Origin: Macrophomina tecta
Lineage: Eukaryota; Ascomycota; Dothideomycetes; Botryosphaeriales; Botryosphaeriaceae
Direction of reading: 5' to 3'
DNA: 64,000 bases
Assembly (NCBI GenBank): GCA_024180945.1
Contig: JAKSGN010000003.1
Coordinates: forward strand, 3,038,001 to 3,102,000
Under the pieces are notes generated by a model. The model saw only the letters and a list, made by a program, of their open reading frames with translations, did not search any database and had not been told where the DNA came from. This document shows positions 1 to 64,000 of this stretch, piece after piece. Within the stretch, counting starts at the first letter, position 1; each line of letters begins with the position of its first letter. Made by a program: the position numbers and the translations under genes.

Positions 1-1579
1 CGTCTCTCGTCCCCGCGGCATGACTCGGAGCATTGCCCACCACACGCCCGAGCTCGATCGTTTTCTGGCGGGCAGGCCTCTGGGGATGCGGAGGATCGAG
101 AGCTCACCGCATCGCGCGCGAGCGTGGGCCGGCATCGCTGCACGATCATTGCCACGACGTCCAGAGGCACAGAAACACGGCCTGTCTGGGTGCATGTCTG
201 GGTCCACATCCCGGTTGATCCGACCTCCAGAACCCTACCTCGCTCGCGGAACTATCGACCTTGGATCCTAGCGCTCGCGGAAGGCGGCGCGCTGCTAGGC
301 CCGCATATGAATTCCAGCACGTGCAGCGCCGGCGGTGGTGTCGACGCCCTCGCCGCTCCGGCAGCCAGCCAGCGCTGGCCAGGTATATCTTGCCTCTGCA
401 CGCCTCACCTCTGCGTCTGCCCTTCTCGCGAGATGCTGCAGCGTGCAGCGCTCCCGCCCAGCTGCCAGCTGCCAGCTGCCCGCTGCCATGGCATCTCGCG
501 CACTGCTCACCGCAGGCTCCTTCCTCCGGTGCCTCTCTCCACCGCTCTGCCCAATGTCAGCCGAGCATGCAGCCCAAAGCCGGCGATCCATCATCGAATT
601 CACCGGCCAGCGTAGTGTACCAGCCCTCACGCCCGCATATGACTCCCTGCGCCGCGCTGCCAGCGTCGTCCTGGCCCCTGACTCGCGCCGCGCTACCACC
701 GCTGCCCGGCCCTTCAAGCTGAGACCTGCGGCCCGCGACTGGAGCAGGCCGAGCAGAAACCAGTCCCGGCCAGCCGTCTCCCCGCCGCCCGTGCTGCAAT
801 TGTCTCTTCTTCGACGAGAGCATCGGGACTACGACCGGCTTGGCGTGGCCCGTGTCTACTAACCAAAAGAGCGATTGTCACGTGACTCGCTGTGACGCTG
901 CGCCTGATCGGGATGCATGGCGGTAGCAGAGAAACGGCAGGCAAAGCTGCAGTGCTCGCATTAGGCTTTCGGCGCACGCGTCCATGCAGCCTGACACGGC
1001 CATCGCGCTGCTTTCATCAGCTGCCGCTGTAGAACCACACCTCGCCGACTCTTGTCCCCGCGTCCAGAAGCAGAACTCCGAGGTGCCGGCCGACACCGCC
1101 CCCCAACCTCCACGCGCTCCACCCCGCAAACCCGCTCGAGTCCCGGTCAGCCACCCACCAATCTTTGACGGCTCCAAAAAGAAAGCCACACTGTCATCAA
1201 TGCCAGGGATCGACGTCTTCCCGTCTTTAATAGCCTTTCGGCAGCCGAGCCACCAGCACGAGCCGTTGGTGCTGTCTCTTCGTCACCCACGGGTTCCTGA
1301 CCTGCCTTTTAGCCTGTTGTGCACCGCCGCCACCGCCGGACGTGCGGCCAATTCGCTTAGAGCCTCCTCTCTCCGCTTGTTTCGTGCATTCTCGTGTGTT
1401 TCTCCGCCTGCCACCGCGCCGGCATGCGCTCCACGGGACCAAAATATCCGCGCAGTAGGCTCCTGGTCCCGGCCATGCACCAATGTATGACCGGAGCAGT
1501 GTCATCCGTTCCTGTCACGTCATGTCGAGCAACGCTGCTATGTCATGCCCGCGAGCCTCGTCGGTTAGCGTCTTCAATT
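1..1579. other. No gene recognised; left edge and distal promoter
   Basis: GC-rich sequence with several overlapping open frames on both strands. None shows a recognisable domain, consistent frame or plausible splice structure. I read it as intergenic sequence upstream of the esterase gene. A gene entering from the left of the window cannot be excluded for the first few hundred bases. Confidence 0.4.
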
Positions 1580-1585
1580 GCGGGG
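1580..1585 (+). promoter_or_regulatory. CreA-type site (GCGGGG) upstream of the esterase gene
   Basis: GCGGGG matches the CreA consensus SYGGRG. It lies 30 bp upstream of a TATA box and about 143 bp before the esterase ATG, a typical place for carbon-catabolite repression of a secreted carbohydrate esterase. It is a single short site in GC-rich DNA, so chance occurrence is possible. Confidence 0.35.
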
Positions 1586-1609
1586 TGCTCGGATGGGGAG
1601 TTGGTGGTG

Positions 1610-1615
1610 TATAAA
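1610..1615 (+). promoter_or_regulatory. TATA box of the esterase gene
   Basis: TATAAA followed by T, 113 bp upstream of the first ATG of the CE16-type esterase. Spacing and context are those of a fungal core promoter. Confidence 0.55.
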
Positions 1616-1727
1616 TGGAAGCGAGCCGGCGCGGTACTTGCCTCTCTACTCTTTACACGCGAGAAAGCTTGTTAGCTTGCTCTCTTGCGCTTAATTGTAA
1701 AATCTCCGTTTTGCTCGCTTGATCACT

Positions 1728-3015
1728 ATGGTTACCTCGCATCTTCTTAGCCCTCTGCTTGCTCTTTTAGTGGGCACTGCTTCGGCAATCCCGGCACCGC
1801 AAGAGTTCCCCCCGCCACCGCTCCCTGGCGATGGATCTTGGGGTCTGGAGAAGTTCACAAGCCTGGTTGCGTTCGGCGACAGCTACACGGATGAATCGCG
1901 GTTAGCCTACTTCATCGCGACTGGAGGCCAAGCTCCCCCCGTTGGATGGATTGGCCCTGAGGTACGTGCTATCATGACCAGAAATAAAAAGCAGAAGACC
2001 GGCCACTCATTTTTTGATCAGAGCAATTCTACTTCCACCGGCGGACGTATTTGGCCTCGCTACGTTGCAGACTACACCGGAGCCAACCTTTACGACTATG
2101 CCGTTTCTGGAGCGGTCTGCTCTAACAAGCAAGTGAACCGGTATCTTGCGTCGATCAACGGTCCATTCCCTGATGTTGAAGGCTACGAGATTCCGGCCTT
2201 TCTTGCTGACAAGGCATATGCCGCCAACGGCACCTCTGTCTTGAACATTCCCGACACAGAGACTGTCTACAGCATGTGGATCGGCACGAATGACCTTGGA
2301 GGCAATGCCTTCCTCACAGAGTCTCAAGCCCCTGGTCTTACCATCGTCGATTACATCGACTGTGTTTACAACCAATTCGATACCGTATGCCACCATTTAT
2401 AATCCCAGCCTTGAAAAGACCTCCGACTGACCCGTTGGATAGCTCTACGAAAACGGCGCACGCTACTTCGTCCTGATGAATCTCGCACCTCTTCAACTTG
2501 CCCCTGTTTACGCCACGCCTGAACGCGGCGGTGTGGGGCAATACCTGAACGCCACCGAGACGAGTTACCGTATGAAGGAGCAAGTCAACTTGGCCAACAA
2601 CGTCTACAAGTACCAGACGCCGTACGAGTTGCTCATCGCCAAGCGCTACCCCGACGCACATTTTGCCATCTTCGACATGTACAGTTTGGTAGGTCACATT
2701 GAGCACAGTCCGCTTGCCTTACCACTCTGTCAAGCCTTCTACATTGTACTCTGAGGCTCTCGTATTCAATGGTGCTAATGCTTGCCATTGCAGCTCACCG
2801 ACATCTACATCAACCCGGCCGAATACCTCAATGGTACCGCGCCGCTGAACGTCACGAGCTACATCAACACCGGCGACTCAACCTTGTCCTTGACTGACCG
2901 CGACAGCTACATGTGGTACGATGCGTTGCACCCCAGTGAGCAGACCGACCGCGTCATCGCTGCCAATTTCGTGGAAGTCGTCAGGGGTACTAGCAAATGG
3001 GCGACGTACTGGTGA
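1728..3015 (+). CDS. Secreted GDSL/SGNH esterase (CE16 acetylesterase-like)
   Basis: Exons 1728-1961, 2022-2384, 2443-2688 and 2794-3015 give 354 residues. The start is the first ATG after the TATA box. Residues 1-20 form a signal peptide ending in ASA. SGNH block I is GDSYTD with nucleophile Ser52. GTNDLG at 166-171 supplies the block III Asn168. WYDALHPSE near the C-terminus supplies the catalytic Asp324 and His327. The family cleaves acetyl esters from short xylo-oligosaccharides and other carbohydrates outside the cell. Intron 1 is 60 nt and open in frame; I remove it because it has GTACGT and a pyrimidine-rich CAG end, and because splicing restores the usual join PE-SNSTSTGGR. Several NxS/T sites fit secretion. 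CE16 is more likely than a plain lipase, but substrate is inference. Confidence 0.9.
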
Positions 3016-3638
3016 AAGACCAGGACTTTGTAGATATATGCAGCTCCCGAGAGCGAACGACGTCTGACGAGCTGAATGCGTAATCTTCCCCAACTGGAAT
3101 CTATTTTTTTTTCCTGCCTGTTGGCATGTGCAGAACAATGATGACATGTTGGATGGAAACCTGGGAGTATTGATTTCGGAGACGGCTGGGCTCCCACACC
3201 AATTACCGCGGACTAGCACTCCCACCAGAAAGGACGGAACCGAGCAGCCACTCAACCCTCGGCATCCACTCAGGACTCCTCATTCACCAAGGTGTTTGAC
3301 GTCCAACTCCCTCCCTTGAATATCCGCGTCTGACCGTCGGACCAGCCGAGTCTGCGCGCCCCGCACTCCGCGCAACCATCGCAAGCGGAGGCATTCCGCG
3401 GTTGGCGACGGCATACCACCCAGGTGCAGCGCCCGCCATACCATGAAGAAGCACTCACAGTAGCCATTCGATAACCGCCTTTTTTTTTTTTTTTTTTTTT
3501 TTTCAATATAAGGGCCCTGCCCCTCATTCTCTCACCACAAGACAAAGAGCCCCCCGCTCCCCACACCACCACTCCTTCCCCAACAATCGCATCTCTCTTT
3601 CTCCAGCAGGAGCCTTCCGCAGCCGTACAACCAACACC
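3016..3638. other. Intergenic with a 24-nt poly(T) tract
   Basis: No gene seen. A run of 24 T at 3480-3503 lies 136 bp before the next ATG and is followed by AATATAAGG, a plausible TATA-like element, and a C-rich leader. Poly(T) next to a promoter often marks a nucleosome-poor region. Confidence 0.5.
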
Positions 3639-4512
3639 ATGTCGTCTCCCTCCCACCAACAACCCCCCTCCCTCCACCTCCACACCTACTTCCGCTCCTC
3701 CTGCTCGGCGCGCCTGCGCCTCGCCCTGCACCTCAAGCACCTCCCCTTCACGACCACCGCCATCCACCTCCTGCGCAACGAGCAGTCCGCGCCCACCTAC
3801 ACCGCCCTCAACCCATCCGCCTCCGTCCCGACGCTCACCCACACCGTCGCGACTACCACCACCTCCTCCTCCTCCACCTCTACCGACAAACCGGCCCCGA
3901 CCACGGTCACCATCCCGCAGAGCATTCCCGCTCTCGAATACCTCGACGAAGCTTTCCCGCACACGCGCGCGCTCTACCCCGCGCCAACGCAGCCCGCGCA
4001 GCGCGCCCTCGTGCGCACGTTGGTCAGCGTGATCGCGTGCGACGTGCAGCCGCTGACGAACGCGCGGACGATGAAGGCGGTGAATGCGGTCGGCGGGGAG
4101 GGACAGGCGTGGGCGCGAGAGTGGACGGTGCGGGGGCTGGATGCGTTTGAGAGGATATTGGAGGGGGTGGGAGGCGGGGAGGAGCGGGAGGGGAAGGCCG
4201 TGTGTGTGCCCGACGTGGGCCTTAGTGCGGCGGATGTGTGTTTGGTGCCAGCGGTGTAAGTGGGACTTTTTTCTTTTTTTTTCTTTTTTTTCCTTTCTTC
4301 TCCTTTTTCCTCTTCTCTCCTTTGCGCGGTGGCTTGGAGGGCGGATTTGTTACTGACGGGCATGTAGGTGGGCGGCGCAGCGGTGGGGCTGCGATTTGGA
4401 GCGGTGGCCGAGGATCATGGCGGTGGTGAGGTATATGGAAGGGCTGCCGGAGGTGAAGGCCGCGCACTGGAGAAGGCAGGATGATACGCCGGAAGAGTTT
4501 AGGGAGGGGTGA
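3639..4512 (+). CDS. maiA: Zeta-class glutathione S-transferase / maleylacetoacetate isomerase
   Basis: Exons 3639-4255 and 4368-4512 give 253 residues. The N-terminal thioredoxin-like half carries YFRSSCSARLRLAL, which holds the zeta-class SSCS signature with the catalytic serine (residues 19-22), and later LNPSASVPTL with the cis-proline. The C-terminal helical half has QPLTNAR and SAADVCLVPAVW, the latter recreated across the 112-nt intron. The family isomerises maleylacetoacetate to fumarylacetoacetate in tyrosine and phenylalanine breakdown, using glutathione, in the cytosol. An extra Ser/Thr-rich insert (about residues 69-90) lengthens the protein over the usual 210-230 residues. The intron has a long T-rich stretch before its acceptor. 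No other tyrosine-degradation gene is next to it. Confidence 0.88.
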
Positions 4513-4687
4513 AGATATTACTGAATATGGCAAAAGATGTGAAATTGAGGAGATGCACGACAGTTCGTATTCAACTTGGAGTACTGGGTATGAAAAGGAA
4601 TATGGTATCTTGACTGATTGGAGCAAAAGGCGTCTTCGCCCGGGTATCTTGAAAACAAAGGGGGAAGGCATGTAAAGAAATCGGCGT

Positions 4688-5449
4688 CTACGTTGCTGTC
4701 GGTGCAGCATCAAGCCATGCCCAGGTAACAGTGACTCTCCCACTGGCAATTGGTGCGAGCTTTTCGAAAGCGCTGGGGCTGACATCGATGTCGGTGGGTT
4801 CACAGCCAGTGCCTGTAATCTCATGTCAATTTTCAATCAAAGAGCATCAGACGAATTGCGGACTCACATCTATCCACCACGGTCAAGTCAACGCTCCGCT
4901 CGGCATTGACTTCCTCATTGAACCTGCGCGCCCTGATCTTCTTCCCACATAGCACCACCTGATTCGGATCCGAGCCCGTCTGTACCTCATCCCAGATCTT
5001 CCACGACAACGATACAATATTGTCGTTGTCGGTTGACGTCTCACCGCAAGCGCCCAGCCCCGGATTGTAGAAGGTCAGGTCGCCAGTATGTTGGTCGGAA
5101 TTATTGGGTAAGGGTAGGTTTTCGCTGCCACTGTTCTGCGTCAGCACAACCCCGAAAACAAGACAGAGACAGCGCACCTCTGCTTCGACAACCCAACACC
5201 CAGTCCCACGGCCAACGCGAGGACGGCGAGTACGACGCCGAGCAAGACGAGAAGGAAGGTGCGGCGCTTAAGGCCCAGGTATTTCTTGTGCGGGGGGCAC
5301 GCAGCGTCGAACTTGGAGCAAAAGGTCTCGACGAAGGAGCGCTTGATGCCGGTTGCCTGGCGGGATTGGGCTGCGGGTTCCCAGTCGGGTATTTGGGTCG
5401 CATGGGCGGGTTGAGCGGTAGGTAGGGTTGCTTCTTTGCTGGCGGCCAT
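4688..5449 (-). CDS. Membrane-anchored double-psi beta-barrel (RlpA/expansin-like) protein
   Basis: Exons 5449-5178, 5130-4868 and 4812-4688 give 219 residues. A cytoplasmic N-terminal tail of about 60 residues ends in KRR. A single membrane helix (about 64-87) follows, so the C-terminal domain should lie outside the cell (type II topology by the positive-inside rule). The outer part begins GDLTFYNPGLGACGE and contains VVDRCTGC and DIDVSPSAF, the hallmark cysteines and Asp of fungal RlpA-like/barwin folds, and ends shortly after VTWAW. VVDRCTGC is formed across the 55-nt intron, which supports the model. Related proteins bind or loosen wall polysaccharides, but I cannot assign an enzymatic activity. 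The first intron is only 47 nt. Confidence 0.85.
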
Positions 5450-6249
5450 TGCTTGCGTAGTTGGTGGTGTGTTATCGCTGGGTGGACTCGAGGCGGGATA
5501 AAGTGGGGAGTGATCGTGGGCGAGAATGATCGTAGTTCAGTGTATCTGCATGATGGCGAGGAGAAAAGACACGGTTAAAGAGCGCAATTGAGGAGTGGGA
5601 CGGGTGGACAGTGGAGCAGGGAAGGCGGTTGCGGTGCGCCTGGGTTGTTTGCTCGAGGCGCGCGCGACGCGAGAAAGAGGCCCGGCGGCAGCGCCAGGAA
5701 CAGCGCTCCACTCTCCGCCCGCACGGCGCAATCTTAATTCTTGAGCTTATCTGCCTAGCGCTCAACACCACCCTCACCCCACGCTGGACGGCCTTCGCCA
5801 ACCAACTTTCCCTCTTCAGGGCCCTTGGTCCATCTCAACAGCAGTCCAACGACCCTGGGGGCACCAATAACTCCATGACGCTGTTCAATCTCTCCGTTGC
5901 CAGGCACCCGCTGCAGCCCATCGCAAATATGCCGAATCTCCATCTCCGCCGTCGCCGGACATTTCCGTCCCGCGCCGCAACCTGAGCAGTATTTGCATTT
6001 CATTCATGTCGAAAAATAAAAAATAAAAAAAATTTTATAGTCAAGGATCAGCACTGCTGAACATCTTGCCATTCATCCCGGGAGCTATCCATCTCTCAAA
6101 CAGGTCCTTCTCTATCCAAGGCCCTCTGCTCTGTGGTATAACCGCATTCAAAGAAAAGCACAAACCATCGCGCTCTTTACGGGCTGCCCATCGCCAGCGT
6201 CGGCAGCATCACAGCTCTCCGCTGCTACCCCATCGCCATCACCGGCAAG
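5450..6249. other. Intergenic, no gene seen
   Basis: This lies between the start of the membrane DPBB gene and the stop of the next minus-strand gene. Open frames here are short and lack motifs. An AT-rich patch at about 6008-6040 could hold the terminator of the upstream gene. Confidence 0.4.
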
Positions 6250-6728
6250 CTAGTACAGACCAATGCAAATATCACCCCTCACCCGCGCCGTCAAGTGGAT
6301 CTCGGCCTCCAGGTCGAGCTTGATGCCGACGAGCAGCGCCGCCGACTTCTGGTTGCCGTTCTCGTCCGTTGCACCCTTGAGTAGCGAGCCTGTTGGTGCT
6401 CATCATCGTCATCAGTCTCCGGTCTCTTCATCCTGCTATCCTCATCAATGGGACATTCCTACCTGCAGGCTGTGCGAGGTTTGCCGACGACGGCGGCGGG
6501 GGCAGGTGCGAGCCCGGCTGCTGCTGCTGGGGGGCCTTGCCGTCCTTGCTGTTGACCAGAGCGCGGCGGCCGCCGCGAGCCTGGCCGTCCGAGTCGCTGT
6601 CGCTGTTGTAGGCCGGGCCAGTGGGGTTGCCGAAGGGGGCGGTCGTGGTGGTGGGGTTGGTGCTGTGCGGGTACGGTGAGTTTATGCTGCCCAGTGACGC
6701 CGGAGCCTGCGTACCTGGGAGTAGACAT
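6250..6728 (-). CDS. Small conserved-looking protein of unknown function, 117 aa
   Basis: Exons 6728-6715, 6662-6463 and 6389-6250 give 117 residues, reconstructed from splice sites because no single exon stands out. The first exon is only 14 nt (start MSTP). The middle is rich in Thr, Pro, Asn and Gln with an acidic SDSDSD patch and a QQQQ run, and is probably disordered. The C-terminal 45 residues look folded: SAALLVGIKLDLEAEIHL and then ARVRGDICIGLY to the stop. All three exons join in one frame and the hydrophobic/acidic C-terminus reads like a genuine protein, which is my main reason for calling it. I do not recognise a named family. An alternative first-intron acceptor at 6687 would give a 28-nt intron, which is too short. 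Confidence 0.68.
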
Positions 6729-7560
6729 TGTTGCGGTTGGGGACTGTGTGGGAAATATCCGATTACGATTATCTCTTAAAGGCGTAGCAAGTCGGAACCG
6801 GCCGGCTTCTTCGGTGATGGGCTGAATGCAGTAGAGGTGAGGAGAGCTGGCTGCTGAACGGTTCGTCCACCTTCACGCCCTGCTAATCTTATATACCGTA
6901 TTTCGACAGGTCTTCGGTGTTGTGGCACCTTGGGCTGTCTGCATCCTTCGAGTTCCAGACGCCACTCTCAACCCCGCCGGCTTCGGCACGCATGAATCCC
7001 CTTCCCCCTCGCCCTGGATGTATCGTTCGACGGAGCGTCTCCAGCAAACGAACCGCAAGAGGACGACTGTGAGGCCTTGCAGCTCTTGCACAGTTGAAGC
7101 AGCCCAGCCGCCTTCTCGAACGGGAAGGAAGCTCGGACCTGGAGGCGGCGCAGGGGTTCTGAAACTGAGAGCGTCTCGCAGCCCACCCCGTCGCTCGCGT
7201 CTGATCTGAGTATCACGCGATATTCCTGAGTTCGTCTGCTGCGCGGTGGGCATCTCGTCGCGATGCTTGTTACCGCATTTGTTCGACATTGGAGCCGGCC
7301 GACATCTGCCACGCCCAATCCGACTCCGCACCGCTCAATCTTCCTGGATACGAAACCAGCCTCCAGAGGACCTTGCATATGATCTACACGCATGCCTATC
7401 GCCACCACCTGGCCTGATAATTGCACAACTTATCTGACTTGCACCAGCAGCACAAAACCAAATTCATGCAACAGCACCCAGCGGCAATGACAGGGCCCCA
7501 CCCTATACGCCAACCCACTACCACCACCGAGTCCACAACCAGCAACCTCGCCACCCCACT
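6729..7560. promoter_or_regulatory. Divergent intergenic region between two unknown genes
   Basis: 832 bp separate the starts of the 117-aa gene (minus) and the 420-aa gene (plus), so it must hold both promoters. I see no convincing TATA box or known factor site and no gene. Confidence 0.4.
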
Positions 7561-8823
7561 ATGGTGCTCTCCATGCTCCTCGCCCTCAACGCCTGCCCGG
7601 CCATGCTCGGCACCCAAGAAGCCATCCGGCAATCGCAGTCCAAAGAGCGCCGCGAGGAGCACCGCGCCCGCCGCTGCAACCTCATCGCCACCTGCGTCAA
7701 GTCCTCCATCCGCAGCCGCGAGATTAACGGCCACCAGGTCGTCCTGCGCGACCAGAAGCTCTACATAGACACCGGCACCGCCGCCGAGAACCCCGACAAT
7801 CTGAACCCGACGGACGCCTCAACCGCCGGCCACCCTTTCGCGGGCTACTTTCTGCCCTACCCAGATGCGCACTTTGAAGGCTTGGTGTCGACGATCACAG
7901 ACGTCGCCCCGATTTTGAACTGGATCTATGTCGATAAAGATACGTATGAGGTTAAGTATGGCGTTCGCGCTGATGCGCAGCCGCATCTCACAGGCCCGTT
8001 TGATTGCACGCGCCAGGATCGGAGGATGACGTGCGAGGGCTGGGAAGGATTCGTCGCTGTTGAAGAATATCCGGCGGTATGGGCGCTGTATTTCGACCGC
8101 GACGATGACGGGTTGAGGGGGAAGGTGCCGTTCGGCACGAGAGTGCTGGAGATCGAGTTGCAGAGACGGGAGAAGAAGGTCAATCCGGAGGCGTTGAGGG
8201 AGCAGAAGAGAGAACAGGAGATTTTGAGGAGGCAGTTGGAGGCGCAGAAGGAGCAGCAGCGGCAGGAAGGAGATAGTGCGGAACAGCCACTGCAGGAGCA
8301 GTATCTGGAGGGTGGGATGGCGCAGGCGCAGCCACAACCTCAGCGGAGCCCGGAGGATGATGCCGAGGATGAGGATCACGAAACGGGATTGTCCCAGGCT
8401 CAATCGTTGCCCGCACATGTTCATCCAGCGCAGGAAGAAGCCGGGGGTCCGTTACAAGCAGCACAGGCACATGCTGGGCAAGAAAGGCCATCCACCCCAG
8501 TTGTTAACGAGACAGACTTCGCGACGCTCAGAATCAGCACCGCCGGATACCAGATCCTCTCGGCTAAGGAACCACAAGGGACGGTTGCGACGCCCACAGA
8601 AACCGTATGCGCCGCTTCCATCTGGTCGGCGCAAGAAGAGAACCCCAAGCCCGACAGAAATGACTCTGTTGTCTCTTACGCCACGCCTGATAGTTCTATC
8701 TTGGGAGACGATGAGGTGACGGCTGCGGAGGCAGCTTACAGGGAGAACGATGCCGTGGGTGCTCCATCGCCATTGTTCCAGCCAAAGTATAAAAGGCCAT
8801 ATGTAGAGGATTCGGATGAGTAA
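7561..8823 (+). CDS. Uncharacterised fungal protein, 420 aa
   Basis: Single exon of 420 codons starting at an ATG with a C-rich leader. The first 200 residues look folded: a start MLLALNACPAMLGTQEAIR, a basic stretch KERREEHRARRC, and a compact region with HPFAGYFLPYPDAHFEGLVS and WALYFDRDDDGL. Residues about 205-245 are a charged Glu/Gln/Arg-rich segment likely to form a coiled coil. The rest is acidic, Gln/Pro/Ser-rich and probably disordered, ending KRPYVEDSDE. There is no signal peptide or membrane helix, so it is probably cytoplasmic or nuclear. I do not recognise a named domain. The long single frame and codon consistency make it a real gene. Confidence 0.8.
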   Translation: MVLSMLLALNACPAMLGTQEAIRQSQSKERREEHRARRCNLIATCVKSSIRSREINGHQVVLRDQKLYIDTGTAAENPDNLNPTDASTAGHPFAGYFLPYPDAHFEGLVSTITDVAPILNWIYVDKDTYEVKYGVRADAQPHLTGPFDCTRQDRRMTCEGWEGFVAVEEYPAVWALYFDRDDDGLRGKVPFGTRVLEIELQRREKKVNPEALREQKREQEILRRQLEAQKEQQRQEGDSAEQPLQEQYLEGGMAQAQPQPQRSPEDDAEDEDHETGLSQAQSLPAHVHPAQEEAGGPLQAAQAHAGQERPSTPVVNETDFATLRISTAGYQILSAKEPQGTVATPTETVCAASIWSAQEENPKPDRNDSVVSYATPDSSILGDDEVTAAEAAYRENDAVGAPSPLFQPKYKRPYVEDSDE

Positions 8824-9513
8824 TACTGAGATGCTATCCTGCCATAAAGCATCTTTAATATTTTCTTGCAACATATTTCCTCCTCTCAAATCGCCACTGC
8901 TATCAAGAGACATTTTTAGATCTGGATCTGGACTGCTTCTCCTCTCTTGAAAATTCGCCAGAAAAAAAAAAAATTTTAGATAAACCTAAACTTGCAGCAT
9001 TCAGGCCAATGAGAACATCCATCGGGCATATCTCTGATAACCATATCTTTGACGCCTACGTGTCCCGAGGCTTGTACCACCCGCAGCGTCAACGACAAAA
9101 GTGGGTCCAACCCCCAGCACGTGCCGGATGTACGGGCGGTTCCTTGACGATCACCCGCACCTACTTGAGACGTGCCTCGTCCTGCGGCGACGTCTGGGAA
9201 ATATCTGAAACTGGGCCTGACCGTCAGGTGAGCAGCCCTATGCACTCATCTCACACCGTCTCACTGCAGCTTCAGACCAGCCACAGCTGTCAGCAAAGAG
9301 CCGCACAAGCGGACGACCCAGAAGCGTGATCACACGTGGGAGCCAGGAAAGAATTAAACTTTTGTGGAACGGCATCGCTGTTCCTGCATTCTTACTCGAC
9401 TCCGTCATGTCTGTTTTCCGGAACATAGCGCTCTCACATACACACATTCCCTTCGGACCGGAGACCAGCAGGCATTCCGTGAATGCTGCTGAAGGTTCGA
9501 GATCAGTTACGAT
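8824..9513. other. Intergenic, no gene seen
   Basis: Sequence between two plus-strand genes. An A13-type run near 8960 and scattered short frames are present, but nothing I can call. Confidence 0.4.
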
Positions 9514-10973
9514 ATGACCAGTGGCTTCTATGAGCGCTTGAGCGCCATAAGCGCTGATCAGAATGATGCAGACGGTATGGCAGAGCTAGTTGTTGCCGCG
9601 TTGGGGTCGTTTGGGCGATACTACATCTGCTGGAAGACGCGTTCGGGCGAATACAAGCAAGGTCGGTCAATCACTTCAACGCTTTACTCAACTGCGAGCA
9701 TACTAACCGTATGGTCCGAACTCCAGAGTCTTCAGGTCTCCCTCTCCCACTGCAAGAATGGCTTTTTCCCTCCACAGGCGAAACCCGCGACTTCCCCACC
9801 CTTCAAGTCGTCCTTGGCCACGACGATGACTTCTTCGCCTCCGACGCCCACGGAAAAGTTGAACACAAAGCCGCTCCTCCACCCGAACGCACGGCTTCCC
9901 CCCAAACCATCCCAAACAGTGACAGCCCCAATCCGGCCCTGGACCGCGCCTCCCGCCGGCGCTCGCGAACAATGTCCCTGATCGGCCCGCCCGCCAGCTT
10001 CCGTCTCTCCGTCTCCCCCATCATCAAAGCCGTCCCGAGCGTGCAGCCGCCTCGACCAACCTCTAACCCATCAACATCCTCTCACTCCCTCTCCTCCTCC
10101 CTCTCCTCGTCATCAATACAACCCCCACCATTCGCTTCCGGGCCCCTCGCCCGTGTCCGCACCGAACGCGACTGGAAGCGCCGCCCCCGCAGCATCGCCT
10201 TCGGCGATGAAGAAGGCTACATCCCATCTCCGCCTCAGGCCCCGCTCCTCCGCCGGCGCTCCAGCCGCGGCGGCCGCTCCAGCCCCTCTCCACCGATACC
10301 GCTGCCGAAGACCTCGTCGTCGTCGTCGTTATCGTCGTTGATGGCGATGCCGTACTGTGTCTGCGGCTGCCACTCCGCAAACCTCGCTCTGCCGCCGCAA
10401 CCATCGTCATCATCGGCAGGGAATCCGGCATACGTGACTAGCGCTGCGCAGACACTGCCGCCGCCACCGCCACCACCGCCCAGGCCGACGTACGTCAGCG
10501 CCGCTGTGCAGACGGACGCGCCGCTGCCGCCATCCCCGCAACGCGCGCACCGCCGCAGGCGTGGGAGGAGCAGGAGCAAGAGGAGGAGGCACCGCGCGTC
10601 TGTCACGCCCTCGTACGCCTCGGCTAGCACATCTGACTATGATGAGGACGAGGACGAGGACGATGACGATGATGACGGCTCGAGCGCCGCGGCGACGGAT
10701 ATTACCACCCCATCGACGTACGGAAAGGTGGTGGCGGTGGTGACCGCGCGCGATGCGGCGGCAGCGGCGATAGGGAAAGCCAATCCGGTCGTTATGGGCC
10801 AGATGCAGAGCTATTTCCGGTCGAGCGGGTACCAATTGGGGGATGCGTTGAGGCCAGTGAGCGTATTTGGGGGAGGAACGGGCGCGGGATATTGGGTGGG
10901 AGATGGGGGCGAAGGTACGTTAGGCGGGCTGGGGGTGTGGAGGGAAGCGATTGGTAGGAGGGGGACGGTTTGA
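9514..10973 (+). CDS. Uncharacterised Ser/Pro-rich fungal protein, 464 aa
   Basis: Exons 9514-9661 and 9727-10973 give 464 residues. The 65-nt intron has a textbook branch site (TACTAACC), and splicing joins RSGEYKQ to ESSGLPLPLQEWLFP in frame. The first 90 residues form a compact module (FGRYYICWKTRSGEY, then TRDFPTLQVVLGHDDDFFASD) that resembles a small beta-rich domain. The remainder is low complexity: Ser/Pro runs, a basic patch of Arg/Lys repeats (about 345-365), an acidic DEDEDEDDDDDD stretch, and a C-terminal segment with Gly repeats. No membrane helix or signal peptide is visible. The basic and acidic patches suggest a nuclear or regulatory role, but this is inference. I cannot name the family. 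Confidence 0.78.
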
Positions 10974-13900
10974 TGGGAGGGGAGGCGGGACGGAATTCTG
11001 ACGCCCAAACGCTCGTCTTTCGCCGCGTCAGATCGTTTCCAGATCACTGATACGGCCACAATTCCCAGAGTGCGGTCGGTAGTAGTCATGGGGATTTGTG
11101 TTATTCTCTGCGAGGGCTATAGAAAGACGCTCTCAGACGGTCCGCAGCCCCGCTTGGTACGGGGAAGCCGTTGCCCGATGACGTGCCTTGGTGTGCCCCG
11201 GCCGGTGGCTCAGCGGCCAACCTCAATGCGTCTGCCTGATGTGACGAACAACCATTCCAGAAGTGAAATCCAGCTTTAGACACAGTTGCAAGAGAAGTTC
11301 ATCGAATTCATGGCGTGGCATTCACGATGTCCCTTCGCTTATTCCTTCACGCGTTCCTACATGTCCCCACGCTTGGTCCCGCACAAAGTGCTCGGGGCGT
11401 TTAGTTCAGCTCTCAACCCAAGAAATGAGATCAACTAGAAGGGTTCATCTTTGTCCCTAGGGGTATTTCTCAGCTCCTTGCAAAATATCAGAGTTGCCGC
11501 TGTCCACGAAGTTGTGCTCCGTTGAAAGGGCCGAGGAAGTTCGCGACAGTATGCAAATGTAACTGGTCTCCCATCTTGCTATCGCCCACCTGCATCTGAA
11601 ACGACTGCGGTTTTGGCAGCTTAGCAATTCAGCCTGACTTTCCCATTCTGCCATAGTGTTGGTATGATACAGAGAGCGGTCGTCCCAATCGGCCTTGGCA
11701 TTGAAAGCTCCGAAAATAGTTGATATCTAGGCAATATGACGCCACTATGAATTGAAACAAGGAGAGGTAGAAGCCCCTATTGGACATCAAAAGGGGGCTC
11801 CAGCCATTTATCGAATATAGCTGTCTATTTTACTTGAAATCAAAGGTGCTGACTTTGGTCGAGGCAGGAGGAAGACATATCGGCGGTGAAAAGCCCGGGG
11901 TTGCCTGGGAGAGCGAATTTTGCACCACGTTTTGCTTCTTGACGTGGACTGTTGCCGAACACAAAGAACTTGCGAGAGTAAATATGCGAAACAATCTCGA
12001 TATGCCTTCTGCAAGTATCAGCGTATTTCAATGGACAAGGCTAGGAAGAGGGGCGAATTGCACTTATATTCTCCAGCAAGACCTTGCCGACTCGCTGAGT
12101 CCCTTTGACCTTGGAAAATCTTCGTGGTGTTGGATTCAGGTCCCCAACCTTGTCACTTGTAGACTGGGCGCATTTACCCTCGTATCGGCATGCCCAGGAT
12201 TTACATTTACAACAGCAGGGATTGGAACCAATCAAGAATCTGGCCTTCTGTGATCTTGACGATATCGTCCGCCATGATATGGAAAGGGCAAGGGCGCCAT
12301 GGCGTTGTATGATGTGAAGACCTCTGTTCAGACCTCTGTTTGTCGGGACAATATGTTCGCGCATGCCCAGTCGAAGTTCAGCGGGAAGACCGAGAAGCGG
12401 CGATCGTCATTGGTCATAAACTCCAGGTCTCGCTTCACCACAGGTGGGTGCACTCTCGGAGGCGTGTGGTATCTTGGCCGGAACGAGAGGCGTTGTGAAG
12501 ACTTCGCATGGACGTTTGTCGAAAGATGCCACTGCCTCTATGCTGGGCTTTACACTTTCACGCGGACTCGAACTAGGAACCATGTATGCCTATTCCCATA
12601 AAACACGTAAAGGATATTTGGGTCGACAAGCTTTGGTGCAGAGATGAGCGGTCATACTGTTGTATTATCTGTGATGTGCCCATCTGAACTTTAAACATAC
12701 CCATTGCTGGTGACAGTCCGGGCAGACGTCTTACTGCTCCAAATGGTTTGTTCAAACTTCCAAGTGTGACCATCAAATATGATAGTGCTGCTGCTTGATC
12801 TGCATGGTACATCATGCAAGCACGGAAGTGTAAGGTCCTAGTTGTCGTTAGCCTAAGCGGTACTTCTGCTACCACAACTTCGCGGAGTCTGTCTTTCTCC
12901 CTTGCAGCCTAAGATGAAAATTGAGCAAACCTGCACGGTGTTAGAAATAGCCATTCAGCTTCTGGTGTGCCCAAACACACTACATCCGTAGCGAGCAACT
13001 TCAGAACCTAGCAAATATTTGTGAACTATCGCCAGCTCGCTCAGAACCTAACTCAATATCGGACGCATGTTGTCGAAAGACTTGTAGAAGCAGAATCATA
13101 GTGCGTGGGTCGATTTCAACTGATACCCAAGAAACTGGTATCCGATGTCGAATGCAGCGTTGGAAACGGGACGCCAGCAAGTATAACGGGCCAAGTTCAG
13201 CTCGGACTCATCTGGAATTTGTGCTTTTACCACTCCAATGCACGACCGCGTAGAACCTCATAAGTGTATGCTACTCTTACCAGATAGCCTGTGCTCGAGC
13301 TCATGGGCAGCTGATGCTCAAAAATGAAGCGATTCCGTGTTCTGGCCAATATGACCATTGTAGTCAGTATAGCTCTGGTGGCATGCCCGAGATGAGCACG
13401 GACTGTGGGCGACCGGAGGCTCTTCGTTCACGTTATCGCGGGAGGTGCATATGTTGCAAAGAGCGGTGAAACGTTGGTGAGGTGGAGAGGAGACGATGCT
13501 GAGTTTGTCTTTCATATGTGGTTGTGAGAGAGATACTGGTCTGTGAGTATAAGCTCAGTCGTTGTGCTGTGGTGTAGGCCGAAGCATGTGAGATTCCACA
13601 TCCAACGCTCATAAGAGTGTGATCGTCATGATTCAGCGGGACAGCAAACAATCAGGAGGTAATCACTGCGTTGTTCGTCGGGTTTGTCCGGGCCTCCTGC
13701 AACAATGGCACCATTATCTAGCCATGGTCTCAGTACGAGTGTGCGAAGGATGATTCCAAGGACGACTGCAGACCTATACTTTGGTGTCTGCCAGAGGTGC
13801 CGGATTGTTTGATTGCTCGGATGGTACTGCCATGGAAGGCGAATAGCGATCTTTCGTACGGGTGACGCAAGAATCAAATTCCTTGCTGCTGACCCTTCAC

Positions 13901-16900
13901 ACATGCTCCGCGGGGGCTACGGATTCACCAAGGGGTAATTCGACCGCCTCCACGTATTCTCATGTCTCGGAGGCTTCCCATCTCCCCGCTTGACCCGCTA
14001 CCCCCACTGGAATGTTGACCGCAACTACTGCGCCGCATGTCACAACACAGGAATGTATCTGTACAATTGGTATAAGTTGCGAGTCGCGCTCCTGGGCTTA
14101 TATCCGGTCGCACAAACTCCGCCGAGGGGGGTTCATAGTAGCTAGTCATGGCTCCTTTAGTGCGAATGGGTCGCCGTCCCGGCGATGCTGATCTTGGATT
14201 CTGTTGAGGCCCTTCCCCGATACGGATGTGCGGATGCGAAAAACTCCATGGAGATGGCGGTGTCCTGAGATTATACTCTAACGGTGAGGGTGACCCCTCA
14301 CTCCTATTCGGAAGGTCGTTGGTCATCCTAGGGCCCCGATCGTTCTATCGACCCATGCCGTTTGCAGCGGAGACCCCACGCCGATCTTCAGTAGACACGC
14401 ATAGCTCGAAGTCCTTGGGGTCGTGGGGAAGTACGTAAGAGGCGGTCCGGATCGAAGGCGACAAGATAGGGAGAAGGCTGGGTATTCCTGGGGGCGCTCG
14501 GGATAGGGAGTCAGACGAATAAGAGAAAGCCACGCCGTGATGTCAGAGGAATCGAAGCAGAAGAAAACTTTTCATCATGAGGCAAGTTACGGAAACCTGT
14601 CTCCGAGAGCACTCTACCCTGACTCAACTTCTCCAGAGGAGTGAGCTGGTCTGATTCAACAGCTCCCCCTCGCGTCGGGTGTGGAGGCCCACAAAGTGGC
14701 CGCGGGCATAGAGGTTGGCGGTGCTACTGCCCGGGCATACAAGTTCTGGCCAGGCGGTTGTTGTTGTGCTGGCAGCACTGATATGCATCCACAAGCAAGC
14801 CACATGATCATGATCATCACGCAGCCGCCGAGTTCCATGCGCCCCCGGACACACAGACTGGGAAGTTATCTGAGCTTGCGGCCCCCTTGACTCGAGAACA
14901 TGGTGCTTATCGAAACTCCATACGGAATGTTGACCATCCCGTGCGATATCGGTTAGGCCTGATCAGGACAGCAGAGTGATCCAAAGAGTCATACCTGGCG
15001 AGGCCGGCCGCCACCGAAAGAATTGAGACAGATAGACGTAAGAGTATCCCTAAGAGGTAGCGATTGGTAACAGTTTTGGGAGGTAATTCGCTAGCACAGG
15101 CTAAGGACGAAAAATTTCAAGCACATCACGAGCCGATGAGAAGACCTGTGCAGGGATGACCATTACTTGCAGAGCGGTGTGAAGCGGTAAACATCACTGA
15201 TTTGCAATTGATTTACAGCATCTCACCGTAAGAGGAAGGCGTGGGCAATGCTTACCGACTCTCGCACGCTCAAGAAGGGACCACGAAATGATATACCATG
15301 GCCAAGGACGCGGAGAAGTATGGGCAAAATGGGATCCCTTCATCGGTCTTGGAAGAGTTAGCGACCGATCAGCGTCGTGATCCGGCGCTTTCTGTGATAG
15401 CATCGGGCGACCTGCTCCGCACAAGAAGGAGATCGGAGGTATCCTCGGAGCAGGCGAGGGACAGGCTTGCAGATGCATGGGGTGTTCAGCCGCCCGGGCC
15501 GAGCCATGCTCAGATTGCGTCGGCTATCGAATTTTCTTGGGGGCTCGGAGCAATAGCGAGCATGCAGCGGCGAACAGGTTGGCCGAGGGGCCACCGAACA
15601 GAGCCATCTAATCTCCACAGGGATGTGGGCGAGCAGTCGACGGTGGTGGTTGGCATGCGGGGACATCAGCGCAACCGTGGTTACGAGTCGAACGATCACC
15701 CCGCAAATGCTGATGAGATCTGACGCATTGCACGAGCGGCGGCAGCTGGCACGGATGTCTCGCAGAGCGAGGCGTGGTGAGGACAGCTCACGTCACGGTG
15801 GTGTGATACAGGCGGACGAGCGAAAACGGCAGGCCAGTGGCAGACGCGTGCAAGACAGGCTCGAGCAGGCGGCAGGTGACGCAAACAAGACCAGATCTCG
15901 AATATTCGGCGTCCAGAGCGACGTCAGACGGGTCGAGAGCCGCATCTGGTGCCAAGTGGGAGGCGACCAAAGGGACCAGCAGGCTGCCCTTCCCCAGATG
16001 GCGATCACCGCGCGCTCGGGGCAGATCCTCAGGCCGGCGAAGTGCCGAGTTTCGAAGCGGCAAAAAAGCAGTGCAATATTCGGAGCCGCGTCGCAGCGGG
16101 ATTGTAGGCCGGATGGTGAGGCGGGGACAGCGCTGGACTGCACGTGTGTGGGCGCGCCTGGCGTGAGCGCTGGACCGAAACGGCGCAAGGCGACAGGAGA
16201 CGGCTGCTCGGCCGAAGAGGGAAGGGCGCGCAAGTTGGGGAGGTGTGGAGTGGGCTCTCGGACAGGACGTGGTTGGCAGACAGGGCGGCGCATCGAAGAC
16301 CGCTGGGGCCACGGCGAAACGGAGAAAATGCCGCTCCACTGAGAGACTCGGAAATCGCTCGGGCAGATGCAAGTGTTGAGCCGGGGCGGGCACTCGACTA
16401 GAGGGCTCGCTCCGGAGGCCAGCACGGCGGACTGGGATGGCGCGATGGAGCGGAAAAGTCAGTCGATACTTTTTTTTTCTCCACAAATGGCGCTGCGCAT
16501 CGCCCGGGGCCTGCGCAAATCTGCTCAACGGCCTGCTGCTGCACAGCCGGAGCCCCAGACGTGTGTGGCTGCGTACCTTGCAGCAGCGCGCGTGCGACAA
16601 GCCGGCATGCTGCTTCCGGCTAGCTGCGCCACAGCTCTGCTTTCCAGATGTGGTGTTGAGGCGTGCACCCGGCTTCGCCCGACGCTGTACACACGACCGG
16701 CAGGACAGGCGGATCTCGGTGATAGGGAAGGTACCGGCTACATCTGCTCCAAACCACTAGCTCAAGCGGGGGCTCCACTAGTCAGAGCACGAGCAGATGC
16801 GGCATTGTGGAGATAACGACAGCTTGCAACTGTGCAGCCTCGTCCGGATCGAGACGCGCCCGTCTCGCCCCTGCCGTGCGACACCACCACCGCAAGAAAG

Positions 16901-18356
16901 GGGCGCGCCCGCTTCACGACGAGAGGGTTGCACGCCAGCCGTGTGCCACCACCGCCGCCCGCTCTATTTTTGTCGCCCCCCGGTCCAGCATCCCGCAGCG
17001 CAGCGGGAGCCAGCCCGGTTGGGAAGGCGGCCCCCCACAGTCCACCTCCAAACCTCAGTCGAACAGCCACTTCACGCTGCATCTGCACCGTCGAAGCTGA
17101 CGGCGATCGCTGCGCCGCCGCTGCCTCCCCGAGACAGGGGACCGACACGCCTGCGTGCAGAACAGGCAATACTACCGGGCCTCGCCTGCATTGCGCCAGC
17201 GCTGCTCGCATGGGCCTGATACGCAGCGACGCAGGGACGCCGATCAGAATTATTTCCAGAATCCGCCATGCACCGGCAATAGCTATAGACGGCGGTACAT
17301 TAGCAGCTGCTGCCCGGTGTTTGCCCGCAATCCTACTGTGACATGGGCGAGTGCTCACCGACTGTTGTATGTTTGGCGGCCTCGAGAATCCTTCGCGAAG
17401 TCAGCATCTGGCCAATATCAGACTCCGACGCCCTGCGCCTCAGCTTCACAGCGTCAGCACCGCTCCTCTGGCCTCCGGGAGTACCCCAGAAAACTCCAGC
17501 TCTGCCCTTGTCGCAGCCCGCCGCCAGCCCCCGCACACACACACACACACACACACATTCCATCTCCTTAACCCTCTCCTGCCGTGCAACAGCCCCGGAT
17601 GCTGGTAGTGACGTTTCATTGGCCCTGGCGCCCCCGGACGTCTTCACATGTGCCTGTGGTTTTGTGCATGCCGTGCGATTCGTCATCCAAACAATCACTC
17701 CCTAGCTCCTGAAAGCCCAGAAATGCCCTGCCGCGATATTGGAAATTGCTGCTGAGGAGCTGCGGTTCCGGCGCTGGGCACGTCCCCGCCCCTCCAGGCG
17801 CCGACGCGAAGCAGTTTGGGCGTGAGGCGGGCGTTGGCCGAGGGCAGCTCAGGCAGTCAAGCGTCTCGTCGTCTCCCCCCCGACCCCGGATCGGCGGCAG
17901 CGGGCTGCAGAACGTGGAGATGCTTTCGAGCAGCATTATTCTTCCGGCGGCGGTGGTCGTCCTTATCTCTGGCACGCCTGCCACCTGACACGGCCCCAGG
18001 CGCGCCTGACCGCAGCCGGTGGCCGATAAGAAAGGCATTGCGAGCGCATGCTCAGGCAGGCTGACGGGGAGGGCCGGCGCCATTTGTCATCTGTCTTGCG
18101 CTGGCATCAGCTGAAAATTTGTCGAGCTGTTACGTCGGCGGTGCCGGGGCCGGTGGGCGAAACGCATCTCCACATTTCGTGGATTCCGCCGGGCAGGCAG
18201 CTCGGGCGGGCAGGGCGGCGCGGAGGAAGGGCAGCGAGTGCATCGCGCGCGCCGGACCACGCTTGCACCGCCGCGCCCGTCTGGGCTGCTCGCTGGTCGC
18301 GGGCGCCGGCGCTTGAGGCGCAAAAAAGCAGCACCGAAATAAAGCCTTGGGAGAGG
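10974..18356. other. Long stretch without a supportable gene (upstream of creA)
   Basis: About 7.4 kb. 11.3-15.2 kb has mixed composition with many short frames and no domain. 15.2-18.3 kb is GC-rich, where long open frames arise by chance on all strands. The only item that stands out is a minus-strand frame at 14533-13925 interrupted by a single TAG at 14347-14345; its predicted protein is Ser/Pro-rich with no family. The proximal end should contain the creA promoter and leader. I considered untranslated RNA or decayed genes but have no positive evidence for either. Confidence 0.45.
17534..17557 (+). repeat. (CA)12 microsatellite
   Basis: Twelve perfect CA units in the creA upstream region, likely length-polymorphic. 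Confidence 0.9.
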
Positions 18357-18368
18357 CCCCAGCCCCAG
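18357..18368 (-). promoter_or_regulatory. Tandem CreA-type sites upstream of creA
   Basis: CCCCAGCCCCAG reads CTGGGGCTGGGG on the minus strand: two abutting SYGGRG sites 417 bp before the creA ATG. Further single matches lie at 18442-18447 and 18491-18496. Paired sites are the arrangement generally associated with functional CreA binding, so autoregulation is plausible. The region is GC-rich, which raises the chance rate. Confidence 0.4.
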
Positions 18369-18654
18369 GCCAGCGAAAGTCCCCACAGCCGCTTGAGCGC
18401 GCGGCCCCCTGCTCCGTCAGACCAGCCCAGCGCGCTATCAGCCCCAGCGCACCTGGCACGGCACCAAAGCTCCAAGCACCCCTTCGCGCGCCCCAGCCCG
18501 CGCAGAAAATTCCTCCCTCCCGGCTCGACTGTTCGGGCTTGGCGCCGCTCCTGCTTTTCCGGCTGATCCTCGTCGACTGCGCAGCACCCGGCTCCTCGTT
18601 CCCCACGTTTCCTCTGCTGCGCTGCGTCACCCGCGGCTCACCCGAGCGCGCTCT

Positions 18655-18660
18655 TATAAG
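18655..18660 (+). promoter_or_regulatory. TATA-like element of creA
   Basis: TATAAG, 125 bp before the creA ATG, in an otherwise C-rich promoter. Confidence 0.35.
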
Positions 18661-18756
18661 ATTTTCATCCGCCCCTCCCACCCCTTCTCCGGTTTTCGCT
18701 CGCCATACCTTCCCGCATCCCGCCCAACTTCCACCACAAAATCCTCCTCCATCCCG

Positions 18757-18768
18757 CCCCAGCTCCAG
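18757..18768 (-). promoter_or_regulatory. Second tandem CreA-type pair just before the creA start
   Basis: CCCCAGCTCCAG on the plus strand is CTGGAGCTGGGG on the minus strand, again two abutting SYGGRG matches. It ends 16 bp before the creA ATG and would lie in the mRNA leader. Confidence 0.3.
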
Positions 18769-18784
18769 CGGTGCTTTCTGTCAC

Positions 18785-20083
18785 ATGCACCAGTCAACCT
18801 CCGCAGTAGATTTCAAAAATCTGCTGAACCCCGAGTCGCCCTCGCTCCACCCCGACCCTCAGCAATCGTCGGCCGCCCCCGCTGCCGCCGCCTCCACCGC
18901 CCCCCAGTCCACGACCCCGATGGCCGCGGCCGCTGCCACTGTCCAACCCGTCGGTCTCATGGGCTCAATGCTTCAGAACGCGCAGCCGCACCAGGACGAC
19001 CACCGGCAGGACCTGCCGCGTCCCTACAAGTGCCCGCTCTGCGACAAGGCCTTCCACCGCCTCGAGCACCAGACTCGTCACATCCGCACCCACACGGGCG
19101 AGAAGCCCCACGCCTGCCAGTTTCCTGGCTGCACAAAGCGCTTCTCGCGCTCCGACGAGCTCACCCGCCACTCGAGAATACACAACAACCCCAATTCGCG
19201 GAGAGGCAACAAGCAGCATGCCGCTGCCGTCGCCGCCGCCCAGGCCGTGGCCAGCAGCGGTATGCTCGACAGCGCTCAGATCTCCCACATGATGCCTCCG
19301 CCTTCGAAGCCCATCTCTCGCTCTGCGCCCGGCTCGAACCTGGGCTCTCCCAACGTCTCTCCGCCGCATTCGTACTCTAGCTACTCCAACCTGCCTGGCC
19401 TGGCCGCGTACAACCGGTCGAACCCGACTAGCTCCATGGGCATTCTCGCAACCGCCGCCTCGCAAGTCGAGCAGCAGCAGCAGCACAACGCTCCTCAGTT
19501 CCCTTCCAGGCCCGCGCATTTCGGATCCCACTACAACCACAACAGCGGCCGCCTACCCGGTGTGACTGGTCTTGCCGCCTATGCTTATTCGTCGCAGCCC
19601 ATGTCTCGCTCGCACTCGCACGAAGAGGATGACCAATACTCTCACCGGATGACGAAGAAGTCGCGGCCCGGGTCTCCCCTGTCGACTGCGCCGCCCTCGC
19701 CGACTTTCTCACATGACTCGTATTCCCCCACGCCTGACCACACGCCTCTCGCTACCCCTGCGCACTCCCCGCGGCTACGCCCACACGGCCTGCACGACGT
19801 GCAGCTGCCTCACATTCGCCATCTCTCGCTTCAGCACGTCCCTGCCCTCGCTCCCATGGAGCCTTCCGCAAATGGCGAGGCTCCGTACATCCCGAGCCAG
19901 ACTGGCGGTCTCAGGATAGGCGACATCATCTCAAGACAGGATGGCTCGCAAAGGAAACTGCCTGTACCGCCTGCGCCAAAAGTTGCCGTCCAGGATCTGT
20001 TGAACGGCGGCAGTGGATTCTCCTCGGGTAGCAACTCCGCGACTGGGTCGGTCGCCGGTAACGACCTCGGCGAACGCTATTAA
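18785..20083 (+). CDS. creA: CreA carbon catabolite repressor, C2H2 zinc-finger protein
   Basis: Single exon of 432 residues. The open frame extends upstream, but the first Met with the conserved N-terminus ([13 protein letters not shown]) is at 18785. Two C2H2 fingers span about 81-103 ([19 protein letters not shown]) and 109-133 (Cys111, Cys116, His129, His133), with the TGEKPH linker; [15 protein letters not shown] is the Mig1/CreA recognition finger. An Ala/Gln-rich stretch follows. The C-terminal effector part carries [12 protein letters not shown] and KVAVQDLLN. The protein binds SYGGRG sites in the nucleus and represses genes for alternative carbon sources when glucose is present. Length is normal for the family (about 415-430). 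CreA-type sites in its own upstream region suggest autoregulation. Confidence 0.97.
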
Positions 20084-23000
20084 GCCACCAAGATCAAATG
20101 CATGATACTCGGCGTTTTGGTTTGGTACGGCCATGTTCGGTTGCGCTTAGCGAATTTCAGCGTTTTCGGATTATAGATGGGAAATGGGACACAAAGCGAT
20201 CCACGTATACGTGGCATCCTATGGCGAATATTGGGAACGCTTACTCTTCACTCTTAATAGCCGATCAGTGCTATACTTTTCTTTTCTCTGTCGATTGTTG
20301 TGCCGTTATTGCTTGTTGATTTTATAGACTGGACCGGTGTTTGCGGGTGTCAACGCAAAGGCTCACTCATACCCCCAAGCGGTCATGGTAGACTCGCACG
20401 ATGTACATTTCCTACTGTTGCTTATTTTCGGACTATGGAAGAGGACATAAGATGTCTCTCCGCGGCAATGGATTGATTACGCTCGGCAGCTTGATAGATT
20501 TTTCTGTCTAGAGAACGCACTCTACTCCCCTAATTCAAAAGTCACGGTTTTTGTTACCATCTGATGCCTTTTTGCTCTATGGAAGATTGTGCGTGCGAGC
20601 GAGATGAATTAACGATTACCGGCAGCAATGTTTTGGGCGTATGTGTGTGACGTGATCTCGTCTGCATCTGACGCTGCTACACCAGGCAAAAGCCAACGAC
20701 GATCACACGGCGGGCTGTAACACGCGGCTATGCGGTTTGGAGTAATTCCCCCCCACCGGACCACGGCTGGAGATCGAAAGATCGAGAACGGCGAGCAGAA
20801 ACGCAGGTTCGGGGTCTCTTGAGTCTCAGACAACCATCGAATGATGACGCCGCCCACGTCCCCAGACTAGCCACAACGCGCGCACACAACCCCCGGACCC
20901 CGGACTTTCGGAGCGTCTCCCACCTCACCATACTGTCTTGCTCGTCATGCAGGCAGCTCTTCAGTCTGGTCGACCAGTGATCGTCGCTGAGGGTAGCCGT
21001 ACGCACTCCTGCATAGATGCAATGCGCTACCCTGCCGCCTCCGCACCGGACGCCTTGCCATGCATTTTTCCCTCCTTCCGTTCCGCACCCCTCCACCCTT
21101 TCCCCCTTCTCCACACACTTTTCCTGGCGCTGCGGGTTGCCCCATGGGTCAAGCAAGGAGAAGGGGACACAACCCAGGCAGCAGATCTCTGCACTAACGG
21201 AAATAAGTTTCCCGGCTGATCCACCGAGACAAAAGAATCTGAACCCTTTCCTAAGCCATTCTCTTCCTTACGTGAAACCACACGATACGAGTCACTCGCC
21301 CGCCCGCGGTGAGAGCGTCCCAGATCGCAGGGGTAGGAAGCTTCTCCAGGTGGTGCGGGGACGTCGTGTCATCCAATTGTTCCCGTCACCATTTCCTCAA
21401 CGCTCGCTGCGTGGCCGATAGGAGGGGGGTGGAATGAGAAAGTTCAAACTCTGTCCTCCCCCCACCCCACCCCCGTTCCCCGTCCTCGTAACCCCTTTCG
21501 AGAGAATCCGGCGTGCCCTGCCCCATCTACGGAGCACGGTTCCGCCGGCTACAAGCCCGCTGGCTGACTCTGACCAAGGGCAGTCATGTTGATCAGATGT
21601 CTTGAAGTTAAATGATCCCGAGGGGTCCAGGTTCTTGAAATTCTGGCGCGGAGTCCACGGCCGTCATTATCGGAGCAGCTGGCACCAATAAGCTGTCGTC
21701 CCGGTACTTGCGTCTGGGCAATTACCTCCCCAAGCTTGATATTACCCCAGCTCCCCGCACCCCACACGCAAAGAACGAGGGCTGCGTATTTGGTTCGACG
21801 ACTGCAGCTGTAACCACTTTCTTTTTTTTTTTTTTTCCAGCTGCTCCCGGCGCACATGCTGGGGTCTCCGTGCGGGGCACTCCGGCCGGATCAGACAAGG
21901 TAGGAATGGACGTCTATCACGTTCTTTGTAGCGTTGGGAAGGGACCAAGAGGAACACGGTTATGAGTGATCCAGGCCCGGCTGATCACAAGTAGCAGAAG
22001 GGTGAAGTGAGGCAATCTTACTAGGCGATCGCCCTGCCTCTTGCCGCCGGCTTACCAAGTCAGAAAGACCCCGCGGAAACCAGGAAGGTCATCCCGGGCG
22101 CAAGGCAAAGCAAAGTCATCCTGCAGCGGCAGAGACGGGTACACGCGGAGCAGGTACATACATACCCGCCGGTCAAACAGGGTACGAGTTACCTCTGGCG
22201 CCGCTTACCGGTCCCGGTGCATACGCTCCTTCCTTTCCACACCGTAAAAACCAATGCAGGAGTTAATGAGATAGGGTGGGTTGGGCCGGGAGCCAGTCGG
22301 AGCGCTGGAAACGCTGTTCCGGGTGATAGTGCACACAGCTGGCTGCGCTAGTTCTTGACGAAGCTCATCACAAGGTGGGAGCTATTTCCGGTGGAGCCGC
22401 TAGGCATCTGAGTGCTGGCGACCACCTGCAGAGACAATGTGTTGCTCGGCGGTACTTGTGGCATCGTAGAGGCGTGTGGGCTCGTGGTGAGATAGAGGGA
22501 GGAAGCGCGGGCAAGATTTCCGCGCCGACTTGGAGCCAGTCGTAGCGCGTGGGCGGATTGTGTGCAGGTTGCCGGATCACGCAGGTGCATGCGGAGGAAG
22601 GCAGGTGCTCTCTGGCGTTGCTTGGCACTCACGCAGGACAGATGCGGGAACCCCACACTCCAGCCGCGTGAGAGCCTGGGGTTGATGCCGGTGGAGTGAC
22701 GGGCTCGCTACCCACTTTATTTTTCCTTTCGTTCTTTCTTTTCGCTTCGTACGCATGCATGTGGTGTGCAGGCATGCTGGGCGCCTGCATGTGCTCTCCC
22801 GCCACCGCAACCGCATCCCCACCACCTCCAGCCACGGCTTGCAGCGTGCAGCAGGCGAATGCAAGACAGGTGCAAGTACATCAGATAGCGCTCCGCTCAC
22901 CGCTGTTTTCCCTTCCTCGAGTCTCTTTCGCGGGTGATACGTGGATCATTGTCGTTGCTCGTTCGTCTTGTTTTGCTTTGCTAGCTGCCTCCCTCCGCAT

Positions 23001-26000
23001 TTACCCACGCAGCAATCAACCCCTCCGCGATCGTCTTGGAGCCGCGCGGCGCGGGTTGATTCGCGCCAATCAATTCCTCATCGCTAGGAAGAATTGCGAC
23101 GCTTCGAGCACGCGGTGGAAAAACTTGAGGCAGGTTGAACGAGATGGCGGCTTATCATCTGGCCGATCTCGTCATTCCCCCTAGTGCGGAGTAGTGTGGG
23201 TGCCGGATAGGGAGAACAAGCGCCACGATGTGGATGGGCTTCCAGGACTGCGGACCAGCTCTCTTTACGATTCGAGCCAGAATGCGGCGAGTGACGCTTC
23301 TTTCTCAGCTGGGGCATGCATGCTCTTTTCCTGTGTGGTTGTTTTGTCGTCCGGGGCAAATGGTACTCCACATTTCTTGCGTGCCCCGGCCAGATATCTG
23401 CACTCCACATTCGTGAAAATTACGTGATTGCAGCAACGCGCGAAAGCATGTGCGGGCCTCATCTGGAAGGGGAAACTGCTGGAACGTCGCGGTTGATTAT
23501 GCCCCGGAGCGAAGGGGGCGAGGTGAAAATCGGCCCAGGACAAAACCAGGACAGGCTCGGATTGAGAGGCAGGCAGGGCGCCCGCGCCAAGGCAGGGTCC
23601 AACTCGAGTACGACAAGCGCGAGTGGAGTTGTCGAAATGCCCCCATCACCATAATCATCATTCTCCTCTCATCATCAGCAGCAGCAGCCGGGATGAGCAT
23701 TTCTTGCGTATCTGACCAGTCGCTGTCCCCTCGTCCGCATCTGGTGATCGCGACATGGCCCAAAGCGGCAGTGACGGCAAGCCCAGGCGACAATCCATTA
23801 CACAGAAGAAGCAAGGCACGGCAAGTCAGTCCGCAGCAGCTCCGATCGACGCACACAACAAGGCAGAAAGCGACCGTTCTAGGCTCCGCTGATAGCTACC
23901 TTCCACTTCCCTGGCAGTCGTCCTGGGGAGTTGGGCAAGCCACCAACGTCGCCAATTACCTCCTTTCATTGCATTTCGGGGGAAGGGGGCAAGGCTCACG
24001 GGCCAACCTACCGCCGCCCTATCCGTATCGTGATGGACGGGTTGTTGCGTCAAGGCTGCCCAGGGCGTCCATTCGCATCGTCAGGGACCGAGCAAAAGTG
24101 CGTGCGTGTGCGCGCCACAACATGGCAAGCCGGGAGCACGACGGCCGCCGGCCTGGGCGGAGCTGCGAGGGTTACGGGTTACGAGAGAGAAACATCAGAA
24201 GCGACGAGGCGCGTTTCGCACCGCACGCATCACGAGTGTACTTACATACGTAGTGTCGCTATTCTTGCCGGGCGGTTGAAGCCACGTCGACGTTACGTAT
24301 CATGTTCGGCTGGACACGGAGCCTGCTGTTTGATGATGAGGGCTTGCGAAACCTCAGGCTGCATCTTGGTCGTGTTCCGGCTGCGGTTTCGGTCGCATGC
24401 GTTTCCAGAACGGGGGTTGGCCCCGATTTTTGTTGCTTCTCTCTGCTCACGGCCTTTTTTACCCCGTGGGTACTCCAATTTTAAGGCGCCCCACACACGT
24501 CAAAGGAACGCAAACCAGAAGCTTGGACGCGCAACACCTTGCTGGACCCCACGCACACACACACCACACAATCGTCCAGACGTTGGAATCGGAAGCACGC
24601 GCTCCTTCGCGCCTCCTCTGTCCACGCTGCCTGCTGCCCGGTTCCCGTCATTCCCTTCGGCCTCCCCGCATTCCTGCTTCTCTCCCCCCAACTATTCGCT
24701 ATTGCTAGCCATGCCTACCTCCACACGCCTCTCTCCCTCTCGGCTTCCTATCACCACGGGCAGGGCGTTCACCGGATCACCGCCAGGTTTCTCGCTGCCC
24801 TGGAGGGCGGGCAAGCGGGCACTCTTGCCCGGGGCATCTAAGGACAGCTGATTCATATCCACTGCCCTTCGCTCCGGTTTGCTCCTGTGGCGCACGCCCG
24901 AAGCACGGTGCCCTCCCTCCTCTCTCTGTCCGCTGGTCAGGGTAAACCGAACTACGGCGCCCACCGGAAGAAGTCTTTCGCACGCCCGGCGCGCCATGTT
25001 GTATTGTGAGGCGGACGTGAGGCTGAAAAGAGGACCGTGCCCTCCCCCCTCCCAATGCCGTGCGCATCGGGCTGATGCGTCTCAGGGAGAGAAGCCATGC
25101 GGGAGTGCGTGAGGGAGAGTGAGTCGTTAATAGTGGGTGGCCGCCCCGCCCCCCGAGAGTGCCGCTTTGGGCTTCCCCTTTCGGGTGATTGTGTGGGGGG
25201 GGTTGAGGCGTGGAGAGCGGAGGGCACTTATCTCAGCTCACTTTTTGTTGATGGGGGGCAAGACGATAGTGGGCGGTCACTGTTTGATTGGGTGAGTGTA
25301 TCTTATTGCTGCATATCTCGTGTTGTCTCCCACTCATCTGGCTGCATCCTTGTTGAGATGGGATCAGCCTGGTGTTGTTGGTGGTGGGATACGGCTCTCG
25401 GTAAATCCGATGATGACGGGTGTCCACCCTTGTGCCGGGACTTCTCCAGGACGCACGCTCGCGACGCTACACGTCTGTGGGATGGGCTTTGATGCCGGAG
25501 CTTCACCTCGGGAGATGAAATGAAAGATTTGCGTGTCTCATTCGCACGAATGAGGAGCAGAAGACACGGCAGCCGCCGGCTTGAGTCGCTCTGGTCGAGA
25601 GATTCTCTGGTGACATTCCCCTTGGGGTCTCCACGGGGGTGAACGTCAACGCAATGCCCCGCGGTGGGCGGGCGGAATGGGGAACGTCACTGGCGGAGAG
25701 GTACGTAGCGATTGTGACGGTGGATGGCTCGGCCGGTCTGGGCGGCACGGCGACTGGAGGCCGTGGGTGGCCGGTTGGTGGAAGATGAACCTCACTCCAA
25801 CAACATCTCACGGCCGGTTGGCGACGACCCGGAGGCCCACATCTCGACTCTCGTCAGCTCGGTGGAGCTCTCGCATGCCTGCTGCCGGCTGCCACCCGCC
25901 GCTGAAAAGGTCTGTCAGCGTGCTGGTGCGGATCCCACGCCAGGCTCTGCAGTCACATCGCGCGCGCCTGTGCCTGCCTGTCCAGTATCGTTGCTGAGAA

Positions 26001-29000
26001 TGCTGCCGCCTGCTTCAGCGTGGCTGGGCATGCCCGATTGACTGGCCACCGCGCACGCCGACAAAGGCCCTTCTTCATCCGCCCCCGTCATCTCAGGAAT
26101 TGCACTGGATCTCGCCGTAGGACCGCCCGAAGGCGTTGACGATCTCATTTTTGTTATCTCTTGCTGCTGCAGAAGCGCCTCCTCCCCCACCAGGCGTCTC
26201 ATCACGCGTACACAGATGGGGTGTGAAAAAATTCTCCGCCGTGGCGCCACGCCCGCAACATGACACACAGGCCCCATCGACAGCTCTATTGTATCTCTGG
26301 CTGGCGCTAGTGGAACGCCGCAAGGGTGCAGAGATATACATACAAGTGCCCCGGAGTAAGTGCCTAAATGACGCCAAGACGGCGAACACGATGGCGCGCA
26401 TGTAATATCTGTGTCTCCGCGAGCGAGGCGGCAGCACCCGCTCTGACAGCATCCTTGCAGCAGGAAGCGAGTCGGCGTGATACGAAGGGGCAGAGAAAGA
26501 GAAAGAGCTCCACACCCGCGCAAGACAGAATTTTTGGAAAGGCGTTGCAAGCCACAATCTCGCCGAAGAGGGTTGTGCAAGCGACGATAAGCGGCCGCAA
26601 TTTCGCATGAGTTGATCCGCAACCACTGAGGAGGGGGATACGAGCAGAGCCGCCTGGCATGCCGTCACGAGCGGGCTTCGACCCTTCCGACGAATGGGCG
26701 CTTCTCGTGAAAAGGGAAAGTCGATGTGGGTGAGGAGGTAGGGCATGGTCGGCCTACCCGCGTACCCGAGCAGATACGGCTCCGCCATGGCAGCATCGCA
26801 AGCGATATCGATGAAGCCAATATTGGCCGCACCCCTGTTTCTCCTTCTCCATCTCCCCTTCTCAATACCCCGTACCCGTATGCGTGTGCGCACACGTTCG
26901 TGCGGACTGACCAGGCATACGGCAGTGCCGCCTCCCGTTGCCGTTGTGCGCCCCGGATATGGGTCCCGCAATCTGCTTGGTGTCTCGTCTGGGTCGTCTT
27001 CTGTCTTGCCTTGTCGCGGTGCGTGGGCGCGGAGAGGTACATGCCGCGCATGGCTGACGCGAGCACTGACGACGAGAACGAAGGAGGAGTCCCTCCACCG
27101 TTCTTTGCCTTCCATCCATCCGCGGGGCAGGCCAGACACCGCCAAAAGCCGCCCACGCCCCTGTTTCACATGGGCGGTTTCGGGAATCGGGGAACGTGTT
27201 GCGCATTACTATTGCCGACACTAACTTTTCTTTGTCTCCTGGAGACGGCGCGCTGCTTGATCGCCGCATGGAGCGAAGGAACGAAGGAAAGAAGCGAGGC
27301 GGAGCTGGAGATAGGGAAATATTGGCTACGGCCTGTGTGATGAGCTGCCAGCCAGCAAGCATGGCCGATGAGGGGCACGTGGGGTGGGCAACGAAAACCC
27401 GGGGTGTGGGCGTGAATTTTCCCGTGCTTCCACTTTTTTGCTTTCGCGCTCGCTGTCTCTCTCCGCTCGCGCCCGGCGGGCGGAAAGCAGCGTCGGCAGT
27501 CCTCTTCCTGCGTGTGGTGTGGCGCAGGCTCGGGCGGAAGAGAAGTCAGCTGGGAGGGCAACGAAAGAGAAATCTTGTCCCGCCAGGAAGCGCCATTTAG
27601 GCTAAAGGCGATTCCGCCCTGTTCACAACCCCCCAGAGTCTTGTTTCCTCTTGGAAGAAGGGTGGGTGCGTAGCAAGGCCGGCCGGCGATGGCGGCGGGC
27701 GCGGCGGGCGTCGGCGTGCGCCCGAGCTATGGCGCAATTCCGTGGATCGAGGGTTCTGGAGCGCGGGGCCCCCTCCCGTGCTCTGCCTTGCCGCGATAGC
27801 ATGAGTAGTAGTAGCATGCACACAGACGCGGTAGATTAGTGACGGCGGCCAACCCACGATCCCAACTCCCTATACCACGCCTTAAGGTGCTAGGCTCTGC
27901 TGCGTCGCTGGTTGAGTAGCAGTTACCCCGTATGTCCGTTGCCCCGTTTCCCCGTTTCCCCATTCCCCCGGCGCTACTGTTGCAGGCTCAATGCTAGCAG
28001 CCAAAGTTTGTGAGCCTTTGGTGTTTCGTCGAAATGTCGGCCCCGCGCCGGGGCCTTTCCTTCCTGCCTGCCTGCCTGCCCCACGGGCGGAAAGTCTTGT
28101 TTCCTCTGCCTGCGCCTGCTGGGCAGAGAAAGGCAAACGTGGCTCGTGGCGGTGGCGGTCGCTGCCCCCGGCGCGACACGCGGTGCGAGGGCTGGTTGAG
28201 GACCTGTTGCTTTGGTGGCCCGTCGTCATCACCGCCGCTTGGTCCCTGAGTAGTAGCTCGACTTTCACATGCCTGCAATCAAATGCATCCCCTCTCTCAG
28301 TCGTCTTCCTTTCACATGCAAGCCGCGCGGAGTGGCTGCTCTAGTGGCTTTCTGGAAGCTTTCATTTTACCCGCCCGCCATTCCTGCCTGCCCCCATCGC
28401 GTGTCCTGTCGAAAATTCTCTGTTGTAGCCGTGGCCTTTTCCTTCACATACCCGGTGAATGCCGTTTCCAGCAAACACCAACCAAACACGATGCGCCTGC
28501 CAGAAACGGAGCTCCACAACGGCCATCCACGGCCCCACTTTCTCTCACGATGGCGCCCTCGCAGGTTTTTCTTTTTTTTTTTTTTTTTTTTTGTTTCCCA
28601 CCTTCACCACTCAGAACATTCTCATCGGCTGTGAGCGACGCGGTGTCTTCCTGCCGTGTTTCGCCCGTCCACTCAGTGGGCGTGTTTGTGTCAAGGTCTC
28701 CCGTCTTCTAGAACGCCGGTAGCGCCCGTAGGGCGTCCAACGCTGGGAAGCGGCCCCCGGCGGAAAGAAGAGGGAGGCTGGGTGCGGCCACCTGGTTCCC
28801 TTGTCGAACGGTCTATTTTCAAGGAGAGCGAATGAGGAGCTGGGCACACGTCACCGTCTCGTCAAGTTCAGGCACGCCTTTTGTCGTTCTCCTTCCCCAT
28901 GCAGTAGGACTGTGAAACAATCCTGCAGACGCCAGTTTGCGTACTTACCTTCGCCTTTGCACCCCCGGCAGCTGGCAGGATGTGGAGTGAGTTGGGAGGG

Positions 29001-32000
29001 GCGCGGCAACGGATAAGAAGAAAAAAAAAAAAAGGCGTGCTTGTTGGGAAAGAGAAGCAGAGGGGATTGCATTTTTCCCCCCTTCTATTCGTCTCTCCAC
29101 TTCATGAAACGAGTCAAGGCGCGCGCATGGTCTTTTTTCATTGACCCTCTTCTCACCCTTCTCGTGCTAGAGACTGGGCCGCTCGTTGGGATGAGCAGGA
29201 TATCGAAAGGACATGGTAAGTTCCGGGAACAACGACGAGCCACTGGGGAAGTGCTTAGCGGATATGCCGATGAAGCGGGCCCCCCTCACCCTAGGCAATC
29301 TCTCTCTTTCTATCGTCCGTATGCTATGTCCACGTACATCGCGAGTTTGGAGTGGGATTCCCGCTGCCCGCCGCGCACAGGCTCTCGCGATCTCTCACCA
29401 CGATCCCCAGGCGCCGTGGGGGATTGGCTCATCCAGAAGCGGCGCGGCCAAGCGAGAAAGTGGACAGTAAGAGAAGAGGCCGTTGCGTGCCGTCGTGGCG
29501 TCATCATCCAATGGTGTGGGAAAAGAGAAATAGATAGGCTGCCGACGCCGACGCCGCGGCCGCACCGCCGCTGCCTCTCTCGGTGCCCTTTTGCTGAAAT
29601 GACACGGGTTGCAAGCGGTGTGTGCATCGCATCCAATGCTTTTCGTGATGTCTGCAACGGCCCAGGCGCAGGCCATGCCGCCGCGCACTTCTGCCCGTCC
29701 AAATGCTGCTTGCTAGTGGTGACGCACTATAATCGCCTCGCAGCGCGGATGTGCGGATGCGGCTGCCTTACGCTCGCGGTCGGCCCAGGGTATGGGAAAG
29801 AGAAAGCTTGCAGTCGATCGGAGTGTGTCAGATCGGCCCTTTCCTCGCTCAATTGTATCATCGTGCAGCGGGTGAAGCGAGAATAGAGCTTGGGTTGATG
29901 GTTGGGGAACGCCTTTGGGGTGCAGATGCCGATGTGCCGAGACATAATGACGAACGATACGGCATGATAGAGGATACATCAGAGTCGAGAGGGAAGGATT
30001 TCATTGGGTTTCGGCGGAGAATGCTCCGCTTGGCAGGGAGGAAGACGTGCAGATAAGCAGGGGATAATGTTTGAGTGTGCGCGCGCGCTTTCTCTCTGCG
30101 ATTCTACCATCTTCTCTGTTATCGCGAAGGCCCAGCCGCCCGGTTCGGACTGTGTCGTGCTCGATGGGTTCGACTGGATGCGCGCGTCCGCCTCGCTGTA
30201 CAGCTGCCGAATCGAGCCTGGTTGGGAACGAGTACTTGGACGAATGGCGCTGTTGTGTAGGCAGGTAGATGACACTCCGGTATTTTCTAGCGCCTCAACA
30301 AAGCGTTTACCCGTCCAGTCAACGCAGTGCCAGGCTAGCTGCTGCTTCAGCCCCCTTTGGCCCTGTTTCACCTTGTCGTTGGCACAGCGCATCGAGCCAG
30401 CAGCCACTCTCCCTGGCCGGCTGCGCGCGGAACGCGGGGGAAGAGGGCAGTGCAGGAATGAATGACCAAGCGGTGGTGACGGGCGATCTGTGGAACACAC
30501 AGGGCGTCCAGAATGTGGAATCCAGATACCGCTGGACGGGGTGGATTGGTTTAGGCTGGACGCGGAGGAGAGCGAGCACAGAATGCGGGGACCCCACACT
30601 TTTGGCCCTCCCTCCTGTCGCCCTAGTTGCCCTGTCTGCACTCCCGCCCATCGGCTTTCCCCACGCTGTTTCCCCCCCTTTTACCCCGTGTCACCCCAGA
30701 CCGCAGGCTCTTCCCTGCCGTGATTTCTTTTTCTGTGGGAGGTGGCTTACGTGCCGCGCAGGAGCTTGAGGAAAAGGCGGACAACACCAGGCGGCGCAAG
30801 CCGAAGGAGCTGCGCGTCGCTGCTTCGAGCAGGCCGCCATCGAGCCGAGCTGAGCTCATCGCGTTCCATCTCATGCGGTGTGTCGAGTAAGCTCCAGCTC
30901 GCAGCTGGTTGGGACTATTCCGCTGCTTGCGTTCTTTACTAACGGGAGTCAGGCAAAAGCATGTGAACGAGAGCGCCCCTCTAACGAGATAAGATCTAAT
31001 ACGGTGGCCCGGAGTGGCTTCCTATCTCCAGCCAGCCCGTGAAGATGATCGAAGAGGCGCACCTGCCGAACCTCACTAGATCATTGGCGCTTTGGAGCTG
31101 GGCGGGCATTGAAAGAAGAGGCACTGATGGATGAAGGAAGACGCACAGGCACAGTGGACAAGGCTGACGGAGCCTGCTGAATGGTGACAGCGAAGCCTCC
31201 GGACCCCCCCCCCCCCCGATGCTCGCAATAACCTAAATTTCATCGTCATCTTCCCAATTCCGCCGTCTGGACCTTGGAACTCGGCTACCTCTCGGTTATA
31301 GCGTTACACAACCGTAGCCGTCACCTTCCGGTGTGCCGAAAGTACGTACCGGGGACACAGGCCTTGGACACTAATCATAGAACGCTGAGTAAACTGCAGG
31401 TCGGGGCGAGAACATCAAGGAGTATGTCAATCACTGCTGTGTTACAGACATTCTTCTCCTTGTCATGCACCCCGACCGACTGCGGCATGTGGGGGGAGGA
31501 AAAGAACGTATGGGAGAGCAAAAGGAATGAAGGACATACCCCGTTATCACACCACCATCTGCCCACCGCCATACGCCTCCCGAAGCTTTAGACGACCATG
31601 ACTATATGCCACTGTTTAATCCTCTGGGTGCAACACACCCGGTCAGTTCTGCCGACGCCGTCTTCTCCGTCCTTTTATCCATCCAGTGTCCGCGTCGTTT
31701 CCCCGATCATTCGACGGAAGAAAAATCAACCACCGCGATTGCCCACCGTAATCGTATCCATCCATTCCAGGCTTCCGGTTTTTTTTTTGTCTCCCGTCTG
31801 ATCCTGCCACGTCCCTGCCTCCCTCACCGGTGAACCCAATCCATCGCCCTCGCCCGCACCTGCCCTCCCCTTCCCATCCAATAAATCTCGGCGCAGGCGC
31901 ATCACGCCGTACCACCATTCCGTGTGTGTCGCGCGCGCGCGTCCGCCCTATCAATCCGACCACACGTCACACCCCCACGGTCAGGGCCGCACATACCGCC

Positions 32001-32705
32001 CACAACCCCCGGTCAGCGACAGCCTGCCAGCGCACCAGCTTCTGCACGTCGTATATTTGTGTGCTTGTATCTAGTGTATGATGTGCTGCATCTCTCGGGA
32101 CGACGACGCAGATCTGCCGCTTTTACCGCCCTGTGGGGAAGAGGAGAGGTGGGCGATTGTGAGGCGAGGAAAAAAAAAAAAAAAAGGAAGGGTGAGTGGG
32201 GTACGAGCGTCTGTGATCATTTCCGTGCATTTGGTGTGACAGGCTGGGCGGTTAGTGAGTGTGTATGTGTGTGATGCTTTTTGTGATCGGTCTTTTTCTT
32301 TTGTATCTTCCTATTTTTTTTTTCTGGTAGTGGTATGCCTGAGTTTGAGAGGTGGATAGACCTTGCATGGAGCTTGATGCCCGTGGGGGTACACGCGGTA
32401 CGGTGTCTCGTACTGCATGAGAGAGAATGGGCACCGTGAGTTGTCCGTCCGTATTGCCTCTATGTAAAGTTGCGTTGTGTAATGAGATGCTTGGTCGTTA
32501 ATCTTTTTTTTTTTTTTTTTTTTTTTTGAGACGTTTGCGAGATACTGGAGCTCGTTGTCTGTTTTATTTCGGACTCAATGCAGTAGAGCTAGTTGGTTGA
32601 GAACTGAGACACATCTTAATTTCCGGAGCTGTTCTCCATCGCCGACACTCTCTTTACTGCCAACAGATAGATTGGTGTACTTAAGAGCAGTTGCGAAATA
32701 TTCTC
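20084..32705. other. 12.6-kb stretch downstream of creA without a supportable gene
   Basis: I read all frames and find no domain, no exon chain with good splice sites, no tRNA and no transposase remnant. The longest frames (for example 27169-26093 minus and 29041-29886 plus) have Arg/Ser/Pro-rich chance composition. Homopolymers stand out: T15 at 21822-21836, T21 at 28572-28592, A13 at 29021-29033, C14 at 31204-31217, A16 at 32170-32185 and T24 at 32504-32527. 31.6-32.1 kb is pyrimidine-rich like a fungal leader, but no gene follows. Long non-coding transcripts are possible and untested. Confidence 0.45.
32504..32527 (+). repeat. Poly(T) tract, T24
   Basis: Uninterrupted run of 24 T just downstream (by minus-strand direction) of the decayed gene at 32706-33340. 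Confidence 0.9.
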
Positions 32706-33340
32706 CTACCACTGTTCTTCATCATTCCCTTCCCACTTCCGTTTCGCCGCAGCAATGCCAGCCTTCCGAAACTCACTCACGGTGGCTCCATGTTTTGCTT
32801 CGTGATATGCCTCCCCAATTTCTCGAGCTCTCTGGGAGAGAATCTGTTTGTCTTGAGGCATCTGCAGAGCTTCGTAAATGTGGAACCACAAGAGTTGTTC
32901 CGGGTCGACCTCGGTGTGCTTGATGAGATCTGGGCCACCAGCTGAATCTACAAGACACAGTGGAGTCACCCACAGAATGGAAAGCTTGCATATGGTCTCC
33001 TCATGCCCCGCGGAAATAGCTAGACGGTACCTTATATCGGCAAGCTTAGATACTCTGGGGCCAAAACTGTACATTCGCTCTACAACCTCAGGATTCTGGT
33101 CGCGAATTGCTTATATTAAGAGAATGTTCAGAATCTCTTGGTAGCCTTGACATGTGTTTGCTCCTGGCCAGGATCTTCCCAGCCAGTAGAGTGGCTTGGT
33201 TCGTCAGAAATGACTCCACAGTGCGGTGCGGGCCCTCCAGTAGCGGCCTTACATCCCGCAGCAAGTTTCAGGGAAATTTGCCTCCATTCTGTGATGGTTT
33301 TGACCGCGTTTCCTGCAGTGGTTCTTCCCCAACTGCCAAG
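32706..33340 (-). pseudogene. Decayed gene of unknown family
   Basis: On the minus strand a protein-like segment begins LGSWGRTTAGNAVKTITEW and includes KAATGGPAPHCGVISDEPS. After a frameshift near 33150 it continues QGYQEILNILLI, then a TAA at 33113-33111, then AIRDQNPEVVERMYSFG and about 110 further residues to a TAG at 32708. The two halves read as one protein because composition and helical pattern continue across the breaks. A short unrecognised intron could explain the frame change, but not the TAA unless that is also spliced. I do not recognise the family. Locally low GC fits decay by point mutation. Confidence 0.45.
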
Positions 33341-34090
33341 AATTCAACCCCTTTAACCTTATACGTCAAGCGACGCTGCTAAGCTTCACTTTAGCGAAGC
33401 CACCACTCAAGCGTCCTTGCTATGCTGGTACATGATTGCGGCTTCCCGGGCGTGCTGCGTCGCGGCTCTCGTACCCTCATCTATACTGGCGTTTTGGTCT
33501 TTGCGATGACTAGTGGGGACAGTGGAAGAGGTCCGTGCCGCGGTTTCTGAAGATTAGCTAGAATGTTTGTACACGGTAGATCATGTGTAAACTCTTAAAC
33601 ACAGGAAGGTCTTTATCAATCATGAGACGAACTGTTAGGAAGCTTTGTCAGAGCTGATAGAGTATAAAACCTAGTTAAGCGAGGTCACGCTAAAGTTTAC
33701 TTCATCTCCCGCTCTTCTTCCATCACCACCCGCCCGATCCCACCTCCTATTGAGTCTTTGCATCTGACCATTGCGATGCCGATGAATGCAGCCTAAGCGT
33801 GACCGCTGAACGCCCGCATTAACCCTCTGCCCTCGGTAGTGCGCAAACGCGGCCAACTCCGCCATACCCGTCGAAGAATAGGCCCGTTCCACGCCAGTCA
33901 ACACCTGCCATCCAACAACACAAGCTGTGCCGCCCGCTTAGCAAGTAGCAAGACGTGACTTGCATCTTTCAGTCAATTCCGCTGACGTCTGTCATTCCGT
34001 CCAAAGCCGCGTTCTTCCTAAACACGCTTTCTAATTCTCTCCAGCAAATCTCCCCGCTCGCTGCCATCCCAACCACCTAACCCCTCAAAG
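33341..34090. other. Intergenic, no gene seen
   Basis: AT-richer sequence before the P450 start. The last 100 bp are C/T-rich as in a promoter leader. Confidence 0.4.
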
Positions 34091-36449
34091 ATGCTACCTT
34101 TATTTTTCTCTATCCCTCCCTCCATATTCCTCTTCACCACGCTCCTCATCGCCTACCCAACCTATGCTGTCCTCACGCTACTTGTCCACCATCGTGCCGT
34201 CCGCCGCGCGCGCCTCGCCCCCGCCCTCCCCACCGTGACCGCGCCCTTCCCGCTCGCGCACCCGCTGTGGACCGTCATTGGGCGGTATCTACGGCCCGTG
34301 TGCATGGCGCTACTTCCGGCGCGGTGGTGCACGTGGGTGCGGATCGCGAAGGTGGGATGGCCGTTTGAGGAGGGGAGGAGGGTGCATGAGGATGTGTGGA
34401 GGGAGAAGGGCGAGGGGCAGGTGGATATGGCGGGAAGCTTTTTGAGCGTGAGCGTGAGTGGGTGGGAGGTGGTGGTTTGCGATGAGGTGGCTGTCATGGA
34501 GGTGTTGAAGAGGCGGGACGTGTTTATCAAGCCGGAGGAAGTTTATGGTGAGTGGTTCCTTTTCGTTTCTCTCTCGGTCTGCCTCTCCGTCTTATACTAC
34601 TTGTTCTATTGCACGCAAATTTGGGCCGCATCCACGGCCCATGGCTCTTTTTGCTCTGCTTTCGTTCTCGAAAAATGGACAAGGAGAAGTCAAATTGCGC
34701 GGGGCAGAGGTTGCAAAGCACGGTCTTCCTTTCATAAAGCGAAGGAGAATAGACCCTACGCCCAACTTCAATTACCCGCAACGAGGAGATCCCAAGCGTC
34801 TATGTACAAAAGAAAGCCAAGCGGTCCTGCGAAGTCCTAAACCGTTCTTTTACCAAGGCCGTGAAACGGCCCTAAATTGTCTTTCTGCCGCCTGAAAAGT
34901 GCGATTTCCTGAAGTCATGCACGGCTAATTAATTCCACCAGGCTACCTCAATGTCTTCGGCCGCAATATAGACACGGTACGTCTTCCATGTCTCCGCAAC
35001 AGCCTGACATCCTTTTTCCTAACACATCTGCTCCCACCGACACAGATCAACGGCGACGAATGGGCCCGCCACCGCAAGATCACCGCCCCCTGCTTCAACG
35101 AGCGCGTCAGCGCCCTCGTCTGGGACGAATCCGCCCGCCAAACGCGCGCCATGCTCGCGCAGTGGATGTCCACCGCCACCACCACTACCGCCCACCCGAT
35201 CTCGTCTGCCGTCACCACCATGGCCGATGACATGCGCCTCATCGCGCTGCATGTCCTCTCCGCCGCCGGTCTCGGCATGCGGCAAGACTTCGCGGCCGGG
35301 ATGCGCAGCGCGCCGGCGCCGGGGTCGGGCCACAGCATGACGTACCGTGACGCATTGATGCAGGTGCTGCAGCACATCGTGCTGGTCATGGCGGCGCCGG
35401 AGTGGCTGCTCCTGCTACCGGGCGCGCCGGCGGCGTGGCGGGGCGTCGTGGCTGCGAAGAGGGAGTTCAGGCGGTACATGGAGGAGATGCTGGACCGCGA
35501 GCGGGGCAGATATCGAGGCAAGGAGCAGGGTGGCGGGGACGCGTTCGTGAAAGAGGTGCCGAACCTCATGGTCACGCTCATTCGCAGCTCCGACGCGGCG
35601 CGGAACAAGCGAGAGCGCCTTTCGGATGAGGAGATTTTTGGGAATCTGTTCTTCTTCAATTTTGCGGGGCATGATACCACGGCTAACGCGCTGGCCTTTG
35701 CGCTTGCGCTCTTGGCGGTTGAGCCGGAGATGCAGGAGTGGGTGGGCGAGGAGGTGGCGATGGTGTTTGGGGAGAGGGATGTGCGCGAGATCAAGTACGA
35801 GGAGGTGTTTGCGAGGCTGGTGAGGTGTCAAGCTGTTTTGGTGGGTTCGCTTCATTGTGTCTCTGCTGTGAACGAGGGCGAACTTGGACAGGTTTCGCTA
35901 ACACGCTCTAACAAGAACGAATCGATGCGTCTGTACGGACCGGTCCCGTACTATCCTCGCCGCGCTGCTTCGGCGCAGGCTATTCCTCTCAGCACAGGAG
36001 CCTCGATCCCTGTTCCTGCTGGCGCCAATATCGTCCTAAACAGTGCAGCAGTGCACACCTCACCCGCATGGTCACGCGGGACAGGGCTGCCGGCAAGGGA
36101 GTTCCATCCCAAGCGGTGGATCAAGACACACAATGGTGCCGAAGTGTTGGAACAGCCAGAAAATACGACGTATCTACCGTGGGCCTTTGGACCTCGCACG
36201 TGCCTTGGACTGAAGTTCGCGCAAGTGGAGTTTGTTTCGGTACTCAGTAGCGTTTTCCGCCAGCATCGTTTGAGGCCGGCCTTGGAAGATGATAATCCGC
36301 TTGTGCTCAGCGGGCTCAGACAGGAAGAGAGCAGACTTGCGGAGCAGAGAATCAGGGAAGCCCTGGCAAGCGCGGGCATGGAAAAGCACCTTTTGGTTGC
36401 TCTGGAAGAAAAGGAGAAAGTGGTTTTTAGACTGGAGAAGGTGGCTTGA
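34091..36449 (+). CDS. Cytochrome P450 monooxygenase
   Basis: Exons 34091-34547, 34942-34976, 35046-35840 and 35916-36449 give 606 residues. An N-terminal membrane anchor (about 5-32) places it on the ER membrane. The I-helix has FAGHDTTANA near residue 370 with the oxygen-activating Thr. The K-helix ExxR is NESMRL, formed exactly at the exon 3/4 join. The heme loop is WAFGPRTCLG with Cys525 as iron ligand. The middle exon of 35 nt encodes YLNVFGRNIDT. Intron 1 is 394 nt, much longer than others here. Intron 3 is 75 nt and open in frame; its removal restores the usual QAVL-NES junction. Length is above the usual 500-560. Substrate is unknown, and no secondary-metabolite backbone gene is nearby. 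Confidence 0.9.
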
Positions 36450-37672
36450 TCAAAAGTCGGATGTTCTGAAATCTCTGTTATCTCAGACCTCAAAGAGCTG
36501 GTGTTCCTATATGTCCTGTGGGGTTTGTTTAACTTCTATCACTCTATAGGGAACAGATTCTATATGGGAAAGGTGTTGTTTGCTGCTTCATACGTAATCG
36601 AAACTCCGAGTGCTGCAGCGACTGATGAACAGACAGCAAGCCGTATCAGAGGCGCTGGTGAAAGCTATTTAAAGCCAGATCTAGAAGTGAGCACTGATAG
36701 CATGTCATGGAGATGGTTGACGAATTATACGATACGAATGAGACTGCCACAGCATACGATACAAGAGCGGAGACGAGCACCCTAAACCCCCATGGCGCTG
36801 CTGCTGCCTAATGATCTGTACGGATTATGTCATATGTGCTCGTATTTCGAATGTACACTGTAGGTCGCATTCGGCTGCTAAGATAGACTTCTGCATGCGG
36901 TTATCACCACTCATGCGGTTCCAGGGAGTGCCTCCGGCTTTGTGCATTAGAAATACGAGCACATACAGCATAATTGAGTCTTAGCAGAAAGCCTGCATTG
37001 AAGTGGACACTGATATTACTATCGACCACGAGTTCTGTTGAACCAAACTAGAGAGAAGAAAGGTTGGTTGATTGAAGGAGACAGCCGGCGTTTGCCATAT
37101 GGGCCAAACGCTTGGTGTTGACTAAGCTACTGAAGCAAACAACCTAAACCTAAATCTAAACCGGCTTAGCGGATGCCCTGGAACCTTCCACCCTCCAACA
37201 AGTTCTACACTTAGTTCTGAGAGTGAAGCAGTACGGTTTTTCTAAAGCATGGGTGACGTAAGCGGTGTGCGTGGCCCGAAACGGTAACGGAGCTGAACTC
37301 GAAATGGTATTCCTGTCAACAAACTTACATTCTAAACTTTGAGGAAGAACCTTCAACCATCTTTGATCGAAGGCTCCATGTCTCGATGTCAAGTATAGAT
37401 CCGATTGCAACGTGAATTAGATCATCGTTAGGATACTCCAACAGCTCTAAGGCAAATGCGATGAGTTGAAAGATGACAGAGGTAGCGATGGACTGAAATC
37501 ACACTTAATGCTTCTGTTACAACGGGGCCAAGAAACAGCTGCATCTCTTTTTCAACATGGAGAACCCACGCCGCTGCGGCAAGCTGCTACAGTGCGAGCA
37601 CTTTAGGTGCGGGCCTGCGGGCGTAGGCCCGAGTAGCGTCAACCTGGTGCCATCTAGCCACTGTTTACTATA
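36450..37672. other. Intergenic, AT-richer, no gene seen
   Basis: About 1.2 kb. A minus-strand frame at 37410-37156 has no recognisable domain. Confidence 0.4.
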
Positions 37673-38203
37673 CTAGTCATCCAGAGGTATCTCATTAACC
37701 ATACGCTGCATGGGATCGTGCCTTGGGACCGAATCAACGCCGCTAAAATGTGGGATAATGATGCGGACATTACCAGTAGTGTCCAAAGCGGCAATGTACT
37801 CAACGATATCAAGATACCAGCACGACCGAAGGGACCGTCCGTCTATTTCCTGATCTGCCAGCTGCACATGTAATGAGCGTAGCCCTGGTAGAGTAGCCAT
37901 CGTCATCCAAACTTCTTCACAAGCGGACCTATGGAATGGGGGAAGGAAACCGACGCACGGGTAGATGGTATGCCGGAATAGCCAGAATAGATTGATATGC
38001 TCACTTCGCAAGGTTGGCCGAGAGAGAGCCCACGAGGCCGCGTGTTTGATGGCCGACATCCGTGCCCAGAGGACATCCTGAGAGGTGTTCCCGCCCACTT
38101 TGGGCAAGAGGGTGGAAGATATGTTTTGCCAGGCTGATTGCAGATTCCGGCCAACGATGAGTCTTGAACCAAGGCATAACGCCATATGCAAAACACGAGT
38201 CAC
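37673..38203 (-). pseudogene. Probable fragment of a DUF7730-like fungal protein
   Basis: A 176-codon frame whose first ATG is at 38185. The pattern HINLFWLFRHTIYPC, EEVWMTMATLPGLRSLHVQL and DIVEYIAALDTT resembles the middle and C-terminal part of the large fungal DUF7730 group, in which a helix with a conserved W precedes LRxLxV-type strands. The usual N-terminal segment (RCRRIY...LLY type) is absent and I cannot find it upstream in any frame, so I treat this as a truncated or decayed copy. It could instead be a short intact gene. Confidence 0.4.
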
Positions 38204-38956
38204 TGCCTCGGGCTTCTACGCTGAGTGAGATCTGCCCAGTGTCGTGCTTGACAGCTGCACTTTCCCTGTGCTACTCCGTCACGCGTTCCTATTGCTTCGC
38301 ATCGAGGAAATCACCTGGACGAAGACCCACGGCTCATCGGCGGAATCTGGCCCGGAATCCTTCGTCGTGTGCTTTCTGATCTTTCTTTTTCAGCGAGCCG
38401 AGTCTCTCCAGTATCATGCTGGCGTGGATACAATGGCCGTCCGCAGCCTTGGCAGAACCAGGTCGGTCTCTCAGGAGCTTGAAGTAACCCCCGCATTCGT
38501 ATCAAAGGGCGCAAATGGCGAGATGTCCTCTCCGCCCCCGCATAATCCATTCATGTGGAGGGCGAGCAAAGGACCGTTGGACTCGCCTTGGCGCTTATTC
38601 AGCCCCGAGCCAAGGCAACAAAGGGCGGGCTGGACAGCACGTGCAGCGCGTCAGATCTGCCATAAGCAGCCACGTCCCCCGCTCGACGCGTGTGAACTCA
38701 GGACTCCTCCTTCTAGCCCTCTCTTTAGTATTGGTGACCTCTAGCACGGCCCTCTCGAGGGTTTTACACCTCATCGCGCGCAACAGTTCCCAAAATCTCC
38801 GCAAGTATGTCGATCACCCGCATTCCCGCTGCCCACAACACCACAAAGAAGGCGCGTCTTTAATCAGCTCCATTAGCTCTACACTTCAGCCCCTCCCTCC
38901 CTCACACCCTCCGAGAAACAACGCCAACAACAACACCAACACCAACAATCACAGCC
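38204..38956. other. Intergenic, no gene seen
   Basis: Contains frames without domains. The last 60 bp are AACA-rich leader sequence of the DUF4267 gene. Confidence 0.4.
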
Positions 38957-39415
38957 ATGTCTGCCTCCCCCTCCCCCCTCATCGTCCTCGGCGGCAATCT
39001 GGTCGGCACCGCCGTCTTCGGCGCCATCCTCAATGCCCTCTTCGGCCCCAAGCGCGCCCTTACCAGCGGCGCCGGCATCTTCGGCACCATCTTCATCGGC
39101 TTTGGCATCAACGCCATCCTGCGCCCCGAACACGCGCTCTCCTTCTTCGAGTGGGACTACCCCGCCGAGCCCGCCAGCCGCGAGTTGCTCGACCGCGTCA
39201 TGATCATCTACGGAGCGCGCGACATGTTCATGGGCGTGGCGATATATGCCGCCGCGCTCTTCGGGAGCAGGAAGGCGTTAGGTGCGATTTTGATTGCAGC
39301 AGGCGCGACTGCGGGCGTGGATGGATTGGTTTGTAAGATGTCGGAAGGGGGTGAGTGGGCTCATTGGGGGTATGCGCCCATGCTGACGGCGGTGGGGGTG
39401 TTGTTGATGCGCTGA
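38957..39415 (+). CDS. DUF4267-type small integral membrane protein
   Basis: Single exon, 152 residues, with the ATG right after a typical CAACA-rich leader. Four hydrophobic segments are visible: about 7-28, 35-55, 90-112 and 130-150. The core motif GFGINAILRPEHALSFFEW is followed by MIIYGARDMFMGVAIYAA and ends with WAHWGYAPMLTAVGVLLM, the pattern of fungal DUF4267 proteins. These are small four-helix membrane proteins of unknown function, sometimes found near metabolic genes. Length is normal for the family. Membrane localisation is secure; role is not known. Confidence 0.88.
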   Translation: MSASPSPLIVLGGNLVGTAVFGAILNALFGPKRALTSGAGIFGTIFIGFGINAILRPEHALSFFEWDYPAEPASRELLDRVMIIYGARDMFMGVAIYAAALFGSRKALGAILIAAGATAGVDGLVCKMSEGGEWAHWGYAPMLTAVGVLLMR

Positions 39416-40835
39416 TTGCGATTTCGGGGGTCTGGAATGCCTGGTTCCCCCTGGTGGCGCGAATGCAGGCATACATATGCATCTCTGATCTTCACGGTAC
39501 AGAACTAAGAGGAACTGTGTTGTGAAAGGACCTCTGCAGTGTTTTCTCGCCTTTGCTGATTGACTACCTCAAGTGCGGATTCAGGGCTGCCTCGCTTCGT
39601 TCCAAACACGATGTCAGAATTCGCAGAACGCTCTCGCACAGGGGCAGAAGAACGTTCTACGGCTGTGAGCATGAGATATAACCGCTTGCCGATCGCTCGT
39701 GGAAGGCATGCGGCTAAGACTTGGCCGAGCTGCTGGCCATTAGTACGGGGCTCAAACTCGAGCAGCTGATGCTTTCTAGGTTGTCGGATAGGTCGATGGG
39801 AAGCATACCTTTACCAGCAGAATCTCAAGATGACTTGCGGCAGTCCGCTGGTTGCGAAGGGCACGGCGTCTTCTGCGAGGGAGCTGGGGCAGGAGGATGA
39901 GGCCAAAGGGATTATGTAGGTTCGATTCGGTTATCGTTGCAACAGGCAGACAGGTCTCGATCTCGGGGTGTTGAAGGAGCAGGAAGCCGTTTAGGTAAAG
40001 TGGTGCTACGTTGCGTTTTCCCATCCCCTCGAGAGCTCGCCGCCGGGTTGGTGTTGCGCGCAAACCGCAGTGGTCCTTCGGGACGTAGACCACGCCCGTC
40101 GCTAGATCCAAGGCACGACCGCTCTCGTTTGCCGGAGGCGGGCTCTAGATTGACTTGCAGAGCCTGTCCGTACATCAGGGCAATCCAACGCTGGCACTCG
40201 CGAGGGGAAAAGTCTCAGGCTCGGGACGTAGCGTTTCACTGCTTGCCGCCCGCAGACGAATTCAACCGTCAGCTGCATGCCTCTTTTTCGTCGAAGTGGT
40301 CGTGACGGGTGAGAGCCCAGCGCTCAGAGAAGCCCACGGGAGGACGCGTTCAGCAGACATCGCGGCCGAGGTGTGCCAGTGAGGAGGAGTTGCAGCCTTG
40401 TGCCGCGCACGCGCTTCCTACCTGACGGGCATGCGCCCAATGCTCCGGCCCAACTATTTCTGGCAAAAGCTGCGCTCTGGTCGGCAAATGGGAATACGCG
40501 GTAGGAAGGCGCTAAGGCATCCCCATGCCAATAGCCGATCCCTCGCAGCTTCACTGTTTCTATCTCCGTCTCCATTTCCCCACAATTTCTATTGCGGCTC
40601 CAGACGAGGAACACGAGGAAAAGCGCGACGAGCTCGTCATCCCACACGCGTGATGGCCTGCAGCGCCAAGCCCTCTCGCGACTTCTGCCCTTGAGACCGC
40701 TTGATATGAATCCTTCCACGCCACCTCGGGTCTCCAATGTAGCTTCTTATTCCACGACATCCCCCGCACGCGCCGCCGTCGAGGCATCCCTGTTTCCTCC
40801 ATCTCAGGTCTGCTCCGCCCTTCTGGTCGTTGAAC
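39416..40835. other. Intergenic; one possible relic on the minus strand
   Basis: 1.4 kb without a supported gene. On the minus strand around 40130-39790 a frame containing ALDLATGVVYVPKDHCG and VAPLYLNGFLLLQHP looks protein-like. It has no start, no clear upstream exon and no family I can name. Confidence 0.35.
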
Positions 40836-42059
40836 ATGCTACCCCGCCTTTGCCGGCTTGCCATTCCGCTCTGCGTGGTCGCCTTCCTCCAGGGCCTCGT
40901 ATCGGCCGCTTGCGAGTGCGGGTACTCGGTCAACACAACAACAGATCCACAGCATGCTGTGTGGACTGACCTACTGGAAACCGATTTCCTACACCTGGAT
41001 AGTCTCAAAGGCGTAGGCTGGCTGCCACAGGTCTACAACACCACCCCTGCAAACGAGCAAAGCAAATATGGCAAAATGGCTTCTCGGGACAATGTCATAC
41101 CAAACCCTCTGAAACACTCGCAGGACTGGGCCGGAGAATCAGTCAACGGCGGCGACCCAGGCCTCCAGCTCGTGGTACGCTCGCAGGCTGTGGATGAAAT
41201 GGTCACCTTCGGCGAGGTTGCAACGAGAACTCGGGCAGACATGCTTTACGGTAGTTTCCGCATAGCCATGAAAGCGACGACTGTGCCGGGCACATGTGCC
41301 GCATTCTTCTGGGTAGGCGATTCGCGGCAAAAGACGGTCGTACCGAACGGAAAGCTTACTATGCAACCGCAGTTCCGGAACAACTCAATGGAAGTAGACA
41401 TGGAATTACTCTCGGCGCAGTTCAACTCCACCTCCAGCCCTCTCAATCTCGCCATCCACACGCCTGAATCAGCCGCCAATGGCTTCGACGCTGCCAAGAC
41501 ACCTGGCTTCGCCATCCACCAACTCCCTTTTCGGCCAGACGAGGGCTTCCACGAGTACCGCTTCGACTGGCTGCCTGATCGTGTCTCATTTTACGCCGAT
41601 GGCATTTGGCTGAGTGACTTGAACACCACCGTACCGAACAGTCCTGGCGTCCTTGTGATCAACCACTGGAGCAACGGAAATCCGAACTGGTCCGCCGGCC
41701 CGCCGGTTGAAGACGCCGTCCTGACTATCTCGTATGTCAAGGCATACTTCAATTCGTCAGACACACAGCGCCAGAATGACTTTTCCAAACGCTGCTCAGA
41801 GAATGCGACTGCAATAGCCAGCAGCGTCTGTCAGATCCCCGATCAAACCATCGCCCCAGATACTGCTGGCCCTGATGGCAACGCCACGGCCAAGACGTTC
41901 TTCTTCTCGGACGACCCGCAAAATACGCAGAATCAGACCGTCTTCAGTGACTGGCCAAGCACCGCCCACGCTATCGCACCAAGACAGCTCTTCGGCTCCT
42001 TTCCCATGGCCGTCATGGTGGCCTTTGCTTATTCCATCACATCCGCTCTGCTGGCATAA
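40836..42059 (+). CDS. GH16-family glucanase-like protein, probably GPI-anchored
   Basis: Single exon, 407 residues; the start is the first ATG, opening a signal peptide (1 to about 24, ending VSA). The GH16 jelly-roll fold is indicated by GSFRIAMKATTVPGTCAAFFW, the catalytic motif EVDME (Glu186, Asp188, Glu190), HEYRFDWLPDRVSFYADG and VINHWSNGNPNWSAGPP. A Ser/Thr/Asn-rich tail and a final hydrophobic segment (MAVMVAFAYSITSALLA) fit a GPI-attachment signal. Family members cut or transfer beta-1,3(4)-glucan chains in the cell wall. The N-terminus ACECGYSVN matches the secreted fungal GH16 group whose members often have uncertain substrates. Many NxS/T sites suggest glycosylation. All catalytic residues are present. 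Confidence 0.92.
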   Translation: MLPRLCRLAIPLCVVAFLQGLVSAACECGYSVNTTTDPQHAVWTDLLETDFLHLDSLKGVGWLPQVYNTTPANEQSKYGKMASRDNVIPNPLKHSQDWAGESVNGGDPGLQLVVRSQAVDEMVTFGEVATRTRADMLYGSFRIAMKATTVPGTCAAFFWVGDSRQKTVVPNGKLTMQPQFRNNSMEVDMELLSAQFNSTSSPLNLAIHTPESAANGFDAAKTPGFAIHQLPFRPDEGFHEYRFDWLPDRVSFYADGIWLSDLNTTVPNSPGVLVINHWSNGNPNWSAGPPVEDAVLTISYVKAYFNSSDTQRQNDFSKRCSENATAIASSVCQIPDQTIAPDTAGPDGNATAKTFFFSDDPQNTQNQTVFSDWPSTAHAIAPRQLFGSFPMAVMVAFAYSITSALLA

Positions 42060-42494
42060 TTCAATTGCAGCACTTACCTATCTTAGTGTCTAATCAATGT
42101 ACGTAGCTTAGCACAGTAGTCCGTACACCACATGAGCACAAACTTCCCCCGCAATTCTCGTGAGCACAACACATCTCCGTTCAAACCACAGCCTGAAAAG
42201 CACCTCCCCTCCCCACACACTGCCAACGCCGTGGCCGCCGCCAGTGATCCAACCACCGGAAGAACCAACTGTGGCTGGCGTGCCGCCGGCAACGACTCGA
42301 TTGTTTGCGCCTGCGAACCGATACGGATCCTGAAAAAGCTCGCCAGCGCCATATGTGATTGTGTCCCCCCACAAGTGATGGGCAGCGCTCAGGAGTGAAG
42401 TCTGCATCGAGCTGCGGTGGCCGCCGATTTTTGTGAGTCCTGGTAAAAGTCAGAATTAACATATCGTTTTTTACCGTTAGAGAAAGCTTTCTTA
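42060..42494. other. Intergenic, no gene seen
   Basis: 3' flank of the GH16 gene. The FAD-oxidase relic stops at its right edge. Confidence 0.4.
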
Positions 42495-43060
42495 CTACAG
42501 CGCCAGAGGTTCAGCTCGCGCACTGCGACCTTGGTAATCATGGTCAATATTCTTTACAACCAGCGGAATGTTCTGGTTTCGTGCGAATTCAAGCCCAGCT
42601 TGGATGTCTTCGGCACTGGAAACATCGATGTGATGGTCTGGAATACTTCCCAGTTGGCAATCTCTTGTGATCGACGGCATCGTATCGACTGGGCCAATGG
42701 GGTCCAGTGAATAGCTGTGCTCCTTGGCTTGGTATGAAGCTTACTTGTCCTGATTCAGAGTAAGCCCGGCTCCATTAATTGACAAGAAAGGCATCAGAAT
42801 AGAACGCGGAGAACTTACAGTCATGTAGCCTCCGAACTGACTAACGAAGAAGGAGGCGTTCCCTTTCTGCCTTTGGACCTCGGTACATCTTTGAGGTCTA
42901 CGGTATTTTCATGTCCTTCGTATCTGATGAAGCAAGGCTTCGGTATGGGCCCACCAACATCGACTCTCCTTCCAACAGTGACAGTCAGGGCTCCCCATCG
43001 CTTTGGCTAACATTGTTGATGAAGAGCTTCCCAGGTTTATCTTGCGAAAGATTGGGTGGG
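42495..43060 (-). pseudogene. Decayed FAD-linked (berberine-bridge type) oxidase, 5' part only
   Basis: Minus-strand segments in different frames match the N-terminal third of fungal FAD_binding_4/BBE oxidases: IPKPCFIRYEGHE (about 42945-42905), NASFFVSQFGGYMT (about 42855-42820), a GTAAGT donor, then ITRDCQLGSIPDHHIDVSS and EDIQAGLEFARNQNIPLVVKN. The family's FAD-contact stretch VVKNTGHDY is altered to VVKNIDHDY. Frameshifts and stops separate the pieces, and homology ends at a stop at 42495, so the substrate domain and C-terminus are missing. In family members this domain binds FAD covalently for oxidation reactions; this copy cannot work. The hAT element lies 0.6 kb away. Confidence 0.6.
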
Positions 43061-43685
43061 ATGCTGGTAAGGAAAAAAGAGAGGATGCCGTTCTTCGCAA
43101 GCATATTTGGCAGCAATAGGGCGAACATACTGGCCCTTCTCAAGCCGTACTCTCTAATACTTGTACTAAATCGTGCACAATAGGACGGCAGACGCTTGAA
43201 CCTGATATGGTGTAAGAATATCTCGTACGGAGATCCAAGGCACAGAGTGATTATACAGGATGTTGCTTGGCTCCACTTTAGCCTCGAAGGTATGCGCATC
43301 AAGAAGAGCGTGAGTAGGAGTTGGTGGATAATTAGTAGGGTCAAGCCCCTGCATCCTGGTGGACCTACGAACTGCCGAGGCTCGACCACAGAAATTCATC
43401 AGAGTGCGCTATATTTGAGCTTCTAGAATGTTTCAAATGGAAAGATTCCTCATCCGAACAAACCGATAAGCTTGGCAATCAACAAAATATCGAACCTTGA
43501 ACGGAGACCGTAATTTGCTGTACACTTGTGGCAGTTCTCGAGACCGGGAATGATGATGTGTTTCTGACCATCCCTTTTTTTTCCGTACTGTCATCTTGAC
43601 CGGCGGGCTAAGAAAAGCTCGAAATGCAGTCATGAGTCCCTGCGGATGGCCTAACTTCTGGTTGCCAGGTCTAAGTGCATACTGC
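43061..43685. other. Left flank of the hAT element, no gene seen
   Basis: Short frames only. It may contain more remnants of the oxidase relic, but I cannot align them. Confidence 0.35.
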
Positions 43686-43693
43686 AGACCGCC
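43686..43693. repeat. Target-site duplication, left copy (AGACCGCC)
   Basis: The 8 bp AGACCGCC directly precede the left inverted repeat and recur exactly after the right one. Eight-bp duplications are diagnostic of hAT insertion. Confidence 0.93.
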
Positions 43694-43737
43694 CAGACAT
43701 CCCAGTAATAAATATATATTTATTATTAAGGGCATAT

Positions 43738-43785
43738 TTATTGTTAAGCTTTTCCATAAGGATAATAATATAGACGCTGCCAATA
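43738..43785 (+). repeat. hAT subterminal repeat, left copy
   Basis: Shares TTG-TAAGCTT, GATAATAATAT and CTGCCAAT-AATA in the same order and spacing with 46321-46369. Such subterminal copies are often transposase-binding sites in hAT elements. Confidence 0.6.
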
Positions 43786-44022
43786 AATATATATTGTTAA
43801 CTATTAATAATATAGGCCCACTATTTTCCAGCGCCAATTCCCCCAGAGTGTTTCAGATTAAATTGCAGTCTTGTACGCATATTACTGCTTATCAGGCCTC
43901 TAGATAGGAGGTGAACTCCAATGTTTGTAACTCCTAGCAACCGAAACTGCTGCCTCGCCATACCCGTCACGTTGCAAGTACGCAGTTCGTAATACATCAG
44001 CGACATATCTCTACACACGACA

Positions 44023-46316
44023 ATGGACGTCAACATATCCTCACTGCCCCAATCCAATGCCCCGTCAAGTTCTTCCTCCGTGGTACCCTCTGACAGTGCC
44101 TCACAAGTTGCCAGCACACTGTCAGAACCCGAGGCATCGTCAGCTCAGCATACGGTCAAGAGACGGAAACTGAGAGCCACATTAACATGGGATCACTTTC
44201 GAGAAGCTCAAGGCGACGAGCCACGTACTATGAGCGGGAAATTACTTCACTACTGCACGCGTTGTCGCAATCCATCCTGGTCAACCCACATATCTGGCAA
44301 CGCCCGCTATCATCTCGAGAAGGCTCATCACATACTTGTTCGAGAGGATTCAAAATCTCAAAACAGGCGCCAACTAGCCATCGAAAATGCCTTCGCAAGA
44401 ACAACCGGCAAGCGGCTGCAGCAAGTCAGGGAGAATGAGATGAACACTCTACGGAGTGTAATCAATGTCGATGCCTTTCGAGAGGCACAGATGTTGCTAT
44501 CCGCACATAAACATTTACCGCTCAACTTCGTAACCTGGCCGGAATACCAGGCACTTCTGGCCGCGATAAACCCTGCCGTTGAAGAGTTCCTAACTGATTC
44601 CGGTAGCACAGTTGCGGCGGACTTGGATAGGGCCTACGATGCGCATCAACAATCCGTAAAGGAATGGCTAGAACGTGCCCGGAGCCTCGTACACATTGCT
44701 ATGGACGTATGGCCTTCTCCTCAGCGGAAGGCCTATATCGCTGTTCACGCCCAATGGGTTGACGAGGCCTACAAACCTCGGAAAGCATTGCTAGGGCTAC
44801 CAAACCTCCGCCGCTCTCACGCCGGCACGGCTATGGCACCTCACTTGATGACGATTATCCGACAGTACCACTTAGCGCCCCGAATCGGCTACTTCACTGG
44901 GGACAATGACGCAAAGAATGACACCTGTCTCCGCCAACTTGCTGTTGAGCTGTCGCAAGAGTACGGCCTTACACTTGACCCAGTGTCCTCTCGAACGCGG
45001 TGTGCCGGCCACATCATTAACTTGTCCCTTCAAGCCTTTCTCTTTGCAACTAGTGAGGACGCTCTGCAGGCCGCAATTGCGCAGGCGCAACACGAGGTAA
45101 ATGATGTAACAGTTGCGGACGCGTTACACGACCAAATTCAGTCGAACACTTGTCACAAGAGTCACGACAGGCGCAAGAAACGCCATGACACTGCCGGCTG
45201 GCGGAGCATCGGCCCAATGGGTAAACCCCACAACATTGCGGTGTTCATCCGTAATTCCACAGTGCGCAACGATGCATGGGATGACATTGCAGAAAAGGCG
45301 CTTGGAATTGACAATATCACCCGTTGGAACTCATGGTTCAAGTTGCTTGATGCGGCTATCAGCCAAGAGGGTCCATTGTCAATATTCCTCAACCAATACC
45401 ACAACGAGCTGGAAGACGACATCCTCACACATGATGATTGGCAAGTACTCAAAATGACTCACGAGTTCTTGCAGCCGTTTTACCAAGCGACCTTGGAGCA
45501 GCAAATGGAGTGGGCATCAATAGATCAGGTGCTAGAGAATATGGATATTCTTTTCATGCAGTTTGAGAATGCCAAGGTAAGCCATGGACGGCTCGATCGA
45601 TTACCAGACCTGGACTGATGTTAAAGCAGGGCAAATACGCCAGCAACGCGCGTATGGTTCATTCCATTCACATGGGTTGGTGGGTTCTCTCGAAGTATTA
45701 TGAAGAGAGTGACAGAAACCCAATATATGCCACGGCATTATTGCTCCATCCAGAAAAGCGCCGGAGGTACCTTGACCGCCACTGGGCAGAGGAATGGAGG
45801 CAGACCGCTATTGCTGGTGCACGGCAGCATTGGGCGAAGTACAAGGACCGGCCACTCCCGTCGGAGTCCGCGGCTCGGCTGAACGACGAACGACGGGAAG
45901 TAACACCGTACGAGCGTATCAAGCAGTCAATGAGTGTCTTGGATGAACCCGGAGATGAGGATGAATTCGAAAAATTCGTCAATTCTCCGCCAAGACCTAT
46001 GACGACCAAAACACCGCTTGAATGGTGGTGTCGAGAAGAACAGAGGATTGAGTATCCACGTTTACACCAATTGGCCATTGACATACTAAGTGTGCCGGCG
46101 ATGTCCGACGATCCGGAACGGGTATTCTCTTGCGCAAGGCGGACAATTTCTTGGGACAGGGCACGGCTCTCGCCTGATACTATCGAGAAGCTTCAATGCC
46201 TGAGCAACTGGGTGAAGAATGACTTGGTCCGCAAAGTCTACGTGGCAGTAGATGGTAAGGTCATGGATATTGCTGGCGGCAACGACGACATGCATGGCGC
46301 TTCAGTTTTATATTAA
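44023..46316 (+). CDS. hAT transposase with BED zinc finger
   Basis: Exons 44023-45576 and 45630-46316 give 746 residues; the 53-nt intron contains stops, so splicing is required. A BED-type finger lies at about 57-105 (TWDHF, CTRC, HLEKAH). The RNase-H-like core has the first Asp in HIAMDVWPSP, the second in YFTGDNDAKND, then the conserved RCAGHIINLSLQAFLF and NITRWNSW. The C-terminal dimerisation domain holds PLEWWCREE and VPAMSDDPERVFSCARRTIS with the third acidic residue region, then LSPDTIEKLQCLSNWVKNDL. It should act in the nucleus, cutting at the element ends and inserting with 8-bp duplication. All recognisable catalytic and dimerisation blocks are intact. The start ATG gives a Ser-rich N-terminal tail of about 45 residues. 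Confidence 0.95.
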
Positions 46317-46320
46317 TAAT

Positions 46321-46369
46321 TATTGATAAGCTTAGCAATCGATAATAATATTAGGATCTGCCAATGAAT
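46321..46369 (+). repeat. hAT subterminal repeat, right copy
   Basis: Direct-orientation partner of 43738-43785, roughly three quarters identical by eye. Confidence 0.6.
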
Positions 46370-46418
46370 ACATAAGAATATGTCAATATTATGTATTTAT
46401 TTATTATTGGGATGTCTG

Positions 46419-46426
46419 AGACCGCC
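46419..46426. repeat. Target-site duplication, right copy (AGACCGCC)
   Basis: Exact copy of the 8 bp at 43686-43693, directly after the right terminal inverted repeat. Confidence 0.93.
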
Positions 46427-47925
46427 ACTATAAGTTCAGAAACGAGAGTCACGACCGTCAAGGACCTATCACAGTCATGGCGAATATGAGGAGGCGTCGG
46501 AGGCCAGCACATCGTAGTCATCAACAGTGATTGTTGCGCGATATACAAATTCGGGGCTACATTGCCATCCAAAGGCCGGGAGCGCACTGCGCAGTGCTTG
46601 AGCTGTTCTTGGGCACTGTATCGGCAGGATTGCGTTGAAGAGATGGCTGAAGTACAGTCTTCAGCTCAGGACAGCTGCTTTGGATGTACGATGACCTATT
46701 GGCTACGTTTTCAAAGACGTCGCTTCAATGGAAAGTGTCCAGACCTGCTGAGCACTCCACATCTTGCGTGCTTCAAGTTTGCCCTGTATATGACACAAAT
46801 GAAGTTCCAAAATTTCTCATGGCGGCTTGCCTCGGCGCGCTCGCTCGCACTACACAACCACTGATCGGGTACCCGACGCTGGGCTTTGGACATCCATTGA
46901 CATTCGACCTGCGGCCCGTTGCTACTCGGAATGCTAAGGATTATCAAATCGGTAGTGAAAGGACTGAAAAAGCCTTATCTCAATAACCTACCAAGATGTG
47001 CCTGTTACGAGCGCCAATCATCATTGCCCAGACGGGAATCTGCGCACCCTGGCCCATTCCACCTGGATTGCCCCTGGCTTCGGTAGATGACTTGGAATGT
47101 GACTGTTCAAATGTGGCGCTGCAGCCTGGGCCGCTACGGAGGTGCCATCGAATCCAACAACCATGACTATGCCAAGGCCTCTAAGCGGTTGAATCCTTCC
47201 AGGCAGAAGCGGTGCACAGGCCGCCCTTTTTACGCCGCTTCGCAGACCATGTCCTCGTGTATAAAAGAAGCGGCTTCCTCTCGCCAAATGTATCCTTTTT
47301 TTTTTTTTTTTTTCTTCATACTTACCTGCCTGGGGCAACCGAGAACATGAAGTCGGGTGCCTACCCGGAGATCCTGCATTGCACTTTGCGGTCGGTTGAG
47401 GGGTATGTAGTGGCTTCGAGCGAGCTGCTACTCCTCTGGGCCAATTTTTGTTTGCCTCTATACGGATCACAATCTTTTCATTGAGGTTGCTGCCATGCGC
47501 GGAGCCTTGAAGAAAAGACTGTCTAGTCTCAATTCCAACTCCGCCGCTTGTTGTCTGCCGGTAATTTCATACTATGAATCCCGCCACGACAACCTTCGTG
47601 CGCTGGCTCTCGTAGTCCGAGATCGTCAAAGGCCATTTCAGTAGATTTGATGTGTCATCTCGGACCAGTCCGTCGAGTCGACTCTTTTTGTATTGAACGC
47701 GTTTCTTCGCAATAACTACGCCTTGACCGCCTTCTGCAATGCAAATGCATATATACTGCTTTGCAGTCTCCATCTCCTCGGCTCCATTCCTCTGCAGTCG
47801 TGCTGCTGGTCAGTGATGTGTTCGCCGGGTATGGACTCGTAGTTTGCGAATTGACTTGCGCAACATCTTGCCATGAATTTATCAGAGTCGACAACGATGT
47901 TCTTGGATGGGATGGCCGCTTTCGG

Positions 47926-47963
<38 letters not shown>

Positions 47964-48214
47964 CCCTCTATTTGGATTCGTGAGACTCACCAAGGAGAAA
48001 TAGGCCGAGGATGATTGCCGCGACAATACAGTGTAGGGCCACAGTCACTATGGCTGCAATGCAACTAGATGTCGCACCAGCCGAGCCGAAGACGGGCTGA
48101 ACGACCATCCTACAGGGTATGCACTGATGAACAAAGAGAAACCAGTACCACTTGATTAAGATGAATGTTAATATTCCGTAGGCTTCTTTTTTTTTTTTTT
48201 TTTTTCACATTTCA
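46427..48214. other. Intergenic, homopolymer-rich, no gene seen
   Basis: 1.8 kb without a supported gene. Long T runs occur at 47296-47313 (T18), 47926-47952 (T27, followed directly by A11) and 48187-48205 (T19, just past the hrq1 stop and probably part of its 3' end). Confidence 0.45.
47926..47963. repeat. T27-A11 tract, hairpin-capable
   Basis: Twenty-seven T followed without a spacer by eleven A, forming a perfect inverted repeat. Length is uncertain because assemblies often miscount such runs. Confidence 0.8.
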
Positions 48215-51200
48215 TTATCCTCCATCTTCATCCTCAACGTTCACCACTGCCATTTCCTCAACTCCACTCTCATCACCACCTTCCACCTCTCCCACAACAA
48301 CTTGCTCCTTCCCACCGCCCTCCCTCTTAACCTCCACAACCTCGACCCTCCTCCCCTTTGCGGGCCTAACCTCCGACGCCTCTACCACCGTTTCAATCCC
48401 CGCCGGACTCCCCTCCTCAGGCCCCATCGGCAGACTCTCCACATCAATTTCCCAATTCAGCAGACTCTTCAAAATAACCTCCGCGCCGGCCTTACTCATT
48501 ACCATATTCGCCTCTTCACATCTTTCATCACAACAGCACTCCAGACATCCCTCCATGCAATGACACTGCGCGACCCTCTCACACGCCTGCCTGAGCAACA
48601 AATCCACAAACTCAAACGCCTTCGTCGCGATGCCCGCACCCGTCGCGCCGCCCTTCGCATCATAAAACGTTAGTCTCGCCGGCCTCTTCCGCGACGACTC
48701 CCTAGCCGCAAATTCCTTGAGCGCGCTCTTGCACTCCGTCCTGACATCGCCGGGCAGACTGATGACGAAGTTCGGCATGAGAGACAGCACGGCATGCTCG
48801 GCAGCATGGATCGCGCCGCCGACGTGCAGACGGCGCTCCTTTAGGATATCCAGCGCTTGTTTCGGGACGTCGAGCCACATGCCGCGGCTCATGATGACGA
48901 TGGGCGGATTGTCGACGGCGACGGCGTCGAGGATGCGGCGGCGCTTGTCGACCTTGAAAAAGCCGAAGACGACCTGCTTGATGCGAATGGGCCCGCAGAA
49001 AGCGCGGCTGCGAGAGCCGGGGATGGTGCGGATCTGCTCAGTCTCAATGGGATCGACATCGGTGAAGTCACGCTGCTGTGTTGTCCAGTCGACGGTGACG
49101 CGCTCGACCTTGGCGAGCATCTGGTCGGGCAAGAACTCCTTGACGAGGTAGGAGTTGCCTTGGTGCAGGAAGATTCCGCCTTCGTAGATGGTAAAGAAGG
49201 CGCGCGAGGCCTCCAGCTCCTCGAGGACGGCGTTGCGTCCGTTGGTAATGTCGATGATGGCGAAGTGGTCTTCTTCTGTGTCGCGGATGGCGACGTGCTG
49301 CGAGGGCCGCGGCAGGAAGCGCTCGTTGCAGTGGTAGAAGTTGAGGTCGTCTTTGCGCATGCGCTCGGCGGCGATGGTGGAGAGGAGTGGGCCGAAGTAT
49401 TTGGCGTCTTCGTCTGGGCGGATGGGCATCTCGTGCGCGGCGCATTGGATGTGGCCTTCGAGGCAGAGCATGTTCTCCAAGTCGACTTGGAGCTCGGCAT
49501 TTGGCTTTGTGAAGATCTCGTCGGGGTTTTGCATGTAGTACTGGTCGGTGGGGAAGCAGTCGCCCACAAGGACGGAGAGGGAGTCTTTGTTACGACGCCC
49601 CGCACGACCGCTCTGCTGACGGAGGTTGGCAATGGTGTAGGGAAAGCCCACGGTAATCACAGCGTCAAGCGAGCCAATGTCGACACCCAGCTCAAGAGCA
49701 TTGGTGGCGACGATGCCAATGAGCTTTCCATCGAACATCTCCTTTTCGATCTGTCGCCGGTCTTGTGGAGTGTAGCCCCCGCGATAGGCCATGACTCTGT
49801 TCATAACCTCCGGTCTCTCAAGGTTGTTGAGCTCGGTCTTGACAGCAGAGATGAGGCCTTCGCATTGCTTTCGTACCCTGCAAAACGCAATCACCCTCAC
49901 TCCACGGAGTATCAATTGGCAGAAGAGTTTTGCTGCTTCAGCCATGGTATCGCCTCTTCCGGAGGTTGGATCTCCAGGGTCCTTGAATGGCGTGTTCCAG
50001 CAAATGAATTCCTTCCTACCAGAAGGGGAGCCATCAAAGTCGGTCAGTCTGACCTGTTCAACGCCGAAGATGGTCTTCATATGTTCCTTAGGGTTAGACA
50101 CTGTTGCGGAGCAGGAGATGAATTGGACTTTGTTATTGCCGAGCGCTGCACAGATGCGCCGCAACCTTCTCATGATCAGTGCTATATGGGACCCGAAAAG
50201 GCCGTTGTAGACATGCAGTTCATCAACCACAACGAATTTGAGGTTCTGGAGGAAAGTTCTCCAAGACTCCTCCTGAGGGAGTATGGTGATGTGGAGCATG
50301 TCTGGGTTGGTGAAGATGATGCGTGCTTCATCGCGAATGTAGTTACGGCTGGTAAACGGAGTATCTCCATCAAAAGTCTCGACGACAATATCCTGCAGGC
50401 CGTCCATGAAACGGAGAATATCCTTCAAGCTTCGCCGTTGGTCTTGTGCCAATGCTTTCGTGGGGAATATGTACATCGCTCGGGTATGGTGGTCCTTCTC
50501 TAATTCATGGAGTACAGGAATCTGATAGATTAACGATTTGCCAGAGCTTGTGGAGGTGGAAACAATAACGTTATGGCCTTCGAACAGGTTGTTAATGGCT
50601 TCAGCTTGGTGGGCATATAGACGCTCAATATTCCGCGTGTTGTACAGAGCATTCACCAAGTTTTGTGACAGCTGGAAAGTCAGATCTCCATAGATGGGCT
50701 CCTGCGGATCGAATACCCGGTGGCCATCGGGGACAATCTGGCCAGTGTACCATTCCAGCTTCTTGATCTCTTCTATTATCTCCGCAACTGGTTTCCGCTC
50801 GGCAGGGATAGTTGTGGGCAAGTTATTTGTTCGTCCACCAGGACCGGGTGTTGCATCGCGGCTCTGGGAAGGTGTGGGAATGTAAACCACGTACTCCTCC
50901 TTGAGCTTCTCCACCGGATTCTGCTCGAGTTCAGCACAGTCGTTGAGATACTGGTTGACAGCCGAGGTGAATTTCGCATTCCGCTTTTCGATGAGATTTA
51001 GCATCTGTTTTTGACTGTAGACGGGGATTTTGAGGTCCTCTCCTCGCAGTGGCCTGGTGACCTTTGTTGGCTCCCCAGTCTTCTTGTGTTGGACCTGACG
51101 CTTCAAATCGCCATCGACGAATTCGAAGAGCAGGACCTCACTGTGGTCTTTTTCTTTGTCCTCATCCTCGGGATCGGCCAAACGGAACTCATGGGCCTTT

Positions 51201-51736
51201 CTGCCAGCCATGTTATCCTCTGAGCCCATCAAGTTCACTTGAAGCATGGCCTCATCGACGTAGACGAAGTTGATGGCCCATGGCACCAATGCTTTGATCT
51301 GCGCAACATCGTCTACCAGCAATTCGCGCTTTATATGCCCTTCAACAGTGCTTTTTATGTTGTCCAAAGTGGTGGCAAAATGCTTGCGAGTGCAGCAGAA
51401 GGTGTAGACGAGGTTCAAGGCACGGTAGGTCTGTTGGAGCTTCGTAAAATGCTCGGGCCACGGTACGGACGACTCGACGAAAGTAGAGGAGGCCCCTCGT
51501 TGCAGGGTGGGATTCGCGTCGTACTTCTTGGTACGGCGAGGTTTCTTGCCGCCATCATGAGTCTTGGTTGGGACGGTGGCCGTAGCAGATGCAGAGGAGG
51601 CAGCTTGTCCGGTATCAAGCGACTGGGCGTGTTGGTCAGGCTGGTCTCCTTCGGCAGGCGTGCCGTCTTGTGCCTTCCTCTTGCGCGGGCGTCTGACAGT
51701 CTTGTTGGTCAGGGAGGCTGCTTGTACCCTCACCAT
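48215..51736 (-). CDS. hrq1: Hrq1, RecQ4-like 3'-5' DNA helicase
   Basis: One exon of 1,173 residues. The frame is open further upstream, but the first ATG is at 51736. A basic N-terminal tail is followed by a helicase core: motif I STSTSSGKS (about 394-402), motif Ia FPTKALAQDQR, the DExH box DELH (about 499-502), motif III SCSATVSNP, and in the second lobe ATNALELGVDIGSLD and QQSGRAGRR (about 700-710). The C-terminal part has the Hrq1-specific Cys cluster CHCMEGCLECCCDERC (about 1049-1064) followed by SKAGAEVILKSLL. Hrq1 unwinds DNA in the nucleus and acts in interstrand crosslink repair and telomere maintenance. It is divergently arranged with orc4, and the shared promoter has cell-cycle boxes. 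The last about 60 residues are acidic and Gly-rich. Confidence 0.95.
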   Translation of the reverse strand: MVRVQAASLTNKTVRRPRKRKAQDGTPAEGDQPDQHAQSLDTGQAASSASATATVPTKTHDGGKKPRRTKKYDANPTLQRGASSTFVESSVPWPEHFTKLQQTYRALNLVYTFCCTRKHFATTLDNIKSTVEGHIKRELLVDDVAQIKALVPWAINFVYVDEAMLQVNLMGSEDNMAGRKAHEFRLADPEDEDKEKDHSEVLLFEFVDGDLKRQVQHKKTGEPTKVTRPLRGEDLKIPVYSQKQMLNLIEKRNAKFTSAVNQYLNDCAELEQNPVEKLKEEYVVYIPTPSQSRDATPGPGGRTNNLPTTIPAERKPVAEIIEEIKKLEWYTGQIVPDGHRVFDPQEPIYGDLTFQLSQNLVNALYNTRNIERLYAHQAEAINNLFEGHNVIVSTSTSSGKSLIYQIPVLHELEKDHHTRAMYIFPTKALAQDQRRSLKDILRFMDGLQDIVVETFDGDTPFTSRNYIRDEARIIFTNPDMLHITILPQEESWRTFLQNLKFVVVDELHVYNGLFGSHIALIMRRLRRICAALGNNKVQFISCSATVSNPKEHMKTIFGVEQVRLTDFDGSPSGRKEFICWNTPFKDPGDPTSGRGDTMAEAAKLFCQLILRGVRVIAFCRVRKQCEGLISAVKTELNNLERPEVMNRVMAYRGGYTPQDRRQIEKEMFDGKLIGIVATNALELGVDIGSLDAVITVGFPYTIANLRQQSGRAGRRNKDSLSVLVGDCFPTDQYYMQNPDEIFTKPNAELQVDLENMLCLEGHIQCAAHEMPIRPDEDAKYFGPLLSTIAAERMRKDDLNFYHCNERFLPRPSQHVAIRDTEEDHFAIIDITNGRNAVLEELEASRAFFTIYEGGIFLHQGNSYLVKEFLPDQMLAKVERVTVDWTTQQRDFTDVDPIETEQIRTIPGSRSRAFCGPIRIKQVVFGFFKVDKRRRILDAVAVDNPPIVIMSRGMWLDVPKQALDILKERRLHVGGAIHAAEHAVLSLMPNFVISLPGDVRTECKSALKEFAARESSRKRPARLTFYDAKGGATGAGIATKAFEFVDLLLRQACERVAQCHCMEGCLECCCDERCEEANMVMSKAGAEVILKSLLNWEIDVESLPMGPEEGSPAGIETVVEASEVRPAKGRRVEVVEVKREGGGKEQVVVGEVEGGDESGVEEMAVVNVEDEDGG

Positions 51737-51937
51737 GGTGGAGGCATGTTGCAGTGTTGGGAGGAGCAGAAGTGGCGAGGAGCGATGACGCCAAAGAAAG
51801 ACGCGACCGCCGGCCGACGATTTGGCGCACCTCTGCGCAAATGACAAGCAAAGGAAAACCAGCAGCGACGAAAGGGTATAGTGGAAGCGTGGATCCAGGC
51901 CTATAGAACTCGAATACCTCTTGAGATGGCAGCAGCA

Positions 51938-51951
51938 ACGCGTCAACGCGT
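51938..51951. promoter_or_regulatory. Two MluI cell-cycle boxes (ACGCGT) in the hrq1-orc4 promoter
   Basis: ACGCGT at 51938-51943 and again at 51946-51951. They lie 202 bp upstream of the hrq1 ATG and 217 bp upstream of the orc4 ATG, almost at the midpoint. The palindromic MCB is the binding site of the MBF (Mbp1-Swi6 type) factor that drives G1/S transcription. A CACGTG E-box at 51963-51968 is also present. Confidence 0.6.
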
Positions 51952-52167
51952 CTTCACATGCTCACGTGCTGCGAGAGCAGACTCGGGTCCGCGCGCATCT
52001 CGTCGAGGCTCTTGACTCGCCTGCGTAAACACCACACCCACCGCCTCCGCCACCAAGACCTGCGCCGCTCCCACCTGTTCGGCCTCAAGCTCCATCTAGA
52101 CCCCTCGAGAATGGACAATTGAATCTCCGTCGATCTGGCACCGGCTCTATAATCGCAAAGGCGAGCA

Positions 52168-54538
52168 ATGGCGCCCAGCGTTAGGTCAGCAAAGCGCCGA
52201 AAGCTGAGCCCGTCCGAAAACAATGCATCTCCCGTCGCCGCAGAGAGCTCGACGCCCGATCCCACCTCCGCAAAGAGCACCCTGAAGCGAGCGACTCGTC
52301 GTGCTGGTCTGGCTTCCACCGGAACTCCTCGCGCAAGCTCCAGACTCGCTGGTAGACGCGGTCTCGCTGACGACCTGGATGACCCGGATGTGTACGATGA
52401 CATCGACGGCGCTTTTGGAGGCTCGCCCGCCAGGCAACTTCAGAGCGAAGCCGTCAGCGCTGCGACACGGATTAAGAAGCCCGCCGAGCCAAAGAAAACA
52501 CCGCGCGCCAAGCCGAGGGCCGCGAAGCAGAGCGATTCGCAGAAGGAGAACATTCCGGAAGATAGCATTGAGAGTGCGGTCGAGCAGTTGCCAGCGCCGA
52601 AATCAGCGAGACGTGCACGGGACACGAGGGTGCAGGATAAAACCGCTGCGGCCGAGGCGAGACACGGAGTGGAGGAGAAGGCCATATCCACCCCGGCACG
52701 CTCGAGAGGTGGTAGGGCAAAGGAAGAGGATAAGGTTGATTCAGGTTCCAAGAACACCCGTACGACCAGGAAGGCTCTAAACGATCAGCAGGAAGAGCCG
52801 GACGAAAAGACGGAGTCTGCCAAAAAGCCTGGCGCAAAGGCACGAGCACCAGCCAAGCCGAGAACCACCGCTACGAAGCCGACACAAGAGAAGGCGAGCC
52901 TCCTGGATCTGGTTAGAAGTGGAGACAATTCGAACGAAGAGTCCGCTTGGGATGCTACTCCTGAGCTCGTGGTTTCTCCCGTAGCCAAGCGGCGTGGCCA
53001 GCCGCACAAGGCGAAAAGCACGAGGAATGATACGAAATCTACCGTGAGCGATGGAGGCCATCCCTCTACGGATGCTTTGACTCTGCTCAAGGCTCGCGTG
53101 CTTGGCCAAATCTCCGGCAAGGAATCCGTTCCCTTGGTGGGTCTCGATGATGAGTACACGAAGGTTCACCAACTGGTTGAGCAGACAGTCACTGCTGGAG
53201 AGGGCAACTCTATGCTCATTATAGGTGCACGCGGTAGTGGAAAAACAGCACTGGTCAACCAGGTACTGAAAGAACTCTCCAAAGATCAGCGGCAAGATTT
53301 CCACATCATCAGGCTGAACGGCTTTATCCACACCGACGACAAGCTTGCCCTCCGCGAGATTTGGAGACAGCTTGGAAAAGAGATGGAAGTTGAAGAAGAC
53401 ACAATAGGCAAGAACTACGCTGATACGCTTTCCACTCTTTTGGCTCTGTTGTCCCATCCCTCGGAGCTGGCTGGAGAGGAATCCGACGAGGTCGCGAAAG
53501 CCGTCATTTTTATTATGGATGAGTTTGACCTTTTTGCCTCTCATCCTCGGCAGACGCTACTATACAATCTGTTTGATATTGCACAGTCGAGAAAAGCGCC
53601 CATCACTGTTCTTGGTCTGACAACGAGGATTGGCGTCTCAGAGAACCTTGAGAAGCGTGTCAAGAGTAGATTCAGTCATCGTTATGTCCACCTATCGCTA
53701 GCCAAGAGCTTTACCTCGTTCCAGGAGATGTGCAAGTCGGTCCTGACATTGAGGCCAGAGGAGCTGAGCGATTCTGCTCGAGCCGCGTTATCTGCTCAGT
53801 CTCTCCCCAAGGCGCGCTCGGGACCTAAAAGCAAAGAAGCTCGCTATTCAAGAGACCTACTCACCTCGTGGAACGACTCTATAGCCGTAAGTTATCCTCA
53901 TATGCAATCACTGGAACAGTAACTGATAATGTGCATAGGCTCTTTTCTCCAACCCAATCTTCCTCCAGACCCACCTTGCCCCGCATTACCACCTTCAGAA
54001 ATCTGTTCCTGGCGCCCTCTCCACATTTCACCTCCCCATCTCTCTCCTCTCCCCTCAAACCTTCCCCCTCACCCCCGCCCACTTCACCACCTCGGGCCCC
54101 TCGCCCAACACCGTCCTGCTTGCCCCCCCCGATTCCAAGCTCACCCTCCTCCCGCACCTCTCCGACCTCGCCCTCGCTCTCCTCGTCGCCGCCGCCCGCC
54201 TCGACATCATCCACGACGCCGACACGTGCAACTTCAACATGGCCTACGCCGAGTACGCGTCGTTGGCCAGCCGTGCCAAGATCGCTTCCGCAGCAGTTGG
54301 TGCGCTGGCGTCAGGCACGCGCGTGTGGGGCAGGGAAGCAGCGCGCAGGGAGTGGGAGAACTTGATCAGGTGGGAGCTGGTGATGCCAGTTGTTGGAGGC
54401 GGTGGAAGCGGTGGGGGAATCGGGGGCGGGAGTGCGGATAGTGCGATGGTGAGGTGTGATGTCGCATTGGAGGAGATTGCACCGAGCGTGGGGAGGAGTT
54501 TGGAGAAGGTGGTGGAGAGGTGGTGTAAGCAGATCTGA
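52168..54538 (+). CDS. orc4: Origin recognition complex subunit 4
   Basis: Exons 52168-53886 and 53939-54538 give 772 residues. The first about 320 residues are a basic, Ala/Lys/Arg/Ser-rich, probably disordered tail, longer than in yeast (529 residues in total there) but usual for filamentous fungi. The AAA+ domain follows: GARGSGKT Walker A (about 354-361), VIFIMDEFDLF Walker B (about 446-456), the sensor-like TVLGLTTRIGV, and RVKSRFSHRYVHL with the Arg-rich region. The C-terminal winged-helix part contains AALLVAAARLDI-type helix sequence and FNMAYAEYASLASR. Orc4 is part of the six-subunit ORC that marks replication origins in the nucleus. The 52-nt intron is in phase 0. The gene faces away from hrq1. 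Confidence 0.93.
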
Positions 54539-56439
54539 GGGAGCCTTGATCTATGATACAGAAACTTTGCATAACGGGGGGGAGGAGATCTTCTTGCATT
54601 GCCAGGTTGATTAACTTAAAGACAAACATGCCTGCATAGGCTTTTTCTTCTGAGCAGAAAGAACCTACTGTTTCAGCGAATATGTTCACCGCAATCTTCG
54701 GGCCCTCAATTTTTACGAGTCTGTCGGCCACGTCGACGAGTGGATGAAGAGCCTCGCAACAATGGACTGTTCTCGTAAACCAGCCCTAAATGGCGCATAA
54801 ACCTGCTCGCTCGCTTCCCTTGCGAATCCTCTCCCCCCGTAGGCGCTTGGCCGACCTCATGCATGCACGAGCCCAGCCCTACCCCACTGCAGCTCATTCG
54901 ACCCGGACCAACTAAATATCTTGCATAGATGGTCTCAGTAGCCTTTTTTTCCCTCGTATTTTACCTTATTCCCGGGCGAACTTGTTCTCCAAGGATTTTG
55001 CGTCACTATAAACGTCGACGACTGGGTTTTCCAGTCCTCGTGGGGCGGTTGCTAGTGCTTCTACTCATCTCCACCATGGCTCTCCGCAGAGAGTATGTTG
55101 AAATCCTGATTCCGCTGTTTTTCTCTGACGAGGCAGTGGGTTGTTAGGTCTTGTGATCCTCCCCGCCGCCTGCTGACGGATGGGCCCGCTACGATTTGCG
55201 CATAGCTTAATCGTCGAGAACTCAAGCTTCAATGAATTGCTATAGGTGTGAGGTAAGCCGTTGTCAGACTCAGTCTGAATCATCATGACGGCGCCACTTG
55301 GTTCAAGCATAAGACCTACTTGCTTCTCGATTTGACTAGCGTTGCGAGGCACACGGCTAGGTAGGCGGAGAGCAGACATCAACGCCCGCCCAAGATATCG
55401 AGATTGCTGACAGCCGCACTATAAGCTTAGGTATCACATTTCATTGCATTAACCCCGAGACTAATAATTGGGGGAATGCGCAAGGTGCAGGAGGCAACCC
55501 CAACGCAGATAATGGCGCAGCAGTACACTTCCATTTAGGGCAATGCGTTCAAGGATATATACCCGAATCCGGCTTGGCGCAAGGACTACGTTGGAATATT
55601 TTGTAGACTACAGCAGTGAATACAGACTGCACCTTAAAACATGCTGTATTTGCAAATTGAGAACCACCGACGCGTAAGACGACCCTTGGTTTCCCTTTGC
55701 AGAACAAGTAGAAATTGACGCGCACTCGCTTCTCAGACGAGGTCACAGTGGGGTGAGCGTCAGCACAGCGCCGATCTGCAATACCATAGCATCCATGATT
55801 GTGCATTCCCCGTGCTCCGTATGCAGGGACAGGGGTTTGTGGCGCCTACACGCACGAGCTTACCCCAAAAACGCACTGAGAGACCAGGAGAGACGCAGCC
55901 CGTAGACGAGGACCATCCTCTTCTGGAAACTCTGCCGTTCGAGCATGTACAAATCTCGTCTATCGCCAATGCCAGATCACATGGATATGCATTTTCCCTT
56001 GGGTAGCGTTCTTTTCGTGATGTGCACCGTTGCAGCGGCCTAGCATTAGTGCTCTCTCGCCACAAACACTTGCCGGTTTCATCTTTCTCACGCTTTACTA
56101 AATGCTGACTTGCAGCTAGTGTTGATAGCAATGGACCCATTAGGCCCGTGATCAGGGAACCAGCGCGGGAATATGGGATCTTCTGCCGCGCATGCTGGAT
56201 CCACGCGAGTGCGACTGGATCTCGCGGGCTTACTCTGAGGCCTCAGCAGGCTGTTGTGCAACGCCATTCATGCATATCCCTCTCGTCATGCTGATATTGT
56301 CTCCAATACTGCCAAAAACCGGTCGTTGTTCAAAATTGATTGGATATTCGAATCATGACAGTCAAGACCTTTTCTTGCAGCAGTGAATAAGCGCAGAGTC
56401 CATGAGCCTCAATTCGTTAGTCTATCGACGACCGGGCTG
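54539..56439. other. Intergenic, no gene seen
   Basis: 1.9 kb. A minus-strand frame at 55382-55065 includes IEKQVGLMLEPSGAVMMIQ and looks slightly protein-like, but it has no family, start or exon partner I can support. Confidence 0.4.
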
Positions 56440-56447
56440 TATATAAG
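56440..56447 (+). promoter_or_regulatory. TATA box of the second P450
   Basis: TATATAAG, 111 bp before the P450 ATG and followed by a long CTTCTT pyrimidine stretch typical of fungal leaders. Confidence 0.6.
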
Positions 56448-56557
56448 GCGGCTACTGGCCCTAATCTACCCCTCAGTTCTCTCTGTTCTCAAAGTTATTT
56501 TCTTCTTCTACTTCTTCTTCTTCTTCCTCTCCCAAACCTCGTGCCGTATCGCCTATC

Positions 56558-56778
56558 ATGCAGTCCACCAAATCGCAGACCCCTGTCTTCTTCGGGCCGT
56601 CAATGGCCTTCGGCGCTGTCATCTTCACTATCATGACCTACCTCATCCACAAAATCCTCAAAATCGGGTCCCGTCCGAAAGGCTTCCCGCCCGGCCCGCC
56701 AACCCGTCCCTTCTACGGAAACCTCAAAGAAGTAAACAGCCCCAATACCCTGCAATTCGCCTTATCATCTTCCAACAC

Positions 56779-56833
<55 letters not shown>

Positions 56834-58440
56834 TACACGCCCTCGCAGATCTCTACCCTCCGTCCTCACCTTACCTACGCCGCCTGGTCCCAAACCTACG
56901 GCCCCATCTACACCATCATGCGGGGGCCTGACCCCTGGCTCGTCATCAACTCGGCCGCCACGGCGCACGACATCTTCAACAAGCAGGGCCAAGTCACCGC
57001 AGGGCGCCCGAACATGCGCCTCGACATCGCCTGCCGGGGCGGCTACGCCCCGGCCGCGCAATCCGGGGCCTCGTGGCGCGCGGCGCGCAAGATGTGGCAC
57101 GCGGTGCTCAACGTCGGGGCGTCGCGCGCATACCTGCCCTACCAGGAGCTCGAGGCGGAGAAGCTGGTGGTCGACGTGTGCGAGGACGGGGACGCGTGGC
57201 GCACGCACGTCGAGCGGTTTAGCAACAGCGTGGCCATGACGATGACGAACGGGCGGCGCACGCCGGCGGCGGGGGATCCGCGCGTGCGCGAGGTGATGGA
57301 CGATCTGTGGGAGATCTCCGTCTGTGCGTTGAGGTGGGCGTGGTTGGATGGGGTCGCCATCGCGTGGAGCCGGTGGGTGCCCGCGTGGATGGTGCCGGGG
57401 AGGAGGGAGGCGAAGGGCTTTACGGAGAGGCATGAGAAGATGCTGTGGAGGCTGTGGAATAGCGCGTTTAAGACGCCAGAGGGAGCCGAAGTGGTGCTGC
57501 CGAGTTTTAATAAGGCGGTGCAGGAGAAGCTAAGGGCGGGGTATCAGGGGATCACTGAGAGGGAGGGCACGGAGGTGACGCATAGTTTGTTGCAGGCTGC
57601 GACGGATACGACGGCAAGTACGCTGAATATCTGGGTCGCGGCGATGGCGATGTTCCCCGAGGTGCAGAAGAAGGCGCAGGAAGGTGGGTCTGGGGTTGCT
57701 TTTCTAGTGTCTACTTGTGGCTGACGGCTTCCTTCCAGAGATTGACAGAGTGGTTGGCCCGAACCGCCTCCCCTCAGAGAGCGACGCTGCGAATCTCCCC
57801 TACACGCGGCAGTGCATCCAAGAGTAAGTTAGGCTGCTCTCTCAGACATTTCGGTTGCTTATCTGCTCCCAGACTTCAACGCTGGATCTCCGTCGCTCCT
57901 CTGGCACTTCCCCACGCCACCACCGCACCAATGCAGATTGGGGAATATCACATCCCTGTGGGAACCGGACTGATTCTGAATACGCATGCCATCCATCGGG
58001 ATCCGGTCGCCTATCCTGAACCAAGGGAGTTCCGCCCGGAGCGCTGGGAGGGCAAGCTCCAGATGGTGACCTCGGACGAACAGGTTGGTGCGAGGACGGA
58101 GCTCTTCTCCTTCGGTGCAGGAAGACGCATCTGCCCAGGCCAGCATCTCGCGGAACGTAATCTGTTTTATGTTTGCTCGCATCTTCTGTGGGCAGTCGAT
58201 ATTAGGAAGAAGAAGGACGCTGCGGGAAAGGACATTGAAATTGATATGGACGACGTGCGGCCCGGGTTGGTCAACACTATGAATCCGTTCGAAGCTGATG
58301 TCAAGCCGAGGAGCACGGAGAAGTTGGTGTGGGCAAAGAGGAACTGGGAGCAGAAGAGGAGCGCGTTATTGGACTCCGAGGAGCAATGGATTCAGAGTCC
58401 GGAGGTTGTGGAGAGCGTGATGGCAAGGGCAGCCAGATAG
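56558..58440 (+). CDS. Cytochrome P450 monooxygenase (CYP2-like, E-class group I)
   Basis: Exons 56558-56731, 56849-57683, 57739-57823 and 57873-58440 give 553 residues. An N-terminal membrane helix (about 11-28) is followed by the proline hinge GFPPGPPTRP. The I-helix is LLQAATDTTAST with the conserved Thr. The K-helix ExxR is ELQRW, created at the exon 3/4 junction. FRPERWEG and the heme loop FSFGAGRRICPG with the Cys ligand follow. Intron 1 holds a (CT)24 microsatellite, is 117 nt and has no stop; its removal joins GNLKE to ISTLRPHL as in relatives. The enzyme sits on the ER membrane and oxidises an unknown substrate. An HET relic and a methyltransferase lie downstream, but no cluster backbone. 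Confidence 0.9.
56782..56830 (+). repeat. (CT)24 microsatellite inside P450 intron 1
   Basis: 49 nt of perfect CT repeat between the donor at 56732 and the acceptor at 56848. It probably serves as the polypyrimidine tract of this intron. Confidence 0.95.
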
Positions 58441-58989
58441 TGAGGTGGCGGCGGTGATTTGCCAGAAGAGCAAGTAGACTGGATGCTTACCTATATAACG
58501 ATTTGATCTGTGCTGCCAGGCATCCTGAAGCTCTGATAGAGCCTAAGATATCGTTGTGAAAAATAAACGTTGGGAAGCTCCGAAGTAATCGTCGATGCGG
58601 CAAAGCAGAGCTCTCACCAAGATAATGCAGGATTCATCAGGTGACGCCGGCATCCAAGCCATTTAATTGAACTTTTCCTAGTCCAAAGCGTGCGGCTTAC
58701 ATACCTGGGCTGCCTTACAAAACTTGCAAGTATCGTGCGAGGCTTCTGAGGCCTTGCCTACAGATCAAGCTGTGATGGAGAGGCGGTTCACCGCTTTATA
58801 TGGCCAAAGCCTACCTGAATAAAAAAGGTAAGATCCAAAGTAGGTCCAGATCAGGCCACCAGCCAGCCTTTTCAAGTATCTGGGTTCTGCATTGTTCTTC
58901 GAAGACGCATACAAGATGAGTCTAAAGTAGAAGTTTCAGTAAAGTGATCAAGAATAGCTTGGAGCTCATGAGCCATGCAACAGTCATAA
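58441..58989. other. Intergenic, no gene seen
   Basis: 3' flank of the P450. The N-terminal part of the HET gene would be expected here, but I cannot read it in any frame. Confidence 0.35.
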
Positions 58990-60138
58990 TTGACAAAAGA
59001 GGTGGAGAGAAACACTTCCGAGATCGATCGTAATGTCCATCTCAAGAAAATTCAGGAAAGGGTTCATGCTGCACGGAGGCTTGGGCTCAGATACTTGTTG
59101 GTCGTCGATTCTCGGTGTATTTTGCAGAGAAAGGAAGAGACAATGGAACAAATCGCGTAGATGATCCATGTGTATCGAGGAGCCTACGTCACCATTGCTG
59201 CTGTTGGAGCTTTGGACTGCAACCCTGGGCTGTTCAGTGAGGATAGGCAGGCCCGAATGTACTACGATATGGAAGTTCACGGTCTTGCCCATGCACCCTG
59301 CGCTGACGAGGAAAGTGGAACAGTAGTCGTGGGAGACTCGTTTGACTTGAATGCGAGATCTAGCATGGATGCTCCACTTTTCAGGAGAGGTTGGGCTTTC
59401 CAGGAAGGCATTCTTTCCTCCAGAGCCCTGTGCTTTGGATTCGGGGCGGCTCGGTGGTTCTGTCCCTCTGCTCAAAACTGCAACGGAGGGAATATTGCAG
59501 GAAAAAAGTTACAGGTGACTGGCATTGACCCTGGCTTTCGCCGATTTGCTCCATTGCCGCATCCAATTCCAGACCACATACATTACAGAATCCGACCAGC
59601 GCATCCAGGACAATGGAAAACTATTGTAAAATCGTACCGAGATCGCAAGTTGACATATCCCTCAGATGCGCTGAGGGCCGTCTCTGCTTTGGCACAGCTT
59701 TAGAGAGTTCGGGACAATATGGGACGTTATGTTGCCGGCCTAAGGGAGAAGGATATTCTCGCCCAGCTTTGGTGCGCGGTTAATCCGCTTTACAGGCGGC
59801 ACACTTAGATATTACAGGAGGATGTACAGGAGGATAATCATGAAAGAACTTCCAGGTTCATTGCTCCATCGTGGTCGGGGGCATCAATTGATGATGCAGT
59901 GTACTGGCAACTCAGGAGCTGTGCAAGGGCAACTTCCTGCCAGTTACTTCACGTCCAGGCCAAGCTGAGGTCTGCTCAGACTCGGTTTGGAGATGTTGTG
60001 GCCGGGCATGTGCGCATTCGCGAGCGCATCAAAAAGACCCTCTCGTACGTGGCTGAATCACCAGGGTCCATGTGGACGATGAGGAATCGCAGTTCTGTCA
60101 TTATCAAGGACCTGGTCTTAGGCGAGAGTGTCGTGTAA
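58990..60138 (+). pseudogene. HET-domain (heterokaryon incompatibility) pseudogene
   Basis: One continuous frame of about 380 codons reads as the HET domain and its downstream part: VHAARRLGLRYLLVVDSRC, VYRGAYVTIAAVGALDC, PLFRRGWAFQEGILSSRALCF, KSYRDRKLTYPSDALRAVSA and FIAPSWSGASIDDAVYW. The frame is interrupted by TAG at 59158-59160, 59701-59703 and 59806-59808, with no frameshift between them. A TAA directly precedes the readable part and the first HET segment is missing. Intact HET proteins trigger cell death after fusion of unlike hyphae. Usual W residues in the core (LWVDSLC, APSWSWAS) are changed to other residues here. Decay by point mutation is the simplest reading; none of the three stops sits in a good intron. 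Confidence 0.82.
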
Positions 60139-60896
60139 GCAGGTAAGTGCTGTACCCAACATGATCCTCCGGGGGCAAATATTGGCGCAGGATCGCGAAA
60201 TCTACTGCGTCGAGTTGTATTCATTGCAAAGAGTCCACCTTTTCGGCCAAAAGGGCCAGAGCCTCAGAAGGAAGCGCATCATGGGTATACGACGGACACA
60301 ACAAACTGCTCCTGTGCGGCCTTGGGATTGGTCCATGAACCCGCTACCGGCTCTTTTCACCATGTAGGATACTTTGGAAGACATCAACAATGGGCTGGCG
60401 GTTTTGCTCCGCTAGAGAACGAACAGTGGTGGCATGAGGGATGGGAATGGCGGGACGTTCCCATTATTTGACGAGCAGTTTAGCGCAAGGAATTAGCATT
60501 TATTGGTTGAGACGGCAACGACAAGCTTTTCTTGCTTGGAGCCATGTGGCTATCTTTTTTTGTATGGTTTGCCTGCGCTACGGAAGCACAGAGGGGAGAG
60601 AATTGGTATACAGCTGCTTGTGACTATATGAATGGTCGGCGCAGGAGGCTGCAGCGACAAGCGATGACGTGATGGCCGAAGCGAAGTCGGATGCGACACA
60701 TCAACTGTAGCAAATAGGCAAACGTGGGGTAGGCGCCCACAACATGTGAGCTTTCCGCTGCCAGAAACTCTTAGAAACAATGAGCTAACAGATACCTCAC
60801 CTCCAGAAAATCGCCGCTATATATCAGCTGGTGTCCGCCGTGAACAGCCAGCTGCTGAATTGTCGCCAGTACAGCACCACACACCACCTACTTGTC
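60139..60896. other. Intergenic, no gene seen
   Basis: Between the HET relic and the methyltransferase. It may contain further decayed C-terminal HET sequence. Confidence 0.35.
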
Positions 60897-61836
60897 ATGG
60901 CTACTTTTGCGTATGTTCCCAGCCAATTCTTTGGCCGTTGTCCCATGCTAAACACCGCCTAGAAACCCTGGCTTCTCGTACACATCTTACGCTGAACTGC
61001 GGCCCACGTACCCGCGTTCGCTCTACGACCTTGTCTTCTCCTACCACAAGGGGCCCCGGACCCTCTGCGCCGACCTCGGATGCGGCCCCGGGATTGTGAC
61101 GCGTGCCATTGCCGATGATTTCGATACGGTCATCGGGGTCGACCCTTCGCCTGGCATGATTGAGCAAGCTCGGGCGAAGACGAACGGCGTCGAATTTCCA
61201 AATGTGACGTTCCAGAGTGGCCCCGCAGAGGAACTGCCGTTCTTCGGAGAAAACAGTGTAGACGCTGTCGTGTCTGGACAAGCAGCCCACTGGTTCGACT
61301 ATCCGCGAGCGTGGAAAAGCCTGGCGCGTGTTCTGCGACCAGGCGGCACCATCGCTTTCTGGACATACGGCAACCCGTATTTCATCCAGTATCCAAAAGC
61401 AACGGAGATCGTTGCCGAATGGTCCAGCAACACCAGCGACCCGGACAAGCTGGGCCCGTACTGGACGCAACCGGGGCGCAGCTACGTCGAGCAATTGTAT
61501 CGTCCCATCGAGCCGACCGACGAGTTTTTCGAGGACGTCAAGCGGTACGAGTACGTGCCGGACACGAGGGAGGCGGGTGCCGGAACAGGGGAGCAGGCGA
61601 TCCGACTGTACCGCAAGGCGACGGTGGGGCAGTGGAAGGTTTATCTGAGGACGTGGAGTGCGTGGCACGGATGGCACGAGGCGCACCCAGGCGTCAAGGC
61701 ACGGAAGGATGGCGGATCTGGCGACGTGATAGACCGGATGTTCGATGAGATCAGCGCGGCAGAAGGCTGGAATAGCGAAGATCTGGAGGTGGAGCTGGAG
61801 TGGGGATCTGGACTGGTCCTCGCGCGCAGGAAGTGA
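60897..61836 (+). CDS. SAM-dependent methyltransferase, trans-aconitate methyltransferase-like
   Basis: Exons 60897-60910 and 60963-61836 give 295 residues. The first exon is 14 nt and encodes MATF plus part of Ala; the 52-nt intron has a CTAAAC branch site. The SAM-binding motif I is CADLGCGPGIVT (about 47-58), with the acidic motif II residue in VIGVDPSPGM. SGQAAHWFDYPRAW and LRPGGTIAFWTYG are typical of the Methyltransf_11 group around yeast Tmt1/Crg1, which methylate trans-aconitate or related small acids in the cytosol. Length matches Tmt1 (about 299). The C-terminal half has the W-rich YLRTWSAWHGWHEAHPG seen in that group. Actual substrate is inference. Confidence 0.9.
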
Positions 61837-62443
61837 CTGAATTGGAAGGACAGCGCTAGACCACCGGCAGCTAGCAGGAGGCAGGCTGCGAGGGGAGACT
61901 GTGGTGGGCGTGCGGGTAGCGTACGTTTCGCCAGGCTGCGGGCGGATGGGCAAGGCTTAATTGCGGAACGGAGCGATGCCATGGCTGGGCTTTCACATGA
62001 CGGCGTGGATGACGTTGTGTTGTTGATATGTTTGGGCGGTTGCCCTTGCAACGCATGGACCGACCGTGGTGCGGCCTGCGCGTTCGGCGGCTCTCCCTTT
62101 GGGCCTGGACGTACATCTGCCACCGTGCAACACCACCATTCTGCTGTACAACCTCACTCTCGCCTCCCGCATTCCGCGCTCGCATTCTTGTTACGCCAGT
62201 CGCCCGTGTGCTGCATCGCATCTCTCTCGCCCGCAAAGCCAAGACCATGGTACGTTCTGTCCCAGCTGCCCTTTCCCGTTTGGGCGCTGCTCCCTGAAGC
62301 CGCCATCCCCCAAACAACCCCTCCCTGGCCGCGATCAACACAACTCCCCCAAACACGCTGTCTGCCCCCGCGAATCCCCATTTCCTGCGCCCGCGTTTCT
62401 CTCCCGTGCCTGTCGCTCTGCGCCTTCTCTCCGCGCACCCACC
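61837..62443. other. Intergenic and light-chain leader
   Basis: No separate gene seen. The last 200 bp are pyrimidine-rich. An ATG at 62247-62249 is followed immediately by GTACGT and may be the true start of the light-chain gene (see that entry). Confidence 0.45.
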
Positions 62444-63083
62444 ATGGCGTACGACAACTCACAAGCCCAGGCCTCCACCAACTACAAAGAAGCCTTCCAG
62501 CTGTTCGACAAGCGCGGCAACGGCCGCGTTGCCCTCGACCAGCTCGGCGACCTGCTCCGCGCCTGCGGCCAGAACCCCACGATGGGTGAAATCAAGGAAC
62601 TCGAGAAGCAGGCCGGTGGTGACTGTAAGTTGGCCTGAACAAACATGCCCAATAAGCAGCGTGTGGCAGCGGCTCAGCACCGAGCGATGCTCGGTCGCTG
62701 CCATTACCTCCGGCAGATGGCTGACATGTGCATTTCCGCCTCCAGTCGACTTCGAGACCTTCTCCAAGATCCTCAACCGCCCTGGTGGCTTCCGCGACCC
62801 CGGCGACATTGACGAGTACTGCCGCGGTTTCGAAGTCTTCGATCAGAATCGCACCGGCTTTATCGCCGTTGGCCAGTTCAAATACATCATGACGCAGCTA
62901 GGCGACCATCTGGATGAAGATGAGGTGGCTCAAGTGCTCAATACTGTCGACACGTCCAATGGCGAGGTCCCATACAGAGGTGCGCACACGTTCCGCCTTT
63001 TCCAGACGCCCTCTCCATCTCACTTTTTGTTTGTTCGGCGCTGACATCATGCAGAGCTGGTCGCGACGATCCTGGCCAACTAA
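62444..63083 (+). CDS. cdc4: Myosin light chain, Cdc4 type (EF-hand protein)
   Basis: Exons 62444-62624, 62746-62979 and 63055-63083 give 147 residues. The sequence follows the Cdc4/Mlc1 pattern: YKEAFQLFDKRGNGRVALDQ, LGDLLRACGQNPT, DFDFETFSKILNRPGGF, EEYC-like DEYCRGFEVFDQNRTGF, and ELVATILAN at the end. These are degenerate EF-hands that clamp myosin IQ motifs at the contractile ring during septation. An alternative start is an exon of just ATG (62247-62249) with the intron 62250-62470, giving MASTNYKEAF and 139 residues, closer to the usual 141. The donor GTACGT and a CTCAC branch support it. I list the simpler start because it also has a strong Kozak context. Confidence 0.9.
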
Positions 63084-63846
63084 GCGCATACGCAATACAC
63101 GGCTTCTCTTCTACTTCTCCACGTAGCCTATAACGACGAACGAGATGCACATCATCGGCGGCGATGCGGCTTTTGCTAGCTTGATTGGGGTTCTTGCTTT
63201 GGGCGTTCAACGGGGCTTATATGGCGGGCTGGAATCCTTACATCACGCACAATGATCTCGGGGGAGAAAGGGGAACACACGACGAAGTGTGATGCTGTGG
63301 TGTTTGCTGGAGCTTTCTTGGGAACTGGCCCTTATGCTATGACATCTCCTAGGGCGTTCTTTGACGCGAATTGATAGTTGACTTCTACACCAACACTATG
63401 GAACTTCCCAACATACCGATTCCGGTCCCTCTTGAGCGGAGTTCAACCGTAGGCACTCAGCCGGACGACCGGCGCTGCGCGGGGGTGATATGTGCTCTTG
63501 TCGTAGACCACAGTAACAACAGTGGTGCTCGGTGGCTACTTGGATTAGGGACGCAAGAGCGCGTAGGGGCTAAATCTTGTTTTTTTTTTTGTTTTTTTGT
63601 TTTTTTGTTTTTTTGTTTTTTTTGTTTTTTGTTTTTTCTTGTGTTTTCTTGTTTTTTTGCCCTGTCGCAGAGTGCTATTGTTCACGAAGAGGAACAGCCA
63701 GGCGGACGGACAGTTGGATTAAAACAGCGACATGTACACTCCCGCATTACCCCAACCGTACGCTAAAGGCCGCTCGGCAAAGGCGCACATGCAAATCATG
63801 CGTGTGATTTGCCGTGGTTTGTTGAGCAACAGGGCAGCCCTCGGCC
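63084..63846. other. Intergenic with a T-run/G repeat
   Basis: No gene seen. 63580-63658 is an imperfect tandem of 6-10 T followed by G. It lies about 190 bp before the next ATG. Confidence 0.45.
63580..63658 (+). repeat. Imperfect (T6-10 G) minisatellite
   Basis: About nine units of T runs separated by single G, later degenerating to TTTTCTTG units. Confidence 0.85.
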
Positions 63847-64000
63847 ATGGCGTCACACTCGGAGCCTCGTGATGCCCCGCCAAACCCCACACATCCCACC
63901 AAGTCTATCACTGACATCTCTCACTCTTCCTCTCTCCTTCACCCTTGTCCTGAAGAATCTACCTACCCGCCTTTCTCGACCACGTCTCGGCTATCCACAT
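63847..64000 (+). CDS. Possible gene start, cut by the window end
   Basis: An ATG in good context (GGCCATGGC) opens a frame that is still open at base 64000 (51 codons). It encodes MASHSEPRDAPPNPTHP followed by a Ser/Pro/Thr-rich stretch, like a disordered N-terminus of a fungal protein. There is too little to name it, and it could be chance. Confidence 0.35.
   Translation, partial: MASHSEPRDAPPNPTHPTKSITDISHSSSLLHPCPEESTYPPFSTTSRLST

Follow-up and report, generated by a model that had tools for sequence, protein, structure and literature searches.

The locus considered here lies within a stretch of 64,000 nucleotides that was analysed as a whole (the window), and consists of a transposable element of the hAT superfamily, its transposase gene and a duplicated target site on either side. 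The features are the following:

43686..43693, no strand: left 8-bp target site duplication, AGACCGCC
43694..46418, plus strand: the whole hAT element (2725 bp), of which the genome has about 105 near-identical copies, this one included
43694..43718, plus strand: 5' terminal inverted repeat, matching its partner over 21 bp with one mismatch or over 25 bp with two
44023..45576, plus strand: transposase exon 1, 518 codons
44704-44706, plus strand: D228, exon 1, first D of the D-D-E core
44902-44904, plus strand: D294, exon 1, second D of the D-D-E core
45577..45629, plus strand: predicted intron, 53 bp, GT..AG, deduced from the sequence
45630..46316, plus strand: transposase exon 2 including the stop, with E681 and the hAT dimerisation domain PF05699
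46116-46118, plus strand: E681, exon 2, E of the D-D-E core
46394..46418, minus strand: 3' terminal inverted repeat, partner of the 5' repeat
46419..46426, no strand: right 8-bp target site duplication, AGACCGCC, same letters as the left one

The exact borders, the 8-bp duplication and the 21-bp inverted repeats with one mismatch had been proposed in a sequence-only reading of the locus, and all of them were confirmed. The intact transposase of 746 residues claimed there, without stop or frameshift, is likewise obtained once the predicted intron is spliced; the unspliced reading meets a stop and a shifted frame. As for the three domains assigned to this protein, the RNase H-like D-D-E core, with a helical insertion as in Hermes, and the dimerisation domain (PF05699 at residues 645-713, scoring 55.1 bits where the cut-off is 21.4) are present, and the BED finger comes down to a C-x2-C...H...H pattern at residues 78-103 (44254-44331), with no Pfam BED match at E <= 1. 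The 8-bp duplication, the short terminal inverted repeats, the dimerisation domain and the D-D-E core are together the traits of a hAT element. The duplications being identical on both sides, the window copy has not exchanged flanks.

Copies, age and genome defence

The assembly comprises 54.1 Mb in 37 contigs, designated here as C1, C3 and so on. The element had been taken for a single copy, which is refuted by a genome-wide search giving 106 5' ends and 107 3' ends of the family. Listed were 100 ends of each type, all of them exact, with up to six 5' ends outside this set; their pairing gave 96 plain copies, each end of which was checked. Four further copies are not plain: C14, C31:1681103 and C36 contain an insertion, and C35 is truncated where its contig ends. 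Another four (C16, C24, C25 and C28) are known from the 3' end alone. Copies in either orientation are dispersed over 20 or more contigs. The contigs that start at base 5 of the element measure 12.9 kb (C16), 198 kb (C24) and 18.7 kb (C25).

Full-length sequences were read for 56 of the 96 plain copies, and 53 of them are distinct. With three outliers set aside, two copies differ on average by 3.5 substitutions per 2725 bp (about 0.13%). The full 746-residue protein is coded by 42 of the 56 copies and is interrupted in 11; the remaining three were left untranslated for lack of the exact anchor. The youth, intactness and recent arrival ascribed to the element thus find support in copies about 99.9% identical, mostly coding for the full protein, and in a phylogeny pointing to horizontal transfer (see below). 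Moreover, near-identical copies with distinct duplications suggest that the family has been mobile. Many diverged copies, which would have spoken against youth, were not encountered as far as this was tested: C28 holds one clearly older relative, 96.6-97.5% identical, and a search with part of it as the query did not find a second relic in the 40 scored of 119 candidates; the 39 scored matches other than C28 itself were all at 97%, the level that the young copies would show. An old consensus-like survivor is therefore unsupported. Local hopping as a general rule is also unsupported, the median differences being 4 within contigs and 4 between them.

Some peculiarities of single copies may be recorded. 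One 1-bp deletion (alignment column 738) breaks the frame in 6 of the 56 copies, at different sites, and 14 of the 96 plain copies measure 2724 bp; damaged copies thus seem to have spread in trans, unless the deletion is a homopolymer error. The copy C10:20704-23428 bears 29 private substitutions, all of them in alignment columns 1016 to 2476 and none in its first 1 kb. When it is compared with the window copy in a rough alignment, 15 of 31 comparable differences carry the letter of the C28 relic, and this copy was perhaps converted by an older relative.

A lapse of genome defence had also been suggested, and it is supported by RIP indices that are negative for the element (TpA/ApT 0.71, second index 1.30). 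Among the copies there are 29 C>T or G>A variants, 9 at CpA and 10 at CpG; decay of the element by RIP is supported neither by the indices nor by these counts. Three cytosine methylase loci with DNA methylase domains were found in the genome (L175, L176 and L177), one of which has DUF7893 and a weak, below cut-off BAH match ahead of the methylase domain. In the locus on C30 (2495631-2496551), which sits between two flank-exchanged copies of the family, the domain is split by an intron or a stop. Methylase genes are present, yet the family carries no RIP mark, and with three such loci the loss of the methyltransferase is unsupported as the cause of missing RIP. For M. phaseolina MS6, the available text of PMC3477038 reports the absence of RIP and 136 hAT features, without a breakdown by family.

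Other repeats were met next to or inside these copies. A second hAT family, of 2735 bp, is represented by an insertion in a copy of the window family (L044:444-3178), with 20-bp perfect inverted repeats, the duplication GTCAACAT and a 757-residue open frame containing PF05699; it has 7 full-length copies at 99-100%, this one included, and diverged ones from 93% down to 69%. At C14:44042-49632, a copy of the window family contains an insert of about 2.86 kb with 21-bp perfect inverted repeats and the duplication AACACGAG, by eye a third hAT-like element. Another copy (C36:318980-323017) is split by an insert of 1.3 kb that has perfect inverted repeats of 32 bp and a frame resembling a transposase, and that by eye looks Tc1/mariner-like; this copy and C10:691368 share their 30-bp flanks, and the segment is probably duplicated. 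Finally, the DNA beside the C25 copy and beside C31:2121186 belongs to a repeat (C31:2123911-2125190) found in 15 places at 100% over 1280 bp, C25 itself included, so that more than one young family exists in this genome. The DNA beside C16 is also repeated, with four further matches at 91-100%, and that adjoining C24 is unique.

Relatives of the transposase and origin of the family

Members of the hAT superfamily include Hermes, Ac/Ds and the hAT elements of Fusarium, among which Tfo1, Folyt1 and Hornet are named families. The family of the window differs from these by its host, which we take to be a member of the Botryosphaeriaceae, in the Dothideomycetes, and by its about 105 near-identical copies, with more than one third of the 96 plain ones lacking matching duplications.

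A search for homologues of the transposase scored 7997 candidates and gave 86 matches. Full-length F. oxysporum proteins (P0001-P0004) are 86-89% identical to the window transposase, one from F. solani is 93% identical over 80% of it, and the named matches at identities of at least 50% are from Hypocreales. Of the 86 matches, 33 were placed in a tree with the window protein (LG+G4, no mixture model), the F. solani protein being compared over 605 columns. In this tree, the window transposase and F. solani P0012 are sisters (100/95), and the former falls within starred groups of 4 and 13 proteins, together with Fusarium and Purpureocillium. The deep joins involve long branches, of which the local nesting is independent. 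The gene tree therefore conflicts with the host tree, an element of a Dothideomycete being nested in Hypocreales (100/95 and 100/99).

A host gene from the window serves for comparison. The HRQ1 helicase matches that of M. phaseolina MS6 at 99% along its entire length (9 differences in 1173 residues), and the next named relative is Lasiodiplodia, at 85%; the host is accordingly placed in Macrophomina. No named hypocrealean occurs in the best 120 of 7811 relatives of this helicase, of which the last ten are at 72-74%; the contrast is drawn with these 120 listed relatives.

The simplest reading, and a likely one, is that the element passed horizontally from Hypocreales to Macrophomina, because the window transposase nests among hypocrealean proteins as sister to that of F. 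solani; the direction and date of the transfer are what we infer from these data. The rival view of the origin, and of the origin alone, is that there was no transfer at all: an old family, already present in the common ancestor of Dothideomycetes and Sordariomycetes, would have descended vertically and been reactivated in recent times. The C28 relic, at about 97%, implies that the family was present before the burst, and the sampling was limited to 7997 scored candidates and a tree of 33 of the 86 matches, both of which leave some room for vertical descent. Nevertheless, it is very improbable, given that Fusarium transposases reach 86-93% when the best 120 of 7811 HRQ1 relatives have already fallen to 72-74% without a named hypocrealean, and that the named transposase matches at identities of at least 50% are hypocrealean, with the window protein inside them. 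In the case of transfer, an autonomous cut-and-paste hAT transposon would have entered the Macrophomina lineage from a hypocrealean, the closest known relatives being those of Fusarium, and would then have reached about 105 copies without being marked by RIP.

Target site duplications and exchanged flanks

Both flanks were read for all 96 plain copies. The 8-bp duplications match in 60 of them and are unmatched in the other 36; among the copies with insertions, those of C14 and C36 match and that of C31:1681103 does not. The unique duplications show a preference for T at position 2 (51/106, p 6e-8) and, weakly, for A at position 7 (37/106, p 0.017), where G is also found in 37/106; the target consensus of Ac-type hAT elements is nTnnnnAn.

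Among the 36 unmatched copies, 25 left ends equal the right end of a different unmatched copy, against 0.02 expected by chance. As assembled, the resulting network consists of five two-way swaps, one three-way swap and five open chains, with six copies partnerless on both sides. It is incomplete, up to six 5' ends being outside the set. The closed swaps are these:

C1:169185 with C6:2823734: two-way swap between contigs
C3:3115434 (plus) with C3:3145054 (minus): two-way swap, same contig, opposite orientation, putative inversion of 30 kb
C5:2735715 (plus) with C5:2780610 (minus): two-way swap, same contig, opposite orientation, putative inversion of 45 kb
C6:591472 with C7:2122920: two-way swap between contigs
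C13:161106 with C31:1142699: two-way swap between contigs
Three copies, all on C30: three-way swap

The open chains include 2, 2, 3, 5 and 5 copies; the one through C7:110786 is ambiguous, as C16 and C20:285643 have the same right 8 bp. The 36 copies have 72 ends, of which 22 find no partner within this set. One of the copies without partners, C31:2268376, ends in another repeat, and its right 8 bp are common to the matched copy C31:2121186 and to C25. The window copy has two variants in common with C3:3115434 and C3:3145054, 34 and 63 kb off, each of which variants is also carried by a few copies in other parts of the genome; these two neighbours have traded flanks with each other and not with the window copy.

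Partners tend to lie on the same contig. Same-contig links account for 10 of the 25, where two null models predict 2.3 and 1.6, and none of 20,000 runs reached 10 in either; this is 4-6 times the expectation, a count which later rearrangements can blur. Furthermore, a random permutation of the 36 copies gives 0.5 two-cycles, with a probability of 0.0001 for at least five.

Probable ectopic recombination and its alternatives

The explanation that we consider probable is a burst of a horizontally gained hAT family followed by ectopic homologous recombination between its copies, by which flanks were swapped. The near-identical 2.7-kb copies, dispersed in the genome, would serve as substrates, and crossovers between them would have produced the inversions on contigs 3 (30 kb) and 5 (45 kb), the exchanges between contigs 1 and 6, 6 and 7, and 13 and 31, and the three-way exchange on contig 30; copies partnerless at both ends probably mark deletions. 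The copies of both same-contig pairs are in opposite orientation, as inversions require. That the flank exchanges are real, and not made by the assembly, seems to us rather likely; their occurrence in the living fungus, and their origin in homologous recombination instead of aberrant transposition, are what we infer from the pattern.

The sequences of the copies give additional, less specific information. Variants have been shuffled between copies, as shown by the failure of the four-gamete test at 27 of 210 site pairs. The signal is as strong among the matched copies alone (17/120), and is thus not specific to swaps; the diversity is too low to phase single pairs of swap partners for chimerism. 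Both sequences are available for eight partner pairs. Two, with 17 and 20 differences, contain the noisy copy C7:306538 and were dropped. The other six are clean and show a mean of 4.3 differing positions, the mean over all clean pairs being 3.8; in this small sample, the choice of partner is thus not explained by likeness. The reciprocal pair of C6 and C7 has a variant found in no other of the 56 copies, which fits conversion beside a crossover; a mix-up of similar copies would give the same.

The main rival is that the swapped duplications arose when the assembler switched tracks inside near-identical 2.7-kb repeats, in which case the burst and the youth of the family would be real and the rearrangements not. 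Contigs do break at these copies: C35 begins inside one, and the first letter of C16, C24 and C25 is precisely base 5 of the element. C29 and C37, with exactly 3,215,000 and 3,345,000 bases, suggest editing by hand or from a contact map. In C7:110786 and C7:306538, both unmatched, private differences are clustered and include indels, and C16, a copy at a contig end, has 9 mismatches and 6 gap openings; all three look like uncorrected read error. Private indels were counted in 3 of the 22 unmatched copies and in 1 of the 34 matched ones, private substitutions average 2.4 against 1.3, and polishing could equally have shuffled variants among copies. Even so, most copies of both kinds are clean, with no private indel and at most three private substitutions (18 of 22 unmatched, 32 of 34 matched), and likeness within the six clean testable partner pairs does not exceed that of pairs taken at random. 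If tracks were switched by chance among the 36, 0.5 two-way swaps and about 2 same-contig links would be expected, where 5 and 10 are seen; nor do misjoins alone predict that 22 of 72 ends lack a partner, which deletions do, unlisted copies and contig ends explaining part of them. On this balance, misassembly appears unlikely as the source of the pattern.

These explanations are not mutually exclusive, and some or all of the rearrangements could also have been made by the elements themselves, the ends of two copies transposing as one hybrid element. Alternative-end transposition is known of hAT elements such as Ac/Ds of maize, and the five open chains of 2-5 copies could stem from it in part. 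The same alternative is discussed for Galileo in the accessible text of PMC2775673, according to which insertion of a hybrid element predicts identical flanking copies if both derive from one site, and otherwise deletions and duplications. Here, both copies were read for four of the five reciprocal pairs, which differ by 1, 2, 4 and 7 positions, and the closed two-way swaps follow simply from single crossovers, which makes aberrant transposition a distinctly improbable source.

Exchanged duplications are, in the part of PMC2775673 available, one criterion by which ectopic recombination was recognised for Galileo at the inversions of Drosophila buzzatii. The pairs C3:3115434/3145054 and C5:2735715/2780610 resemble that case, with oppositely oriented copies and exchanged duplications. 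They differ from it in the superfamily concerned; also unlike Galileo, many exchanges fall in one genome, 7 in the closed cycles and roughly 12-23 in chains and single copies. Ectopic recombination between transposons has already been reported in other fungi, as far as that literature was covered. The M. phaseolina isolates 11-12 and Al-1 differ by large inversions and translocations (PMC6829926), which in the portion of that paper available are not tied to any element, its main text being without the word hAT. No report of a hAT burst or of exchanged duplications in Macrophomina was recognised among titles and abstract beginnings of open-licence PMC articles, a partial coverage. All the ingredients are thus of a known kind; subject to confirmation by reads, what stands out is how they are combined and how many exchanges a single genome contains.

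The probable transfer of an active transposon between classes of fungi is documented by this family. If the swaps are real, a single genome records a few dozen exchanges at base-pair resolution, all of them after a single burst, and pairing the duplications gives the ancestral adjacency. The dependence of ectopic crossover on distance and orientation would then become testable, as would the question of what rearranges chromosomes in a crop pathogen, given the inversions and translocations, so far unexplained, that distinguish its isolates. It is conceivable, though we hold it less likely than not, that this single, recently and horizontally acquired family is the main driver of reshuffling in this Macrophomina lineage, with 19-30 crossovers since the burst, some of them maybe ongoing. 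If exchange is ongoing, one culture would carry more than one chromosome arrangement, and the contigs beginning at the element might be such alternatives. In this way, the trading of flanks between hAT copies could explain the reshuffling of chromosomes in this charcoal-rot fungus.
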